From contig JAFYYG010000048.1 of NCBI GenBank assembly GCA_017557625.1, forward strand, positions 1 to 58,659: DNA of 58,659 nt, read 5' to 3'. The notes under the pieces are model-generated. The model saw only the letters and a program-made list of their open reading frames with translations. It was not told where the DNA came from and did not search any database. Source of the stretch: Muribaculaceae bacterium. GTDB lineage: Bacteria; Bacteroidota; Bacteroidia; Bacteroidales; Muribaculaceae. Position numbers and translations under genes: made by a program. How positions within the stretch are numbered: position 1 is the first letter of the stretch; each line of letters starts with the position of its first letter. Of this stretch, positions 1-58,659 are shown one piece after another.

Positions 1-16
1 TAAAAACTATTTCATT

Positions 17-286
17 ATGGCACATAAAAAAGGTGTAGGTAGTTCGAAGAACGGACGTGAGTCGCACAGCAAGCGACTCGGAGTGAAACTTTTTGGTGGG
101 CAATTCGCAAAGGCCGGTAACATCATCCGCCGTCAGCGCGGCACCGTTAACCGTCCAGGCGTTAACGTTGGCATGGGCAAGGACCACACCCTCTATGCTC
201 TCGTTGACGGAACCGTAGAGTTCCAGCACAAAGCTGGCCACACTTACATCAACGTAGTGGCAGCTCCACAAAGCGAAGAAAACTAA
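17..286 (+). CDS. rpmA: 50S ribosomal protein L27
   Basis: This is a complete 89-residue L27 of the 50S subunit, a component near the peptidyl-transferase centre. The N-terminus [16 protein letters not shown] and the following [10 protein letters not shown] segment are the family signature, and the length is normal for a form without a cleaved leader. It begins 16 bases into the window, so the usual upstream partner rplU (L21) would lie just outside. A strong terminator follows at 320-359, which makes this the end of its operon. It marks a core-genome boundary: everything from about 370 to 8340 is accessory in character. Confidence 0.97.
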
Positions 287-319
287 AGACATCATCTCTC
301 ATTAGAGACCAAAATCACA

Positions 320-359
320 AATCATCGACCCGCAGCAGCGAGCCGATGATTGTTTTTTT
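320..359 (+). terminator. Rho-independent terminator after rpmA
   Basis: A perfect 8-bp stem AATCATCG / CGATGATT (320-327 with 344-351) is followed by a T run at 353-359. It lies 34 bases after the rpmA stop. Confidence 0.88.
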
Positions 360-372
360 GTATTGGGAAAGA

Positions 373-717
373 CTAGTCAAAACTCACAATTCCCATTGTT
401 CTGCCAAAGTCGTGCCGCAATCGGTACCCCACCATATATATCGCGCTGTAGCACAAGACTTCCAGCCTACAATTGAAATTATCTATGTCTTCCGACTCCT
501 CAACAATGTTTTTCCAATCCACAATAAACAGATTAAGCGCATAGTCAACTGCTGAGCTGGCCACATTATGCAAATCATCCTCAGCAATCCCATTTTTGCG
601 CAAGTCGATGCCATCCATGATTCTCCGTAGCTCAACAACCACGCTGTCCTTCACAGCACTGTCAAGCTCTCCATCGGGAAGCGCATTTTTCAATTGTTGA
701 AACAGTTTAGTTTCCAT
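373..717 (-). CDS. Small protein of unknown function, paralogue family A, copy 1
   Basis: I do not recognise a named family. This 114-residue acidic, soluble-looking protein begins METKLFQQLKNALPDGELDS. It shares a clear consensus with the genes at 2533-2850 and 3281-3604: MxTxLLxxLKxAL near the start, GELDS at about residue 16, a D-x-Y-A-x-x-x-F segment near the middle, then W-x-NIV. Copies 1 and 3 also end with R-T-M-G-I/V-V. There is no signal peptide or membrane segment. The three copies sit within 3.3 kb, all on the minus strand, which implies local duplication. The start is the only in-frame ATG matching the paralogues' N-termini. Function unknown; an immunity-protein-like role is only a guess. 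Confidence 0.75.
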   Translation of the reverse strand: METKLFQQLKNALPDGELDSAVKDSVVVELRRIMDGIDLRKNGIAEDDLHNVASSAVDYALNLFIVDWKNIVEESEDIDNFNCRLEVLCYSAIYMVGYRLRHDFGRTMGIVSFD

Positions 718-750
718 ATTTCATCTTTCTGACACAAATTGCATCGAGAG

Positions 751-933
751 TTATTCAAGCTCTCGCTTCGTTTCTTGTTTGAAGCGGCGGCGGGAGTATT
801 GCTTCTTTGACTTGTGCACGCGGTGGGTGGCGACCCACTGGCCGCCGCCGTTGCGTTCCATCTGCTCGTTGCGTGAGATCATCTTTATAATCTTATCCAT
901 CGCGTTGCTCTTGGTAATCTTCGACTTTTTCAT
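751..933 (-). CDS. Small basic hypothetical protein
   Basis: A 60-residue lysine/arginine-rich protein (MKKSKITKSNAMDKIIKMI at the start, HKSKKQYSRRRFKQE near the end), oriented like its neighbours. The basic C-terminal half suggests nucleic-acid binding, but no fold is recognisable. A plus-strand reading frame overlaps it (779-961); I prefer the minus strand because of its coherent charged composition and shared direction with adjacent genes. No ribosome-binding site is expected in Bacteroidales. Confidence 0.5.
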   Translation of the reverse strand: MKKSKITKSNAMDKIIKMISRNEQMERNGGGQWVATHRVHKSKKQYSRRRFKQETKRELE

Positions 934-1103
934 GATAAATCACACTAATTTAACTAATTAAAACTAATTTCCCCTCGCTGCAATTTAGTGTATCAAACGA
1001 TTTAGAACAAATAAAATAATCTCAATATATTTTGCAAAAACATGCCATTTCACACAATAGTTTTCGTTTTTAATCGTCTGAAAAAAATTCCAGGCTCAGA
1101 CAA

Positions 1104-1865
1104 TTATGCATTAAGCAAAGCTGTGTGCTCAAAGGTTTCAGTGTCGAGGAGGTAAGCGCAGCGGGTGTCGAGCATCTTCATCGTGGGATTGGTGATGGGC
1201 GGGCAGCTCACAAGGTTGCCACGCCGGTCATACTCCACTTGCAGCGTGTGACCGAATACCTGCTTCACCGCTTTACCGTCGATGTGCAGGTCCATGGAGG
1301 CATAAGCCAGTTCATCGACATCGGCCCAGATGCAGGAGCCGGCCTTGTTCCGTCCGCCACGGTGGTGCGACACCATGAAAAGCTGCCGCAGCCCTTTCTC
1401 GGTCGTGGGCAAGGCGTTAAGCGTCGCCACAAGTTCGTCGAGGCTTGCTGGTTCGGCATGTATGCTCTTGAGCCACTTGGTTGAACATCCCGCATGGGTA
1501 AACAAAATATCATCCTCCACATGCGCCATCTTAAACAGCTCACGATTAGCGGCAAGTATAGCAGCAATCTTGCTGTGCCACTCAGGCGACCAGCGACAGT
1601 GATAGCTCGATAATGCGCGGTAATCCTCACTGAAGTAAGGCATGTCGTGATTGCCGAGCAGCATCACCACCTTCTCGGGATACTCCCTGGCAAACGATAG
1701 TATCTCGCGGAAATTATTGATGGCATAAACAACGGAGACCTCCTCAAAATCGTAGGGGTCGAAATAATCACCCACAAACACCACACGGTCGCACTCGTTG
1801 ATGTGCTCGCGAGCTACTTCCCAAAACTTGCGCCCATGAACATCGGGCAAAACAATTATCTTCAT
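1104..1865 (-). CDS. Calcineurin-like metallophosphoesterase
   Basis: A 253-residue cytosolic phosphoesterase of the calcineurin superfamily, which uses two metal ions to hydrolyse phosphoester bonds; the substrate is unknown. Visible metal-site motifs in order: LPDVHG (residues 7-12), VFVGDYFDPYD (about 29-39), LLGNHD (about 76-81) and FTHAG (about 150), plus a later GHT. I place the start at 1865 because the motif-bearing sequence MKIIVLPDVHGR begins there; a longer reading frame starts at 1916 but its extra 17 residues lie upstream of the family N-terminus. A TTTGCATT box sits directly before the ATG, so the transcript is probably near-leaderless. Similar enzymes occur in phage and in accessory islands. 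Confidence 0.85.
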   Translation of the reverse strand: MKIIVLPDVHGRKFWEVAREHINECDRVVFVGDYFDPYDFEEVSVVYAINNFREILSFAREYPEKVVMLLGNHDMPYFSEDYRALSSYHCRWSPEWHSKIAAILAANRELFKMAHVEDDILFTHAGCSTKWLKSIHAEPASLDELVATLNALPTTEKGLRQLFMVSHHRGGRNKAGSCIWADVDELAYASMDLHIDGKAVKQVFGHTLQVEYDRRGNLVSCPPITNPTMKMLDTRCAYLLDTETFEHTALLNA

Positions 1866-1942
1866 AATGCAAATATCTTTTTTTACAAAGATATAAAAAA
1901 ATCCCGAGAAAAACAAATTTTCTATTCACACAGGTTTAGTCA

Positions 1943-2233
1943 TCACTCCCATTGTAGACACAATTTCAGAATTATTAATATTAGTAGTGCTAATCCTATA
2001 CCCAAATAATCGGCAATTACATCTTTCCAATCCCATTTATTTGTTGGCGAGCATTTATCTCCATATTCTTTTGCCAGAGCAGCTCCGGTACCACTCATCA
2101 CAGAACTAAATATCACTCCAAATAAATTTGTAAATGGCAGCATCACAACACCTGTAATCAAAGAGATTACAAAACACACCCCAAAATGAAAAAATTTATC
2201 TTTACCAACCTTTTTTATTAATTTATTAAACAT
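1943..2233 (-). CDS. Small membrane protein, YfiM/DUF2279-like, copy 1
   Basis: A 96-residue protein with hydrophobic segments at about residues 17-35 and 74-92. The motifs DKFFHFGVCFVISL, GAALAKEYGDKCSPTNKWDW and KDVIADYLGIG resemble the small DUF2279/YfiM-type membrane proteins, in which H, E-x-x-D and D-x-x-G residues are conserved; the assignment is by motif only. A close paralogue lies at 8047-8340. The two share nearly all of the central 70 residues, and their downstream DNA is also similar. Role unknown; an inner-membrane or envelope location is likely. Confidence 0.75.
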   Translation of the reverse strand: MFNKLIKKVGKDKFFHFGVCFVISLITGVVMLPFTNLFGVIFSSVMSGTGAALAKEYGDKCSPTNKWDWKDVIADYLGIGLALLILIILKLCLQWE

Positions 2234-2352
2234 ACTTCTTTATATAATATAATTGTACTATAGAGCAATAATTTCTTTTTATCTATTGCAAAGATATATA
2301 AAAATCCCGAGAAAAACAAATAATCTCGGGATTTTTCCAGTTTTCTTGTGGC

Positions 2353-2496
2353 TCAAATCTTCAGATAGTCAAATAAGAACCACTCCAGGAGCTTGATGAG
2401 CAGCCAACCTATGCCGGCGATTGCCAACACCACCACTCCGCCAACCACAAAAGTGACAACAAAGCCTATTATGAACCAAAAAATAAACGAGAACAT
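2353..2496 (-). CDS. 47-residue single-pass membrane peptide
   Basis: A short ORF read directly from the sequence: ATG at 2494-2496 (complement), TGA at 2353-2355. The product starts MFSFIFWFIIGFVVTFVVGG and continues into an alanine/glycine-rich hydrophobic stretch, then ends LLEWFLFDYLKI. The whole peptide is hydrophobic with one or two membrane spans, a pattern typical of small Bacteroidales membrane proteins. It lies between the DUF2279-like gene and family A copy 2, in the same orientation. Coding status is inferred from composition and context only. Confidence 0.5.
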   Translation of the reverse strand: MFSFIFWFIIGFVVTFVVGGVVVLAIAGIGWLLIKLLEWFLFDYLKI

Positions 2497-2532
2497 AGCA
2501 CTTAATTAATGGTCTGCGCTCACATCGTTCTG

Positions 2533-2850
2533 CTAAAAACCCGCCTTGCGCCGCTCTATTTGGCACGCGTTAAGGCACAAGACATAGAGTTTTTTGTGAA
2601 ATTCGGCCGAGCTCGACGATGTGAGAGCCTCATTGTTCACTTTCTCGACAATGTTCTTCCATCCCACAAGAAACAACCTAAAAGCATACTCAACGGCATC
2701 AATCCACTGGTCTCTGTCAAGTCCCATTTTGCAGCTATTGTTCTTAGCCACGATTTGAAACATTTCAAAGACCACATCGCCTTTCACATCACTGTCGAGC
2801 TCACCCGTGGCAAGCGCATCTTTCAATTTTCCTAATAAAGTTGTCTGCAT
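2533..2850 (-). CDS. Small protein of unknown function, paralogue family A, copy 2
   Basis: A 105-residue paralogue of the proteins at 373-717 and 3281-3604. It begins MQTTLLGKLKDALATGELDS and has YAFRLFLVGWKNIVEKVNN in the centre, closest to copy 3. It carries an extra serine-rich insert (about residues 75-83) and ends ACQIERRKAGF, so it lacks the R-T-M-G-V tail of the other two. Whether the tail was lost or never acquired cannot be decided from the downstream sequence, which does not continue the tail in another frame. Confidence 0.72.
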   Translation of the reverse strand: MQTTLLGKLKDALATGELDSDVKGDVVFEMFQIVAKNNSCKMGLDRDQWIDAVEYAFRLFLVGWKNIVEKVNNEALTSSSSAEFHKKLYVLCLNACQIERRKAGF

Positions 2851-2966
2851 AATTTCAGTGTTTTAAAGTTACTGGTGCAAAATACATCAACGACTGTGCC
2901 AAAACACAGCACAGCCTTACGAAATTTTAGTTTATTGTTTTCTATTCGTATCCGCTAAACAAAGGG

Positions 2967-3256
2967 GTCGCCGCTGGCGACGAGTTTGTTGATATGTCAA
3001 TACCCCGCATGGCACTTGTTTTGCTCGCTATCGCTCGCAGAACAAGAGCCATACGGGGTTACCCAAGGGTCAGCCTTCGGCTGTTTGGATAAAATGCTCA
3101 CGCTCGCAAGGCTCTGTCTATAGGGACAAGGCGGCCTTGTCCGCTCGACTGGCAATCTTCATTTTATTGCGTTTCGGACAAGGCGCGCCTTGTCCCTACA
3201 TCATCTAGCTTAATCGCATTTTCGCTCGCTAAACAAGAACCATACGGGGTTTCCCA
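2967..3256. repeat. Cluster of palindromic REP-like repeats
   Basis: The 430-base gap between family A copies 2 and 3 holds no gene but several repeats. There is a GTCGCC-gct-GGCGAC hairpin (2967-2981), a 9-bp-arm palindrome with one central base, GGACAAGGCGGCCTTGTCC (3124-3142), and a perfect 20-bp palindrome GGACAAGGCGCGCCTTGTCC (3176-3195). The phrase CCATACGGGGTT occurs twice (about 3049-3060 and 3240-3251), followed by a near-identical CCCAA(G/T)GGTCAGC. A 21-base stretch at 3085-3105 recurs exactly at 7989-8009. These look like dispersed palindromic elements, not coding DNA. Confidence 0.75.
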
Positions 3257-3280
3257 ATGGTCAGCACAGGCAATTATGCA

Positions 3281-3604
3281 TTACAAATCCACAACTCCCA
3301 TGGTTCTGTCATGCGTCTGTTGCATTTGCACTGTTTGACATGCGGAGAGGCAAATATTCTTTAGTCTACCATAGAATTCATCCTCATTATTCACTTTTTT
3401 GACTATATTTCTCCAGCTCACGAGAAACACATTAAATGCATAATCAGCCGCGTCACGCAACTGATCTTCTTCAAGCTCATTTTTGCAACAGTCGTCATTG
3501 GCTATGAATTTTAGCATCTCAAACATCACATCATCCTTTAAATCACTATCAAGCTCACCAACGGCAAGCGCTTTTTTCAAATCTTCTAATAAGGTTGTCT
3601 CCAT
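3281..3604 (-). CDS. Small protein of unknown function, paralogue family A, copy 3
   Basis: A 107-residue paralogue of the genes at 373-717 and 2533-2850. It begins METTLLEDLKKALAVGELDS, then has DDVMFEMLKFI, EEDQLRDAADYAFNVF and WRNIVKKVNNED, and ends THDRTMGVVDL, matching copy 1's RTMGIV tail. It is acidic with no signal or membrane segment. It is separated from copy 2 by the palindromic repeat cluster, which may have mediated the duplication. Confidence 0.75.
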   Translation of the reverse strand: METTLLEDLKKALAVGELDSDLKDDVMFEMLKFIANDDCCKNELEEDQLRDAADYAFNVFLVSWRNIVKKVNNEDEFYGRLKNICLSACQTVQMQQTHDRTMGVVDL

Positions 3605-3656
3605 AATTGTTTTGTTACGTCTGATTCCTTTGTAGTTTATCCTTTGTGCCTGACAC

Positions 3657-4616
3657 TCAACTCTTAGGTCGGTAAAGATTCAGCATCTCTGTCAACTGCT
3701 GACGCAGGTCATCGCGGAGCCATTGTGGCTCAAGGACTTCGACATTGGCACCCATAGCGAGAATCGCCTGCTTGAAGTCGAACGACGGGCGCAGCCGCCA
3801 CTCAAACACCGAGTAGTCCTCCCCCACCTCAACCTCTTGCTGGCTGTGGTGGAGCGGTAGCGAGCGCAGGTAGGCGCGCTCCTCGTCATTGGCGCGAAGT
3901 CGCACCGTCTCAACCGCCACACCGTCGTTACGGAACACACCAAAGGAGCCTTCAAAATACTCCTTAGCATCGAAATCAGAGGGCATAGTGAACTTCTTTG
4001 TCGAAATTTCCATACTCTCCACGCGGTCAAGGCCGTAGATGCGCACATCGTCGCTCGGCTCGTGCCAACCAACGACGTACCAGCGCTGGCGGAACACCTT
4101 CAAGCAATAGGGATGCAGCACGAACTCGGTTTTCTCGTCGCGTGCAAAACTTTGATACACAATGCTCAGCACCTTACCCTCACGCATCGCCTGAATCACT
4201 GTCGTGAGGTGCTTATAGCCCGATGGGATGTTCTCATACATCACCCGCGACTTCAGGTGCTCGGCCTCGACAAGCATATTCTTCACGGCAAAGTGGTTGC
4301 AAATCATGTGCGTCATCTCGCTCGCCATGTAGCCCTCATCGTCTGCGATATAATAAGTGTTATCGCTCTTGCAGCACTCAATGTTGACGTCGAAGATAGT
4401 CTCTATCTCACGACGGTGGTTGTCCCACGTGCGACGAGGGATAGCGCCGTCATCGTCATTGCCAGTTGTTCTGCGCTCAAGCCGCGCCTCCTCATCGGCC
4501 TCATCATAAAGGTAGCTGTCGCGATAAAGCTGATTCAACTCCCTGAGCGTAACATGCCCATGGTCATACAACGTGTTAATCTCCCATAAGTATCGAGCAA
4601 ATAAATTTCGTGACAT
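3657..4616 (-). CDS. WYL-domain transcriptional regulator
   Basis: A 319-residue regulator. The first ~90 residues form a winged-helix-like DNA-binding part (MSRNLFARYLWEINTLYDHG, then a RRTWDNHRREIE segment). The WYL domain follows (about 140-215), with LSIVYQSF, LHPYCLKVFRQRWYVVGWHE and RIYGLDRVESM; the signature tripeptide reads WYV instead of WYL. A C-terminal extension domain (WCX-like, about 230-315) completes the usual architecture. WYL proteins are ligand-sensing regulators that often control phage-defence or DNA-damage genes. It lies 52 bases downstream of, and in line with, a nuclease-like gene, so the two probably form one unit. Confidence 0.88.
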   Translation of the reverse strand: MSRNLFARYLWEINTLYDHGHVTLRELNQLYRDSYLYDEADEEARLERRTTGNDDDGAIPRRTWDNHRREIETIFDVNIECCKSDNTYYIADDEGYMASEMTHMICNHFAVKNMLVEAEHLKSRVMYENIPSGYKHLTTVIQAMREGKVLSIVYQSFARDEKTEFVLHPYCLKVFRQRWYVVGWHEPSDDVRIYGLDRVESMEISTKKFTMPSDFDAKEYFEGSFGVFRNDGVAVETVRLRANDEERAYLRSLPLHHSQQEVEVGEDYSVFEWRLRPSFDFKQAILAMGANVEVLEPQWLRDDLRQQLTEMLNLYRPKS

Positions 4617-4668
4617 GATGAATAGTATAATATAATAGTGAAGTGGAACTATACACCACTTTGCAAAA

Positions 4669-5523
4669 TTAGCAATGAATTATTTTATAATCATGATTAT
4701 CCATTGAAAACTTATCTAATAGCTCTGCTGTCCATTCCCCACAAACCCTTATCAAATCGCCATTATCCAATTCTATAGGTTCTTTAATATATCGTCTATC
4801 TTTATTATCTGCCTCGCTCTTAGGTAAAACCATATCATATGCTCCACGCATTCCAAATTGTTTCTGCAAATCCTCAATAGTAATTTCTTTGTGATCTTTT
4901 ATATATTCTTCTATATATCGCCTAACAACTTGCCGTGCACTAAACTCCTTGTCATCCTGCACACCACTCTTTCCAATAAATGAATACTTATTGTGAGATT
5001 TATCACTCATTGGATAGAATAATGTTGTTGTAACATAAGGAAGACCGTTTAACATAAATCGATGTACTTCAATACCATACAAATTATTCGATTTCCGAAT
5101 CTCATCTATAACTTCAGAATCAATATCAGGCGCAATAATAATGCCTTTCAAATCTGCAGATTTCTGAATTTCATTATTTTTGCAATATGCCTGGTTTTTC
5201 AAATAACGATTGAGTTGATTTAATCCGTTTTTCTTTGTTGCTGTCACATTTTTTAATTCACATATTGCAATATGTTCTGGCTCTTTATCCTTTGTATATT
5301 TTACAGCCACGTCAATCCTTCCCCTATTACCTCTTCCATTAAAGGTTATTTCCCACCCTATAACTTCAGGAGTGAAACCATCACCCTTATCAAATATTGA
5401 TGGATTCTCAATCAAAACGCTTTGCATAGAATGTTCAAAAAGAAAACCTTTTGATTCAATCTCTTCTGCATCATTATTTCCTAAAACAAATAATTTCTGT
5501 TCCATATAATTCAATTTTTTCAC
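4669..5523 (-). CDS. PD-(D/E)xK nuclease-like protein
   Basis: A 284-residue protein. The central segment RIDVAVKY ... IAICELKN gives a PD-(D/E)xK core with D71, E89 and K91, the metal-binding and catalytic residues of restriction-type endonucleases. The C-terminal third is a separate small domain with ARQVVRRYIEEYI, DLQKQFGMRGAYD and YIKEPIELDNGDLIRVCGEW, possibly for DNA binding or specificity. No methyltransferase is adjacent, so this is not a classical restriction-modification pair. Start uncertain: ATG at 5523 or at residue 7 (5505). The DNA is AT-rich compared with its neighbours, consistent with acquisition. Followed by the WYL regulator. Confidence 0.72.
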   Translation of the reverse strand: MKKLNYMEQKLFVLGNNDAEEIESKGFLFEHSMQSVLIENPSIFDKGDGFTPEVIGWEITFNGRGNRGRIDVAVKYTKDKEPEHIAICELKNVTATKKNGLNQLNRYLKNQAYCKNNEIQKSADLKGIIIAPDIDSEVIDEIRKSNNLYGIEVHRFMLNGLPYVTTTLFYPMSDKSHNKYSFIGKSGVQDDKEFSARQVVRRYIEEYIKDHKEITIEDLQKQFGMRGAYDMVLPKSEADNKDRRYIKEPIELDNGDLIRVCGEWTAELLDKFSMDNHDYKIIHC

Positions 5524-5826
5524 TGCCTACTCCCTTTCAAGCGTTTCGGCGATTTCTTTTGTTTCTCGTTGCAAATATAGTAATGTTTTCATAAAAAATC
5601 AAAGCTTCTACGCTAAAAATCAATCACAAATCACTTTTTCCGATGCAAAATAATAAAGAAACTGTGCCAAAATAAAGCGCATTGCAACTTTTCACAACAA
5701 TTGAGACAAGATAGAGATTTAAGATGCACACATTGTCGCTCTGCAATCTTCAAAAAAATAGACTTTAACACCGCATTTTTTTGAAAAAAAAATTTCTGTT
5801 GTGTTGCTCAGGTCCAAATTATTTTG

Positions 5827-5971
5827 TAACTTTGTAGAAAAGGATTGATTTATTAATGATTTAAGAAAAGGAATAATCAAAAAAATGCAAAAGAATATAC
5901 AACTCTGCCGTCATTTGGCATAGTTCACTGTTTTCTTTGCATCAAGAAAAAACTAAACAGCAAAAAGGATT
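5827..5971 (+). promoter_or_regulatory. Promoter and leader of the ATPase/DUF932-like operon
   Basis: A good Bacteroidales -7 box TAACTTTG lies at 5827-5834, giving a leader of roughly 130 bases before the ATG at 5972. The leader contains a possible 12-codon reading frame (5884-5922). The rest of the 448-base gap from 5524 is AT-rich and I see nothing else in it. Confidence 0.6.
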
Positions 5972-6829
5972 ATGGAAACTATTGTGAAAATGCGCGACGT
6001 GAAGCTAAGGGCTTCGCTGTTTGCCAACTACACCACAGGAACAGTGCTTGACGAGCTGCTGTGCTCCTACCGTGGCCTGCCCAAAGGTGTGAACTATATG
6101 GTGGTTGGCGACCCAGGAGTGGGCAAGACAACTGTGATTCTCGACTTGCTCGCCAATGTCATGAAGTATGCCCCTGAGGCTAAGGTGTTGTTTGTCAGTG
6201 CCGAGATGAACGAGATAGACCTCGCCGTCTATGTGCAGCGATTTCCCAAATTTGGCGACATCGACATCATGTTCATCGAACCCGACATCGAAGGCAAGAA
6301 ACGGCATCTGCCACTGTTGCAGGAACAGCTCAACAAGGGCTGGGACATCGTGGCGATTGACTCGTTCAACGAGCTGCAGGGCATCATCAAGGAAGAGGAG
6401 AACATTACCTCGCACCAGGCTGAGACCTACCTGCTCTCGCTCATCAAGAAGCACAACAAGGCAATGAATGAAGCTAAAAAGAACACCACGTTCCTCACCA
6501 TCCAGCAGGTGACGAAACGCGGCAACTTCATGGGCACCAACCGCCTCAAGCACATGATAAGCGCCATGATGGAGCTGCGCCTCGACAACCCCAAGAACGT
6601 GTTCAGCGACCGCTACATCATCTTCTCCAAGCACCGTCGCGGCGATGTGGGCGTGAAACTCTACTTCAGCCTAAGCACCACAGGCGACGTGAACTACAAC
6701 GAGCGCCGCTTCAACGAGGAACGCCGCCTGCGACACATCCACAGCAACATCTCCTCGCAGATTCGTGACTTTGCCAATAAATTTGAAAATGTAATAAACA
6801 CTAAAAACTTACAAAATGGAAACAGCTGA
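5972..6829 (+). CDS. RecA-fold P-loop ATPase (KaiC/DnaB-like)
   Basis: A 285-residue single-domain ATPase. Walker A is GDPGVGKTT at residues 46-54 and Walker B is IVAID ending at D130. LFVSAEMNEIDLAVYVQRF (about 73-91) resembles the post-Walker region of KaiC/RadA/DnaB-type RecA folds, and the sensor-like strand TTFLTIQQVTKRG follows near 175. There is no zinc finger or protease domain as in RadA, and no N-terminal helicase domain as in DnaB. It overlaps the next gene by 14 bases, implying translational coupling. The usual RecA-fold role is ATP-driven DNA or protein remodelling; the actual substrate is unknown. Confidence 0.8.
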   Translation: METIVKMRDVKLRASLFANYTTGTVLDELLCSYRGLPKGVNYMVVGDPGVGKTTVILDLLANVMKYAPEAKVLFVSAEMNEIDLAVYVQRFPKFGDIDIMFIEPDIEGKKRHLPLLQEQLNKGWDIVAIDSFNELQGIIKEEENITSHQAETYLLSLIKKHNKAMNEAKKNTTFLTIQQVTKRGNFMGTNRLKHMISAMMELRLDNPKNVFSDRYIIFSKHRRGDVGVKLYFSLSTTGDVNYNERRFNEERRLRHIHSNISSQIRDFANKFENVINTKNLQNGNS

Positions 6830-7868
6830 ATATCAAAAACAACGTGATGAAATCCTCAACCGCCCAATGTGCTTTCGCGAAGCGGCGGTCGAGGACATCG
6901 AAGCGCTCGACGACAAACACTACAAAGTGGCGGGAATGACGGTCGAGGTGATTCCCGACGTGGCTAGAAGACTCGACAAATACATCGGCACCAACAGCCA
7001 GCAGGTGGGACAAGTGAAAAGATACTATGGCGAATATGGCGCCACCAACCTGCGCAACTATCTGGGAAGATCGGTAAAGCCGGGCAAGAAAGTTGTCTTG
7101 CAGGCAAATGCCACAACAGGAAAGGTGACGGGCGTGGAACGAATTGGTGAACATATGATTGTGCCGCAGACGTTCTTCGACTTTGCCGACATGTTCATGG
7201 ACCGCAACAACTATCTGCCCCACAAGATGGAGTTCCGCGACAACAGAATCCACCTGATGCTCGAGGCAACCAACCCGCAATACCATTCGTTGTTGAAGGG
7301 CGATGACGTGCTCTCCAACGGCATAATGCTCAGCTGGCAACCAGGACAGATGGCTGTATCAAATTTCTACGTCAGACTAGTGTGCTCCAACGGCATGACA
7401 CGCGTCATCGACGAGAATGTGGCACGCACCTCAACGGCAACGCCACAGGTGCTTACAGAAATGCTCTATCTTCCCGACAACCAACTGTTGATGAGCACCA
7501 ACTTATCGACGCTGCAAGAGAAGGTCATCGAGGCGGCAAGGTGCAGAGCGTCGCTGCGCGAGATGAAAACGGCGAAGGAGATTCTGCTCAGCAACGGTGT
7601 GGACGATGTTGTCGCCGAGGAGTATGTGCCTTACAAGGAGCTCGTGAAGGAATACAAAGAGGCGGGACATCGCATCAACGCGAAAAACCGAGCCTACGCC
7701 GAAGGCAACCAGAACGTGTGGGAACTCTACAACAACCTCACCGAGTTCGCAACCCACAACCATGAGTTCACTAGCCACGACCCGCGCCGCACAAGCATCC
7801 TCATAGAGAGCATGAACCTCCTCGACAAGGAACGGGACCTAAAACCCAGACTGACGCTAAACAGCTGA
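6816..7868 (+). CDS. DUF932-like phage/plasmid-type protein
   Basis: A 350-residue protein with no signal peptide or membrane segment. The middle section, with VSNFYVRLVCSNGMTRV (about residues 184-200), is the strongest resemblance to DUF932 phage/plasmid-like proteins, in which an N-x-x-x-G and an R-x-V-C-x-N-G motif are conserved. The N-terminal 100 residues do not look like classic members, so the match is partial. The C-terminal ~120 residues are helical and charged. The start overlaps the ATPase's last codons and a terminator follows at once, so the pair forms a closed two-gene operon. Biochemical function of DUF932 is not established. Confidence 0.6.
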   Translation: METAEYQKQRDEILNRPMCFREAAVEDIEALDDKHYKVAGMTVEVIPDVARRLDKYIGTNSQQVGQVKRYYGEYGATNLRNYLGRSVKPGKKVVLQANATTGKVTGVERIGEHMIVPQTFFDFADMFMDRNNYLPHKMEFRDNRIHLMLEATNPQYHSLLKGDDVLSNGIMLSWQPGQMAVSNFYVRLVCSNGMTRVIDENVARTSTATPQVLTEMLYLPDNQLLMSTNLSTLQEKVIEAARCRASLREMKTAKEILLSNGVDDVVAEEYVPYKELVKEYKEAGHRINAKNRAYAEGNQNVWELYNNLTEFATHNHEFTSHDPRRTSILIESMNLLDKERDLKPRLTLNS

Positions 7869-7875
7869 AACCACC

Positions 7876-7917
7876 AAAAATGAGACTCAAGGCCTTGACT
7901 TTGAGTCTCATTTTTTT
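7876..7917 (+). terminator. Terminator of the ATPase/DUF932-like operon
   Basis: A 15-base stem AAAAATGAGACTCAA (7876-7890) pairs with its exact complement at 7901-7915, with a loop of 10 bases and a T run to 7917. Confidence 0.9.
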
Positions 7918-7988
7918 CACTCCCGTTCAACCCAAATCGGTCATTAGGCGACTAGTTTTTTAGGTCTATTTATGCCATGACAATTTTA

Positions 7989-8009
7989 TTGGATAAAATG
8001 CTCACGCTC
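7989..8009 (+). repeat. Second copy of a 21-base dispersed repeat
   Basis: Identical to 3085-3105, and similarity continues over the next 8 bases (GCAAGGCT against TGAAGGCT). It lies between the DUF932-like operon and the second DUF2279-like gene, so both copies border paralogous genes. Confidence 0.6.
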
Positions 8010-8046
8010 TGAAGGCTTTGAGCAAGCACTAGAAAAGAACAAAAAC

Positions 8047-8340
8047 TCACATACGCCCCCAAAAGCACCATTTTAGAACTACTAATATCAGTATTGCAAA
8101 TCCTATACCTATATAATCGGCAATTACATCTTTCCAATCCCATTTATTTGTTGGTGAGCATTTGTCTCCATATTCTTTTGCCAATGCAGCTCCTGTCCCA
8201 CTCATAAAAGAACTAAATAACACTCCAAATAAATTTGTTATTGGCAACATTATAACACCTGTAATTAACGAGATTATGAAACATATTCCAAAATGATATA
8301 TTTTATCTCTACCAATTTTTTTTGCTAATTTCTTAAACAT
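8047..8340 (-). CDS. Small membrane protein, YfiM/DUF2279-like, copy 2
   Basis: A 97-residue paralogue of 1943-2233, with the same motifs (DKIYHFGICFIISL, GAALAKEYGDKCSPTNKWDW, KDVIADYIGIG) and two hydrophobic segments. Most differences are conservative. The duplicates are 6 kb apart and bracket the accessory stretch, suggesting that the segment expanded by duplication. On the minus strand a TTTTGC box lies about 35 bases upstream of the ATG. Role unknown. Confidence 0.75.
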   Translation of the reverse strand: MFKKLAKKIGRDKIYHFGICFIISLITGVIMLPITNLFGVLFSSFMSGTGAALAKEYGDKCSPTNKWDWKDVIADYIGIGFAILILVVLKWCFWGRM

Positions 8341-8553
8341 ATTTTCCCCTATTTATTTTTGTCGTATTTCTTTTGCAAAATTAAAAAAGACCTGTGTCAA
8401 AACAAAACATAATGCCACTTTTTTTTCACAATAACCACAAAACCATAAACTAACAAAATTTCACCTATAATATAATAAACAGCCCATGCGATACGTTAAC
8501 TTTTATAAGGCAAACTATGCCCTAACGTGAACAAAGAAAAATACATTTTAGAC

Positions 8554-10557
8554 ATGAAGAAAATATTGCTCTCATTAGTGTTAATAATTAGTGCTACAAC
8601 AAGTTGGGCACTCGAAGTGGAATGTACTCCAGGCAACCTTGCTAATCTTGTGGACGACACCAGCATCACGTCTCTAACGATAACAGGGCAAATGGATGCC
8701 CGCGACTTCAAGTTTATCGCCACAGAGCTTGATGCTCTCACCACCATCGACCTCTCGGGTGTTACCATTGTAGAATATAGCGACCACTCTAAACCATTGT
8801 TTAACAACGATGTGGATTACCCTGAGAACTGTATTCCCACGATGGCATTCTTTGGTAAAAAAATCACACAAATCACTATCCCATCCAACACACGCGCCAT
8901 TGGCATGGCAGCCTTCGCTGGCTGTGACCAACTAGTGAATTTCACTTTCCCCGAAGGTCTGGACTCTATCGCCGCCTACGCTTTCACTGCCACCAAGCTC
9001 AACAACATTGTGCTGCCCACAAGCATCAGATACTTGGGCAAAGGCGTGTTCTCCAATATGTCAAACCTCTATCGTGTCACCATCAAGCCATCTAATGAGC
9101 TGGTAATCCCTGAAAGTGCATTTGAGGGCTCTAAAATAGTTTATTATGTCACACTTGGTCCAAATGTTGTTGCTATTGGCGATCGCGCTTTTAAGGGCAC
9201 GAACCGATTATATGGATTATCATTCTCTGACGAAAACAATATCAGGCACATTGGCAAAGAGGCCTTCCTCGCATCAGGAATTAACAATTTCAACTTTGAT
9301 CAAGCTACAGCCGTCACCGACATCGACGACTGGGCTTTCGCACAGTCGAAGCAGCCAAGTGCCACAATTCCCGCCAACATAACTCATGTGGGTAAGGGAG
9401 CGTTCTACTATGCCACCAATATGACATCTTACGTTCCCAATGCGGCAAGCGACTCCATCGCCGACCTGTTACTCGCCGGAACCGCCGTCAACAATGATGT
9501 CACAGCAGGAACAGAGATTAGCAACATAGGACGATATGCTTTCTATAACACTCCTATAACCACACTCACGCTACCAAGCACCACCAGTTACATTGGTGAG
9601 CTTGCTATGGCGGGAATGATTGACCTGCAGGAGTTCACTATCGATGCCACCGAAGTGCCGGCTCTGGGAGATAATGTGTGGCTGGGAGTTAAGCAGGCCA
9701 CTATCCCACTGAAGGTGCCACGCGAGAGCTATGAGGCCTACAGCACTGCCGCCCAGTGGAGCCGCTTCCTCATATGGGCTGACGAGCCTCAATTCATCTA
9801 CGGCGACGTGAACCAAGACGGCTTCATCACAGCTGCCGACATAACGGCACTTTATGACATCTTACTTGGCGTTAGCGACAACTATTTAGAGACTGCCGAC
9901 GTGAACGGTGACGGCGACATCACTGCGGCAGACATCACTGCCATATATAACATTCTGCTGGGTGTTGATAAAGCACCTGGCCACAACAAGAAGACTAACG
10001 ACAGCAATGACAAAATCATAGCTCAAGGATTTGTAATCGAGGCAGGAAAGACCCACAACATGAAGGTGGATATGACCAACAACGCACAGTTTGCAGCTAT
10101 GCAGCTCGACATTACCATGCCTCAAGGCCTGACTATCGACAACGTGACCACCACCAGCAGAGCCAGCAACATGACAATGGGCTTCAATGAGATAGAGCCT
10201 GGCAAGTGGAGGATTCTAATCCATAGCGCCACAACCACTTCTGGCAAGGAGGGAACTATGTTCAACATCACAGTGAAAGCCGATGAGAGCTTCAACGGCA
10301 ACGAGACTATCACCATCAACAACATCATAGCTGTGGAGCCAAACGAACTCGTGCATGAGATTGACGACATTGATGTGGAGGTAGGCACTACTACCGGCGT
10401 GAAAGACATCAATATTGACAACGCCGACAATGGCCCAGTAGATGTTTACAACATGAACGGCCAGCTCATACGCCAAAATGTGGAGCGCAATGAGGCGACA
10501 ACCGGCCTCCCAAGTGGAATCTACATCGTGGGTGGCAAGAAAGTGATTGTTAAATAA
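8554..10557 (+). CDS. Secreted BspA-like LRR protein with dockerin, cohesin-like domain and sorting tail
   Basis: A 667-residue surface or secreted protein. The signal peptide is MKKILLSLVLIISATTSWA. Residues ~60-400 are BspA-type leucine-rich repeats (units such as IGMAAFAGCDQLVNFTFPEG). A dockerin pair (GDVNQDGFITAADITALYDI, then ADVNGDGDITAADITAIYNI) covers about 416-478 with complete Ca-binding loops. A cohesin-like beta-sandwich follows (about 490-620; QFAAMQLDITMPQGL, MFNITVKAD). The C-terminal tail VYNMNGQLIRQN ... GIYIVGGKKVIVK resembles type A sorting domains. The start is the ATG at 8554, since an upstream GTG would add 9 charged residues before the signal peptide. Likely role: adhesion or scaffold at the surface. 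Confidence 0.87.
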   Translation: MKKILLSLVLIISATTSWALEVECTPGNLANLVDDTSITSLTITGQMDARDFKFIATELDALTTIDLSGVTIVEYSDHSKPLFNNDVDYPENCIPTMAFFGKKITQITIPSNTRAIGMAAFAGCDQLVNFTFPEGLDSIAAYAFTATKLNNIVLPTSIRYLGKGVFSNMSNLYRVTIKPSNELVIPESAFEGSKIVYYVTLGPNVVAIGDRAFKGTNRLYGLSFSDENNIRHIGKEAFLASGINNFNFDQATAVTDIDDWAFAQSKQPSATIPANITHVGKGAFYYATNMTSYVPNAASDSIADLLLAGTAVNNDVTAGTEISNIGRYAFYNTPITTLTLPSTTSYIGELAMAGMIDLQEFTIDATEVPALGDNVWLGVKQATIPLKVPRESYEAYSTAAQWSRFLIWADEPQFIYGDVNQDGFITAADITALYDILLGVSDNYLETADVNGDGDITAADITAIYNILLGVDKAPGHNKKTNDSNDKIIAQGFVIEAGKTHNMKVDMTNNAQFAAMQLDITMPQGLTIDNVTTTSRASNMTMGFNEIEPGKWRILIHSATTTSGKEGTMFNITVKADESFNGNETITINNIIAVEPNELVHEIDDIDVEVGTTTGVKDINIDNADNGPVDVYNMNGQLIRQNVERNEATTGLPSGIYIVGGKKVIVK

Positions 10558-10627
10558 GAGGTTGGATGTTAGTGGTTAATATAGTAGTTAGAGACCAACT
10601 GGTAACTAACACTTATAACTGGCAACT

Positions 10628-12640
10628 ATGGGCAAAAGGGTTTATCTTTTAGCATTACTGTTGGCAACCGTACTGCACATTCAGGCAGTGACGGTTACAA
10701 GCACTGCTGGTAAGCTTTCAACAGTGGTCACCAACTACAACATCACAGCACTCACGGTGAACGGCACCATCGATGCCCGAGATTTCATGTTCATCACCGA
10801 CGAGATGCACAAGCTGAAAACATTAAACCTCACTAATGCCACTATCGTTGCCTACAACAGTACCCTAGCCGACGGATTACTCGCCGGCGAATACCACTAT
10901 CCAGACAACACCTTGCCCTACTGCGCCCTCACTGGACTAGTGACTCTGGAAACCGTTAAACTGCCAAGTAATCTTACCGCCATTGATTATGGAGCCTTAG
11001 CAGGTTGTAGTAGTCTCACTGCTATCAATCTGCCCTCGTCACTCCTCACCATTGGCGACGATGCCTTCAATTCCTGCTCATCGTTGACGACAGTCACTAT
11101 CGCAGGTTCCGTCAATCGTTTGGGCAGTAAAGCCTTTGCCCACTGTGTTGAACTCACAACTCTCGTTATCAACCCTAATGGCACTATTGAGATAGGAGAC
11201 GAAGCGTTTGCCGACTGCCAATCTCTCAACAATGTGAGTATAGGCACAAACGTCATCGCCCTGGGCAACGGCACCTTCACTGGTTGCAAAGCGCTAAAGA
11301 ATATCCAGATTATGCCAGGTTCTAAACTCGAAGACATTGGCGACATGACATTCTACAACACCGCTCTCGAAGAACTAGACCTGGAATATACTCCAAATCT
11401 CAAGCATCTGGGAGCATGGGCACTTGCTTGCACAAAACTCAAAAACTTCTCTCTACCCGCTCATGTCAAGAGTCTCGATGAGGGTACTCTGTTTTACAAC
11501 AACCAACTTACTACTCTTGAGTTACCCAAGACTCTGTCCTATCTTCCCGACTACATGCTCGCTGGCTGCAACCATATAAAAGGCACACCATTCATGACAA
11601 AGAACATGGGCTATATTGGTGACTTTGCCATATACAATCAGACCCAACACAAAACAATCACAGTGCCTATGAGGGTCTATTACATTGGCTCTCACGCTAT
11701 GGCTGGAATAACATGGATGCAAGAAATCACCAGCGAGCCACTCCAAGTGCCCGAACTGGGCAACAACGTGTGGGCAGGCATCAACCAGAGCAATGTGAAA
11801 CTAAACGTTAAAGAAGAGAGCCTAAACGACTACCAAGCTGCCGAGCAGTGGCAGAATTTCCTCATCAACGTGGCGCAACTGCGAGGTGACATCAACAGCG
11901 ACGGATATGTCAACACCCTCGATGCCATCGGCGAGTGGCAATACCTCGTTGAAGGCATTATCCAAGGCATAAATCCAAACCTTACCGACGTGACTGGCAA
12001 TGGCCGCACCGACGTTGCCGACATCGTGGCAATCTACAACATTATAAATGGCACCGAACCAACAGAAAGTCCTATTCAATTCTGGTTTGATGGCGATATA
12101 GAAGCACTAGGCAGTAAAACGGAAACTCACAAAGCAAAAATCGAAATCTCACTAGAAAACACTATCAGCTACACTGCTTTCCAGTTCGACATCATAACAC
12201 CAAGCCATATCACCATCGACGGAGCGACACCTTCCAGTCGCTTACTTGGACACGAAATTCATTGTGGTAAGGCTGAAAACGACATCTATAGAGTAGTATG
12301 TTTCTCCCCCGCTGGCGATGACTTTGAGGGAGACAACGGGTTGCTCGTAACCCTCAACATATCTAGTACCCAAAATCTCAACATCAACGACATTATAAAT
12401 CTTAGACGCATCTATTTCATTGATAGGGATGAGAATACATATTACGACAACAACCTATATCTCAAAATCATAGGAACATCAGCAGTAGAAAATATCACTG
12501 TTGACGAAAGCGACAAACCTGTCAACGTCTATAACACTCAGGGCCAACTCTTGAGGCAGAATGTCACTCCCTCACAAGCCACCCAAGACCTTCCCGCTGG
12601 AATATACATTGTGGGAGGAAAGAAGGTTATAGTGAAGTAA
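10628..12640 (+). CDS. Secreted BspA-like LRR protein with dockerin and cohesin-like domain, paralogue 2
   Basis: A 670-residue paralogue of the preceding gene with the same order: signal peptide (MGKRVYLLALLLATVLHIQA), BspA-type repeats (about 75-410; IDYGALAGCSSLTAINLPSS), dockerin (about 419-478; GDINSDGYVNTLDAIGEWQY and DVTGNGRTDVADIVAIYNI), cohesin-like domain (about 490-620) and sorting tail (VYNTQGQLLRQN, GIYIVGGKKVIVK). The first dockerin half is less canonical than in its neighbour. The 70 bases separating the genes are a low-complexity TTAGTGGTTA-like stretch with no clear promoter, so the two may be co-transcribed. Confidence 0.86.
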   Translation: MGKRVYLLALLLATVLHIQAVTVTSTAGKLSTVVTNYNITALTVNGTIDARDFMFITDEMHKLKTLNLTNATIVAYNSTLADGLLAGEYHYPDNTLPYCALTGLVTLETVKLPSNLTAIDYGALAGCSSLTAINLPSSLLTIGDDAFNSCSSLTTVTIAGSVNRLGSKAFAHCVELTTLVINPNGTIEIGDEAFADCQSLNNVSIGTNVIALGNGTFTGCKALKNIQIMPGSKLEDIGDMTFYNTALEELDLEYTPNLKHLGAWALACTKLKNFSLPAHVKSLDEGTLFYNNQLTTLELPKTLSYLPDYMLAGCNHIKGTPFMTKNMGYIGDFAIYNQTQHKTITVPMRVYYIGSHAMAGITWMQEITSEPLQVPELGNNVWAGINQSNVKLNVKEESLNDYQAAEQWQNFLINVAQLRGDINSDGYVNTLDAIGEWQYLVEGIIQGINPNLTDVTGNGRTDVADIVAIYNIINGTEPTESPIQFWFDGDIEALGSKTETHKAKIEISLENTISYTAFQFDIITPSHITIDGATPSSRLLGHEIHCGKAENDIYRVVCFSPAGDDFEGDNGLLVTLNISSTQNLNINDIINLRRIYFIDRDENTYYDNNLYLKIIGTSAVENITVDESDKPVNVYNTQGQLLRQNVTPSQATQDLPAGIYIVGGKKVIVK

Positions 12641-12762
12641 ATTTTAAGTGTTAAGTTTTCACTTTTCATAACCAGTTGGTCTAATTAGCCTAAATTCGAC
12701 CAATGCTAATCATCTTTTCCATAAAAAATCTCGTGCAATTTCATTTTCTGAAGTTTTATTAT

Positions 12763-12770
12763 TACTTTTG
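12763..12770 (+). promoter_or_regulatory. -7 promoter box of the third BspA-like gene
   Basis: TACTTTTG at 12763-12770 fits TAnnTTTG and gives a leader of about 30 bases before the ATG at 12808, so this gene has its own promoter. Confidence 0.65.
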
Positions 12771-12807
12771 CAAGTTGAAATAAAAAGTAAATACTATAAC
12801 TACGATA

Positions 12808-14325
12808 ATGAAACGTATTCTCACATTATTAGTTGCTTGCGTTGCCTCCATTTCGATGTGGGCGGTGCAGGTGGATTGTACACCAGGCAACCTTGAAAAC
12901 CTGATTGACGACACTTCAATCACAACGCTCACTATAACCGGCACTATTGATGCACGCGATTTTAAGTTCATCGCAAAAAGTCTCAACAATATAGAGACAC
13001 TTGATTTAAGCGGAGCAGAGGTAGCGGCATTTAGCGACCCTAAGTCACCGGTATTCATGTCAATAACATCCTACGACAGTCAGGCGATTCCCGCGACTGC
13101 TTTTATGGGCAAGAAACTCAGCACCGTGATATTGCCTGAAGGATTGACAAAAATAGGCTCCGCCGCATTCGCCGGATGCCACAATCTGGAAAACATCACT
13201 TTTCCAAGCAGCCTGGAGATAATAGAGCCTTACGCCTTCTCCTCATGCAACAATCTTAGCTCAGTGACTATTCCCACTGGGCTGCAAGAGCTTGGCGAAG
13301 GGGCATTCTCACGCTGCAAGGGTTTGGAATCAGCAACTATCAATCCCGATGACTCATTCACAGTAGGAAAAGATGCGTTCCAAGACTGCTCGGCACTCGC
13401 AAATGTCACTCTCGGCAATAACGTCACAACTATTGGCCCAGGTGCCTTCAGTGGCTGCACCTCCCTCACTTCACCCACAATAAGCAACAACAGCAATCTC
13501 ACCACCATCGCCGAGGCAGCATTCGCAGCCTCTGGAGTGGAGGAAATTGCACTCAACAGATGCAATGGCCTCACCACCATAGGAATGTGGGCATTTGCCA
13601 ACACCCCTCTAAACTCTGTCACGCTACCCGAATCATTAGAGTCGCTTGGTGACGGTGCATTCTACTACAATCTCAACCTGGAGCAGATTGACCTGCCCTC
13701 TGGCATCAGCAGCATTAGCAACTATCTGCTTGCCGGCAACAACGCAATAGATATGGAGCAGCTAGTGAAAGACGGAGCGAAAAACGGTGTGACATCAATC
13801 GGCGACTATGCCTTCTACAACTGGGATCAGATTAGAGAGTTCACCTTCCCTGAGAGCGTGGAATATGTGGGCACAATGGCTATGGCAGGACAAACGAGCC
13901 TCGAGCGCGTCACCGCCTATCCCACTACCGTTCCTGCTCTTGGCGACAGCGTGTGGGCGGGAGTGGACCAATCGTCCATCCCCCTTATCACCGACCCCTC
14001 GGTAGCCGATGACTATGCCACCGCCGAGCAGTGGAAAGAGTTTATAATCGAACAGGATTCACCTCCAACTAGCATTGACAAGACCCTTGCCGACAACGAC
14101 TTGCAAGTTAAGGCTCACTTTGAGGGCACTATGCTCATCGTGAACGCCAGCACAGCGATTGCCAAAGTATCGATATTTGACATTAATGGAGTGCTCCTGA
14201 GTACCGCTATGCCTGCCAGTGAGCAGGCTCAGCTCAACACAGCCAACTTCAACGGCAAGTTCTATATAGTGAACGTGATTCTTGAGGGTGGCTCACAACG
14301 CTCTTTCAAACTCTTGCGTAAGTAA
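12808..14325 (+). CDS. Secreted BspA-like LRR protein without dockerin, paralogue 3
   Basis: A 505-residue paralogue. It has a signal peptide ([19 protein letters not shown]) and the same N-terminal cap as the first gene ([20 protein letters not shown]). BspA-type leucine-rich repeats fill about 60-420 ([20 protein letters not shown] and similar). Unlike its two neighbours it has no dockerin and no cohesin-like domain. It goes straight to a shorter C-terminal tail ([11 protein letters not shown] ... RSFKLLRK), again of the sorting type. Probably the reduced member of a tandem triplication. BspA-like repeats bind host matrix proteins in oral species; the ligand here is unknown. Confidence 0.87.
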
Positions 14326-14387
14326 TAGTTTTAGCAAAAACACAGTCATTGCACTTTGTACTTTATACTTCATCCTTTTTACTTTTT

Positions 14388-15158
14388 ATGGGAAAGAACA
14401 AACTCAAGAAATTTGCCGATATGGAGACGTTCTCATGCGTCTTCCAGTACCCCTTTGCAAAACTGCAAGAGGCGCCTTTCCCAATGCGCGGTAAATGGAA
14501 CGAGCAATACTTCCATAACAACAACCCAATCGTGCTTGAGTTGGGATGCGGCAAAGGGGAGTATGCCGTAGGGCTTGGAAAAAAGTTCCCTGACAAGAAC
14601 TACATCGGTGTTGACATCAAGGGAGCGAGAATGTGGACCGGCGCAAAGATGGTGGAGCAAGAAGGCATCAAGAATGTGGCGTTCCTGCGCACCAGCATCG
14701 AGTTTATCGACCACTTCTTCGAGCCTGGCGAGGTGTCCGAGATTTGGATCACCTTCCCCGATCCTCAGATGAAGAACGCCAATAAGCGACTCACTGGCAC
14801 ACGGTTTCTGAACAACTACCGCAAGATATTGATTCCCGACGGCTTGATTCACCTCAAGACCGACAGCCCCTTCCTTTATACTTACACTCACGAGCTCACT
14901 AAGCTTAATAATCTTGTCACCGAAGTTAATACGCCTGACCTCTATGCAAGTGGACTTGCCGATGACATCCTCGAAATCAAAACTCACTACGAGCAGCAAT
15001 GGCTACAGCGAGGACTTACCATCAAGTACATCAGTTTCCACCTGCCGCAAGATGGCGACCTGCAAGAACCCGATATCGAGATTGAGCACGACACCTACCG
15101 AAGCTATGGCCGTGGCGAGATTCAAATGCCACAGATTTTTGACAACAAACAAGAATAA
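14388..15158 (+). CDS. trmB: tRNA (guanine-N7-)-methyltransferase
   Basis: A 256-residue SAM-dependent enzyme that makes m7G46 in the tRNA variable loop. The SAM-binding motif is [15 protein letters not shown] (about 50-64), followed by [11 protein letters not shown]. The catalytic-region signature [12 protein letters not shown] and [13 protein letters not shown] are characteristic of TrmB. The start is the ATG at 14388 ([15 protein letters not shown]); the reading frame is open further upstream but those residues are not family-like. It lies 13 bases before mrp. Confidence 0.95.
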
Positions 15159-15171
15159 CAGAACAGAATAT

Positions 15172-16278
15172 ATGACAGAACTTTATCCATCACTGATACT
15201 TGACGCCCTGCGCACGGTGCGATATCCAGGCACCGGCAAGGACATTGTGACTATGGGAATGGTGGAGGATGACATCCGCATCAATGGCAACCGCGTCTCG
15301 TTCTCACTCATCTTCCCAAAGAAAACCGACCCGTTCATCAAGTCAATCGTTAAAGCCAGCGAGGTGGCTATCAACACTTATATCAGCCCCGAAGTGGAAA
15401 TTAAGGGAAACATAGCCGTCAAAACTCCCGACCCTGAGGCAAAACCTAAGGCCAACGAGCCGCTTCCTGGCGTGCAAAACATCATTGGCGTGTCGAGCGG
15501 CAAAGGCGGTGTGGGAAAATCGACCGTGGCGTGCAATCTCGCCGTGGCACTTGCACAGCAGGGCTACCGCGTGGGTTTGCTCGACGCTGACATCTTCGGA
15601 CCCTCAATACCAAAAATGCTGGGCATTGAGGATGAGCAACTCTACATGGAGGAGGTTGACGGGCAGAAACTTATCGTGCCTGCCGAGAAGTATGGAGTGA
15701 AAGTGCTTTCCATAGGCTTCGTGATTAGTAAAGACCAAGCCGTGCTGTGGCGCGGAGCGATGGCAAGCAATGCTCTCAAGCAACTTATCACCGAAGCCAA
15801 TTGGGGCGAACTCGACTACTTCATCATTGATATGCCCCCAGGCACCAGCGACATCCATCTTACTTTAGTACAAACTCTTGCCATCACGGGCGCGATAGTT
15901 GTCACTACCCCGCAAGAGGTGGCTCTCGCCGATGCCCGCAAGGGGGTATCGATGTTCATGGGCGAGCATGTCAACGTCCCAGTGCTCGGCATAGTAGAAA
16001 ACATGTCGTGGTTCACGCCTGCCGCACATCCCGATGAGAAATACTACATCTTCGGGCGCGACGGTGGCAAGAACCTTGCCGAGAAACTCAACGTAAAGCT
16101 ATTAGGGCAAATCCCCCTCGTGGCCACCATCTGCAAAGGTGGAGATGACGGTGTGCCGGTAATCCTTGAGAACTCCGTTTCAGGAATGGCATTCCTGAAA
16201 CTTGCCACAGCAGTGGGCGAAGCAGTTGACCATCGCAACGCAACGCTACCCCCAACCAAGCGGGTGATAACGCATTAA
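15172..16278 (+). CDS. mrp: Mrp/ApbC-family iron-sulfur carrier ATPase
   Basis: A 368-residue Fe-S cluster carrier ATPase. The N-terminal ~95 residues are a MIP18/DUF59 domain; the ParA/MinD-type P-loop domain follows with SSGKGGVGKSTVACNLA (deviant Walker A) and DYFIIDMPPGTSD. The start at 15172 (MTELYPSLILDALRTVRYPG) matches the family. In the region where many Mrp proteins carry the cluster-bridging C-x-x-C, this one reads ENMSWFTPAAHPDEKYY with no cysteine pair. This may be usual for Bacteroidetes but means the bridging site must be elsewhere or absent. Probably co-transcribed with trmB. Confidence 0.93.
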   Translation: MTELYPSLILDALRTVRYPGTGKDIVTMGMVEDDIRINGNRVSFSLIFPKKTDPFIKSIVKASEVAINTYISPEVEIKGNIAVKTPDPEAKPKANEPLPGVQNIIGVSSGKGGVGKSTVACNLAVALAQQGYRVGLLDADIFGPSIPKMLGIEDEQLYMEEVDGQKLIVPAEKYGVKVLSIGFVISKDQAVLWRGAMASNALKQLITEANWGELDYFIIDMPPGTSDIHLTLVQTLAITGAIVVTTPQEVALADARKGVSMFMGEHVNVPVLGIVENMSWFTPAAHPDEKYYIFGRDGGKNLAEKLNVKLLGQIPLVATICKGGDDGVPVILENSVSGMAFLKLATAVGEAVDHRNATLPPTKRVITH

Positions 16279-16320
16279 AGAGTACAGAGAACAAGAAAAC
16301 AAGAAAATCCCAGTCCAGTA

Positions 16321-16341
16321 TGTTGCGTTGTCAACGCAACA
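16321..16341. repeat. REP-like perfect palindrome
   Basis: TGTTGCGTTG, one central T, and CAACGCAACA form a perfect 10-bp-arm palindrome after mrp. A relative with the same GTATGTTGCG lead-in lies at 19609-19629 after the hydrolase gene. No T run follows, so it is more likely a dispersed repeat than a terminator. Confidence 0.6.
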
Positions 16342-16389
16342 ATAACAACGATAACTAAAAACCAATAACTAAATAAATACTTTACATCT

Positions 16390-17196
16390 ATGAAAAAGAT
16401 TTTTCTACTTACAGCAATGGTTGCACTGCTCCTAAGCGGTTGCAGCAAAGTGCCCATCTCTGGGCGTAATCAATTAAATTTGGTGTCTGACAGCGAAGTT
16501 CTACAATCGAGCCTCGCTTCCTACAGGGAATACATCAGCAAAGCTCCCAAATCTACACAGACAGTGAAGTGTGAACAGGTTACCCGCGTTGGCAAGAAGA
16601 TAGCTGCCGCCACCGAAGCCTATCTCAACTCACACGGCATGAGCGATCAGGTGAAGAACTTCGCATGGGAGTTCAATCTTGTTAAAGACAGTCAGCTTAA
16701 CGCTTTCTGTATGCCTGGCGGCAAAATCGTTGTTTATGAGGGCATTATGAACATCATCGGTAGCGATGACGAACTCGCTGTAGTGCTCGGTCACGAGGTG
16801 GCTCACGCTGTTGCCAAGCACAGTAACGAACGCCTTAGCCAGCAGAAGGCTCTGGAATATGGCGGCGCTATTTTGGGTGCTATCACTCAAAATGCTAGCC
16901 AGAACACCCAAGCCATCGCAAGCCAAGTGTTTGGACTTGGCGCAAACTATGGCGTTATGCTCCCCTTCTCGCGCAAGCATGAGACTGAAGCCGACAACAT
17001 CGGTTTAGTACTGATGACTATGGCAGGCTACAACCCCGACTGCGCTCTCACCTTCTGGCAGAAGATGAGTGCAAACAGCAGCAACACTAAAGCTGAGTTC
17101 ATGAGCACACACCCCAGCGATGCCAGCCGCATCTCAAACCTCCAAAAGCAACTGCCAAAGGTTAAACAGGAGTATGGCTCTTATATAAAGAAATAA
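16390..17196 (+). CDS. M48-family metalloprotease lipoprotein
   Basis: A 268-residue lipoprotein with a lipobox LLSG-C18 and the zinc-protease motif HEVAH at residues 135-139. The third ligand is expected in the HETEADNIG segment (about 197-205). The short one-domain form, with CMPGGKIVVYEGI before the motif, resembles the LoiP/YcaL type of periplasmic or outer-membrane M48 proteases that act in envelope protein quality control. No TPR repeats follow, so it is not a full BepA. A bidirectional terminator separates it from the converging amidase gene. Confidence 0.9.
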   Translation: MKKIFLLTAMVALLLSGCSKVPISGRNQLNLVSDSEVLQSSLASYREYISKAPKSTQTVKCEQVTRVGKKIAAATEAYLNSHGMSDQVKNFAWEFNLVKDSQLNAFCMPGGKIVVYEGIMNIIGSDDELAVVLGHEVAHAVAKHSNERLSQQKALEYGGAILGAITQNASQNTQAIASQVFGLGANYGVMLPFSRKHETEADNIGLVLMTMAGYNPDCALTFWQKMSANSSNTKAEFMSTHPSDASRISNLQKQLPKVKQEYGSYIKK

Positions 17197-17253
17197 CACA
17201 CTCCTGCAACCATCACCAAGAAGAAACACTTCTTGATGTAGCGACAAAAAGTT

Positions 17254-17293
17254 GACGAGCAAATAGTTTTATTTATTTGCCCGTCTTCTTTTT
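17254..17293. terminator. Bidirectional terminator between converging genes
   Basis: A 12-base stem GACGAGCAAATA (17254-17265) pairs with TATTTGCCCGTC (17274-17285) with one mismatch, followed by a TTCTTTTT tract. It is placed between the M48 gene (plus) and the amidase gene (minus). A further GATGTAG / CTACATC pair surrounds it. Confidence 0.75.
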
Positions 17294-17322
17294 GATGTAT
17301 TATATGCTACATCACCGTTGAG

Positions 17323-18459
17323 TTACTTGCGGTGAAGGCGAGGTTTGCAGTAGGTGGTCTCATTCTTCTTGACCTCGACCTGCTCTGTTATGGTCTCGTA
17401 ACCTGGCACTTCATAAACTAGTGAATATTTGCCTGGTTTGAGATAGAAGAATCCAAAGAAGCCATTCCACTCGTTGTCAACCTTGTAGTGACGTACTCTC
17501 ACATTGCGGGAATCGAGCAGATATACCGTCGCACCATTGAGCGGCAGCCACTGGTCATCGGTGTCTTCCTTATACTTGAAACGAGGATTGTCAACTATTT
17601 CATCAGCGCTTTTCACGGTGCCGGCAATGTAGCCATGTTTCTCGGGTTTGCCGCCAAACCAAGCGTTGATACCCCTAAAATGTCTTATGCCCTCCATGCG
17701 GCAGTAGTCACGGTTCATAAGCCGCTGGCGTTCGGGCTGATAACTATGGAACGAGCCTTCTACCAAGAAACTTGGCACTCTATGCTTGAGCACTGCAAGC
17801 CATCCTGTATATCCAAGCACATTAGGCTCGCCAGGAGGTGTGCCACCCATCCATGTCAGGTCTCCGGCAACATAGCGGTCGGTCTCTTTAACAGTCCACA
17901 CCGTTAAGGGATTGTCATAGACGTAGGGGAACGCAACCTTTGCTCGGTCAATGCTACCTTTGGCATAGTCGTTGCCCGTCTCGCCACGATACATATAGAG
18001 CAGATAATTCACCGTCTTGCCATCCTCGCCTCCGGTGGCATTGCTATGCAGGGCGATGAAGTAGTCGGGGTTGATGGAATCCACTTGACACGCAATCTTT
18101 TGGAGCGTGATAAGTTGCTGCTCTCCATTCTCGTCCCGATAAGTCTCGAAACGGTCGTTGGCGGTAGCGTTCTTGTCGCCCTCAGACACAAAGCCGTTGC
18201 GGGTGCGCGACATTATGACCTTAGCGCCTGCCGCCTCAAGTCGGTCACGCAGTTCTAAGCCTTTCCACAAACACGTTTTCGACTCAAAGAAGCTCATCGT
18301 GTCCATCGCCTCATAGTTCACGGTAGCATGCGGACGGTCGTTGACGGTCCATCCCCCATGCCCTGGATTCACATATATCACTTTGCCCTTCAATCCTTTG
18401 GCAGCCGCTGGAGCAAGGGCGAGCAACATAGCGGCAGCTAATGTAATAATGTTTTTCAT
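17323..18459 (-). CDS. N-acetylmuramoyl-L-alanine amidase
   Basis: A 378-residue secreted peptidoglycan hydrolase of the Amidase_3 type. The signal peptide begins MKNIITLAAAMLLALAPAAA. Catalytic-domain landmarks are VIYVNPGHGG (zinc histidine near residue 34), LELRDRLEAAGAKVIMSRT, FIALHSNA (second histidine region) and FLVEGSFHSY (catalytic glutamate region). The last ~75 residues are a carboxypeptidase-regulatory-like beta domain (GKYSLVYEVPGYETITEQVE). I chose the start at 18459; the frame is open to 18576 but that stretch contains a palindromic repeat. A TATTTTTG box ends four bases before the ATG. Confidence 0.9.
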   Translation of the reverse strand: MKNIITLAAAMLLALAPAAAKGLKGKVIYVNPGHGGWTVNDRPHATVNYEAMDTMSFFESKTCLWKGLELRDRLEAAGAKVIMSRTRNGFVSEGDKNATANDRFETYRDENGEQQLITLQKIACQVDSINPDYFIALHSNATGGEDGKTVNYLLYMYRGETGNDYAKGSIDRAKVAFPYVYDNPLTVWTVKETDRYVAGDLTWMGGTPPGEPNVLGYTGWLAVLKHRVPSFLVEGSFHSYQPERQRLMNRDYCRMEGIRHFRGINAWFGGKPEKHGYIAGTVKSADEIVDNPRFKYKEDTDDQWLPLNGATVYLLDSRNVRVRHYKVDNEWNGFFGFFYLKPGKYSLVYEVPGYETITEQVEVKKNETTYCKPRLHRK

Positions 18460-18463
18460 ACTG

Positions 18464-18471
18464 CAAAAATA
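18464..18471 (-). promoter_or_regulatory. -7 box of the amidase gene, four bases from the ATG
   Basis: On the minus strand TATTTTTG is followed by CAGT and then the ATG (18459), predicting a leaderless or nearly leaderless mRNA. Confidence 0.6.
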
Positions 18472-18518
18472 ACGTTTTTTCTCCATAACGTGAATTGGTT
18501 TCAATATTTTTTCAAAAA

Positions 18519-18551
18519 TGAGACAAATGGGGTCAGACCCCATTTGTCTCA
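18519..18551. repeat. 33-base palindrome flanked by imperfect direct repeats
   Basis: Arms TGAGACAAATGGGGTC and GACCCCATTTGTCTCA are exact complements around one central A. On each side lies a ~45-base imperfect direct repeat starting CTCCATAAC and ending TTTTTTCAAAAA (about 18480-18518 and 18567-18605). The core GGGGTCAGACCCC is a REP-type palindrome I recall as widespread. It sits between the divergent promoters of the amidase and hydrolase genes. Confidence 0.75.
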
Positions 18552-18610
18552 AAAATCCCCTATTTCTCCATAACATGAGGGCATTTCAACGTTTTTTCAA
18601 AAAAATGATG

Positions 18611-18618
18611 TACCTTTG
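18611..18618 (+). promoter_or_regulatory. -7 box of the hydrolase gene
   Basis: TACCTTTG at 18611-18618, six bases before the ATG at 18625. Confidence 0.6.
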
Positions 18619-18624
18619 CAATCA

Positions 18625-19596
18625 ATGAGAAGAAAACGCATCAAGAGATTATTGATCTGGAGCCTTATCATCACAGCATTGTTGGCGATAATAGCTCTCG
18701 TGGCGTCATGTTTCTACATGCTCAACTTCGCCCTTGACCCACAGCGACGCAGCCACCAAGAGGCGATGGAGCGATTCTACGAACGTGAGCCTAAGAGTCT
18801 TAAGGTGTGGGTGGATTCACTAGAGCAATGCCATGCCCTGCGTGACACGAGCATCGTTGTTGATGGCAGGGGAAAACTTGCTGCCATGTATATCAAAAGC
18901 GACAGTGCCACCAACCGCGTAGCGGTGCTGCTGCATGGATACAACGACCGCGCCGAGTCGATGCTGCACATCGCCTACATTTACAACCATGATATGGGCT
19001 TTAACGTGCTGCTGCCGCACTTCTATGGGCACGGCGACAGCGATGGCGACCACATCGACATGGGCTGGAAAGATCGTTTTGACATGCTGCGGTGGATGCA
19101 AATTGCCAACGATATGTTCAAAGGCTCAACAGCTGCCTCGCAGATGGTAATCCACGGCATATCGATGGGAGGCTTCACTACCATGTGCATCAGCGGAGAG
19201 AAGTGTCCTGCCTACGTCAAGTGCTTTGTCGAAGACTGCGGCTACACCAGCGTGTGGGATGAGTTCAACGGTGAGCTCAAGAACCAGTTTGGGTTGCCTT
19301 CATTCCCGCTTATGAACCTCACAAGCACCTTATGCAAAATGCGTTACGGATGGACCTTTGGCGAGGCATCGGCACTTGAGCAGGTAAAGAAATCCACCCT
19401 TCCCATGCTCTTCATCCATGGTGATGCCGACACCTTTGTTCCCTTCCCTATGCTCGACCAACTCTACAATGCCAAGCAAAAAGGCTATAAAGAGAAATAC
19501 ATCGCACACGGCAGCGAGCATGCCCGCTCCTACACCGACCACCCCGAAGAATACACCCAGCGAGTGAAAACCTTTGTTAATAAATTCATTAAATAA
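18625..19596 (+). CDS. Membrane-anchored alpha/beta hydrolase
   Basis: A 323-residue protein with one N-terminal membrane anchor (about residues 8-32, LLIWSLIITALLAIIALVAS) and an alpha/beta-hydrolase domain. The oxyanion region is VAVLLHGYNDR, the nucleophile elbow HGISMGG (serine near 181), the acid lies in FIHGDADTFVP and the histidine in AHGSEHARSY. This is the YqkD/BEM46-like layout of serine hydrolases facing the periplasm; the substrate is unknown. The ATG at 18625 is preferred over a TTG at 18616. Confidence 0.87.
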   Translation: MRRKRIKRLLIWSLIITALLAIIALVASCFYMLNFALDPQRRSHQEAMERFYEREPKSLKVWVDSLEQCHALRDTSIVVDGRGKLAAMYIKSDSATNRVAVLLHGYNDRAESMLHIAYIYNHDMGFNVLLPHFYGHGDSDGDHIDMGWKDRFDMLRWMQIANDMFKGSTAASQMVIHGISMGGFTTMCISGEKCPAYVKCFVEDCGYTSVWDEFNGELKNQFGLPSFPLMNLTSTLCKMRYGWTFGEASALEQVKKSTLPMLFIHGDADTFVPFPMLDQLYNAKQKGYKEKYIAHGSEHARSYTDHPEEYTQRVKTFVNKFIK

Positions 19597-19608
19597 TAAG
19601 GTACCGTA

Positions 19609-19629
19609 TGTTGCGATACCATCGCAACA
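19609..19629. repeat. REP-like palindrome
   Basis: TGTTGCGAT and ATCGCAACA pair around ACC. It is related to the palindrome at 16321-16341 (shared GTATGTTGCG lead-in) and likewise follows a gene end. Confidence 0.55.
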
Positions 19630-19650
19630 CACAAAACAAAGAACAAGCCC

Positions 19651-20541
19651 TTGCCCACATTAATCGTCATAACAGGCCCCACAGGAGTGGGAAAAACGGC
19701 GACCGCCATCGAGGTAGCGCGGCATTTGGGCTGCGATATCATCAATGCCGACTCGCGGCAGGTGTTCAAAGGAATACCCATAGGCACTGCTACCCCCACA
19801 ACCGATGAGCAAGCTCTCGTGAAGCACCACTTTGTGCAGTTCAAGGAGCTTGACGAATACTACAGCGCATCGCAGTTTGAGGCCGACGTGATGGCAATTC
19901 TGCCGTCGCTATTCAAGAAAGGTGACCACGTGGTGATGTGCGGTGGTTCGATGATGTATGTCGATGCCGTGTGCCATGGCATTGACCCTATCCCCGACAT
20001 CAGCGACGAGGTGCGACAATCCGTCAAGCAAGAATGGCAGGAGCAAGGCCTCGAACCGCTGCTTCAGGAGTTACAACGCCTCGACCCAACTTATTATGAG
20101 CAAGTGGACAAACTCAACCCCAAACGTGTGGTTCATGCCATCGAGGTATGCCGACAGGCAGGTGTCCCCTACTCATCACTACGCACTGGGCAAACCAAGC
20201 CTCGCCCTTTCAACATCATCAAGATAGGCCTTAACATTGAGCGAGAGTTGCTCTTCGACCGCATCAACAGCCGTGTCGATGCCATGATAGAGCAGGGACT
20301 TGAAGCTGAGGCGCGCAGCGTCTATCACTTGCGACACCTCAATTCGCTAAACACCGTGGGGTACAAAGAGATGTTTGCCTACTTCGATGGCACTATGGAC
20401 CGCCGCACCGCCATCGAGCGCATCAAGAAAAACACCCGCGTCTATGCAAAAAAGCAACTCACCTGGTATAAACGCGACCCCGACATCATCTGGTGCAGCC
20501 CCAACGAGTGCCTAAAAACAGTGCAAAATCTATTAATTTAA
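19651..20541 (+). CDS. miaA: tRNA dimethylallyltransferase
   Basis: A 296-residue enzyme that transfers dimethylallyl to A37 of tRNAs reading UNN codons. The P-loop GPTGVGKTA (about 9-17) is followed by DIINADSRQVFKG, the substrate-contact region. MCGGSMMYVDAVCHGID and YKEMFAYFDG are also family-typical, and VYAKKQLTWYKRD closes the protein. The start codon appears to be TTG (19651): the family N-terminus MPTLIVITGPTG begins exactly there and no in-frame ATG precedes it. recX follows after 6 bases, an apparent operon. Confidence 0.95.
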   Translation: MPTLIVITGPTGVGKTATAIEVARHLGCDIINADSRQVFKGIPIGTATPTTDEQALVKHHFVQFKELDEYYSASQFEADVMAILPSLFKKGDHVVMCGGSMMYVDAVCHGIDPIPDISDEVRQSVKQEWQEQGLEPLLQELQRLDPTYYEQVDKLNPKRVVHAIEVCRQAGVPYSSLRTGQTKPRPFNIIKIGLNIERELLFDRINSRVDAMIEQGLEAEARSVYHLRHLNSLNTVGYKEMFAYFDGTMDRRTAIERIKKNTRVYAKKQLTWYKRDPDIIWCSPNECLKTVQNLLI

Positions 20542-20547
20542 TAATAA

Positions 20548-21033
20548 ATGCCACGCAAACCTATAACTCCCGACAACACTTACCTAAGACTTGCCACGCT
20601 GTGCGCACGCAGTGAGCAGGCCGAGGGCGACCTGCGCAAAAAACTGCATGACTGGGGAATATCTCCAAATGACACCGAGGCCATAATCGCACGTCTCAAG
20701 AAGGAGAGATACCTCGACAACGAGCGCTATGCTCACGCCTACTGCCGCGACAAGCTGCGCTTCAACGGCTGGGGACGCATCAAAATTGCATTTATGCTCC
20801 GTGGCAAAGGCATCGAGCAGGAATATATCGACGCAGCACTCGCCGAAATTGACGAGGAGCAATATACCGCTATTCTTGATGACGCTCTAATCGCTAAAGC
20901 CAAGACACTGAGCGGCAAAAACGATGAGCAAGTGAAAGCCTCGCTGCTGCGCTTTGCCTCCTCACGCGGTTTTGAGCCAAGCATCATCTTTCCTGCCATA
21001 GAACGACTAATATCCACTGAGAATATATCATAA
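20548..21033 (+). CDS. recX: Regulatory protein RecX
   Basis: A 161-residue three-helix-repeat protein that modulates RecA filaments. Recognisable RecX segments are ARSEQAEGDLRKKLHDWG, ERYLDNERYAHAYCRDKL and GWGRIKIAFMLRGKGI. The length is normal. It is joined to miaA; no recA is in the window, so it is unlinked to its target here. Confidence 0.9.
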   Translation: MPRKPITPDNTYLRLATLCARSEQAEGDLRKKLHDWGISPNDTEAIIARLKKERYLDNERYAHAYCRDKLRFNGWGRIKIAFMLRGKGIEQEYIDAALAEIDEEQYTAILDDALIAKAKTLSGKNDEQVKASLLRFASSRGFEPSIIFPAIERLISTENIS

Positions 21034-21043
21034 AACAAAAAAA

Positions 21044-21130
21044 CAACTGAATAATCTGAATATTCTGATTTTCACAAATTTGATTTTAAAAATATCTTCT
21101 TTATTTCAGATTTCTCAGAAAAATCAGTTG
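21044..21130. repeat. Imperfect inverted repeat with phased CTGA elements
   Basis: Two 25-base arms, 21044-21068 and 21106-21130, share CAACTGA, CTGA and TCTGA at matching positions on opposite strands with differing A/T spacers. They occupy nearly the whole gap between recX and comF. Confidence 0.5.
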
Positions 21131-21153
21131 TTAAAATAAGAAATATCTGAGTC

Positions 21154-21861
21154 ATGAAGATTAAAGACCTCCTCACCAGTGCCGCCAGCGTGTTCATGCC
21201 ACGCAACTGCTCGGTGTGCGGCAAGCCGCTCAACCTCGACGAGAAGTTCCTCTGCCGACACTGCCTGATGAACATACCTCGCACGCACTATGAGGAAATC
21301 CCTTTCAACCGCTTCGACCAGCTTATGGCGGGCAAAGTGCCTATAGAGCGCTGCGCCAGCTATTTCTTCTACCATAAGAACGACCCTTACGCCTCAATTC
21401 TCCACGACACGAAATACCGCAACATGCCCACGCTAGGACGCTGGCTCACTGAGCGCGCCACACGCGAGATGCTGCCAAGCCACTTCTTCGACGGCATCGA
21501 CGCGATAGTTCCCGTGCCGCTGCACTACAACAAACTTGCCAGCCGCGGATATAACCAAAGTCAATATCTTGCCGAAGGCATATCACGAGCCACTGGCATC
21601 CCTGTGATAAAAGCCCTAAAAGCTATTCACGAACACTCCACCCAAACACACAAAGACGCTGCCGAGCGAATGATGAACACCCAGGGAATGTATGCCGCCA
21701 ATAAACGGAAATGCAAAGGATTAGACGGCAAACACCTGCTCATCGTCGATGACGTTGTGACCACTGGCTCCACCCTACTTGCCTGCGCCACAGCACTAAA
21801 AACCGCAATCCCCACCGTAAAACTCTCCCTCTTCACCCTCGCCGCAGCACAACTGGAATAA
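21154..21861 (+). CDS. comF: ComF-family phosphoribosyltransferase-like protein
   Basis: A 235-residue ComF-type protein. The N-terminal zinc-ribbon has CSVCGKPL and CRHC. The PRTase-like domain has DAIVPVPLH, SRGYNQSQYLAEG and the PRPP-loop-like LLIVDDVVTTGSTLL. ComF acts in natural transformation (ssDNA uptake) in several phyla; no other competence gene is close. Downstream lies a strong hairpin shared with the converging gene. Confidence 0.9.
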   Translation: MKIKDLLTSAASVFMPRNCSVCGKPLNLDEKFLCRHCLMNIPRTHYEEIPFNRFDQLMAGKVPIERCASYFFYHKNDPYASILHDTKYRNMPTLGRWLTERATREMLPSHFFDGIDAIVPVPLHYNKLASRGYNQSQYLAEGISRATGIPVIKALKAIHEHSTQTHKDAAERMMNTQGMYAANKRKCKGLDGKHLLIVDDVVTTGSTLLACATALKTAIPTVKLSLFTLAAAQLE

Positions 21862-21911
21862 TTTACGAACCACACATCAAAGTGACAGTTCTTTTGATGT
21901 AATAAAATTTC

Positions 21912-21956
21912 AAACTCGTCGGAATGTAGAAAAAAAATCCACATTCCGACGAGTTT
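21912..21956. terminator. Strong hairpin between converging genes
   Basis: A perfect 16-bp stem AAACTCGTCGGAATGT (21912-21927) with its complement at 21941-21956 around an A-rich loop. The minus-strand side continues into an A/T-rich tract; the plus side lacks a clear T run, so termination is probably better in the minus direction. Confidence 0.65.
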
Positions 21957-21988
21957 CGTGTTACTATACTATCAATTCTGGGTAGGAT

Positions 21989-22426
21989 TTACATTTCCCC
22001 GTAAGGGAGTTTAGCGAGGACTTCGCCCATTTTTTGGGCGCCTTCGGTGAGTTTGCTGCCTACCATCGTTCGTAACATCAAGGGAAGTTCGATGTTTATC
22101 TCGGCGATGGCGTTGGTGTGCTCTTCATCGATGGCTTCGAGGTTTACTGTCAGTCCGAATGGCACTGGCGATGACTCTGCCACATATTTCACCAAAGTTG
22201 GCTCCACGCTCTCGCTAACGCTGAGTTTGACTGCTCCCATTGGCGAGTCAATGCTAATGCCGTCCTCCTCAAATTTCAAATTATTAAGGTGTTCGCGGGC
22301 TTCGTCGGGAATGCGGTCCATGTTTTTCTCCATTTGTTCCTTAAACATGGATGGGTTGCTCAACTTGCTGTAAATTAATTCGATGTTATGTTCAATAACT
22401 ACTTTGTCGCTTTTATAGGTTTCCAT
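21989..22426 (-). CDS. SRPBCC-like protein
   Basis: A 145-residue cytosolic protein beginning METYKSDKVVIEHNIELIYS. The opening strand, the short helix LSNPSMFKEQM and the alternating strands that end in a long C-terminal helix (MLRTMVGSKLTEGAQKMGEV) fit the SRPBCC/START-like cavity fold. There are no catalytic residues to point to. It lies 29 bases after pyrE in the same orientation, so co-transcription is likely; function unknown. Confidence 0.65.
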   Translation of the reverse strand: METYKSDKVVIEHNIELIYSKLSNPSMFKEQMEKNMDRIPDEAREHLNNLKFEEDGISIDSPMGAVKLSVSESVEPTLVKYVAESSPVPFGLTVNLEAIDEEHTNAIAEINIELPLMLRTMVGSKLTEGAQKMGEVLAKLPYGEM

Positions 22427-22455
22427 TTGATATTGTATATATAATACGTTTGTAA

Positions 22456-23106
22456 TTAATCTAACTCCGTAGCTGTTGGTGTCCAGTTCTCAGGGTTTTC
22501 GTGCCACATTTCGAGGGTATCTACATCCTCGTCCTTGATGTACTGCGTTGCCAACGCAGCCTCTATCATAGCGTGATAGTTGGTGAGGGTGATGAGTTTC
22601 AGTTCCTCTTCCTTAAATGTCGAGATTGCCTGCTCAAAGTCGTAGGTGAACATCGCCACCATGCCAAGTACATCGCCGCCTGCGAGCTGCATCTCGTGCA
22701 AAGCCTTTATGGCATTTGACCCAGTTGAGACGAGGTCCTCGATAAGCACCACCTTCTGACCTGGCTCGAAATTGCCCTCTATTAGGTTCTCAAGGCCGTG
22801 GTCCTTAGGCACATCGCGTACATAGACAAACGGCAACCCCAGCGTGTCGGCAACCAGCGCTCCCATAGCAATTGAACCCATCGCCACACTCGCCACCACC
22901 TCGGCGTCGGGGAAGTGCTCAAGGATGAGCCTCGAAAGCTCCACCTTTACAAACCTCCGCATGTCAGGGTAAGACAGCACTATTTTGTTGTCGTTGTAGA
23001 TTGGCGCATTCCAGCCGTTGCCCCAAACGAATGGCTGATCGGGCTGGAGCATTATCGCATTTATTTTCAGCAATTTCTTTGCCAGTATCAAGTCTAAACT
23101 GTCCAT
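22456..23106 (-). CDS. pyrE: Orotate phosphoribosyltransferase
   Basis: A 216-residue enzyme of pyrimidine synthesis (orotate + PRPP to OMP). The PRPP-binding loop reads VVLIEDLVSTGSNAIKAL, preceded by VASVAMGSIAMGALVAD and VYVRDVPKDHG. FVWGNGWNAPIYNDNK near the N-terminus is the orotate-side signature. The length is standard. The downstream gene is the SRPBCC-like protein. Confidence 0.95.
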   Translation of the reverse strand: MDSLDLILAKKLLKINAIMLQPDQPFVWGNGWNAPIYNDNKIVLSYPDMRRFVKVELSRLILEHFPDAEVVASVAMGSIAMGALVADTLGLPFVYVRDVPKDHGLENLIEGNFEPGQKVVLIEDLVSTGSNAIKALHEMQLAGGDVLGMVAMFTYDFEQAISTFKEEELKLITLTNYHAMIEAALATQYIKDEDVDTLEMWHENPENWTPTATELD

Positions 23107-23203
23107 CTTTATAAAGTGTTATGAAAAATCGCACAAAAGTATAAAAATATACCCAACAGATAAAATAATTCTTCACAAATTATTGGATTTTATCCATTTT
23201 TTG

Positions 23204-23211
23204 TAATTTTG
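23204..23211 (+). promoter_or_regulatory. -7 box of the first DUF5715 gene, four bases from the ATG
   Basis: TAATTTTG, then CACT and the ATG at 23216. The preceding ~20 bases (ATTTTATCCATTTTTTGT) are repeated in front of the paralogue at 23995. Confidence 0.65.
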
Positions 23212-23215
23212 CACT

Positions 23216-23929
23216 ATGAATTTAGAAACGACCAATAAAAACTTCACCAAAGCCATTATTGCTATTTCGGCAATAGTTATGGTCATCATTGTGGTTTTAT
23301 GCTGCGCTTTTGCCTACAAGCAAAACAAGGCCAACGACCCAAATAAGTCAACATTGGTTAGGGGTGCCAGCAGAAACATCAAAATTGCGTTTCGATTCAA
23401 AGATGACAATGACACACATCTCGAGGCAGGCAAAAAATATGGCATTATGCCGGTAGCAACTCGCGACGACCTTGACAAAATCATCGGGCAACTTGAGAAG
23501 ATAGAATCTTCTAGCACATTCAAAATAGATAGCCTCACACACTCGGTGCCATATCTCACTCCCAGCGCCAAAGACCTGCTCAATATCATCGGCACAAATT
23601 TCCAAGCAAAACTGAAACAGAAAGGTCTGGCACAATATAGATTTCTCGTCACATCACTGCTACGCACCAACGATGACGTGAATCGCCTGCTGCAAGTGAA
23701 CCGAAATGCCGTCAAGCAAAGCAGCCACCTATATGGCACTACATTCGACATTTCCTACACCCGCTTTGAAAAAGTGGATAGCCAACCCGACTTCACAGGT
23801 GAAGTAGCCGACCACAAAGTGCTTGTCAACATCCTCGGAGAGACCCTCAAAGAACTGCGCGACGCCAACCGCTGCTATGTGAAGTATGAGCGAGGGCAAC
23901 CATGCTACCACATCACCACCCGACTATAA
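23216..23929 (+). CDS. DUF5715-type protein, M15-peptidase-like, copy 1
   Basis: A 237-residue protein with a single N-terminal membrane anchor (about residues 13-34) and an external domain. SSHLYGTTFDIS (H171, D178) and ERGQPCYHI (E225, H232) reproduce the zinc-ligand and catalytic pattern of M15/VanY-type D-Ala-D-Ala peptidases, so a cell-wall role is plausible; the family is catalogued as DUF5715 to my recollection. A tandem paralogue follows with the same promoter sequence. Confidence 0.78.
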   Translation: MNLETTNKNFTKAIIAISAIVMVIIVVLCCAFAYKQNKANDPNKSTLVRGASRNIKIAFRFKDDNDTHLEAGKKYGIMPVATRDDLDKIIGQLEKIESSSTFKIDSLTHSVPYLTPSAKDLLNIIGTNFQAKLKQKGLAQYRFLVTSLLRTNDDVNRLLQVNRNAVKQSSHLYGTTFDISYTRFEKVDSQPDFTGEVADHKVLVNILGETLKELRDANRCYVKYERGQPCYHITTRL

Positions 23930-23982
23930 TATCAACCATATATATTTTTATTAAATACTCAGTGAATTTTATCCATTTTTTG

Positions 23983-23990
23983 TGATTTTG
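23983..23990 (+). promoter_or_regulatory. -7 box of the second DUF5715 gene
   Basis: TGATTTTG (one mismatch to TAnnTTTG), then CATT and the ATG at 23995. It is the duplicated counterpart of the box at 23204. Confidence 0.55.
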
Positions 23991-23994
23991 CATT

Positions 23995-24717
23995 ATGAAG
24001 CAGGAAAGCAAAGACAGAATACGCATACGACTATTTGCCATATTATCGGTAATAGTTGTGGCGTTTCTTGTGGTTCTGTGCTATGCAATTCCTATTGGTG
24101 AAGACGATTCGCACAAAGCAACCGCATCAGTGCAGCGCGTCAAAGTTAGAGGTGGAGGTGGAGGACTCAACGCATCATACCGATTTAAAGACGTGAACGA
24201 CACCCAGATTGTTGCCGCTCAGCAATTTGGCATCGAGCCATTAAGCACACGAGATGGTGTTGACAGCATTGCATATCAGCTGATTAAGATAGAGTCGTCA
24301 AACGCTTTTAAGGTAGATAGCCTCACACACTCGGTGCCCTACCTCACCCCCAGCGCCAGCGAACTACTCAACATCATAGCCGCCAACTTCCAATCGAAAC
24401 TGCAAGAACAAGGATTTGCACAATACCAGTTCATTGTCACATCGCTGCTACGCACCAGCGACGATGTGCGCAAACTGCGGCGCGTGAACCGCAACGCCGT
24501 CAAGAACAGCTGCCACATGTACGGCACCACCTTCGACATCGCTTACAACTGCTTTGAGAAGGTTGACAGCTTACCCGACTTTGAGGGTGCCGACGCCAGC
24601 TACAAGGTGCTTGTCAACACACTTGGCGAGACACTCAAAGAGCTGCGCGACGCCAACCGCTGCTACATCATGTTTGAACGAGGGCAGCCATGCTACCACA
24701 TCACAACACGACAATAA
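23995..24717 (+). CDS. DUF5715-type protein, M15-peptidase-like, copy 2
   Basis: A 240-residue tandem paralogue of the preceding gene, with an N-terminal anchor (about 14-33), a glycine run GGGGG near residue 53, and the same domain: SCHMYGTTFDIAY and ERGQPCYHITTR keep the H, D, E and H positions. The block DSLTHSVPYLTPSA is identical in both copies. Promoter and gene were duplicated together, so the two are probably independently transcribed and partly redundant. Confidence 0.78.
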   Translation: MKQESKDRIRIRLFAILSVIVVAFLVVLCYAIPIGEDDSHKATASVQRVKVRGGGGGLNASYRFKDVNDTQIVAAQQFGIEPLSTRDGVDSIAYQLIKIESSNAFKVDSLTHSVPYLTPSASELLNIIAANFQSKLQEQGFAQYQFIVTSLLRTSDDVRKLRRVNRNAVKNSCHMYGTTFDIAYNCFEKVDSLPDFEGADASYKVLVNTLGETLKELRDANRCYIMFERGQPCYHITTRQ

Positions 24718-24833
24718 TCATTTAATTTAAGTTTTAAACTTGAAGTTTAGAGGTTAGAGTTTCGTGTTTAGAGATAATTATACCAGACTTGAACAATTTA
24801 ACCATATTATTAACTTCAAAAATCAGTTTTTAT

Positions 24834-25550
24834 ATGAAAAAGTATTTAGCCGAAATGGTGGGCACTATGGTGCTCGTGTTGATGGGCTGCGGTGTGGCCG
24901 TAAGCCTTGGTTGTGACCCAATTAACAACATTCCCGCCGTGGTGGGCACTGCGTTTGCCTTTGGTCTGGCTGTAGTTGCAATGGCCTATACCATTGGTGG
25001 CATCAGCGGTTGCCACATAAATCCTGCCATCACACTGGGATGCCTCATCGCAAAGCGCATCAGCGCAAAGGATGCTTGCATGTACATTATTTTCCAAGTG
25101 ATTGGTGCCTTCATAGGCTCAGCAATCCTGTACTTGCTCACCACCAACAGCGGTCTTGAAGGCACTGGTGCCAACGCGTTGCAAGATGGTGTGGAGGTTG
25201 CCGGCGGTTTGATAGCCGAGATTGTATTCACTTGCGTATTTGTTCTCGTAGTGCTTGGTGCTACCGCAAAGACTAATGGTGCTACCAACAACTTCGCTGG
25301 CCTCGCCATCGGTCTGTCGCTGATTCTCGTGCATCTGGTGTGCATCCGCTACACTGGAACATCGGTGAACCCCGCCCGCTCTATCGCTCCCGCTATCTTT
25401 GAAGGTGGTGACGCTCTGAGCCAACTCTGGATATTCATCGTTGGTCCATTCGTTGGCGCAGCCCTTGCTGCTGTCATCTGGATGATAATCGACCCCATCT
25501 GCTGCTGTTGCAAGAAAGAGAAAGAGGAAAAAGAGGAGAAAGAAGACTAA
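24834..25550 (+). CDS. aqpZ: Aquaporin (MIP family)
   Basis: A 238-residue six-helix channel with the two signature half-helix motifs NPAIT and NPARS. The N-terminus MKKYLAEMVGTMVLVLMGCG is typical of AqpZ. The selectivity-filter side GCHINPA and an arginine after the second NPA (NPAR) favour a water channel over a glycerol facilitator. The cytosolic tail is unusual: four consecutive cysteines followed by a lysine/glutamate run (KEKEEKEEKED). I used the ATG at 24834; the frame is open for 15 more residues upstream. A perfect terminator follows. Confidence 0.9.
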   Translation: MKKYLAEMVGTMVLVLMGCGVAVSLGCDPINNIPAVVGTAFAFGLAVVAMAYTIGGISGCHINPAITLGCLIAKRISAKDACMYIIFQVIGAFIGSAILYLLTTNSGLEGTGANALQDGVEVAGGLIAEIVFTCVFVLVVLGATAKTNGATNNFAGLAIGLSLILVHLVCIRYTGTSVNPARSIAPAIFEGGDALSQLWIFIVGPFVGAALAAVIWMIIDPICCCCKKEKEEKEEKED

Positions 25551-25577
25551 CCACTTTTCCTTAAAACACCTACAAAG

Positions 25578-25608
25578 AATCCCTCGCGACAACCTGCGAG
25601 GGATTTTT
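25578..25608 (+). terminator. Terminator after aquaporin
   Basis: AATCCCTCGC (25578-25587) and GCGAGGGATT (25596-25605) pair perfectly around an 8-base loop, with a T run to 25608. Confidence 0.9.
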
Positions 25609-25712
25609 GCATATTTCGTCACTTTCTAGTTTTTTTAGATAAATTAGGCGGTGTCGAGGCATAAAAAATGAAAAAACTTTGTTTTTCATTTTGTTCTGCC
25701 CTCAACTTGCAC

Positions 25713-25720
25713 TAATTTTG
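25713..25720 (+). promoter_or_regulatory. -7 box of the small lipoprotein gene, four bases from the ATG
   Basis: TAATTTTG, then CACC and the ATG at 25725. Confidence 0.65.
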
Positions 25721-25724
25721 CACC

Positions 25725-26117
25725 ATGAAAGTAAAAATCCTGATAACCATATCTCTGATTCTCGCCGTCTTAATGGTAGGCGGCTGCAAGGAGGAGAAGA
25801 AACCTGCACCAAAACCCAAAGTGTCGAAATTAAAAGGCAAAGCCCAAAGAGTAGCAACTGAGGCAGCAAAAAAACTTGTTGATACTGACCACAACGACAC
25901 TCTGGCGATGCAGAACTGCATCCTCGAGGCAAAAGCTCTGCAAGCCGAATTTCAGCTTGCTGAAGACTCCATCGCCATTGCCAGCTTCAACAAAGCCTAT
26001 AAACAATATCTTGAAGACAATGACCCCGAGTTAGCAAAGGAAATCTTTGCAGAACGCCCCGACAACATTGCCGAAGGCGAAAAGTGGGACGAGTTTGAAG
26101 AATTAGTCGAAGATTAA
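25725..26117 (+). CDS. Small helical lipoprotein
   Basis: A 130-residue lipoprotein with lipobox MVGG-C21, a lysine/proline-rich linker (KEEKKPAPKPK) and an acidic helical body. I recognise no family. It is 19 bases upstream of the polyprenyl synthase gene in the same orientation, so the two may form an operon, but a functional link is not evident. Confidence 0.75.
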   Translation: MKVKILITISLILAVLMVGGCKEEKKPAPKPKVSKLKGKAQRVATEAAKKLVDTDHNDTLAMQNCILEAKALQAEFQLAEDSIAIASFNKAYKQYLEDNDPELAKEIFAERPDNIAEGEKWDEFEELVED

Positions 26118-26136
26118 TAACCAAAACATTACAGCT

Positions 26137-27111
26137 ATGCATAACTACAATTTTTATCTTGACCTTGTAAACAAGGCTATCAATAACATAAACTATCCTA
26201 AGCAGCCAGCTCATCTATATGAGCCAATAGCTTACACTATGGGGTTGGGCGGCAAACGAGTTAGACCAGTCCTCACCCTGATGACTTGTGAGGCGATGGG
26301 TGGAGACATCAACAAAGCCATCAATGTTGCCCTGGGCATTGAGCTATTCCACAACTTCACACTCATTCACGACGATGTAATGGACAACGCCGACATACGC
26401 CGCGGCAAGCCTACTGTGCATAAGCGCTGGGACCAGAACGTGGCAATCCTTAGCGGCGACACTATGCTACAGATGGCAGCGCAGGTGATGACTCGCGTCG
26501 ATGCCGAAATAGTGAAACCCCTGATGGAACTTTTCAACGACACAGCCATCAAAGTGTATGAGGGACAGCAGTATGACATGGACTACGAGAGCCGCAACGA
26601 CGTGACCGTTGAGGAATATATGAAGATGATTCGCCTCAAGACTTCGGTGCTCACTGGATGTTCATGCAAGGCGGGCGCTATCGTGGCACGCACCGATGAG
26701 GAGAATGCCGAATCAATCTACAACATGGCTGTAAACCTTGGTCTCGCTTTCCAGCTGCAGGATGACTACCTCGACGTGTGGGGCGACCCAGCCACCTTTG
26801 GCAAGGAGATTGGCGGCGACATCGTCAACAACAAGAAGACATTCCTGCTCATCAATGCCATAGACCACGCTGCTGGCAACGAAGCCAAAGAACTCAACCA
26901 CTGGCTAACCGACAAATACGCTCCCAAGCAGGATAAAATCGAGGCGGTTACCGCGCTCTATGAGAGTTTGGGTCTGAAAGACCTGGCACGAAATGCCATC
27001 ATTAAATACTCTCACCAAGCCCTCGACCTGCTCCATGAGACCAAAATGAAATATGACGCCTACAAGCAATTTGAGTCAGTAATCGAGGACCTCGTTAACC
27101 GAGACCGATAG
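26137..27111 (+). CDS. Polyprenyl (geranylgeranyl/farnesyl-type) diphosphate synthase
   Basis: A 324-residue trans-prenyltransferase that condenses IPP with allylic diphosphates. The first aspartate-rich motif is LIHDDVMDNADIRRG and the second is QLQDDYLDVWGD. YTMGLGGKRVRP near residue 36 is the IPP-binding region. Product chain length (FPP, GGPP or longer for quinones) cannot be fixed from sequence by eye. Followed by a 70-base degenerate repeat and tatD. Confidence 0.92.
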   Translation: MHNYNFYLDLVNKAINNINYPKQPAHLYEPIAYTMGLGGKRVRPVLTLMTCEAMGGDINKAINVALGIELFHNFTLIHDDVMDNADIRRGKPTVHKRWDQNVAILSGDTMLQMAAQVMTRVDAEIVKPLMELFNDTAIKVYEGQQYDMDYESRNDVTVEEYMKMIRLKTSVLTGCSCKAGAIVARTDEENAESIYNMAVNLGLAFQLQDDYLDVWGDPATFGKEIGGDIVNNKKTFLLINAIDHAAGNEAKELNHWLTDKYAPKQDKIEAVTALYESLGLKDLARNAIIKYSHQALDLLHETKMKYDAYKQFESVIEDLVNRDR

Positions 27112-27181
27112 TCAATAGTTCATAGTTCACAGTCCATAGTTATTCTTAGTTACTCCTAACTATTCATAGCTACTCCTATCC
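27112..27181 (+). repeat. Degenerate short repeat
   Basis: Units resembling ATAGTTCATAGTTCACAGTC and TAGTTACTCCTAACTATTC recur with a period near 9 bases. It fills the gap between the prenyl synthase and tatD; a similar pattern occurs at 30203-30250. Confidence 0.5.
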
Positions 27182-27955
27182 ATGATTGATTCTCACAGCC
27201 ACATATATTGCCGTGAATTCAATGATGACCGTGACCAAGTGATAGAGCGTGCACGGGAAGCTGGCGTTCAGCACATCATCTTGCCCAATGAAAATTTGGA
27301 AAGCGTGCAATATCTTGTGGCTGCGCGTGATGCTTATCCTGGATATATCTCTATAGCGCTGGGACTACATCCCGAAGACGTGGATGAGGACTATGAGCGG
27401 CAACTTACTGCGATGCGCCCTCTGCTCGATGAGCATAACCCAGTGGCTGTGGGGGAGATAGGCATCGACCTCTACTGGGACAAGACATGGCGAGAGCAGC
27501 AGATGGCGGCGCTCGACACGCAGCTGCACTGGTGCAAGGAACTTGACATACCGTTTATCATGCACTGCCGCGATGCCCTCGACGAGATTTTGAGCGTGAT
27601 GGACAACTTTGGCGAATCATTGCCGCAAGGGGTGTTCCACAGCTTTACCGGCACGCCGCAGGATGTGGAGGAAGTGAGAAAACGTGGCGACTTCTACTTT
27701 GGCATAAACGGCATCGTAACATTCAAAAAAAGCAATGTCAAGGACATCCTGCCAGTGGTGGGGCTTGACCGACTGCTGCTTGAGACCGACTCGCCCTACT
27801 TGGCTCCAGTGCCTCATCGCGGCAAGCGCAACGAGAGTGCCTTTGTGACGCATGTGTGTCACTTCATCGCCCAGCACCTAAATCTTAGCGATAAAGAAGT
27901 GGAAACCGCCACCGACCGCAACGCCATCACCCTTTTCAAACTCAATATAGTTTAG
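27182..27955 (+). CDS. tatD: TatD-family metal-dependent deoxyribonuclease
   Basis: A 257-residue TIM-barrel hydrolase. Metal-site motifs: MIDSHSHIY (H-x-H), VGEIGIDLYWD, FIMHCRDA, FHSFTGTP and LLETDSPY. The length and motif order are those of the YcfH/TatD family, which acts on DNA 3' ends. It is preceded by a degenerate repeat, without a clear promoter box. Confidence 0.93.
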   Translation: MIDSHSHIYCREFNDDRDQVIERAREAGVQHIILPNENLESVQYLVAARDAYPGYISIALGLHPEDVDEDYERQLTAMRPLLDEHNPVAVGEIGIDLYWDKTWREQQMAALDTQLHWCKELDIPFIMHCRDALDEILSVMDNFGESLPQGVFHSFTGTPQDVEEVRKRGDFYFGINGIVTFKKSNVKDILPVVGLDRLLLETDSPYLAPVPHRGKRNESAFVTHVCHFIAQHLNLSDKEVETATDRNAITLFKLNIV

Positions 27956-28005
27956 CTACAATTGTCTCGTTAGCTTGTTTACTCAATAGCTTGTTAGCTT
28001 AAATT

Positions 28006-30111
28006 ATGAAAAACACACTAATATCACTTTTGCTACTAATACTGAGCGTGATTAACGCCCATGCGCTCGACATTCCCAAAGGCACGTTCTATTTCGACAA
28101 CTCGCTCACCAAATACTCTATAGTGAAATTCGTCTTCGGCAGTTATTCCAATCCCGAAAGCTATGTGATGACGATGACCAACGAGGGCGATGACCTGTGG
28201 AGCATCACTATCCCCGAAACAGTGACAGGAATGTATCGCTACTGCTTTGCAGAGACTTCGCTCGACGACGGACTTTACAACGAGACGTTCCCAAACCTCA
28301 AAGACCGCATCAGCAATACACTGGGCGAGAAGCGTACCGCCACATGCGAACTCTCCATTCCCGTGGGGTGGGTGTTCACGCCCACTAGCGGCAACAACTG
28401 GGCATCAGGGTCGTGGATAAGACCTGGCGAGGCCACTTCTTATTCTGGCACCCTGCCCGTGATGTTCATAAACACCGACGACGCAGTGCCCATCACCTCT
28501 AAGGAGGACTATGTCTATGCCGAGTTCTATGTTGACAACATGGGAATCGAGGGAATCGCCAACGTGGGGTCGGAAGACGCGCCCGAGCTGATGCAGATTC
28601 GTGGACGCGGCAACTACACGTGGTCGGCTTTTGACAAGAAACCCTACCGCCTGAAGCTGGACTCAAAGATGCCGCTTTTGGGCATGAAGCGCAATAAGCA
28701 CTGGGCATTGATGGCTAACGCCGATGACAACTTAGGAGGCCTGCGCAACACTGTGGGTTATGAGTTGAGTCGACAGCTTGGACTGGAGTGGACTCCGTCG
28801 CAACAGCCTGTTGAGGTGGTGCTAAATGGCGACTACATAGGTCTTTACATGCTCACCGAGACAATCCGTGTGGAACCTGACCGTGTGAATGTCACCGAAC
28901 AAGCCGACTATGAGACCAACCCTTTCAGCATAAGCGGCGGGTGGCTCGTGGAAATCGACAACTATCAGGAAGAGGAGCAAATACGCACCGTTGAGGGCAA
29001 CGGCAAGAACATTTGGTCAACCTACAAGTCGCCCGAGCACCTTAGCGACGAGCAACGCACCTACCTTACTGGGTTCATCAACACTACCAATGCCGCCATC
29101 TATGTCACCGACAAAACCAACAACGGTTGGGAGCGGTATATCGATGTTGATGAGTTGGCGCGGTTTTATCTGGTTCAAGAGCTGCTCGACGACACCGAGT
29201 CGTTCCACGGCAGCTGCTTTTGGCACAAGGAGAATGGCGACAGCACAAAGATGATGTTCGGACCAGTGTGGGACTTCGGCAACGCCTTCCACCGAAGCAA
29301 CGACCGCTTTATTTATGACCATCCGGCATTCACGCAGACATGGATTGGCGAAATCGCCAAGTTTCCTCATTTCCAAGAAATTGTAAAAAGGCATTGGGAC
29401 CGCTTTGAACTGCTGCATTACGATGAGATGGACGGCTTTATCGACTCTTTCATTGACCAAATCTACCAAGCGGCGATGTGCGATGCCGCACGCTGGCCAC
29501 AATATGGCAACCCCGACATCCTCAACGACCGCGACACCTTCAAGAGTTACTTCCACAACAAGCACAACTGGCTGGCAAGCCAATGGGGAGAACCCGAGAA
29601 CGTGGTGGGCGATGTGAATCTCGACGGAGCGGTGACAGCTGCCGATATCACCCTGCTCTACGACATCCTGCTTGGAAATACAGCTCTTGATGATGACTTG
29701 GCTACACTTGCCGACGTGAATCACGACGGTGCGTTGACCGCTGCCGACATCACAATGATTTATGACATAATGCTCGGCACCTACGAGCCTCCAGTGGAAG
29801 AATCAGGCATCATCATCAACGTGAAGTGCGACACGGCACCCTATCTCTACGCATGGGTATATCTCAATGGGCACAACAATGTCCTCAACGGCAACTGGCC
29901 CGGCACCCAAATGACCGAGACGCGCACCACCAGCGACGGCATGGTGTGGTGGACGCAGCGATTTGAAACCGAATATGATGCCATAAACATCATCATCAAT
30001 GCCGGCAGCAGCCGAAGGCAGACTCCTAACATTGAAGGCTTAACACCAGGAAATCACTTTTTTATCTACGACGGGAACAAGACCTACGAGGATGTGACAA
30101 ACCTTTATTAG
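28006..30111 (+). CDS. Secreted CotH-kinase-like protein with dockerin and CBM26
   Basis: A 701-residue secreted protein with signal peptide MKNTLISLLLLILSVINAHA. An N-terminal beta domain (about 22-130) is followed by a CotH-type atypical kinase domain (about 165-525): LMQIRGRGNYTW, KKPYRLKLDSKM, VEVVLNGDYIGLYMLTE, GWLVEIDNY and GPVWDFGNAF. A dockerin follows (about 535-590; GDVNLDGAVTAADITLLYDI and ADVNHDGALTAADITMIYDI), then a CBM26-like starch-binding module at the C-terminus (YLYAWVYLNGHN, NWPGTQM). There is no sorting tail. CotH proteins phosphorylate extracellular proteins in spores; with a dockerin and starch module this would be a surface kinase on a glycan-binding assembly, which is inference. 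Confidence 0.85.
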   Translation: MKNTLISLLLLILSVINAHALDIPKGTFYFDNSLTKYSIVKFVFGSYSNPESYVMTMTNEGDDLWSITIPETVTGMYRYCFAETSLDDGLYNETFPNLKDRISNTLGEKRTATCELSIPVGWVFTPTSGNNWASGSWIRPGEATSYSGTLPVMFINTDDAVPITSKEDYVYAEFYVDNMGIEGIANVGSEDAPELMQIRGRGNYTWSAFDKKPYRLKLDSKMPLLGMKRNKHWALMANADDNLGGLRNTVGYELSRQLGLEWTPSQQPVEVVLNGDYIGLYMLTETIRVEPDRVNVTEQADYETNPFSISGGWLVEIDNYQEEEQIRTVEGNGKNIWSTYKSPEHLSDEQRTYLTGFINTTNAAIYVTDKTNNGWERYIDVDELARFYLVQELLDDTESFHGSCFWHKENGDSTKMMFGPVWDFGNAFHRSNDRFIYDHPAFTQTWIGEIAKFPHFQEIVKRHWDRFELLHYDEMDGFIDSFIDQIYQAAMCDAARWPQYGNPDILNDRDTFKSYFHNKHNWLASQWGEPENVVGDVNLDGAVTAADITLLYDILLGNTALDDDLATLADVNHDGALTAADITMIYDIMLGTYEPPVEESGIIINVKCDTAPYLYAWVYLNGHNNVLNGNWPGTQMTETRTTSDGMVWWTQRFETEYDAINIIINAGSSRRQTPNIEGLTPGNHFFIYDGNKTYEDVTNLY

Positions 30112-30123
30112 CGCCTGCGGCGC

Positions 30124-30250
30124 GGGAATCGAGGTTCGGAGATCGGGGATCGGAGGTCGGGGATCGGGGATCGAGGTTCGGGGATCGGAAATTAGAAAAG
30201 CCTAGCTATTCCTAGTCACTCATAGCTACTCCTAGTCACTCATAGCGATT
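30124..30250. repeat. Two adjacent low-complexity repeat arrays
   Basis: A GGGGATCGG/GAGGTTCGG-type array (30124-30190) is followed by an array built on CTACTCCTAGTCACTCATAG (about 30203-30250). The second runs into the 3' end of the LysM gene, whose stop codon (30236-30238) lies inside it. The GATCGG array recurs at 50901-50938. Confidence 0.75.
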
Positions 30251-31402
30251 CCTAATAATCACAATCTTCTGCCCCAGTTGGATTTTGTCGTTTTTGATAG
30301 ATGGATTGGCGTTTTTGATGTCTTGCACCGACACACCAAATTGTTTAGCGATTTTGTTGAGGCTGTCGCCACGTTTTACCTCGTAAATGATGGGCTTGGA
30401 AGCCTCTAACCGCGCAGCCTCTTTTGCCTCGCGCTCGGCAGCCTCTCGTGCGACAAGTTCGGCGGCTTCTTTTGCCGCCCTCTCGCCTTCCTCACGAGCC
30501 TGTTGTGCCGCCTCCTCACGCGCTATGCGCTCTGCTTCAAGCTGCTCTACCTGCTCATATTCCTCAGGATAAATCAGCAGCGTGCCAATCTCGTTTCCCT
30601 TAGTATCAACATAGAGATACCTCAGCAGTTTGCGCTCACGCGCTGCGGCGGAAAGCAGCAGGTTGAACTTCAGCGCCTCGGGAGCCTGACGGAACCAAGC
30701 ATCACGCTTAGTCATCACAAATGCCGGCACATTGACATTCTCTTTTGTAATGTAAGGCACTGTGACCTTTAGAGTTAGCGTAGCAGTGTCGGGAGCCAAT
30801 TCCACTCCGCTCAGATGTTCGTTGTTGCCAATGGGCAGGTGATGCTTCGCCACCACAGCTTGTGCAGCCGTCACCATCGAAGCCGTGGTGTAGAGCGGGG
30901 TAATATTGGTCTTGCACTTCATCGAGCCCACGATGCGTGAAATGAGCGAGGGCTCGCCGGCACGGTGTGCTGTTATCACAAGGAATGTGCCATAACCAGC
31001 GTTAAACGCCACTGCCTCACAATCGTAGCTGTAGTTGTTGGAGGTCTTCTTAAACCCCACGCTCTGCGCCTCAAATCCCGCAAGTGCAGAGGGATAGACA
31101 TCGGTGAAATCGGTCGCTGAGTGGCAGAAAATGTCCTTCTTGCCCACCACCTGCTTCTCGAGGTAGATGGTTGGGTCAAAAGCCCCCTCTATGTAGTCGA
31201 TGCGCGCCAGTTCCAAAGTAGCACCCTTAGCGTCAAGGCGTGTCACATCCACTCGTGCGCCGTATGGTCGCAGAGCATCATCATTGGCAAGGAACCAACT
31301 GTCGTCGGGGGTAGAAATGCTGAAAAACTCGTTTTCAACCGTGGCAGCCTGAGTCATCAGCGCCACAAATGCCATTAATATCGTTAATAATCGTCGATTC
31401 AT
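30236..31402 (-). CDS. Secreted LysM-domain protein
   Basis: A 388-residue exported protein with signal peptide MNRRLLTILMAFVALMTQAA. The N-terminal ~260 residues are an unrecognised beta-rich domain, then an alanine/glutamate-rich helix (about 275-330; AREEAAQQAREEGERAAKEA) that probably forms a coiled coil. A single LysM (about 338-383; YEVKRGDSLNKIAKQFGVSV, IQLGQKIVII) closes it, for peptidoglycan binding. The last residues RNRYE are encoded by a degenerate tandem repeat continuing past the stop, so the C-terminus may vary between strains. Start at 31402; a longer frame begins at 31438 without a signal peptide at its N-terminus. Confidence 0.85.
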   Translation of the reverse strand: MNRRLLTILMAFVALMTQAATVENEFFSISTPDDSWFLANDDALRPYGARVDVTRLDAKGATLELARIDYIEGAFDPTIYLEKQVVGKKDIFCHSATDFTDVYPSALAGFEAQSVGFKKTSNNYSYDCEAVAFNAGYGTFLVITAHRAGEPSLISRIVGSMKCKTNITPLYTTASMVTAAQAVVAKHHLPIGNNEHLSGVELAPDTATLTLKVTVPYITKENVNVPAFVMTKRDAWFRQAPEALKFNLLLSAAARERKLLRYLYVDTKGNEIGTLLIYPEEYEQVEQLEAERIAREEAAQQAREEGERAAKEAAELVAREAAEREAKEAARLEASKPIIYEVKRGDSLNKIAKQFGVSVQDIKNANPSIKNDKIQLGQKIVIIRNRYE

Positions 31403-31666
31403 AAGTAATCTGTTTTCTATAGAAATAACTGCAAACAACCTGAATTATTGTGTATCATAAAAACCATAACAATGGTGCGATTCCATTCAGTCCAATCCAG
31501 TCCAATTTGGTCATTAAGATTCAGATTAATTGTCATTCTTCTGTTTTTTACAATAATTTTTCCTATCTTTGTACGCTCAAAAATAAGCAAATTATAATAA
31601 TCCAACTTGACATACAACTTTATTAGCTTAATACACAATATTTTATCTATTAAAAAACTCTTCATT

Positions 31667-33124
31667 ATGAACAAACATTTCCTAATCTGTTTATTGATGT
31701 GGGCTATGTGCATGCCTGCATTCGCTCAAGAGACATTGACTGTGTTTGACGGTACTACCGAAGGTACTGGAACGACAGTAACATTGAAAACCAACGATTA
31801 TCTTCCTGCATATACTCGCTACTGGAACAAAGCAGGTACCAAAAGTCAATTCATTATCCCCGCTTCTTATTTAGCTGACATGAAAGGTGGTGACATCACT
31901 TCAGTGAAGTTCTACACAACAAGCTATAACACCCCCCACACTACGGCTTCTACTGCCGATGTTTATGTAGGTGAGGTTAATTATACCGCATATAATATTG
32001 ATTTTGAGCCGAAAGCTAATTGCACCATAGTGTACCAAGGCACAATAACCGTTGAGAGAGTGGGTCCTACCAATCAAGAGTGGGGTGAGATGACCATAAC
32101 ATTTACTGCACCTTACAAGTATCGTGGTGGCAATCTGCTCATTGGATTTGAGAACACTACGACCGCAGGATGGAAGCAATTTAAGTCCCAGGGGCAGGAA
32201 GTTATGTGGCATGCAGGCCTTGCAGGATGCCAATGGACAGATACTTATTACTACAAGCAGCAGTGTGACTTTATTCCCAAGACCACTTTCACCTACACTC
32301 CCGGTACTCTCCCAACTTACACCGAGCCACAGAATCTGCAAGCCACCAATATCGAGACCAACGCAGCTACTCTAACTTGGGAAGCAGGTGCCGATGAGAC
32401 TTCTTGGAACGTAGAGTACAAGAAATCGGCCGACGAAGCATGGACCACTGCTGGCACTGCAACCGAAATGACCTACAACCTCGTGAATCTCGAGGCAAAC
32501 ACTTCTTATGATGCACGCGTACAAAGCGTTTATGCCGATGGCGGCGTTAGTGAGTGGGTATCCACCACTTTCACTACTCTCGAAGAAGTGCTGCCAGCCT
32601 ATGAGGAGTTCTACCTGGTGGGCACATTCAACGGCTGGAGCCAAGCCGAGGATGGCGGCCGTCTGGTATTTACCGCTACCGAGACCGAAAACGTTTATGA
32701 GACCGAAGGCACTCTTGAAGATAATGCTGAGTTCAAGGTTATCACTCCCAATGGTGATGGCTGGACCTGGTTTGGTGGTCAAGATGACAACGGTGTTGGT
32801 TACTTCTTGATCAACAACGACCTGCTCAACGTTCCATTGGCAATGGTTGACGGAGCAAACTTCCGCATTGAGAATGGTGGCAAGTTCACTTTCAGTGTTA
32901 ATGCCAACGATTTGACCCTCACTGTTGTTCCTATCAGTAATCCTGGCATTATTGGCGACGTGAACTGCGACGGCCACGTTACTACTGTTGATATCACCTG
33001 CCTCTACAACTACCTGCTCGAAGGCGATACCACCTATATCGCCACCAGCGATGTGGATGGTGATGGATTTATCACAACTACCGATATCACAGTAGTCTAT
33101 AACATCCTTCTTGGAGGAGAGTAA
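31667..33124 (+). CDS. Secreted protein with FN3, SusE/F-like and dockerin domains
   Basis: A 485-residue protein with signal peptide MNKHFLICLLMWAMCMPAFA. Residues ~25-215 are a beta-sandwich of unknown type; a fibronectin type III domain follows (about 222-308; ATLTWEAGADETSWNVEYKK). A SusE/SusF-like carbohydrate-binding module (about 318-420; FYLVGTFNGWSQAEDGG, FKVITPNGDGW) and a C-terminal dockerin (about 429-485; GDVNCDGHVTTVDITCLYNY and SDVDGDGFITTTDITVVYNI) complete it. The protein ends at the dockerin with no sorting tail. It precedes the amylase and likely belongs to the same starch programme. Confidence 0.84.
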   Translation: MNKHFLICLLMWAMCMPAFAQETLTVFDGTTEGTGTTVTLKTNDYLPAYTRYWNKAGTKSQFIIPASYLADMKGGDITSVKFYTTSYNTPHTTASTADVYVGEVNYTAYNIDFEPKANCTIVYQGTITVERVGPTNQEWGEMTITFTAPYKYRGGNLLIGFENTTTAGWKQFKSQGQEVMWHAGLAGCQWTDTYYYKQQCDFIPKTTFTYTPGTLPTYTEPQNLQATNIETNAATLTWEAGADETSWNVEYKKSADEAWTTAGTATEMTYNLVNLEANTSYDARVQSVYADGGVSEWVSTTFTTLEEVLPAYEEFYLVGTFNGWSQAEDGGRLVFTATETENVYETEGTLEDNAEFKVITPNGDGWTWFGGQDDNGVGYFLINNDLLNVPLAMVDGANFRIENGGKFTFSVNANDLTLTVVPISNPGIIGDVNCDGHVTTVDITCLYNYLLEGDTTYIATSDVDGDGFITTTDITVVYNILLGGE

Positions 33125-33147
33125 TAGAATTATTCCATAGCACCAAG

Positions 33148-33179
33148 AGCCGCTCCCGGTATCAGGGGCGGCTTTTTTT
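33148..33179 (+). terminator. Terminator after the FN3-dockerin gene
   Basis: AGCCGCTCC (33148-33156) and GGGGCGGCT (33165-33173) form a 9-bp stem with one G-T pair, followed by a T run to 33179. Confidence 0.88.
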
Positions 33180-33396
33180 GGGTGTTTTTGGGGCGAATAG
33201 TGAAATAAGAGGACTAAAGGACAAGAAAACAAGGACGACCCAACAACAGTGCAAACGATTACACATTTTTTCATCTTAGAAAATATTATATTATTATATT
33301 AATTAAAATTAAATTTATTAATTTTGGGTGCTAATTATAACATTTCGTCAATACATTAAAATTTATATAAACCAACCATTTAAAAATAAACTAATT

Positions 33397-36300
33397 ATGA
33401 GGAAAATCTACATCATTTTCGCAATGGCATTGCTCCTGCCGTTGACCACCCTTGCCCAGGGATGGCCAGCCAACTATGGTGGAGTGATGCTGCAGGGTTT
33501 CTTCTGGGACAGCTACAAAGAGACCCCCGACTGTAGCCCCTTTGGACCGTGGCAGTACCACCAGTCCAACGACGCTACCGCTACGCACCAACCAGGCTAT
33601 ACATGGGCTACCATCTATGGCGCTGGATGGACCAGTGGTGAGGAATGGCAAGTTCCTGTCACCACTTGGACGAGCCTTCTCGCTCACAAGGACGAGATTA
33701 CCCCTTACATCGACTTGCTGTGGCTACCTCAGAGTGGCTCTACAGTTGCTGACTCAACAATGATCTATTACACCAGTGAAGACAATAGTGGTCGAGGCGG
33801 TGTAAGACCCTGGCGCAATGGTCAGAACTGGGGATACAGTGACGGCTCCACTATCACTAATCCCGACTGTATGGGCTTTGTGCCAGTGTTTTACTTCCAT
33901 CACGGACTCTCCTATCAGTATAATGACCAAGGCGAACTTGTTCCTTGGACCTACACCGACGGAGAGGGTCGCACCTGGACTCCAATTTCCTACTTCGGCA
34001 CTGAGGCTGAACTCCGTGAGCTGATTTCGACCTTCAAAGCCGAGGGAACCGGAGCCATCGAAGACGTGGTGGCAAACCACCGCGGCGGTCTGGGCACCTG
34101 GGCTGGCGACAAGAACTCCATCGAGTTCCCGACCGAATGGTACCAAGGCACATTCTGCCCCGAAGGTGAATTTATTTCATGGACAAGCGATGACGTGTGC
34201 TGCGACGATGAGAGTGGACGAGGCACCGGCAACCCCGACTGCGGCGGCCAGGGCCAGTGGGCTCGCGATATCGACCACCACAGCCCCGTCACACGTGCTA
34301 AGGTCCTCAAGTTCTTAGACTTCCTGAAGAACGACTTGGGCTATGTGGGCTACCGCTACGACTACGCCATGGGTTTCGAGGAGAAGCACTTTGCCGAGTA
34401 CAACACCACCCTGCGTCCCACCTTCAGCGTGGGCGAGTATTGGGGCTCGAAAGGTGACATCTCCAACTGGATTCACAAGACCTACATGGAAGGCACTTAC
34501 CAGAGTGCCGCTTTCGACTTCCCATTGCAGAGCGATATCCGCGAGGCCTTCAACTACGGCAATTACCGCTACCTGAACAACTCGGGCCTCATCAGCGACC
34601 CCGTGCTCAAGCGCTATGCCGTTACCTTCCTCGACAACCACGACACATTCAAGGACCTTCCTACCGACGGCTCTAACTACAACTGGAGCAATGGCAAGGC
34701 CTATCAGCACCGTGTGGAGAAAAACATCGTTGAGGCCAACGCCTTCATCCTGGCGATGCCTGGCACTCCATGCTTGTTCTATCCTCACTTCATGCACCCG
34801 CAGTGGCACGAGACTCTAGTATTGCTCATCAAGGCTCGCCGCACCGCCGGCATCACCAACGAGAGCGAGCGCTCTGAAGCCGAGCTTAAGGGCAACAACG
34901 GTATCCAGTGGATTGTGACTGGCTCCAATGGCCAAGTTTGCTTCCAGTTGGGCGACGCAGTGAGCGATGGTTGCCCCGAAGGCTTCACCCCCGTGTGGGA
35001 GAGCGACCCCGACGAGAACGGCTACAAAGTGGCACGCTATAGCATCACCAGCAGCCTCTATGACGAAATTGAGAAAAACGAGAAGAAGAACCTCATCAAC
35101 GGCTATCCCGTTATAGACCGCAACAGCTGCACCTTCAGCGGCTCGATGACTGTTAAGGTGAAACCTTCGACCGAAGGCTGCACGCTGGCCTACACCACCA
35201 ACGGCCAAACGCCAACTGCCAGCGACAACATCATCACCCAGGAGACCTCACTCACCATTAACGACAACATCACCCTCAAGGTGGGCGTAGTGGTTGATGA
35301 CAATGTTCCCACCTCATCGGTTGTCACCCGCCAGTATGTGAGAACTGCCACCGAGAGCGACAAGATTAACTTCTACGTTTGCGACAACAACGCTCCTTAC
35401 CTCTACGTTTATTACTACGACAACAACGGCAACAAGTATGAGCCGTTTGGAGCATGGCGAGGCTATCTCGCATTCGAGCAGGTTCAGGTGGGCGGCATCA
35501 ACTGGTGGCACGTGCAGATGGACAAGCCCGACTATCCAGTTAACCTGATTATCAACTGGGAAGGCAGCCAGACTCCTGACATCGACGGCATCACCAGCGA
35601 TGTATTCTACACCGTTAAGGATGGTCAGCCCAACAACGTGACCAACACCTACATGCCAATGATTGAGAATCCCGATCTCACCATTGACATAAGGACCGGC
35701 TCTTACGAGGGCGCTGTATCACCAAAGATTGTATCTTCTTACAGCGGAGCAACCATCGTCTATACCACCGACGGCACCGAGCCCACCGCCAGCAGCCCGA
35801 CTATCGCCAGCGGCAGCTCAGTGACCTTCAACACCGACGGCAACCACTACCTGCGCGCAGGCATCCTCAAAGACGGTGAAGTCATCAACCAAGTGGCTCG
35901 CAGCTACTATATCACCAACGGCCACGGCGAGGGCGTGAACATCTATGTCAAGAACATGACTACCAACGACGCGCCTCACATCCACGCTTGGAACGGCGAG
36001 GGCACAGCACTCACTTCACCAGGATTTGACGATGGTGGAGAGAGACTCACCGAGACCGTAGAAAACTGCGGACAGACCTGGTACAAGAAGCACTTTGACG
36101 ATGTGCCATCGGGCATCCTCTTCATGCTCAACGACCGCAAGGACATGACCGGCAACATCACCTATCTGCAGGAAGGTCAAGACTATTACTTCTACTACTA
36201 TCCAGGCGCTCACTTCGGCGACAATGCCTTCCAACCCGGCTACATCGATGTTACCGCCGACAGCAAGCACACCACCGACGTGAAAGCTATTACAGTATTC

Positions 36301-38493
36301 ATGTATGACAACGGCAACGCCGACTGGTCTAACGGCATCAAGCTCTATCCATACGCCAACAATAGCCAAATCTTCTGGAACTGGGACGGCTCATGGGCTG
36401 AATCGGCATTCCCAACCACTACCATGGGTGGCCAAAGCTGGTTCTATTGCACATTCCTCGGCAAGGAAGAAATTGGCGCTATCCTCTACAACGGGGCCAA
36501 CAGCAACGAGCGCTTCGAGGTGAGTCATACCGACACAGATGTATTCATGAAGTTCCCGATTGCCAACGACAACTGGACAACAGGTCAAGACCTCACTGGC
36601 GAGTACGCACAGTATCTACCCGATGTTGAGAAACCAGAGGAAGGCGACAACGTTACTCCCGAGCAAGAGACTATTATCCCCGACTGCGCTGTAGCAATGG
36701 ACGACTGCCTATACTTCTACTTCGAGAACGCTAGCTTCGGCGCACCTTACGCATGGGTTTACAGCAACACCAACACCTATAGTGAGCACGGCTTCCCAGG
36801 CGAGGCACTGACCGAAGTTGTGGGCACCGCACCTAACGGCAACCTCGTGTACCGCTGGACCTACAGCGACGACAGCAGCCATCCAAGCGACGTCATCTTC
36901 ACCAACAACGGCCAGAACGAGGTTGGACCATTCGAGTTTGTCAACGGCGGCTACTACACAACCAGTGGCATGATTGGCGAGGCTCACGAAGACATCCTGA
37001 CCTTGGCGCAGATTCTCCAGAACGGCAAGTTAGGTGAGGAATACCTTATCAGCAACGACCTCACCGCTGTAATTACTTTAGAAAAGAAGGAAGATGTGTG
37101 CGTCTTCGCCAAGGATGCCGACGGCGACGCTTTGGAACCATCTATTAACGATGAAGACCGACCCATTCATCCTGTTGTGCAAGACTGGTACTTCGACCAA
37201 AGCAACTGGGTAGAGTTTAAGCTGCCAGGAGAGAGAGACTTGACTCTTGACGACATGAGCCTGATGAGTCAGACCGTGGTTGGCCGCCTCGTTGAGAAGA
37301 CTCCCAATCCGCTGATCGAGTTGCTTGCCAACCCAATTCCTAACGAGGAGATGAGCTACATTCCTAACAATTACCTCGTTGCCAACTATCGCTTAACTTA
37401 CGCCGATGAAAACTACTTCTTTGTTCAGCCAAAGAAAAATGAGTACAACATCCTCAAATATGCCGTTTATCGTGGCAATGGCAAATTCGACATGGCCAAC
37501 CAGAGTGGCGAGAACGAATGGGACATCCCAGAATTAAATGGTGAAATTCGTTTGAGTGGTGAACAACCTTACTACCAGGGCGAAACCGAGCTTGACTCGT
37601 TATTCGATGTGAACGGAGTTTATAATTTGGAGGTAATTTCCAAGATGGGTGGCAGGACACCATATATAGCTGTAGTCAACGCCACTAAGATTGGCATGTT
37701 CGAAGAGAATATGACACCTCTTGCCGAGGTACTTGAGAGCGGAGTTGACAACACCGAGTATAGAATCGCCGAAGACCTCGCAGTGGCAGCGGCTCCAATG
37801 GGCCAGAACTTCGCCTTCCTCACCGACGGCAGCGACAACTGGATTAAGGTAGTCTTTGAATCTGAAAGTGACAGCGAGGCTGCTATCATCGAAAGCTTCA
37901 TGACTCAAAACGCCATCAAGGGCGGAACCCTCAAGGGCAGACTTTACAACCACGACCTCAATCCTTACATCGAACTCACCGCAATACCAGAAGTTGGCGA
38001 GGAACCAGTAGATTATAACATTGAGACCGTGAACCTCGACGAAGAGTTCGTACTCAAAGAGAACCAAGTTATCGACGTGACGGGTTATTGGAACGATAAG
38101 GATGGCGCTCTCCGCGCTTACGCTCCAAGCAATGCTATCCAGGGTCAGAGCCTTACGCTCAGCACTGATTGGCTTGATGGTGTATCACTCGCCAACGGCA
38201 CGCTCTATCAAGTGCGCGCTGCCATCACTCTCAAAGAGCCTTGGCAGACACAGCCCAGCGGCATCAACCTGCTTGATTATGACTATGACTTCCAGAACTA
38301 CCTCGCCTATGCCGTTGATGAACCTACCAGCAACATCCCAACTGGTGTTGTTGACATCAACAACGGAGTAATCGCAGTGCGCTACTACAACCTCCAGGGC
38401 ATAGAAATCGCTTCCCCAACTCAGGGCGTGAACATCGTTGTCAGGGAATATGACAACGGCCGTCACACAGTGAGCAAGGTACTCTTCAAGTAA
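33397..38493 (+). CDS. Multi-domain secreted alpha-amylase (GH13)
   Basis: A 1698-residue exported starch hydrolase. After the signal peptide (MRKIYIIFAMALLLPLTTLA) comes a GH13 barrel (about 25-540) with all four conserved regions: EDVVANHRGG, GYRYDYAMGF (nucleophile D322), FSVGEYWGS (acid/base E347) and FLDNHDTF (D416). Chitobiase-C-like modules occur near 590-660 and 770-840 (GATIVYTTDGTEPTASS). CBM26-like starch modules lie near 665-760 and three more between about 845 and 1190. Two copies of an unnamed beta module (about 1200-1600; LAQILQNGKLGEEYLISNDL, later LAEVLESGVDNTEYRIAEDL) precede a sorting tail (VRYYNLQGIEI ... HTVSKVLFK). Start at 33397, where the signal peptide begins. Confidence 0.92.
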   Translation: MRKIYIIFAMALLLPLTTLAQGWPANYGGVMLQGFFWDSYKETPDCSPFGPWQYHQSNDATATHQPGYTWATIYGAGWTSGEEWQVPVTTWTSLLAHKDEITPYIDLLWLPQSGSTVADSTMIYYTSEDNSGRGGVRPWRNGQNWGYSDGSTITNPDCMGFVPVFYFHHGLSYQYNDQGELVPWTYTDGEGRTWTPISYFGTEAELRELISTFKAEGTGAIEDVVANHRGGLGTWAGDKNSIEFPTEWYQGTFCPEGEFISWTSDDVCCDDESGRGTGNPDCGGQGQWARDIDHHSPVTRAKVLKFLDFLKNDLGYVGYRYDYAMGFEEKHFAEYNTTLRPTFSVGEYWGSKGDISNWIHKTYMEGTYQSAAFDFPLQSDIREAFNYGNYRYLNNSGLISDPVLKRYAVTFLDNHDTFKDLPTDGSNYNWSNGKAYQHRVEKNIVEANAFILAMPGTPCLFYPHFMHPQWHETLVLLIKARRTAGITNESERSEAELKGNNGIQWIVTGSNGQVCFQLGDAVSDGCPEGFTPVWESDPDENGYKVARYSITSSLYDEIEKNEKKNLINGYPVIDRNSCTFSGSMTVKVKPSTEGCTLAYTTNGQTPTASDNIITQETSLTINDNITLKVGVVVDDNVPTSSVVTRQYVRTATESDKINFYVCDNNAPYLYVYYYDNNGNKYEPFGAWRGYLAFEQVQVGGINWWHVQMDKPDYPVNLIINWEGSQTPDIDGITSDVFYTVKDGQPNNVTNTYMPMIENPDLTIDIRTGSYEGAVSPKIVSSYSGATIVYTTDGTEPTASSPTIASGSSVTFNTDGNHYLRAGILKDGEVINQVARSYYITNGHGEGVNIYVKNMTTNDAPHIHAWNGEGTALTSPGFDDGGERLTETVENCGQTWYKKHFDDVPSGILFMLNDRKDMTGNITYLQEGQDYYFYYYPGAHFGDNAFQPGYIDVTADSKHTTDVKAITVFMYDNGNADWSNGIKLYPYANNSQIFWNWDGSWAESAFPTTTMGGQSWFYCTFLGKEEIGAILYNGANSNERFEVSHTDTDVFMKFPIANDNWTTGQDLTGEYAQYLPDVEKPEEGDNVTPEQETIIPDCAVAMDDCLYFYFENASFGAPYAWVYSNTNTYSEHGFPGEALTEVVGTAPNGNLVYRWTYSDDSSHPSDVIFTNNGQNEVGPFEFVNGGYYTTSGMIGEAHEDILTLAQILQNGKLGEEYLISNDLTAVITLEKKEDVCVFAKDADGDALEPSINDEDRPIHPVVQDWYFDQSNWVEFKLPGERDLTLDDMSLMSQTVVGRLVEKTPNPLIELLANPIPNEEMSYIPNNYLVANYRLTYADENYFFVQPKKNEYNILKYAVYRGNGKFDMANQSGENEWDIPELNGEIRLSGEQPYYQGETELDSLFDVNGVYNLEVISKMGGRTPYIAVVNATKIGMFEENMTPLAEVLESGVDNTEYRIAEDLAVAAAPMGQNFAFLTDGSDNWIKVVFESESDSEAAIIESFMTQNAIKGGTLKGRLYNHDLNPYIELTAIPEVGEEPVDYNIETVNLDEEFVLKENQVIDVTGYWNDKDGALRAYAPSNAIQGQSLTLSTDWLDGVSLANGTLYQVRAAITLKEPWQTQPSGINLLDYDYDFQNYLAYAVDEPTSNIPTGVVDINNGVIAVRYYNLQGIEIASPTQGVNIVVREYDNGRHTVSKVLFK

Positions 38494-38523
38494 TGCATAA
38501 TTCTTAATGCACAATTACAAAAG

Positions 38524-38558
38524 TGCTTGGCGCGGACTTCGTGCCAAGCATTTTTTTT
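38524..38558 (+). terminator. Terminator after the amylase gene
   Basis: TGCTTGGC (38524-38531) and GCCAAGCA (38543-38550) pair, followed by eight T. Confidence 0.9.
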
Positions 38559-38672
38559 GATTTTGTTGACAAAATTGTGGCTTTGGTAGGACGCCACAGC
38601 CTGTTAACATCTTTTTGAAATAAAAGACAAAAATACTCGCCTTTTTTATAATAGGTATATTAAAAAAAAACC

Positions 38673-38680
38673 TACCTTTG
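38673..38680 (+). promoter_or_regulatory. -7 box upstream of the repeat array
   Basis: TACCTTTG, then CACC and a GTG at 38685. This is the same four-base spacing seen in the leaderless genes, and the only good promoter box before the 1671-residue protein. Confidence 0.65.
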
Positions 38681-38684
38681 CACC

Positions 38685-38957
38685 GTGAAACTGTTTTTTG
38701 TCACAGATTTTAGACATAAGAACAAAAGAACAAAATATTTAGACACAAGAGAATATGTTCTTTTGTTCTTCTGTCCAAAAAAAAAGAGACAGGCAACGAG
38801 AATATGTACTTATGTTCTTCTGTCCAAAAAAAGAGACAGGCAACGAGAATATGTACTTATGTTCTTCTGTCAAAAAAAGAGACAGGCAACGAGAATATGT
38901 ACTTATGTTCTTTTGTCTAAAAAGAGAAAGAAAGAGACAATTTATATTTTTTACTAA
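38685..38957 (+). CDS. Candidate repeat-encoded leaderless ORF
   Basis: A 90-codon frame starts with GTG exactly four bases after the -7 box, stays open across the whole tandem array, and stops 14 bases before the next gene. The product is basic (MKLFFVTDFRHKNKRTKYLD at the start; RQATRICTYVLLSKK occurs twice, with DRQREYVLMFFCQKK between). Because the DNA repeat is 46-47 bases long, successive copies are read in different frames. A-runs of 9 and 7 bases inside it could change the frame by slippage. It may be a leader peptide, or the region may simply be structured 5' UTR. Homology cannot be judged. Confidence 0.35.
   Translation: MKLFFVTDFRHKNKRTKYLDTREYVLLFFCPKKKRQATRICTYVLLSKKRDRQREYVLMFFCQKKRQATRICTYVLLSKKRKKETIYIFY
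38744..38922 (+). repeat. Tandem 46-47-base hairpin repeat in the 5' leader
   Basis: Three full copies begin at 38786, 38833 and 38879, with a partial copy from 38744. Each copy carries GAGACAGGCAACGAGAATAT followed by GTACTTATGTTCTTCTGTC and an A-run. GACAG and CTGTC at the ends, with GAGAA and TTCTT inside, allow an imperfect hairpin per unit. A second inverted pair, AGAACAAAAGAACA with TGTTCTTTTGTTCT, spans the partial copy. Confidence 0.8.
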
Positions 38958-38971
38958 CTACTAAACATTTC

Positions 38972-41900
38972 ATGCGTATGAAAAAATTACTAACATTTCT
39001 AACACTGCTCACACTCTCCATCGGAGTAGGATGGGCAGCTACAGAGACTAATGAGTTAACCATTAGTAAAACCGGTGCAACAGGAAGCACTTATACTGAC
39101 TGGACTTATAGCTTTGAGAATGGTGTTTCTTATTCCGGCAATAGCGCAAATAAGAATGACGTTGCAATCCAGTTACGCTCAAATAACAACAATTCTGGCA
39201 TTGTTTCAACCACATCAATTGGCACAATAAAAAAAGTTGTTGTCTCATGGTATAGTGAAACATCAAGTGGCAGAACATTAGACATCTATGGCAAAAATTC
39301 AGCCTATAGTTCTCCTTCTGATTTGTACGGCAGCACCAGTACACAAGGCACAAAACTTGGCTCAATAGTAAAAGGAACTTCTACAGAACTAACAGTTGAT
39401 GGTTCTTATGCCTATATTGGACTCCGTTCAAATAACGGTGCCATGTATATCACAAGCATTACAATCACTTGGGAAGTTGGTGGCACTACAGTCGAGACGG
39501 TAGCCACTCCCACATTCGATCCTGCCGAGGGAACTTTCACCGAGGCGCAGAATGTAACCATCTCTTGTGCAACTAGTGGCGCAACCATTTACTATACAAC
39601 CGATGGAAGTGCTCCTACAACAAGTTCAAGCACTTATAGCAGTGCAATCCCTGTTAGCGAGACCACTACCATCAAGGCAATGGGTGTTAAGAGTGACATG
39701 AACAACAGTGACGTTGCAACTGCTACTTATACTATCAACATTCCACAGCCAAGCAGTGAGGCCAGGTTCGAGCGCATCAACAGCACAAGTCAACTTGAGG
39801 CTGGCAAGCGCTATATCTTGGTTTATGAGACCACACCAGCTGGTATGGGTGCTATATCTACTACTAGCACAAAATATGGTATAAGCGAGACTGGTTCTAG
39901 CAACCTTACCGTTACTAATGGCGTTGCAACACTTCCAAGCGGTTCTGCTGTTAAGCCATTAACCCTTGGAGGTAATGCTACAGATGGTTGGACATTTGAC
40001 CTTGATGGTGCTTTGTTGAATCATACTGGCACTAAAAACACACTTACTACAGGAACAAGTAACACAACATGGACTATTGCATTCAGTGGCAATAATGCTA
40101 CTATCACAAACAAGACTAACACCACTCGTGTTATCAAATATAACAGCACAAGTGGTCAAGAACGTTTCGCTTGCTATGAAAGCGGTCAACAAGCCATCCA
40201 GCTCTACAAAGAAGTAGAATCAACCACAAGCAACAAATTGTATCTTATTGGTCAAGACATGAACAGCCAAAGTGGCTGGAACCTCAGCACTGGTCCAGAG
40301 TTCACTTACAGCAACTCTGCTGGCACTTATGCTGTTGACGCATATTTCGACATGGCCGACCGTTGCTACTTCCAGTTTGTTGATGGGCTTTCAGACAGCA
40401 ACAGTAACTGGGGCGGACTCACTGGCAGATATTATGCTGCGGGTAATGGTGACGTAGCAGTTGACACTTATGATATGGATGGTACCGTGCCATTGGGTTT
40501 CACCAACGACACACAATACAGTCCAGGTCAATACGCCTTCTCTGTTCCCGCTGGTATCTACACCATCGTAGTTGACAAACCCAACTGGAAGATTTATGTT
40601 ACTCAGCATGAGGTAACAATGACCATCAGTCCAAATAGCGCCACATTCGAGACTACTAAGAATGTAACTATGGCTTCGAACTTAACAGAACGTGGCGGCA
40701 AGATTTACTATACCACCGATGGTTCAGACCCAAGAGACCAATATTCTACTCGTCAAGAGTACACTGACCAACTTACAATCAGTGCTACCACAACCTTCAA
40801 AGCTGTTGCCGTTTTAAATTGCATCTATAGCGATGTAGTAGAGAAAACCTACACCAAGGCTCCTGCTGCTCCTGTGATTTCTCCTGCCAGCTGCACATTT
40901 AATGAGCCACTCACAGTGTCTATCACCGCCGAGAGCGGAGCCACCATCTATTACACCACCGATGGCAGCACTCCAACCAACGAGTCAACTCAGTACACTG
41001 GTTCATTCACAGTAAGCACTACCACTACCGTTAAGGCAAGAGCTTACGTTGGCGAGGCTTACAGCAATATAGCCGAGGCAACCTACACCTACAGCAACGT
41101 TCAACCCAGCACTGGCGACTTTACACTGGTAACAGAAGCAAGCCAGCTCGTAGCAGGTAATGAGTATATTATCCTTGCTAAATATAATGGAACCAACTAT
41201 GCTATGGGAACCATTAGCGGTAATAAGGGACAAAGTACTAACGATTTCACTCTTGATGGTACTATTGGTGTTAGTGGAAGCACTATTGCAGCTGGCACTG
41301 CAGTAAACGTCTTCACTCTTGAGGCGAGCGACAGCAACTGGAAATTTAAGCTAAGTGATAATTCATACATTGAAATGCCAAGCAGCACCAATATCACTAC
41401 TGGCAACAGTGGTACTGCTATGACTATTACCCTAGATAATAATCTTGCCGAAATAGTTGGCACAGCCACACCCACTCGCTTAATTCTTTTCTCTTCATCC
41501 AATAGTGTATTTGGAAACTATGCAAGTTCCAACGCAGGTGCATCTGGATATTCCAGTGGAGTTTACCTCTACACCCGTGCCACTAACGCCGTTCAGAATC
41601 CAGTATTCTCTCCAGTTCCTGGCATCTACAATGTAGATATCGCTGTAACCATCTCTTGCGCTACCGATGGTGCTACTATCTACTACACCACCGATGGCAC
41701 TGACCCAACAGCCACTACCGGCACTGAGTACACTGGTGAGATGGTAGTAAGCGAGAGCACCACCTTCAAGGCTATCGCCGTTAAGGACGGCAACACCAGC
41801 AGCGTGGTTACCGCAGCTTACACTATCAACAAGAACACAGAGATTGCAACCGTAACCTTGACCTACAGCGAGCCATTCACCGCTGGCATCGGCGACTTCA

Positions 41901-43987
41901 CTATCGACAACGTGAGCGGCTTCTCGCCAGTATGGTCACTCGACGGCAACTATGGTGTTAAAGGTACTTCTTACAGCAACGGCACCAACTATGCAGCTAC
42001 CAGCCGCCTGATTTCTCCAATCATCGACATGACTGGTTCTGTTCTGCCAAGTCTGACCTTCAGCCACCAAATCAACAAATACTTCAACGATGTTACTTCT
42101 CAATGTAAAGTATTCATCCGCGAGACCAGCAACGGCACAAGCGGCACATGGAAGCAGATTCCTATCACCTTCAGCGACCCAGTTGCTGCCGGTGGTTGGA
42201 CCAACGACATTGCAGTTGTTGACCTTACCGATGTCAATGGTGTAAGCTATGCCGACAAGAAAGTTCAAATCTCGTTCCTCTACACCAACCCAACCGAGGG
42301 CAGTGGTGCAGGTACTTGGGAGATTCAGAACTTCGTAGTTGAAGACCTCAGCGAGTACCGCATGGTTAACAACATTGCCGAGTTCCTCGCTCTTGACAAT
42401 GGCATCACAGCTAAGTTCAAGAATCCTGTTACCGTGCTCTACGACTATGCTCAGTACAGCAGCAGCCAGTATCACGAGTACATCTGGGTTAAGGACGAGA
42501 GTGGTTACATGCAGTTCTACATGGTTCCAACACTCAACAGTGACGAGAACAGCGGCAAGGACGGCAAGGCAGCCTACTACGAGAATGGCGACATCATCCC
42601 AGCTGGATTTGTTGTTACCAAGAACTACTATGAGTATGGCAAGTATGTTCAGGCTTACACCAACGACGCTCTGAACGCCGGCTTCGAGCAAGCAACCCAG
42701 AAGGGTCTTGCCGACCCTGAGCACATGGACTTCGACGTTTTGCATGGTCTTGATGCTACAAACCAAGATAATATCGACACCTGGTGCAACCGCTATATTG
42801 TTCTTGAGAAGATTAAGATTACTAGCAAGAGCGGCAAGAACTTCAGCTTCGCCAACGAGAGTAGCACCGTGAACCACTGCGTAGGCTACAACAAGTACAA
42901 CGGCGACGGCTCATTGCTCAAGGACGGCTCTACAAGTGCCGACGTTACTTTACCTGCTGCTGGTAACACTTACTACAACGTGACTGGTATCATCCAGTTG
43001 TGGCAAGGTGGCTGGGAGTTCATGCCTATCGAGTTCACCGAGTGGAAGGCCGATGAGGTTACTCTGCGTAAGCTCTGTGCCGATGGTGTTGAGACCCACG
43101 AGTACAAAATCAGCAACAACCTGATGGGTGTTTATGCAAGCGCCGATGGCACCAAGCTCTGGGTTAAGGACGACGACGGCCAGTCAATCTGGGAGGTTGA
43201 ACCTGATGCAACTTACAAGGACAACTTCCCCATCGAGGCTGATGGAAACACTCGTCTTGACCAAGCTCACTACGACCAGAGTAACTGGTGCGAGATTCAG
43301 CTTACCGCTGAGAATGCCAGCGACTTCGTGGGCAAGATCATCAATGGTGGTTCTATCCAGGGTACATTCTCTAACAAGACTAACCCAACAATGACTGGTG
43401 TAACCCTTACCAATGATGACATCTACAGTGCAGGTAGCTATGCACCTAACTATTACATGCCTGCAAACTTCTACGGCAACCAACCCTGCTGGACCAGCCA
43501 GCACGGTCAAGAAGGTCATGGCAACTACTTCTTCATGACTCCCAAGCCTCAAGAGTATGCTCAAATCGTTTGGGCTATCTGGGACAGCGAAAATGAGAAG
43601 ATGGTTATCACTGAGGATCCTAAATATAATTCTCACGAGTTCAAGGGCAGCTTCAGCATTAACCTCAACATGAACAGCGGTATTACTGATACTGACGCGC
43701 TTCATGATGGTATGGACGACGGTTTCGCCTATAACTTCTGTGCTATCATCCGCGTAAACAGCTCAAAGGCAGGCAGCGACCTCATGGTTTATCCTGTTGA
43801 CCTCACCTCACCAACCGATCCTGCCACCGCTATCAATAAAGTGGAGACTGGCAATGGTGTGGTTAAGAGCGTGAAATATGTGAATGTTGCCGGTATGGTA
43901 AGCGACACTCCATTCCAGGGCGTGAACATCGTGATTACCGAGTACACCGACGGCACTCGCACTGCAACTAAGATGCTTAACCGCTAA
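38972..43987 (+). CDS. Giant secreted protein with chitobiase-C-like repeats
   Basis: A 1671-residue exported protein; signal peptide MRMKKLLTFLTLLTLSIGVG (start at 38972 or at the second methionine, 38978). At least four chitobiase/hexosaminidase-C-like modules are visible near residues 173-256, 543-630, 631-708 and 873-953 (each with ATIYYTTDGS/T and a FKA(I/V)AV or similar strand). Between them lie repeated beta domains (LEAGKRYILVYETTPAG, LVAGNEYIILAKYNGTNYAM) and, from about 1370, a module also found in the amylase (YDQSNWCEIQL). A sorting tail ends it (VKYVNVAGMVSD ... RTATKMLNR). No catalytic domain is recognised; an adhesin or carbohydrate-binding role is likely. Confidence 0.85.
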   Translation: MRMKKLLTFLTLLTLSIGVGWAATETNELTISKTGATGSTYTDWTYSFENGVSYSGNSANKNDVAIQLRSNNNNSGIVSTTSIGTIKKVVVSWYSETSSGRTLDIYGKNSAYSSPSDLYGSTSTQGTKLGSIVKGTSTELTVDGSYAYIGLRSNNGAMYITSITITWEVGGTTVETVATPTFDPAEGTFTEAQNVTISCATSGATIYYTTDGSAPTTSSSTYSSAIPVSETTTIKAMGVKSDMNNSDVATATYTINIPQPSSEARFERINSTSQLEAGKRYILVYETTPAGMGAISTTSTKYGISETGSSNLTVTNGVATLPSGSAVKPLTLGGNATDGWTFDLDGALLNHTGTKNTLTTGTSNTTWTIAFSGNNATITNKTNTTRVIKYNSTSGQERFACYESGQQAIQLYKEVESTTSNKLYLIGQDMNSQSGWNLSTGPEFTYSNSAGTYAVDAYFDMADRCYFQFVDGLSDSNSNWGGLTGRYYAAGNGDVAVDTYDMDGTVPLGFTNDTQYSPGQYAFSVPAGIYTIVVDKPNWKIYVTQHEVTMTISPNSATFETTKNVTMASNLTERGGKIYYTTDGSDPRDQYSTRQEYTDQLTISATTTFKAVAVLNCIYSDVVEKTYTKAPAAPVISPASCTFNEPLTVSITAESGATIYYTTDGSTPTNESTQYTGSFTVSTTTTVKARAYVGEAYSNIAEATYTYSNVQPSTGDFTLVTEASQLVAGNEYIILAKYNGTNYAMGTISGNKGQSTNDFTLDGTIGVSGSTIAAGTAVNVFTLEASDSNWKFKLSDNSYIEMPSSTNITTGNSGTAMTITLDNNLAEIVGTATPTRLILFSSSNSVFGNYASSNAGASGYSSGVYLYTRATNAVQNPVFSPVPGIYNVDIAVTISCATDGATIYYTTDGTDPTATTGTEYTGEMVVSESTTFKAIAVKDGNTSSVVTAAYTINKNTEIATVTLTYSEPFTAGIGDFTIDNVSGFSPVWSLDGNYGVKGTSYSNGTNYAATSRLISPIIDMTGSVLPSLTFSHQINKYFNDVTSQCKVFIRETSNGTSGTWKQIPITFSDPVAAGGWTNDIAVVDLTDVNGVSYADKKVQISFLYTNPTEGSGAGTWEIQNFVVEDLSEYRMVNNIAEFLALDNGITAKFKNPVTVLYDYAQYSSSQYHEYIWVKDESGYMQFYMVPTLNSDENSGKDGKAAYYENGDIIPAGFVVTKNYYEYGKYVQAYTNDALNAGFEQATQKGLADPEHMDFDVLHGLDATNQDNIDTWCNRYIVLEKIKITSKSGKNFSFANESSTVNHCVGYNKYNGDGSLLKDGSTSADVTLPAAGNTYYNVTGIIQLWQGGWEFMPIEFTEWKADEVTLRKLCADGVETHEYKISNNLMGVYASADGTKLWVKDDDGQSIWEVEPDATYKDNFPIEADGNTRLDQAHYDQSNWCEIQLTAENASDFVGKIINGGSIQGTFSNKTNPTMTGVTLTNDDIYSAGSYAPNYYMPANFYGNQPCWTSQHGQEGHGNYFFMTPKPQEYAQIVWAIWDSENEKMVITEDPKYNSHEFKGSFSINLNMNSGITDTDALHDGMDDGFAYNFCAIIRVNSSKAGSDLMVYPVDLTSPTDPATAINKVETGNGVVKSVKYVNVAGMVSDTPFQGVNIVITEYTDGTRTATKMLNR

Positions 43988-44040
43988 CCAAACCACTAAT
44001 TTCACTAATTCTCAATAATTAGTTTAATTACACTAATAAT

Positions 44041-44078
44041 AAGGTGCTTGCCCAATCGAGGGCGGGCACCTTTGTTTT
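44041..44078 (+). terminator. Terminator after the giant secreted protein
   Basis: AAGGTGCTTGCCC (44041-44053) pairs with GGGCGGGCACCTT (44060-44072) with two G-T positions, then a T-rich tail. Confidence 0.85.
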
Positions 44079-44146
44079 TGCACCGCCTCGCCCGCTTGCC
44101 CCGCTACTTGCCTTTGCCACTTGCCGCCCGCCTTGCCTTTGCCCAT

Positions 44147-44270
44147 GAAGCTACTCGAACGCCGTGCTTACGGCGCAATACTCCAACAACGCCCAGGCTA
44201 CGCTCTCCACCCTGCACTCTCCACCCTCCACTCTCCACTCTCCACCCTCCACTCTCCACTCTCCACTTCA
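44147..44270 (+). repeat. REP composite, copy 1 (hairpin, spacer, heptamer array)
   Basis: Hairpin CGCCGT-GCTT-ACGGCG at 44160-44175, preceded by GCTACTCGAA and followed by a spacer ending CCCAGGCTAC (44198). Then come nine CACYCTN heptamers (44208-44270). The same composite recurs at 45399-45490 and 47653-47749. Confidence 0.85.
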
Positions 44271-44280
44271 CTCTTGAATC

Positions 44281-44322
44281 CTAGGGGCTGTTTTGGTATT
44301 GCGCCGCAAGCGCGGCGTTCAA
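44281..44322 (-). repeat. REP hairpin, copy 4, inverted, with a compensatory base change
   Basis: Read on the minus strand: GAACGCCGC-GCTT-GCGGCGCAATACC. Compared with copies 1 and 2 the closing T-A pair of the stem is replaced by C-G on both sides while the GCTT loop is unchanged. This covariation supports a selected hairpin. With copy 1 it forms an inverted pair just upstream of the RAYT gene. Confidence 0.8.
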
Positions 44323-44370
44323 AAAAGATAAAAAATGCCTCCATCTTTTGTTTATCATCAAGAAAACCGC

Positions 44371-44378
44371 TATTTTTG
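44371..44378 (+). promoter_or_regulatory. -7 box of the RAYT gene, four bases from the ATG
   Basis: TATTTTTG, then CACT and the ATG at 44383. Confidence 0.65.
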
Positions 44379-44382
44379 CACT

Positions 44383-45357
44383 ATGGACGATAACCGCAAT
44401 GAGCTACGGAAGCAGTGGTGGAAGCGAAACGAGGGGAAGTACCAAAAGAAGCCCTCAATGACTCGCCGCAAAGCGGGTCACGACTATTATGGCCACTATG
44501 TATATATGATAACGGTGGTGGTTGCAGGTCGTCGCGATGTGCTGGGTACTCTCTCCGCTCCCGACGCGAGCCACCGCACAGCCTGGGTAAGGGCCACTCC
44601 ACTTGGCGAAGCCGTGAAGCGCTACTGGCACGAGATTCCCTCGCATCACCCTCATGTGAAGCTGCTTAGGAGCCAGCTCATGCCCGACCATTTCCATGGC
44701 ATCCTTCATGTGACAAAGAAAAACGAGGTGCATCTAGGCACAATCATCTCTAGTTTCAAAAAGGCTTGCGATTTCGCGGCAAAAGAGATGAACATCTCAC
44801 GGCCATTGTGGGAAAGAGACTATAACGACCTAATCCTTACCTCAAGAGACCAGCTAAACAACATGATGAACTATGTCCACGACAACCCTCGGCGGCTGTG
44901 GGTGAAGAGGAGCCATAGCGATTTCTTCAAAGTGAGAAAGACTGTGGAGGCCGGCGGAGAGCAGGTGGAGGCATTAGGTAACATGTTTTTGCTCAATTAT
45001 CCACTGATAGCCGCTGTGCAATGCTCACGCAAGTTGACCAAAGAGCAAATTCAGGAGCAAGTGGAGCATTTTCTTGCACTAGCACAGCGTGGCGTAGTAC
45101 TTGTTTCACCTGCCATCAGTCCAGGCGAGAAAGAGGTGATAAAAGCGGCACAAGCTGCGCACTGCAAAGTGATAAAGATAGTGGACAACGGTTTCACATC
45201 TCTCTCCAAGCCTTCGGGTGAGGACTTTGATGCGTGCGCTCGGGGCGACCTGCTGCTCGTCTCACCTTTTGAGCACCAGAACAAGAACACCAGCCTCACC
45301 GAGCAGATATGCTATCACCTCAATGCACTCGCTGCCGCCATCGCCACGACAGAATGA
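44383..45357 (+). CDS. REP-associated Y1 transposase fused to a DprA/SLOG-like domain
   Basis: A 324-residue protein. Residues ~1-195 are a RAYT/IS200-type HUH domain: MPDHFHGILHV supplies H103 and H105, and NYVHDNPRRLW supplies the nucleophile Y164. N-terminal WWKRNEGKYQKK and RRKAGHDYYGHYVYMITVV are usual for the Bacteroidetes group. Residues ~205-324 form a Rossmann-like domain (AAVQCSRKL, RGVVLVSPAISPGEKEVIKA, KVIKIVDNGFTSLSKPSG, ARGDLLLVSPFEHQNK) resembling DprA/SLOG nucleotide- or DNA-binding folds. RAYTs cut and move REP hairpins; copies of a matching hairpin lie on both sides. Start at 44383, directly after a promoter box; an upstream in-frame ATG at 44335 precedes that box. Fusion function unknown. 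Confidence 0.82.
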   Translation: MDDNRNELRKQWWKRNEGKYQKKPSMTRRKAGHDYYGHYVYMITVVVAGRRDVLGTLSAPDASHRTAWVRATPLGEAVKRYWHEIPSHHPHVKLLRSQLMPDHFHGILHVTKKNEVHLGTIISSFKKACDFAAKEMNISRPLWERDYNDLILTSRDQLNNMMNYVHDNPRRLWVKRSHSDFFKVRKTVEAGGEQVEALGNMFLLNYPLIAAVQCSRKLTKEQIQEQVEHFLALAQRGVVLVSPAISPGEKEVIKAAQAAHCKVIKIVDNGFTSLSKPSGEDFDACARGDLLLVSPFEHQNKNTSLTEQICYHLNALAAAIATTE

Positions 45358-45398
45358 GAACACCATAGCTTATTACTTTTGCTACTCGCTCTGCATTG

Positions 45399-45490
45399 AG
45401 GCTACTCGAACGCCGTGCTTACGGCGCAATACCCCAACAACGCCCAGGCTACACCCTGCACCCTCCACTCTGCACTCTACCCTCTACCCT
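45399..45490 (+). repeat. REP composite, copy 2
   Basis: Hairpin CGCCGT-GCTT-ACGGCG at 45411-45426, with AGGCTAC on both sides of the hairpin-spacer unit (about 45400 and 45446). Five heptamer-like units follow (45452-45486). It lies directly downstream of the RAYT gene. Confidence 0.85.
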
Positions 45491-45529
45491 AAAAAACCTT
45501 AAAACTTAAATCTTATCATTTAAAATCAC

Positions 45530-45537
45530 TATCTTTG
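45530..45537 (+). promoter_or_regulatory. -7 box of the Ig-like lipoprotein gene
   Basis: TATCTTTG, nine bases before the first ATG at 45547. Confidence 0.6.
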
Positions 45538-45546
45538 CAGGTTGAA

Positions 45547-47637
45547 ATGATGAGAATGAAGAATCACATATTGTCCCTGCTTGTGCTGGCGCTCTTGGCG
45601 CTAGTGGGGATGGCGTGCGCCAATATAGGCTCTCCTGAGGGTGGGCCGCGCGACTATACTCCACCTGTGATGCTTCGCAGTAATCCCATTCCGGGAGCGG
45701 TGAACTTCAACGGCAAAAAGGTGGAAATCCACTTCGACGAGATAGTGAACATTAAGGACCAGACCACACGCGTGATAGTGTCGCCAGCTCCTAAGGAACA
45801 GCCTGTGATACGCGCTCAGGGCAAGAAAATCACCGTGGAGTTCCAGGATGACCTGGAACCTAACACCACCTATGTCATCGACTTTACCGACGCTATTGAA
45901 GACAACAATGAGGGCAACGTGCTCGACGGTTTCAGCTTCGCATTCTCCACTGGCGAGCATCTCGACTCGCTGCGAGTGAGCGGTATGGTGCTGCGTGCCA
46001 GCGACCTGGAGCCCATGAAAAACGTAGTCGTGGGTCTTCACAGCAACCTCAGCGACTCGGCGTTCTCGACGCTGCCGTTTGACCGCGTGAGCCGCACCAA
46101 CAGCCGCGGCGAGTTCATCTTGCGCAATGTGCCACCCGGCGAGTACCACATCTTCGCGCTGCGCGATGTTGACAACGACTATAAGATGGTGCGCACCGAG
46201 GACATCGCCTTTCTCGACGAGGTGATAGTGCCCAGTGCCAGCGATTTCACTTCGCAAGACACCATTTTCACCTTCGACCACCGCATCGACACCATCATGA
46301 CAGCGGTGCATACCGAGTTCAAGCCTAACGACGTGCTTTTGAGCCTCTTCAATGAGGAGTTCCGCTCGCTCTACTTCAAGAAAAGCGAACGGCAAGGCGA
46401 CAACAAGCTCATGGCGCTATTCTCGGCACCCCTGCCCGAAATGCCCACCACCCGCGTGATACAGCCTAACATCTATAATGATAACTGGCACAAGCTTGAG
46501 ACCCGTGAGGCGCAAGACTCGCTCGTGTATTGGATCACCGACTCCACCATGATAAAGGCCGACACCATCAGACTGGAAATGACCTATCTGCACACCGACG
46601 ACAATGACTCGCTCACGCTAAAGACCGACACCCTTACCTTCGCCAAGCGGCGCAACACCAGCGAGCTGAAGCAACAGGAGAAAGCCGCCAAAGAGCGCGA
46701 GAAACGTGAGAAAGAGCTCGCCAAACTAGAAGAGAAACTCGCCAAGCAACAGCAAGAGGGCAAGGATGTCACCGACCTTGAGAATGAGATAGAAGGACTG
46801 CGAGAGACGCTTAAAGTGAAACCAACGCTGCTAAACATAGAAACAAACAAAGGCACTACTGAAATCACCGACTCGCTATATATAAAAGCCAGCTCTCCAA
46901 TAGGATATATCGACCCTGGTGGCGTGCATCTAGAGATGATGAATCCCGACAGCACATGGCAGGCGGTGACACTGCCCGCCCTAGTGCCCTGTAATGAGTG
47001 GAACATCTATCGCTATGTGGCACCCATGGAGCTGAAACCCAACGCCGACTACCGCATCACTATCGACTCGCTCGCCGTCACCTCAATCTATGGTATCCCA
47101 TGCGACACAGTGCGCTCAAACTTCAAGGTGAAAGGCGAGGAGGAATATGCCAACCTACACATCAACTGCCTTGGATTTGAGGGAAAGGCATTCGCCCAAC
47201 TGCTAAACAAGCAGGGTACAGTGGTACGCACAGTGGATGTGCTCGGGAAATATGCCGACTTCTATGACGTGCCGCCTGAGACCTACTATGTGATGATGGT
47301 GCTCGATGCCAACGGCAATGGGCGCTGGGACACCGGCAATTACAATGAGCACCTTCAGCCCGAGGACGTGTTTTACTACCATAACCCCGTCAAGCTAAAG
47401 AAATTCAGCGACATGACGCTCACATGGAACATCTACGAAATGCCTGTTGACAAGCAGAAACCCGAGGCAATTCGCAAATTCCACCCCGAAGAACGCGACA
47501 CCAAGCTGAAGAAGGAGGAGGAAAAGAAGACAAACAACAACGAAGAGGAAGAAGACGAGTTCAACAGCAACGGATTCATCAACAACAGCTCCTACAGCGG
47601 CGATAAATACCGCGACACCAAGCGAGGGGTGAAGTAA
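45547..47637 (+). CDS. Large Ig-like-domain lipoprotein
   Basis: A 696-residue lipoprotein (signal MMRMKNHILSLLVLALLALV, lipobox LVGMA-C24). The first domain (about 35-140; PPVMLRSNPIPGAVNF, VEIHFDEIVN, LEPNTTYVIDFTDAIEDNN) is a bacterial Ig-like Big_5 type. A carboxypeptidase-regulatory-like domain follows (about 145-225; VRGEF-like strand NSRGEFILRNVPPGEYHIFA). A lysine/glutamate coiled coil spans about 365-425, then further beta domains, with a charged tail. This architecture is common in Bacteroidetes envelope proteins of unknown role. The start among three close methionines is uncertain (45547, 45550 or 45556). Confidence 0.83.
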   Translation: MMRMKNHILSLLVLALLALVGMACANIGSPEGGPRDYTPPVMLRSNPIPGAVNFNGKKVEIHFDEIVNIKDQTTRVIVSPAPKEQPVIRAQGKKITVEFQDDLEPNTTYVIDFTDAIEDNNEGNVLDGFSFAFSTGEHLDSLRVSGMVLRASDLEPMKNVVVGLHSNLSDSAFSTLPFDRVSRTNSRGEFILRNVPPGEYHIFALRDVDNDYKMVRTEDIAFLDEVIVPSASDFTSQDTIFTFDHRIDTIMTAVHTEFKPNDVLLSLFNEEFRSLYFKKSERQGDNKLMALFSAPLPEMPTTRVIQPNIYNDNWHKLETREAQDSLVYWITDSTMIKADTIRLEMTYLHTDDNDSLTLKTDTLTFAKRRNTSELKQQEKAAKEREKREKELAKLEEKLAKQQQEGKDVTDLENEIEGLRETLKVKPTLLNIETNKGTTEITDSLYIKASSPIGYIDPGGVHLEMMNPDSTWQAVTLPALVPCNEWNIYRYVAPMELKPNADYRITIDSLAVTSIYGIPCDTVRSNFKVKGEEEYANLHINCLGFEGKAFAQLLNKQGTVVRTVDVLGKYADFYDVPPETYYVMMVLDANGNGRWDTGNYNEHLQPEDVFYYHNPVKLKKFSDMTLTWNIYEMPVDKQKPEAIRKFHPEERDTKLKKEEEKKTNNNEEEEDEFNSNGFINNSSYSGDKYRDTKRGVK

Positions 47638-47652
47638 TTACACGTCTAGCAC

Positions 47653-47749
47653 GAGGCACCTTGAACGCCGTGCTTACGGCGCACCACACCAACAACACCC
47701 AGGCACCTTTTCCAATCTCTCCACTCTTCACCCTCCACCCTCCACTCTC
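47653..47749 (+). repeat. REP composite, copy 3
   Basis: Hairpin CGCCGT-GCTT-ACGGCG at 47666-47681. Here the bordering direct repeats are AGGCACCTT (about 47654-47662 and 47701-47709), not AGGCTAC as in copy 2. Four heptamers follow at 47722-47749. Confidence 0.82.
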
Positions 47750-47813
47750 ACATAGAAAAACTAAAAAATCTCAACAAGTGGTAAAAAAATTTTTCTACGT
47801 TAATAATTTGTTG

Positions 47814-47925
47814 TATATTTGCAGGCTGAAATCGTGAAAAAGTGCTTTTTTCATGCCTTTACGACATGTAAAAAGCACTGATAACCATTGAATTAAACAA
47901 ACAAACATAATTAATAACTTACAAA
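47814..47925 (+). promoter_or_regulatory. secDF promoter and hairpin leader with a possible upstream ORF
   Basis: The -7 box TATATTTG (47814-47821) gives a leader of ~100 bases. In it, AGTGCTTTTT (47841-47850) pairs perfectly with AAAAAGCACT (47870-47879), with an inner CATG/CATG pair. A GTG at 47834 opens a 15-codon frame ending TGA at 47879-47881 that covers the whole hairpin (peptide MKKCFFHAFTTCKKH). Confidence 0.55.
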
Positions 47926-50832
47926 ATGCAAACTAAAGGTTTTATTTTAACTATTGCTGCTGCATTAGTGTTGATATGCATTTACTACCTGTCTTTCTCA
48001 TTTGTAGCTAACCACTACGAGAATGAGGCCGAGGCCTATGCCCTGAAAAAGGCTAATATCGATAAGCCCGACTTGACCTCTGGTAGTGCATACATGAATG
48101 CATATAACGAATACATCAGCACAATTGAGAAAAAAAAGGTGTGGCTTGGCGACACCTACAAGCAAGTCCGCGAGAAGCAATTAGGTTTGGGTCTTGACTT
48201 GAAGGGCGGTATGAACGTAACCCTTGAGATTAAAGTTCCAAATGTACTAAAATCACTTGCTGGCATCCAAAAAGAGGGACAAGACAAAAACTTCGACAAA
48301 GTGCTCAGCGAACTCAACGAAGATAGCGAAAACTACGTTGCCGAGTTCTGCGAGAAGTACAATGCCACTGGAAGCAACGTGAGGAACCTCTTCATAAAGA
48401 GAGTACAAAAGATTAATGATAATCGAAATGCCAGTGACAAGGATGTGCAGAAATACATCGAGGAAGAAGTGGATAAGGTTATCGAGAATTCCTATAAGGT
48501 GCTTCGCACACGTATCGACCAATTTGGTGTGATAGCTCCAAATATCCAACAGCTGGCAAAGAAGGGCCGCATCCTGCTTGAGTTGCCAGGTATCAAAGAT
48601 CCTGACCGTGTGCTCGAGCTTCTCAAGAAAGCTGCCAACCTTGAGTTCTATGCCACATATGAATATAGTGGGATTGCCGATAAACTCAACCAACTTAGTC
48701 AACAATATGCATCGAGTACAAATGCCGACACTACTACAGTTAAAAAGAACCTCATGACAATGCTCGGTGGTGTCAACTCTAATTGGTGCGTTGCAGGTTA
48801 CGTGCTTGCAGCCGACACCGCAGCTGTAAACAGAATCATAAATAGTGACATCGCTGAAAAGATTCTGCCAGGTGATTTAAAATTATGCTGGACAGTGAAA
48901 TCAGAGAGCGAAGAAGGACAACCCGAGAAATTCGCGCTTATTGCACTGCGTTCCAACAATGATGGTACTCCAGCCCTCACAGGTGAAGTGGTAACCAGCG
49001 CTTCAACCTCTTATGAGGATCGCCAAACCAAAGTCAGCATGACTATGGATAAAGAAGGCGCTAAAAAATGGGCCCGCATCACCGCCGAGAACATTGGCAA
49101 ACCTGTAGCAATCGTCCTTGATAACCAGGTTTACTCTTACCCAAGAGTCAACCAAGAGATCACTGGTGGACGTAGCGAAATTTCTGGAAGCTTCACTCCT
49201 GAGGAGGCAACCGACCTTGCAAACGTGCTCGAGAGCGGCAAGATGGACGTTCAGCCCGAAGTAATCAGCCAGCGCATTATTGGTCCATCACTAGGCCAAG
49301 AGTCTATCAACAAGGGACTTACCTCGTTTATCGTGGCTCTCGTGCTGCTGATGATATTCATGGTTTGCGTATATGGTATCAAGGCTGGCTCCATCGCCAA
49401 TATGGGTCTGATATTCAACCTCTTCTTTACTGCTGGTATCCTTGCCTCGTTCCAAACAGTGCTCACCCTGCCAGGTATCGCCGGTATCGTGCTCGCACTT
49501 GGTATGGCGGTTGACGCCAACGTGCTTATCTTTGAGCGCATCAAGGAAGAGCTGCGCTCCGGCAAGGGTCTTAAGGCTGCTGTCACCGATGGTTATGGCA
49601 ACGCTTTCTCGGCAATCTTCGACTCCAACTTGACCACTATCATCACCATGGTCATTCTGGCGTTCCTCGGAACAGGCCCAATCAAGGGTTTTGCCATCAC
49701 CACCATCGTGGGTATCTGCTGCTCGTTCTTTACCGCAGTTTATCTCACCCGCATCATCCTTGAGTGGTTCATCAAGAAGGGCTGGTATGCTAATATCACC
49801 TTCTCTACCCCATGGACTCGCCACTTGATGGAGAACACCAATTTCAACTTCATGGGCAAGCGCAAGATGAGCACCACCATCGTGGGCATCATCATTTTGG
49901 CTGTCGTTGCCATGTTCTTCATTCCTGGACGCGGCCTCAACCGTGGTATCGACTTCTCGGGTGGACGCAACTATATTATTGAGTTTGACCAACCTGTTAA
50001 TGTTGAGAACCTCAAAGATAAGGTTAAAGAAAACTTGCCAAAGTCAAGTACTTCGGTTATCACTATCAACAACGATAGAACCGTGCGTGTTTCTACTAAC
50101 TTCAAGAATAGCGAAGAATACGACACCAAGGTAGTTGACCAAGAGATTGAGACAGCTCTCTATAACAGCCTCAAGGATGCCTTCAAGGGAAAAATCTCTC
50201 AGAAAGAGTTCAGTACCGCCAACGACAAGACTGGCATCATCGATGTTGAGCACGTTGGACCATCTATCGCTAAGGACATGACACGCTCAGCAATTTGGGC
50301 TGTGTTCTTCGCCCTTATCGCTATGGCTCTCTACATCCTGCTCCGTTTCCGCAACGTGGCATTCTCGGTTGGCGCTCTCGCAGCTGTGGCATTCACCGCA
50401 TTTTTGGTAATCGGTGTTTACACCCTGCACGGACTGCTGCCATTTGCCATGGAGATCGACCAGACGTTTATCGCGGCCATCCTCACCGTGATTGGTTATC
50501 AGGTGAACGATACCGTGGTGGTATTCGACCGTGTGCGTGAGTACCGCAAGCTCTATCCAAAGCAAGACCTCAACCTCACCTTCAACAAGGCGCTTAACAG
50601 CACCCTTGCCCGTACAATGATGACCTCAATCACCACCTTGCTGGTATTGCTCGTTATCTTCTTCCTGGGCGGTGACTCTATCCGCAGCTTCATCTTCGCG
50701 ATGATCCTCGGTGTGATAATCGGTACTTGCTCGTCACTCTTCATCGCCTCGCCAGTGGCTTACTCTATCACCAAAGCCCTTGGCCGCCGCAAAGAAGAGA
50801 AGAAGCTCAACACTGTTAAGGCTTCTAAATAA
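47926..50832 (+). CDS. secDF: Fused protein translocase subunit SecDF
   Basis: A 968-residue inner-membrane protein joining SecD and SecF, which use the proton gradient to help pull exported proteins through SecYEG. The SecD half starts with one membrane helix and KQLGLGLDLKGGMNVTLEI (the SecD D1 motif), has a long periplasmic region and five C-terminal helices (LGMAVDANVLIFERIKEEL). The SecF half begins near residue 640 (KRKMSTTIVGIIILAV) with RGLNRGIDFSGGRNYIIEF and later VIGYQVNDTVVVFDRVREYR. The fusion is the normal Bacteroidetes form. The many large secreted proteins nearby depend on this pathway. Confidence 0.96.
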   Translation: MQTKGFILTIAAALVLICIYYLSFSFVANHYENEAEAYALKKANIDKPDLTSGSAYMNAYNEYISTIEKKKVWLGDTYKQVREKQLGLGLDLKGGMNVTLEIKVPNVLKSLAGIQKEGQDKNFDKVLSELNEDSENYVAEFCEKYNATGSNVRNLFIKRVQKINDNRNASDKDVQKYIEEEVDKVIENSYKVLRTRIDQFGVIAPNIQQLAKKGRILLELPGIKDPDRVLELLKKAANLEFYATYEYSGIADKLNQLSQQYASSTNADTTTVKKNLMTMLGGVNSNWCVAGYVLAADTAAVNRIINSDIAEKILPGDLKLCWTVKSESEEGQPEKFALIALRSNNDGTPALTGEVVTSASTSYEDRQTKVSMTMDKEGAKKWARITAENIGKPVAIVLDNQVYSYPRVNQEITGGRSEISGSFTPEEATDLANVLESGKMDVQPEVISQRIIGPSLGQESINKGLTSFIVALVLLMIFMVCVYGIKAGSIANMGLIFNLFFTAGILASFQTVLTLPGIAGIVLALGMAVDANVLIFERIKEELRSGKGLKAAVTDGYGNAFSAIFDSNLTTIITMVILAFLGTGPIKGFAITTIVGICCSFFTAVYLTRIILEWFIKKGWYANITFSTPWTRHLMENTNFNFMGKRKMSTTIVGIIILAVVAMFFIPGRGLNRGIDFSGGRNYIIEFDQPVNVENLKDKVKENLPKSSTSVITINNDRTVRVSTNFKNSEEYDTKVVDQEIETALYNSLKDAFKGKISQKEFSTANDKTGIIDVEHVGPSIAKDMTRSAIWAVFFALIAMALYILLRFRNVAFSVGALAAVAFTAFLVIGVYTLHGLLPFAMEIDQTFIAAILTVIGYQVNDTVVVFDRVREYRKLYPKQDLNLTFNKALNSTLARTMMTSITTLLVLLVIFFLGGDSIRSFIFAMILGVIIGTCSSLFIASPVAYSITKALGRRKEEKKLNTVKASK

Positions 50833-50853
50833 TAAAACTTTCTATATAACCTT

Positions 50854-50895
50854 GAAAAGCCTGGCATCACTGCGATGTCCAGGCTTTTCTTTATT
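50854..50895 (+). terminator. Terminator after secDF
   Basis: GAAAAGCCTGG (50854-50864) pairs perfectly with CCAGGCTTTTC (50879-50889), with an inner CATC/GATG pair, and a T-rich tail. Confidence 0.9.
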
Positions 50896-50900
50896 TCTTC

Positions 50901-50938
50901 GGGGATTGGGGATCGGGGTTCGGAGATCGAGGATCGGA
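50901..50938. repeat. GGGGATCGG-type low-complexity array
   Basis: Consecutive units such as GGGGATCGG, GGTTCGGA and GATCGAGGATCGG, the same family as 30124-30190. Confidence 0.65.
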
Positions 50939-50953
50939 CCACTATACCATTTA

Positions 50954-51204
50954 CACTCTGCACTCTGCACTCTCCACTCTGCACTCTCCACTCCACACTC
51001 TACACTCCACACTTCACACCTACACTCTACACTCCACACTCTACACTCTCCACTCCACACTCTACACTCTACACTCTACACTCCACACTCTCCACTCCAC
51101 ACTCTGCACTCTACACTCTGCACTCTCCACTCCACACTCTACACTCTGCACTCTACACTCTGCACTCTTCACTCTGCACTCTTCACTCCACACTCTCCAC
51201 TCTA
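50954..51204 (+). repeat. 36-copy heptanucleotide array CACTCYN
   Basis: Thirty-six consecutive units, all 7 bases except one of 6 (51017-51022). The first four bases are CACT in 35 units. Almost all variation is in the last two positions (TA, TG, TC, CA or TT). It fills the gap between the secDF terminator and the hairpin beside attL. It is open in several frames but has no gene-like composition. Shorter arrays of the same heptamer follow each REP composite. Confidence 0.9.
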
Positions 51205-51215
51205 TCCCTAAACAC

Positions 51216-51249
51216 AGAAAAACCGCAAGCGAATTGTTTGCGGGTTTTC
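51216..51249. terminator. Bidirectional terminator next to attL
   Basis: CCGCAA (51223-51228) and TTGCGG (51238-51243) within A-rich and T-rich arms, giving T runs in both directions. Read on the minus strand it would terminate the tRNA whose 3' end matches attL; the integrated element now separates the two. Confidence 0.7.
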
Positions 51250-51253
51250 TAGC

Positions 51254-51266
51254 GTGGTACCTCCAG
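51254..51266. other. Left attachment site (attL)
   Basis: GTGGTACCTCCAG, identical to 58645-58657 at the other end of the element. The bases on either side differ, so the shared core is 13 bp. Confidence 0.82.
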
Positions 51267-51283
51267 TACTTACATATATTATA

Positions 51284-51402
51284 TTAGGTAAATTTTCACC
51301 TAATTAGTATTAATAGTTATATTATTAATATACAACTATTAATGATTACTTTTTATTGCTTTTAATTATTTTTAATTAAATATATAGGTAATGTTTAGGT
51401 AA
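51284..51402. promoter_or_regulatory. Candidate integrase arm sites and palindrome
   Basis: TTAGGTAA occurs at 51284-51291 and 51395-51402, ATAGGTAA at 51385-51392, and TTAGGTAA again at 58580-58587 near the right end. A 33-base AT palindrome lies between (51310-51342; arms TTAATAGTT / AACTATTAA with an inner ATATTA/TAATAT). Octamers at both ends suggest arm-type integrase or excisionase sites. Confidence 0.45.
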
Positions 51403-51409
51403 TATTATA

Positions 51410-51417
51410 TACCTTTG
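51410..51417 (+). promoter_or_regulatory. -7 box of the integrase gene
   Basis: TACCTTTG at 51410-51417, about 35 bases before the ATG at 51453, and directly after a TTAGGTAA octamer, so integrase binding could autoregulate it. Confidence 0.6.
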
Positions 51418-51452
51418 CATATGAAACAACAATCAATATAATATCTATCAAA

Positions 51453-52796
51453 ATGGCAACGATAAAATATCTGATAAGCAAACGCGGCGGCGATCGCCCA
51501 GAAGTAATAATAAGGTTGAAAGTTAATCAGTCTCAGAGAGTGCAGGCAAAAGTAAACGGGATCTTTGTGTATAGAGCCTATTGGAGCGAGAAGAAGCAAA
51601 AAGAAGACACCAGCCGAATGTATGTGAAGCCGTGGGAGGAAAAAGAAATGGATGCCAATAACATAAAATTGGCAAACTTGAAAGAAACAATCATACAGCG
51701 ATGCAAGATCGTTGCCGAGGAAGATATTACCGGTGAATGGCTAAAGGAGCAGATAGACCAAATATTGCATCCTTCAAAATATGAACCGAAAACAGCTAAA
51801 CCAATAACGCTGATGGAGGCGGTTCAATCCTTTCTCGACAACCCCGAGAACAGACTCACGCAGGACGGAAACCCTGTCAAGAAAAGCACACAGAGGGAAT
51901 ACAATCAAGTCAAGAATCATTTAACCGCTTATCTTGGCAGTCTTGGAAAAGATGATATAGAGACTGATGAACTTGATTCGGTATTCCATTCTAAGTTTGT
52001 GCATTTCCTTTACGGTACACAAGGATTGAAGAAGAACACCGTAGGCAAGATGATACGATGCTTGAAAACCATTATCAACAACGCCGTACCGCGCGCACAG
52101 CGCGTTAATTGTGAGTTTGTTGATAGCAACAAGTGTAAGGCCTTCGCCGAGGAAGTAGATAATATCTATTTGACAGAGGAAGAACTACAGAAGATAGCAA
52201 CAGTTGAAATAAAAACTCCTTACCTTGACAGAGTGCGAGACCAATTCTTGCTGCTCGCATGGACTGGTTGCCGATACAGCGACTTGGGCAAGCTTACAGG
52301 GAAACCGATTACAGAAGAGGGCTTTTCTTGTTACAAACTGACACAGCAGAAAACAGGCAACGAAGTAACTATACCCATCTTGCCCGAAACGGATAGGATA
52401 TTGAGGAAATACAACTACAATATGCCTAAGCCGATGGCAAATCAGAAGTTCAACGAATACATAAAAGATGTGGCAAAGATGGCGAAACTTGACGATAAAG
52501 TTACGATTAAGCATACCGAACAAGACAATAACGGCGAAGTATGCGCCGTGAAACGCACTTACAGGAAATGGGAAGTAGTGACGGCTCACACAGCCCGCCG
52601 CAGCTTCGCAAGTAATATGTATAATCGTGACTTCAATACTATGATGATAATGGCGATTACAGGCCACAAGACCGAAAAAGCATTCCTAACCTATATAAAG
52701 GTGAAACCCGAGGAACACGCAAAAAAGATGTTCAAACAATTCATGGAGCAAGAAAGGCGAAGGAGAGAAGAAGAATCAAGTGAAAACCAACAATAA
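51453..52796 (+). CDS. int: Tyrosine site-specific recombinase (integrase)
   Basis: A 447-residue integrase. An arm-binding N-terminal domain (MATIKYLISKRGGDRPEVII), a SAM-like core-binding domain (about 110-220; SFLDNPENRL, QREYNQVKNHLTAYLG) and a C-terminal catalytic domain are visible. Catalytic residues: R274 (WTGCRYSD), H379 and R382 (TAHTARRSF), H405 (ITGHKT) and Y414 (AFLTYIKV). The layout is that of Bacteroidetes element integrases. It sits 187 bases inside attL with its own promoter and would excise and insert the element at the tRNA end. Confidence 0.95.
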   Translation: MATIKYLISKRGGDRPEVIIRLKVNQSQRVQAKVNGIFVYRAYWSEKKQKEDTSRMYVKPWEEKEMDANNIKLANLKETIIQRCKIVAEEDITGEWLKEQIDQILHPSKYEPKTAKPITLMEAVQSFLDNPENRLTQDGNPVKKSTQREYNQVKNHLTAYLGSLGKDDIETDELDSVFHSKFVHFLYGTQGLKKNTVGKMIRCLKTIINNAVPRAQRVNCEFVDSNKCKAFAEEVDNIYLTEEELQKIATVEIKTPYLDRVRDQFLLLAWTGCRYSDLGKLTGKPITEEGFSCYKLTQQKTGNEVTIPILPETDRILRKYNYNMPKPMANQKFNEYIKDVAKMAKLDDKVTIKHTEQDNNGEVCAVKRTYRKWEVVTAHTARRSFASNMYNRDFNTMMIMAITGHKTEKAFLTYIKVKPEEHAKKMFKQFMEQERRRREEESSENQQ

Positions 52797-52821
52797 TATT
52801 AACTAACAAAAAAAGAACGTT

Positions 52822-53106
52822 ATGAGCAACGAGAAAGAAACAATGAACAGACAGGAAAGAAAAGAACAAGAGTACAGCGACATTAAAGTTAGCAAGGAGA
52901 CTGCGAAGGTGTTGATGGCAATGGCAGACATTTGTGAGTTTTCTAGCTGCATCGGAAAACTCGAGTATATTCACGACGATGTGATTGAAGAAATCGAGAA
53001 GCATATTTATGCCATAAGGGATGAACTAGAAAAGACATTAATACATGCTATAATTGAACAGCAGCAAGCGGACATGGAACTGGGTTACACCTTTAAAGTA
53101 ATTTAA
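52822..53106 (+). CDS. Hypothetical element protein
   Basis: A 94-residue acidic helical protein (MSNEKETMNRQERKEQEYSD at the start; VSKETAKVLMAMADICEF in the middle), 25 bases after the integrase stop. No motif recognised. It could start at the second methionine (52843). Confidence 0.6.
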   Translation: MSNEKETMNRQERKEQEYSDIKVSKETAKVLMAMADICEFSSCIGKLEYIHDDVIEEIEKHIYAIRDELEKTLIHAIIEQQQADMELGYTFKVI

Positions 53107-53154
53107 TTGCACCAGATATAATTAACGATATTTATTAACTTAAAAAAATGAGAC

Positions 53155-53391
53155 ATGAAAGTAAAAGGTATTCTTTACATCATCATTTCACTTTGTGCCA
53201 TATTGATGGCATGTGATATGATAAGGGACAGGGCAATGTATGCCGGACCAATAGGTGTGTGTTTTGGTTACTCAATTTTATTTGCTGCTCTTATACTTAT
53301 AGCCAATGGTGTAGGCTGTATTATTGAGAGCAAGAACAGAAGTAAAAGCGAACACACCCAAACAAACCTACCAACAACCACAAATAAATGA
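53155..53391 (+). CDS. Small two-span membrane protein
   Basis: A 78-residue protein with two hydrophobic segments (about 5-21, LYIIISLCAILMACD; about 36-58, YSILFAALILIANGVGC) and a short basic, threonine-rich tail. No family recognised. It is in line with the preceding genes. Confidence 0.6.
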   Translation: MKVKGILYIIISLCAILMACDMIRDRAMYAGPIGVCFGYSILFAALILIANGVGCIIESKNRSKSEHTQTNLPTTTNK

Positions 53392-53477
53392 TGTAGGTGA
53401 TAATGTGGGCGATTGTGGGCATACCCCCCGACCGCCCACTTTAAAATTGATTACTTACTTCACATAAAATTTTTTTT

Positions 53478-53603
53478 GTGGAAAAAAGCAACAAAGACCC
53501 TAACGCCAGGCGCAGACAGCTAAAACGGCAAATGGCACAGATGATTGATTATCAATTAGATGCAATTCAGCGCAAAAAAAACAGGTTTCAGAAATTGAAA
53601 TAA
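53478..53603 (+). CDS. Candidate 41-residue basic peptide
   Basis: A GTG-started frame read directly from the sequence (53478 to TAA at 53601-53603) encoding MEKSNKDPNARRRQLKRQMA and a further helix with IQRKKNRFQKLK. The basic helical composition is gene-like, but the start is not ATG and no promoter box is apparent. Confidence 0.3.
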   Translation: MEKSNKDPNARRRQLKRQMAQMIDYQLDAIQRKKNRFQKLK

Positions 53604-53849
53604 TATATATTAACGACAAAAGTCTAACGTGTTGATAATCAAAATAAAGCATTAAATAGCGAATACTTAAACAACATTTATCATTTGTTGTTATCCGTTG
53701 ATAGTCAATTTAATGGTGGCAGGTCATTTTTTGGCTTGCTATTTTATTGAAAATAATTGGCGGTAAGTGAAAAACACAATTACTTTGCAACGTCAAGCAA
53801 GAAAAGGGCGCACGGTGCGACCTTAAAGTTATCAGACAACTAAAAAGTT
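53604..53849. other. Gene-free stretch before the HTH gene
   Basis: AT-rich, with GTTGATAATC and GTTGATAGTC about 75 bases apart and a near-match to the -7 consensus (TTACTTTG at 53780-53787) about 63 bases before the HTH gene. I see nothing else. Confidence 0.4.
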
Positions 53850-54128
53850 ATGTTTAAAGAATGTAAAAACGTTCAGTTGGTTTGCTCTCTGGAAGACCTC
53901 CGCGAAATCTTCGCCGAATGGCGCGAAGAGCAGCGCAAGAAAGAGCAGCAGGAGCAACAGCACCAAAAGAATGCCGAGTACCTCACCATCGACGAGACGT
54001 GCAAGTTACTTGATGTGACGAAGCCAACATTATGGAGGTGGGCTAAGATGAAGTATCTTGTGCCGGTGAAAGTAGGTAGAAAAAACTTCTACAAGCAATC
54101 AGATATTGACGCGTTGCGAAAGGGTTAG
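53850..54128 (+). CDS. Helix-turn-helix protein (excisionase/MerR-like)
   Basis: A 92-residue DNA-binding protein. The N-terminal half is a charged helix (LREIFAEWREEQRKKEQQEQ); the C-terminal half is an HTH_17-type domain: YLTIDETCKLLDVTKPTLWR then WAKMKYLVPVKVGRKNFYKQ. This is the form commonly annotated as an excisionase-like or regulatory protein of Bacteroidetes elements. Four bases separate its stop from the next start. Confidence 0.85.
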   Translation: MFKECKNVQLVCSLEDLREIFAEWREEQRKKEQQEQQHQKNAEYLTIDETCKLLDVTKPTLWRWAKMKYLVPVKVGRKNFYKQSDIDALRKG

Positions 54129-54132
54129 CATT

Positions 54133-55668
54133 ATGATGATTGACAATTTTATATCGAGGTGCTGCATAAAAAAAGCCCCCGCCGCTGAGGACGCAGGGCA
54201 ATATATCTTCACTGACAAAGGTAGCAATAATTCTGCTGATAACCAAACTTTTGACGAGTTTTGTGAACAGGAACAGCAGCGAATGTTAGCCGAGGACGCG
54301 CAGCAATGCGAGTGGGTAACAACGCCGACAGCATCCTCAGCGATGGCGAGCGAGTTGGCCCCGGTAGCGGCCGATGAGGAGCAACACACCGCCGCGCCGT
54401 TAGACTACGATTTTACGATGATAGACAACCCGCAGCCAATTCCAGGCGCGGAGCTTCCTATATGGGGGATTCCTGCCTTCTATCAAAAGTATTGCGAAAA
54501 CGTGACAAGTACCTACCAATGCCCGCGCGAGTTCGTGTTGGGGGCGATGTTCTCGGCAGTGAGTTCCGCAGTCGGCAACAGGGTGCGGATAAGCACGCCG
54601 AAGTATAAGCGTAAACCGATGTCGCTGTGGGTTACCACCGTTGCGCCGAGCGGAAGCAATAAGAGTGAGCCAGTGGAGGAGGTAATGAAACCACTGACCA
54701 ATATAAACGCAGACCTTGCCAAAGAATATGAGCGGCGAGTCTCGGAGATAAGGAGTAATGGCAGCGATGAACCTTTGCCGCCGCTGAAAAGGATGACGGT
54801 TGGCGCAGATATTACGCCTGAGGCACTGAAGGAAGCATTATATAACAACCCTTTAGGTATCTGCCAGTATGAAGATGAAATTTCAACTATTTTCTTGAAT
54901 CAAAATAGATATAGCCAGGGCGCGGGAGTCATTGACTTGTTGAAGGTTTGGGATGGCAGGCACGTTCAGCAAGACAGAAAAAGCAAGGATAATCCATCCT
55001 TTCTTGTTGAGCGTTCATTTCTTAATATATTAGGAAATATTCAGCCCGAATATATAAAAGATGTGTTTGGAGAAAAACGGCTCCTTGCAAGTGGCTTTGT
55101 TGCGCGATGGATGTTTCTGTTTGAAGAGGTGGCCGACGAGCCACTGAATGACGCAGTATGTGACCCTTATATGCTGGAGCGATGGGAAAGTATCATCAAA
55201 TCTTTGCAAACAATAGACGATGGTCAAGAGCTGCTTGTTGATGGCGAAGCCTATGAGATATACAGGCAATATTACGCGGAGTTACAACTCAAGAAAAAAG
55301 GGAAAGTAAGCAATGAGCGTGCAATTTATGCCAAACTTCAAATTATGGTGTTGCGGCTAGCTGGCATAGTTCACTGTATGGCGGTGGCGGCTGATGACAA
55401 GGGAGAGCCGTTAATTTTGGACAATCTACAGGTGACCGCGAATGAGATGCGTTACGCGGTTGACTGCATGGCATACTTTGAAAGGACAGCGTTGCAGGTG
55501 ATGCAAATACTATGCCCGCCGAATGACGGTGCAGAACGGCAGAAGCCCACCAAAAAACAGCTTATCAAGCAGATGTTTGCGAGTTTTGCCATTCCGAATA
55601 AGCAAGCCTTCGCCGATGCGATAGGCGTAAGCCGCCCATATATAAGCGGAATAATCAACGAGAAGTAA
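54133..55668 (+). CDS. DUF3987-domain replication-type protein
   Basis: A 511-residue protein. After a ~110-residue acidic linker comes a DUF3987 domain (about 130-430): REFVLGAMFSAVSSAVGNRV, SLWVTTVAPSGSNKSEPVEE (in the Walker A position, but not a strict GxxxxGK[ST]), ICQYEDEISTIF and LNILGNIQPEYIKDVFGEKR. The C-terminus has an HTH-like element (FADAIGVSRPYISGI). DUF3987 proteins accompany primase-type proteins in phage and element replication. The start is ATG 54133 or 54136; a longer frame from 54106 would overlap the HTH gene. Confidence 0.85.
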   Translation: MMIDNFISRCCIKKAPAAEDAGQYIFTDKGSNNSADNQTFDEFCEQEQQRMLAEDAQQCEWVTTPTASSAMASELAPVAADEEQHTAAPLDYDFTMIDNPQPIPGAELPIWGIPAFYQKYCENVTSTYQCPREFVLGAMFSAVSSAVGNRVRISTPKYKRKPMSLWVTTVAPSGSNKSEPVEEVMKPLTNINADLAKEYERRVSEIRSNGSDEPLPPLKRMTVGADITPEALKEALYNNPLGICQYEDEISTIFLNQNRYSQGAGVIDLLKVWDGRHVQQDRKSKDNPSFLVERSFLNILGNIQPEYIKDVFGEKRLLASGFVARWMFLFEEVADEPLNDAVCDPYMLERWESIIKSLQTIDDGQELLVDGEAYEIYRQYYAELQLKKKGKVSNERAIYAKLQIMVLRLAGIVHCMAVAADDKGEPLILDNLQVTANEMRYAVDCMAYFERTALQVMQILCPPNDGAERQKPTKKQLIKQMFASFAIPNKQAFADAIGVSRPYISGIINEK

Positions 55669-55681
55669 TCTAATATTTATG

Positions 55682-55841
55682 GGGTTACGGTAAATTTGTG
55701 CGTAAAAGACTATATATAAAGTGTTTAATATATAACGTAACCGTAATACCGTAACCCTATACCTTAAATAAATGATTACAAAAATAAAAGATTTTTCCAA
55801 AACAGATTTTTAACTAAGTAGTTACGGAGTTACGGTTACGG
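55682..55841. other. Candidate replication origin with GTTACGG iterons
   Basis: GTTACGG occurs at 55684, 55821, 55829 and 55835 (the last two share one base) and inverted as CCGTAAC at 55749-55755. GGGTTACGGTA (55682-55692) and TACCGTAACCC (55747-55757) are an exact 11-bp inverted pair. The AT-rich space lies between the DUF3987 and DUF6371 genes. An operator role is the alternative. Confidence 0.5.
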
Positions 55842-55921
55842 TGTGCCATAAAACACTAACACACAGACATTTTGATACAAATGTGGCGTAGCCATGCAAA
55901 CGAAACACAATAATAAGAATT

Positions 55922-56893
55922 ATGCTTACACAAAAATATAATTTTCACCTGCCGACCGCCAAAGAGCGTGAAGCCAACAAAGATTTGCGCGGTAAGATGA
56001 TTTGCCCCGAATGCGGCGAGAACTCATTTGTTCCCTATCTTGACGCTAGCGGCTCAATCGTCGATAAAGACAAATTCGGACGCTGTGAACGCGTCAATAG
56101 CTGCGGTTTTATTCGCTACCCAAGCGGCGTGGAAGCACACCAAAAGGCAAAAACAACCTCTATACAACCGCAACCGAGGCCCAAGTTTTTAGACGAGAAA
56201 CAACGTGACGAAATCTTCAAGCCATCTTTGCGCGGATATGATACCAACCACCTAATTATATATCTCCGTAGCCTATTTGATGAGGAGACTGTTAATAAAA
56301 TGATTACCGGCTACTATTTAGGCACCATCGACCACTTTAACGGCGGGGCAACAGTATTCTGGCAGGTTGACAAGTATGGGAATATCCACCGAGGAAAAAT
56401 AATGCAATACGACCCCACCACTGGAAAAAGAATCAAGTACAAAGGTAATGGTTTAATTTCATCTATTCACGCTATCCATGACTTAGGCGACCTGCCATCT
56501 GAATGCCTTTTCGGTGAACATCTGTTATCGAAGCATCGTAACATGTTTGTCGGGTTAGTCGAGAGCGAGAAAACCGCCGTTATTGCTAGTGGCGTTGTAA
56601 CTGATTGCTTGTTCCTGGCAACTGGTGGCTGTAGCAAGCTATCTGCCGCCATGTGCCAAGTACTAAAAGGGCGTAACGTGGTTTTGTTCCCCGATAATGG
56701 CAAGTTCGATGAATGGCAAGAAAAGGGGCGCAAGATGCGGCATCTTTTCAATACTATATCTATTGTAGATATTATGGAGCGCAAAGAGACAATAGACCGC
56801 TACGGCCTGCATGACGGTGACGATATAGGCGACATTATCGCGTCGCCAAACTTCGACATCAAAGATATGAAGATTGAATTGCAACAATTATAA
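55922..56893 (+). CDS. DUF6371-type zinc-binding, TOPRIM-like primase-family protein
   Basis: A 323-residue protein. A zinc-binding segment opens it (MICPECGENSF ... FGRCERVNSCGFIRYPSG: two cysteine pairs), followed by KFLDEKQRDEIFKPSLRGYD. A TOPRIM-like part (about 215-290) has FVGLVESEKTAVIASGVV (E in place) and GRNVVLFPDNGKFDEWQEKG (D-x-D/N position reads DNG). This layout matches the DUF6371 proteins found next to DUF3987 proteins in Bacteroidetes elements, probably priming element replication. Confidence 0.8.
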   Translation: MLTQKYNFHLPTAKEREANKDLRGKMICPECGENSFVPYLDASGSIVDKDKFGRCERVNSCGFIRYPSGVEAHQKAKTTSIQPQPRPKFLDEKQRDEIFKPSLRGYDTNHLIIYLRSLFDEETVNKMITGYYLGTIDHFNGGATVFWQVDKYGNIHRGKIMQYDPTTGKRIKYKGNGLISSIHAIHDLGDLPSECLFGEHLLSKHRNMFVGLVESEKTAVIASGVVTDCLFLATGGCSKLSAAMCQVLKGRNVVLFPDNGKFDEWQEKGRKMRHLFNTISIVDIMERKETIDRYGLHDGDDIGDIIASPNFDIKDMKIELQQL

Positions 56894-56951
56894 GTTCATT
56901 TTTTGACTTACTTTTTAAGCCAAAAAAACGAAAGATAGAGAAATATTTTTT

Positions 56952-56959
56952 TAATTTTG
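56952..56959 (+). promoter_or_regulatory. -7 box of the 211-residue gene
   Basis: TAATTTTG at 56952-56959, 24 bases before the ATG; an AAAAGGA purine stretch lies ~10 bases before the start. Confidence 0.6.
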
Positions 56960-56983
56960 CAAACAACTTAAAAGGAATTTTTT

Positions 56984-57619
56984 ATGAACAACACTATTGT
57001 TTTACAGAAAGAATTAGATGAAGCGGCCTATCAGTGCAGGAGCGCACTTAACAAGGCGCAGGAAGCTATTTACAAGCTTTTCAAGCTCGCAGATTATCCC
57101 ACCCCGACCAAGCTCGAAGACGTGACGACACAACGCCTAGCAACCTTTGTCGGCGAGAGGTGCGCAGCCGTGCAGAAGTCACCAATTCACACCAAAGACC
57201 AGAAAGATAAGATTATTAACGACTGGATCAGGTGGAAAGTGATGGCAATGCCACACGTCGCCGCAGTCGAGAACTTTGTTACAGAGTGGTCAGAGGTTTG
57301 CCCCGTTTTAGACACCGCCACAATGACCATTTTAACAAGTGACATCAACGAGAGTCTTACCCCGAGATTCACCGCCGACGTGCCATTGCCGGCGCATGCA
57401 CATATAGCTTTGATTCACAACGTGAAACAAGCTATAACAGAGTTGAGGGAGTGGGAAAAAGAACAGGACGTTAAGAAGGTGCCATTTCAAGAACTTCTTA
57501 ATATCAGCGAAGAAAATTTGATGCAGTCATGGAGCAATGGAAGCATCAAAATTGACCATGCCGCCGAGGATGAGCGGAGCAGAGTATGGCGAGAATCCGT
57601 CTATGCTGCCACTCTTTAA
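56984..57619 (+). CDS. Hypothetical element protein
   Basis: A 211-residue soluble, mostly helical protein (MNNTIVLQKELDEAAYQCRS at the start; HIALIHNVKQAITELREWEK near residue 140). No motif recognised. It has its own promoter box, so it may be expressed separately from the replication genes. It occupies the position where such elements often carry cargo. Confidence 0.7.
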   Translation: MNNTIVLQKELDEAAYQCRSALNKAQEAIYKLFKLADYPTPTKLEDVTTQRLATFVGERCAAVQKSPIHTKDQKDKIINDWIRWKVMAMPHVAAVENFVTEWSEVCPVLDTATMTILTSDINESLTPRFTADVPLPAHAHIALIHNVKQAITELREWEKEQDVKKVPFQELLNISEENLMQSWSNGSIKIDHAAEDERSRVWRESVYAATL

Positions 57620-57710
57620 TATTTAAATATCTGATAATCAGGCGATTATATATTAAAACACAAAACGAGAGTGACAAATAATTATATAAATACTTTAAAA
57701 TCAGTACATT

Positions 57711-57905
57711 ATGATAGATTTTCAAAACTTGACAGAGGAACAAAAGGAGTTTCTAACAACAATGTGGCCAATGTGGGAACGCAGCCAGCAGGGCGAGACC
57801 AAGAACAATAGTGTTCAACGCTTCAACGCATACGCCGAAAAACGTAGAACGTTGGAGCAACAGCAGGCTCAGGCAGCCGATATCCTCAAAACCATGATGA
57901 AATGA
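57711..57905 (+). CDS. Small hypothetical element protein
   Basis: A 64-residue helical protein (MIDFQNLTEEQKEFLTTMWP at the start; EKRRTLEQQQAQAADILKTM near the end). Its last codons overlap the next start by 4 bases (ATGA), implying translational coupling. No family recognised. Confidence 0.6.
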   Translation: MIDFQNLTEEQKEFLTTMWPMWERSQQGETKNNSVQRFNAYAEKRRTLEQQQAQAADILKTMMK

Positions 57906-58264
57906 TAGCAAGGCGACTGAGAAAGCGGATAGACCCCACCAGCAAGGATATTAGTATCCAAGTCAGTTACGGCACCTCCGACGTGAGAGATACGCTTAAG
58001 AAGATGTACGACTTATTCGCCACGCCATGCGGTCACACCTTTGCTATTAGCCAGCCAGTTTATGAGCCTGAGTTGCTTTCATTCTTCGAGAACACTATCT
58101 TTAAGGAATATGAATCAGCAACGGCAAAGGAGTTGTCAAGGTGGGCTGTGACCCAAGCCATAAAGCGAGAGTTCGTAATCACTGGCACAGCCGAAAATGC
58201 TTTCTATCTTTCTCCCGACCTCAAGAAACGAGCAGGGAGACCGAAGGTGAATGCAGAGGGATAA
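57902..58264 (+). CDS. Hypothetical element protein, coupled to the preceding gene
   Basis: A 120-residue basic protein beginning MIARRLRKRIDPTSKDISIQ, with a central HTFAISQPVYEPELLSFFEN and a C-terminal FYLSPDLKKRAGRPKVNAEG. KRAGRPK is an AT-hook-like sequence (GRP with flanking basic residues), so DNA binding is possible. It starts within the stop of the preceding gene. Confidence 0.6.
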   Translation: MIARRLRKRIDPTSKDISIQVSYGTSDVRDTLKKMYDLFATPCGHTFAISQPVYEPELLSFFENTIFKEYESATAKELSRWAVTQAIKREFVITGTAENAFYLSPDLKKRAGRPKVNAEG

Positions 58265-58458
58265 CTTGCCAATGATGAAAAAAGGGGCTTAGAGTGACAT
58301 TATACAACCATTTTGGCTGATATTTTAGGTTAATAGACCTAACTTGGTATGTATTTCTTCATCATTTTTGGGTTTTAACCCAAACAAGAGTTTTAAGGGT
58401 TAGTAATTTCATGTGAGTGTTTCTCCATTTAAGACTTGCCAGATGGCAGAACACCCCG

Positions 58459-58492
58459 AGCATTGCCAAGTTGATTCCTGGCGATGCTTTTT
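58459..58492 (+). terminator. Terminator in the right end of the element
   Basis: AGCATTGCC (58459-58467) and GGCGATGCT (58480-58488) pair with one mismatch, followed by a T-rich tail. The rest of 58265-58644 holds only short inverted repeats (GGGTTTTAACCC near 58371) and the TTAGGTAA octamer at 58580-58587. Confidence 0.7.
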
Positions 58493-58644
58493 ATTGTCTA
58501 TATATTATATTAATGAGCCTACCAAAATTAGTAGGAACAATTATAAAAAAGAGTCACCCCCGCAATATTAAGGTAGATTTTAGGTAACGTTTTATAAAGA
58601 AAAATCGCCAACTATTTAATAGCCAGCGGTTTATAAATATAATT

Positions 58645-58657
58645 GTGGTACCTCCAG
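58645..58657. other. Right attachment site (attR)
   Basis: GTGGTACCTCCAG, identical to attL at 51254-51266. It is followed by two bases that extend a tRNA-like 3' end. Confidence 0.82.
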
Positions 58658-58659
58658 GA
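58646..58659 (-). tRNA. 3' end of a tRNA gene, cut by the window edge (probable)
   Basis: The minus strand reads TCCTGGAGGTACCA: this fits the 3' half of a T-stem (CCTGG), a 7-base acceptor strand (AGGTACC) and a discriminator A. The rest of the gene, including the anticodon, lies beyond the window, so the amino acid cannot be assigned. Tyrosine integrases commonly use such sites. Confidence 0.5.

Follow-up and report, generated by a model that had tools for sequence, protein, structure and literature searches.

The locus and the encoded protein

The window, i.e., the whole stretch of 58,659 nucleotides that was analysed, bears at position 44383 an ORF for a 324 aa protein, in which a RAYT-type nuclease domain is joined to a predicted DprA-like domain. 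According to sequence and model together, this fusion gene is bracketed by its own REP palindrome, of which more copies are dispersed in intergenic DNA. The features of the locus are the following:

44150..44201, minus strand: REP copy upstream of the gene (stem 44159-44176); the REP strand reads GTATTG and then the hairpin
44276..44327, plus strand: REP copy upstream, in opposite orientation (stem 44301-44318)
44383..45357, plus strand: RAYT-DprA fusion gene, 324 aa plus stop
44464..44952, plus strand: HUH/Y1 nuclease domain, residues 28-190
44689..44697, plus strand: HUH motif H103-F-H105 (H103 in 73/74 alignment rows, H105 in 74/74)
44872..44874, plus strand: catalytic-type tyrosine Y164 in Y-V-H-D-N-P (Y164, N168 and P169 each in 74/74 rows)
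44968..45354, plus strand: DprA-like half-Rossmann domain, residues ~196-324
45028..45030, plus strand: R216, aligned counterpart of the ssDNA-binding Arg of DprA (R in 67/74 rows)
45118..45129, plus strand: invariant loop S246..E249 (S-P-G-E), aligned at the G-I-D loop of DprA (S246 and E249 in 74/74 rows)
45401..45452, minus strand: REP copy downstream (stem 45410-45427), beginning 44 bases past the stop codon
47656..47707, minus strand: fourth REP copy, in the gap between genes 45553-47637 and 47926-50832 (secDF by eye)

The first-pass annotation had read a 324-residue protein from the ATG at 44383, with the HUH motif and Y164 at the positions listed and with the segments SPAISPGEKEV and ARGDLLLVSP, and all of this proved correct; starting instead from the ATG at 44335, which is in frame, the protein would have 340 aa. 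Alignment A1 comprised 73 of 75 non-redundant rows, after exclusion of L032 and L055 for their long N-terminal extensions, and alignments A2 and A4 consisted of the window protein and 49 relatives.

Concerning the N-terminal half, predicted structure and sequence agree in identifying it as a HUH/Y1 single-strand nuclease of the TnpA-REP type. The NCBIfam model REP_Tyr_transpos matched the fusion protein (E-value = 6.9e-12) with 45.5 bits, which is under the curated cut-off of 80, and was matched by 50/50 A2 members at E <= 0.1. The domain has the IS200/TnpA-REP fold, with a HUH/Y1 core resembling IS608 TnpA, and the HUH motif, the single Tyr and Y---NP are conserved, bearing out the RAYT-type identity that had been proposed from the letters. 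Comparison with E. coli TnpA-REP (PDB 4er8; class 2, Quentin et al., 2018, PMC6006769) revealed a common HUH motif and single Tyr, the class-2 Y---NP signature, the IS200-type fold and a palindrome family of its own, which flanks the gene and has dispersed intergenic copies. However, the fusion protein has an extra DprA-like C-terminal domain, its hairpin is a short stem without a bulge and with a 4-base loop, and the 5' tag is GTATTG where E. coli has GT[AG]G. This canonical guide, which is not found at the hairpin foot in the window family, is also absent from RAYT subclasses 2.6 and 3 (PMC6006769). According to the same source, subclasses 2.1 and 2.3 also have, behind their RAYT core, a large and conserved C-terminal extension, but this is HTH/DnaA_C-like in 2.1 and subclass-specific in 2.3, and no REPs were found adjoining their genes, whereas here the addition is DprA-like and REPs are present. 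Subclass 2.6 (PMC6006769) is likewise a Bacteroidetes group, whose genes are flanked by atypical structures that recur at other places in the genome; it differs by its tabulated length of 179 aa and its motif NH[LIV]H, and no comparable C-terminal domain was found in its description there.

The C-terminal half had been annotated as a DprA/SLOG-like domain. Predicted structure and profile comparison led to a DprA-type Rossmann fold for this region, so the assignment holds for the predicted fold, although the match extends over no more than the initial portion of DprA's Rossmann fold. As a single sequence, the region gave nothing useful against Pfam, NCBIfam and PDB, and only profiles and folds were informative; PF02481 of Pfam matched none of the 50 family members and found one other gene in the same genome. 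The hhalign comparison with DprA gave a probability of 39% and a score of 33.3 (maximum of 23.8 in 40 column shuffles), a modest match if taken alone. The domain matches residues 12-153 of H. pylori DprA (HpDprA) and 72-218 of S. pneumoniae DprA (SpDprA), and the protein ends where the match ends, while the Rossmann domain of HpDprA spans residues 12 to 217 (PMC4489622). Thus, what is shared with the solved structures (4ljk/4ljr for H. pylori, 3uqz for S. pneumoniae) is the N-terminal ~140 residues of their Rossmann domain, including its start G-N-x-x-LL-x-x-P..V-x-x-S-R-x-x-T and an Arg at the ssDNA-binding place; the fusion lacks the remaining Rossmann part with the dimer zone and the RecA-contact residues, and has neither a SAM nor a winged-helix domain. 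In SpDprA, the dimer zone consists of G249/S250/I263/Q264/L269/T271/D275, and contact with RecA has been assigned to residues among which are E235, M238, D243 and E265 (PMC4066776); these published residues (235-275) all lie beyond the matched part (72-218). Since this stretch is missing, loading of RecA by the fusion protein through the known DprA surface is unlikely.

The ssDNA-binding Arg of DprA is HpR52, which corresponds to SpR115 (PMC4489622, PMC4066776). R216 of the window protein aligns with the first R of GTRR in HpDprA, which we infer from the motif to be R52. Position 307 aligns with HpK137 (= SpK202) and is R in 61/74 rows and E in the window protein, and the place of HpR143 is taken by Leu; the placements at 307 and 313 depend on a profile alignment that is weak. 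The basic patch of SpDprA comprises five further residues, and one of these, SpK225, falls beyond the matched part. The predicted fold and the one conserved Arg suggest that the half-DprA domain may bind ssDNA. In orthologue pairs (6 of the 8 loci L009-L016), dN/dS was 0.042-0.111 in this domain vs. 0.093-0.153 in the nuclease and lower in 6/6 pairs, the ratios being rough because dS exceeded 1 in 10/12 domain comparisons.

A defence-like role, also raised by the first-pass annotation, remained unsupported, as PADLOC gave no match for the fusion protein at E 0.01; each of two neighbours had one weak match (E-values of 0.0025 and 0.004). We class the fusion as a RAYT variant, neither as a DprA nor as a defence system. 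ShosA of E. coli (PDB 8zva), which we take to be a stand-alone DprA-like protein, differs in that its chain of 308 residues is without a nuclease of the fusion's kind; a literature search found no paper dealing with ShosA together with DprA. The words DprA and Rossmann do not occur in the main text of PMC6006769, and none of the papers listed by literature searches announces such a fusion in its title or at the start of its abstract; it might be mentioned in Burroughs 2015, a survey of SLOG domains, or in Bertels 2017.

REP palindromes in the window and beside other family members

The three hairpins of one family that had been noticed around the gene were confirmed, and the copy at 47656-47707 is additional to them. 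With the covariance model, the four window copies gave E-values of 8e-22 to 1.5e-17 over 155 kb, being themselves among the 16 sequences used to build it. BLAST of the whole assembly led to 16 places at E <= 2.9e-4, placing the family above chance, and a 17th at E 0.16 was left uncounted. The 16 copies align over 52 columns and consist of the conserved 5' tag AGCCTGGGCGTTGTTGATGTATTG, the stem CGCCGY/RCGGCG, whose loop of 4 bases varies, and a TTC. Over all 16, one of which has a stem mismatch, pairing reaches 99.1% in the stem, and a two-sided change occurs at one stem pair only (UA to CG in 4/16 copies). Outside the window, 11/12 copies are located in non-coding DNA, for which the background fraction under the same ORF rule is 0.10; these counts match the earlier suggestion of a REP-like family, here found dispersed over the assembly. 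When the window copies were folded as single DNA strands and compared with shuffles, the z values were -0.89, -2.84, -0.73 and -0.84, a point against the hairpins, as only one of the four was clearly better. Rfam gave one chance-level match, outside the hairpins. At 21399-21436 the REP model matches the window a fifth time, weakly (14.7 bits, E-value = 0.011), which is probably chance or a relic. Pyrimidine-rich CTCCACYC repeats adjoin the window copies at 44207-44274, 45450-45490 and 47708-47750; they may be a companion of the REP element or reflect a site preference.

Flanking DNA was also compared for 55 of 105 loci of the family, near-copies having been removed. The own upstream and downstream flanks share a segment of at least 30 bits in 20/55 loci, against 22/2970 mismatched flank pairs, and no such segment was found at this threshold in 35/55. 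A perfect stem of at least 5 is present in 14/20 shared segments (random mean 5.5, maximum 10) and one of at least 6 in 11/20 (random mean 2.4, maximum 7), while 6/20 are without a stem of 5. Paralogue L002 has a different palindrome on both its sides, with five occurrences in the genome (up to 3 mismatches) and none for the reversed control, and in general differing paralogues have differing palindromes beside them. An unbiased scan of hairpin-adjacent hexamers ranked GTATTG first, at 9/114 loci, of which 7/9 are the window gene or its close orthologues. Hairpins tagged GTA.T[GA] were found at 8/18 non-redundant loci of the same genus (shuffled mean 0.3, maximum 2) and on both sides at 5 of 18 (shuffled 0), but at chance level, 3/37 loci, outside the genus (shuffled maximum 3). 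For GT[AG]G hairpins, the flanks of the same genus were near chance (5/18 loci; shuffled mean 3.0, maximum 6) and the other loci somewhat above it (10/37; shuffled mean 4.2, maximum 8). Shared flanks and tags thus indicate that several paralogues are accompanied by palindromes of their own, as is already known for RAYTs (PMC6006769).

Distribution and history of the locus

Scanning of genome contigs yielded 103 relatives, 80 of which were kept; all of these match to residue 293 or beyond, the selection by peptide patterns from both domains favouring full fusions. By record title, they belong to Prevotella, other Bacteroidales, Paludibacteraceae, Kiritimatiellae, Lentisphaerae and Verrucomicrobia. 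Within the genus, 48/61 genomes have a match. In a sample of the phylum 137/296 genomes match the profile, and among the matches listed those from other genomes all stop at profile position 207 or earlier, i.e., they are RAYTs without the domain. When a tree was built from the nuclease domain, a 100/100 branch split 48 fusions from 12 fusion-free RAYTs, for whose detection the sequence or profile of the fusion itself had served; a single origin of the fusion is not contradicted by this tree. Collections of viruses, phages and plasmids contained no full-length relative and one plasmid with a 25% N-terminal match, and Foldseek against viral models gave nothing at E 0.001.

Synteny among genomes of the genus showed that the fusion is present upstream of the same neighbouring gene in the window's own genome (G000), in G058 and in G011, and that it is not within 1500 bases upstream of that neighbour in G001, G010, G046, G065 and G069. 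Order and orientation of the REPs (-, +, gene, -) are identical in G000 and G058. The palindromes of G011 lie upstream only, three of them facing against the gene and the nearest, a weaker one, facing with it (E-value = 0.0042). In G065 the orthologue (64%) sits elsewhere and has four partial REP copies just downstream. The gap that holds the copy at 47656-47707 is without such a hairpin in G001 and G058, and since the intergenic DNA of the relatives is too diverged, the boundaries of a mobile unit are unreadable from these empty sites. In the 1500 bases upstream of the neighbour in G001 (L136) and G046 (L140), the place of the fusion is occupied by a small gene whose product resembles, by eye, a four-helix (S23-type) protein, an accessory-gene exchange at one spot. 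In the gene for the large protein upstream of the fusion, the final ~50 codons (43818-43987) are conserved, with 73-89% DNA identity, in L136, L140, L141 and L142, loci of relatives in which the preceding sequence matches at most in short stretches; such a pattern is to be expected of a C-terminal sorting tail that is shared.

Copy numbers were obtained with the covariance model in 61 genomes of the genus and are lower bounds, because 96 candidates per genome were scored under strict filters. G000 has 23 copies, G058 19, G065 9 and G011 5. These four genomes are the ones with an orthologue of 64% or more, so the first-pass annotation's expectation that hairpin number would follow the RAYT holds for 4/4 such genomes (5-23 copies); it fails for 2 of the other 57, namely G001 with 26 copies and G010 with 80. 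Eleven of the remaining genomes have one copy and 44 have none. No RAYT was found in G001 (89% complete) even at E 0.1, and G010 (97% complete) has only a broken RAYT paralogue, whose 7-kb locus is without this REP at E 1. Either the copies outlive the gene in these two genomes, or the gene is missing from the assemblies, and the coupling between REP and gene is weakened by them. If genomes are ranked by the neighbouring gene, all six copy-rich ones fall within the group made up of G000 and the seven closest to it (71-86% identity), so the REP family is clade-bound; the other two of the seven, G046 and G069, have neither REP copies nor a close orthologue. Direct arrays of REPs, unlike the inverted REPIN pairs known elsewhere, are present in G001, with four units ~91 bases apart (L214, contig C168, 1822-2148), and in G010 (L217-L220), with units often ~73 bases apart. 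Remnants of the gene family also exist, i.e., an N-terminal fragment in the window's own genome (C35:9565-9759) and, in G010, a gene broken into two parts (C3:76326-77347), and they demonstrate turnover.

A proposed role of the fusion and its alternatives

We propose to read the locus as a REPtron that represents a new subclass of RAYT, in which the half-DprA domain would hold ssDNA beside the REP, and we assign to this reading a probability of roughly 0.55. The palindromes are probably the DNA that the protein cuts. TnpA-REP of E. coli recognises the REP strand and not its complement, GTAG being required and cleavage occurring at CT next to the hairpin, and in Marinomonas a tag two bases from a 5-bp stem helps to choose the cut site (PMC8266576). 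By analogy, the guide would here be GTAT, which lies at a distance of two bases from the 6-bp core stem. The HUH domain would bind the single-stranded REP hairpin, with GTATTG in place of the GTAG guide, and Y164 would cut adjacent to it; the half-DprA domain, through the face of R216, would then hold or shield the single strand adjoining the hairpin until this strand is joined at another place, and RecA would not be loaded through the known DprA surface. Because the ssDNA Arg of DprA is kept and the dimer and RecA surfaces are absent, the domain is best read, on its predicted structure, as a putative holder of single strands.

The added domain could instead serve regulation, a SLOG-type Rossmann pocket binding a nucleotide or small molecule at the S246/E249 loop and gating the nuclease, so that REPs would be cut only under some condition. 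S246, E249 and P277 are invariant (74/74 rows) although none of them is a basic ssDNA residue, and nucleotide-binding SLOG relatives (LOG with AMP) occur among the solved structures at a lower Z of 5.8; we nevertheless hold such a ligand switch to be unlikely. Alternatively, the domain may handle neither DNA nor ligand and be a platform for protein contact or oligomerisation, i.e., a dimer maker or a hook to SSB, RecA or the replication fork. TnpA-REP is monomeric in its known structure, so that the gain of a domain for dimerisation would be plausible. DprA forms dimers by way of its Rossmann domain (PMC4489622), but it is the part with the published dimer zone and RecA-contact residues that is absent from the fusion, and a platform of this kind appears rather improbable.

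Other alternatives concern the palindromes and the unit as a whole. If the palindromes were ordinary terminators or unrelated nearby repeats, the gene would be a passenger beside DNA that is not its substrate, and the two relatives with many copies and no intact RAYT, as well as the folding energy that clearly beats shuffles in only 1/4 window copies, would fit. We regard this as very improbable, given the excess of shared own flanks over mismatched ones, the different palindromes adjoining different paralogues and the REP placement conserved in G058; a terminator reading is further opposed by the conserved element, which includes no T-run. An active IS200-like insertion sequence moving in one piece is hardly credible. 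It would agree with the IS608-like HUH/Y1 core and with presence and absence at one locus among relatives, but the small palindromes are multicopy and whole units are not, and the listed relatives of the same genome are 32-48% identical over the matched parts, none being near-identical (the 76-contig assembly may collapse copies).

Returning to the reading of a REP nuclease with a single-strand holder, a wider and more tentative version would see a self-contained 'cut-and-hold' machine, a single polypeptide that captures the non-autonomous palindrome and carries it as protein-bound ssDNA, not in the manner of an IS, and that arose once, its hairpin-specific paralogues having radiated in gut Bacteroidota, Verrucomicrobia, Kiritimatiellae and Lentisphaerae. 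RAYTs are a standard case of a domesticated transposase, and the spread of REPs is poorly understood (PMC8266576). That a DprA-like domain under strong constraint is built into a widespread RAYT subclass points to single-strand capture as a possible missing step, and the pairing, which recurs in related gut bacteria and reuses the DprA architecture without its RecA surface, could help to explain how the hairpins spread. Deletion of the domain could separate cutting from holding, and isolates that carry the fusion include Prevotella lacticifex and Hallella mizrahii.
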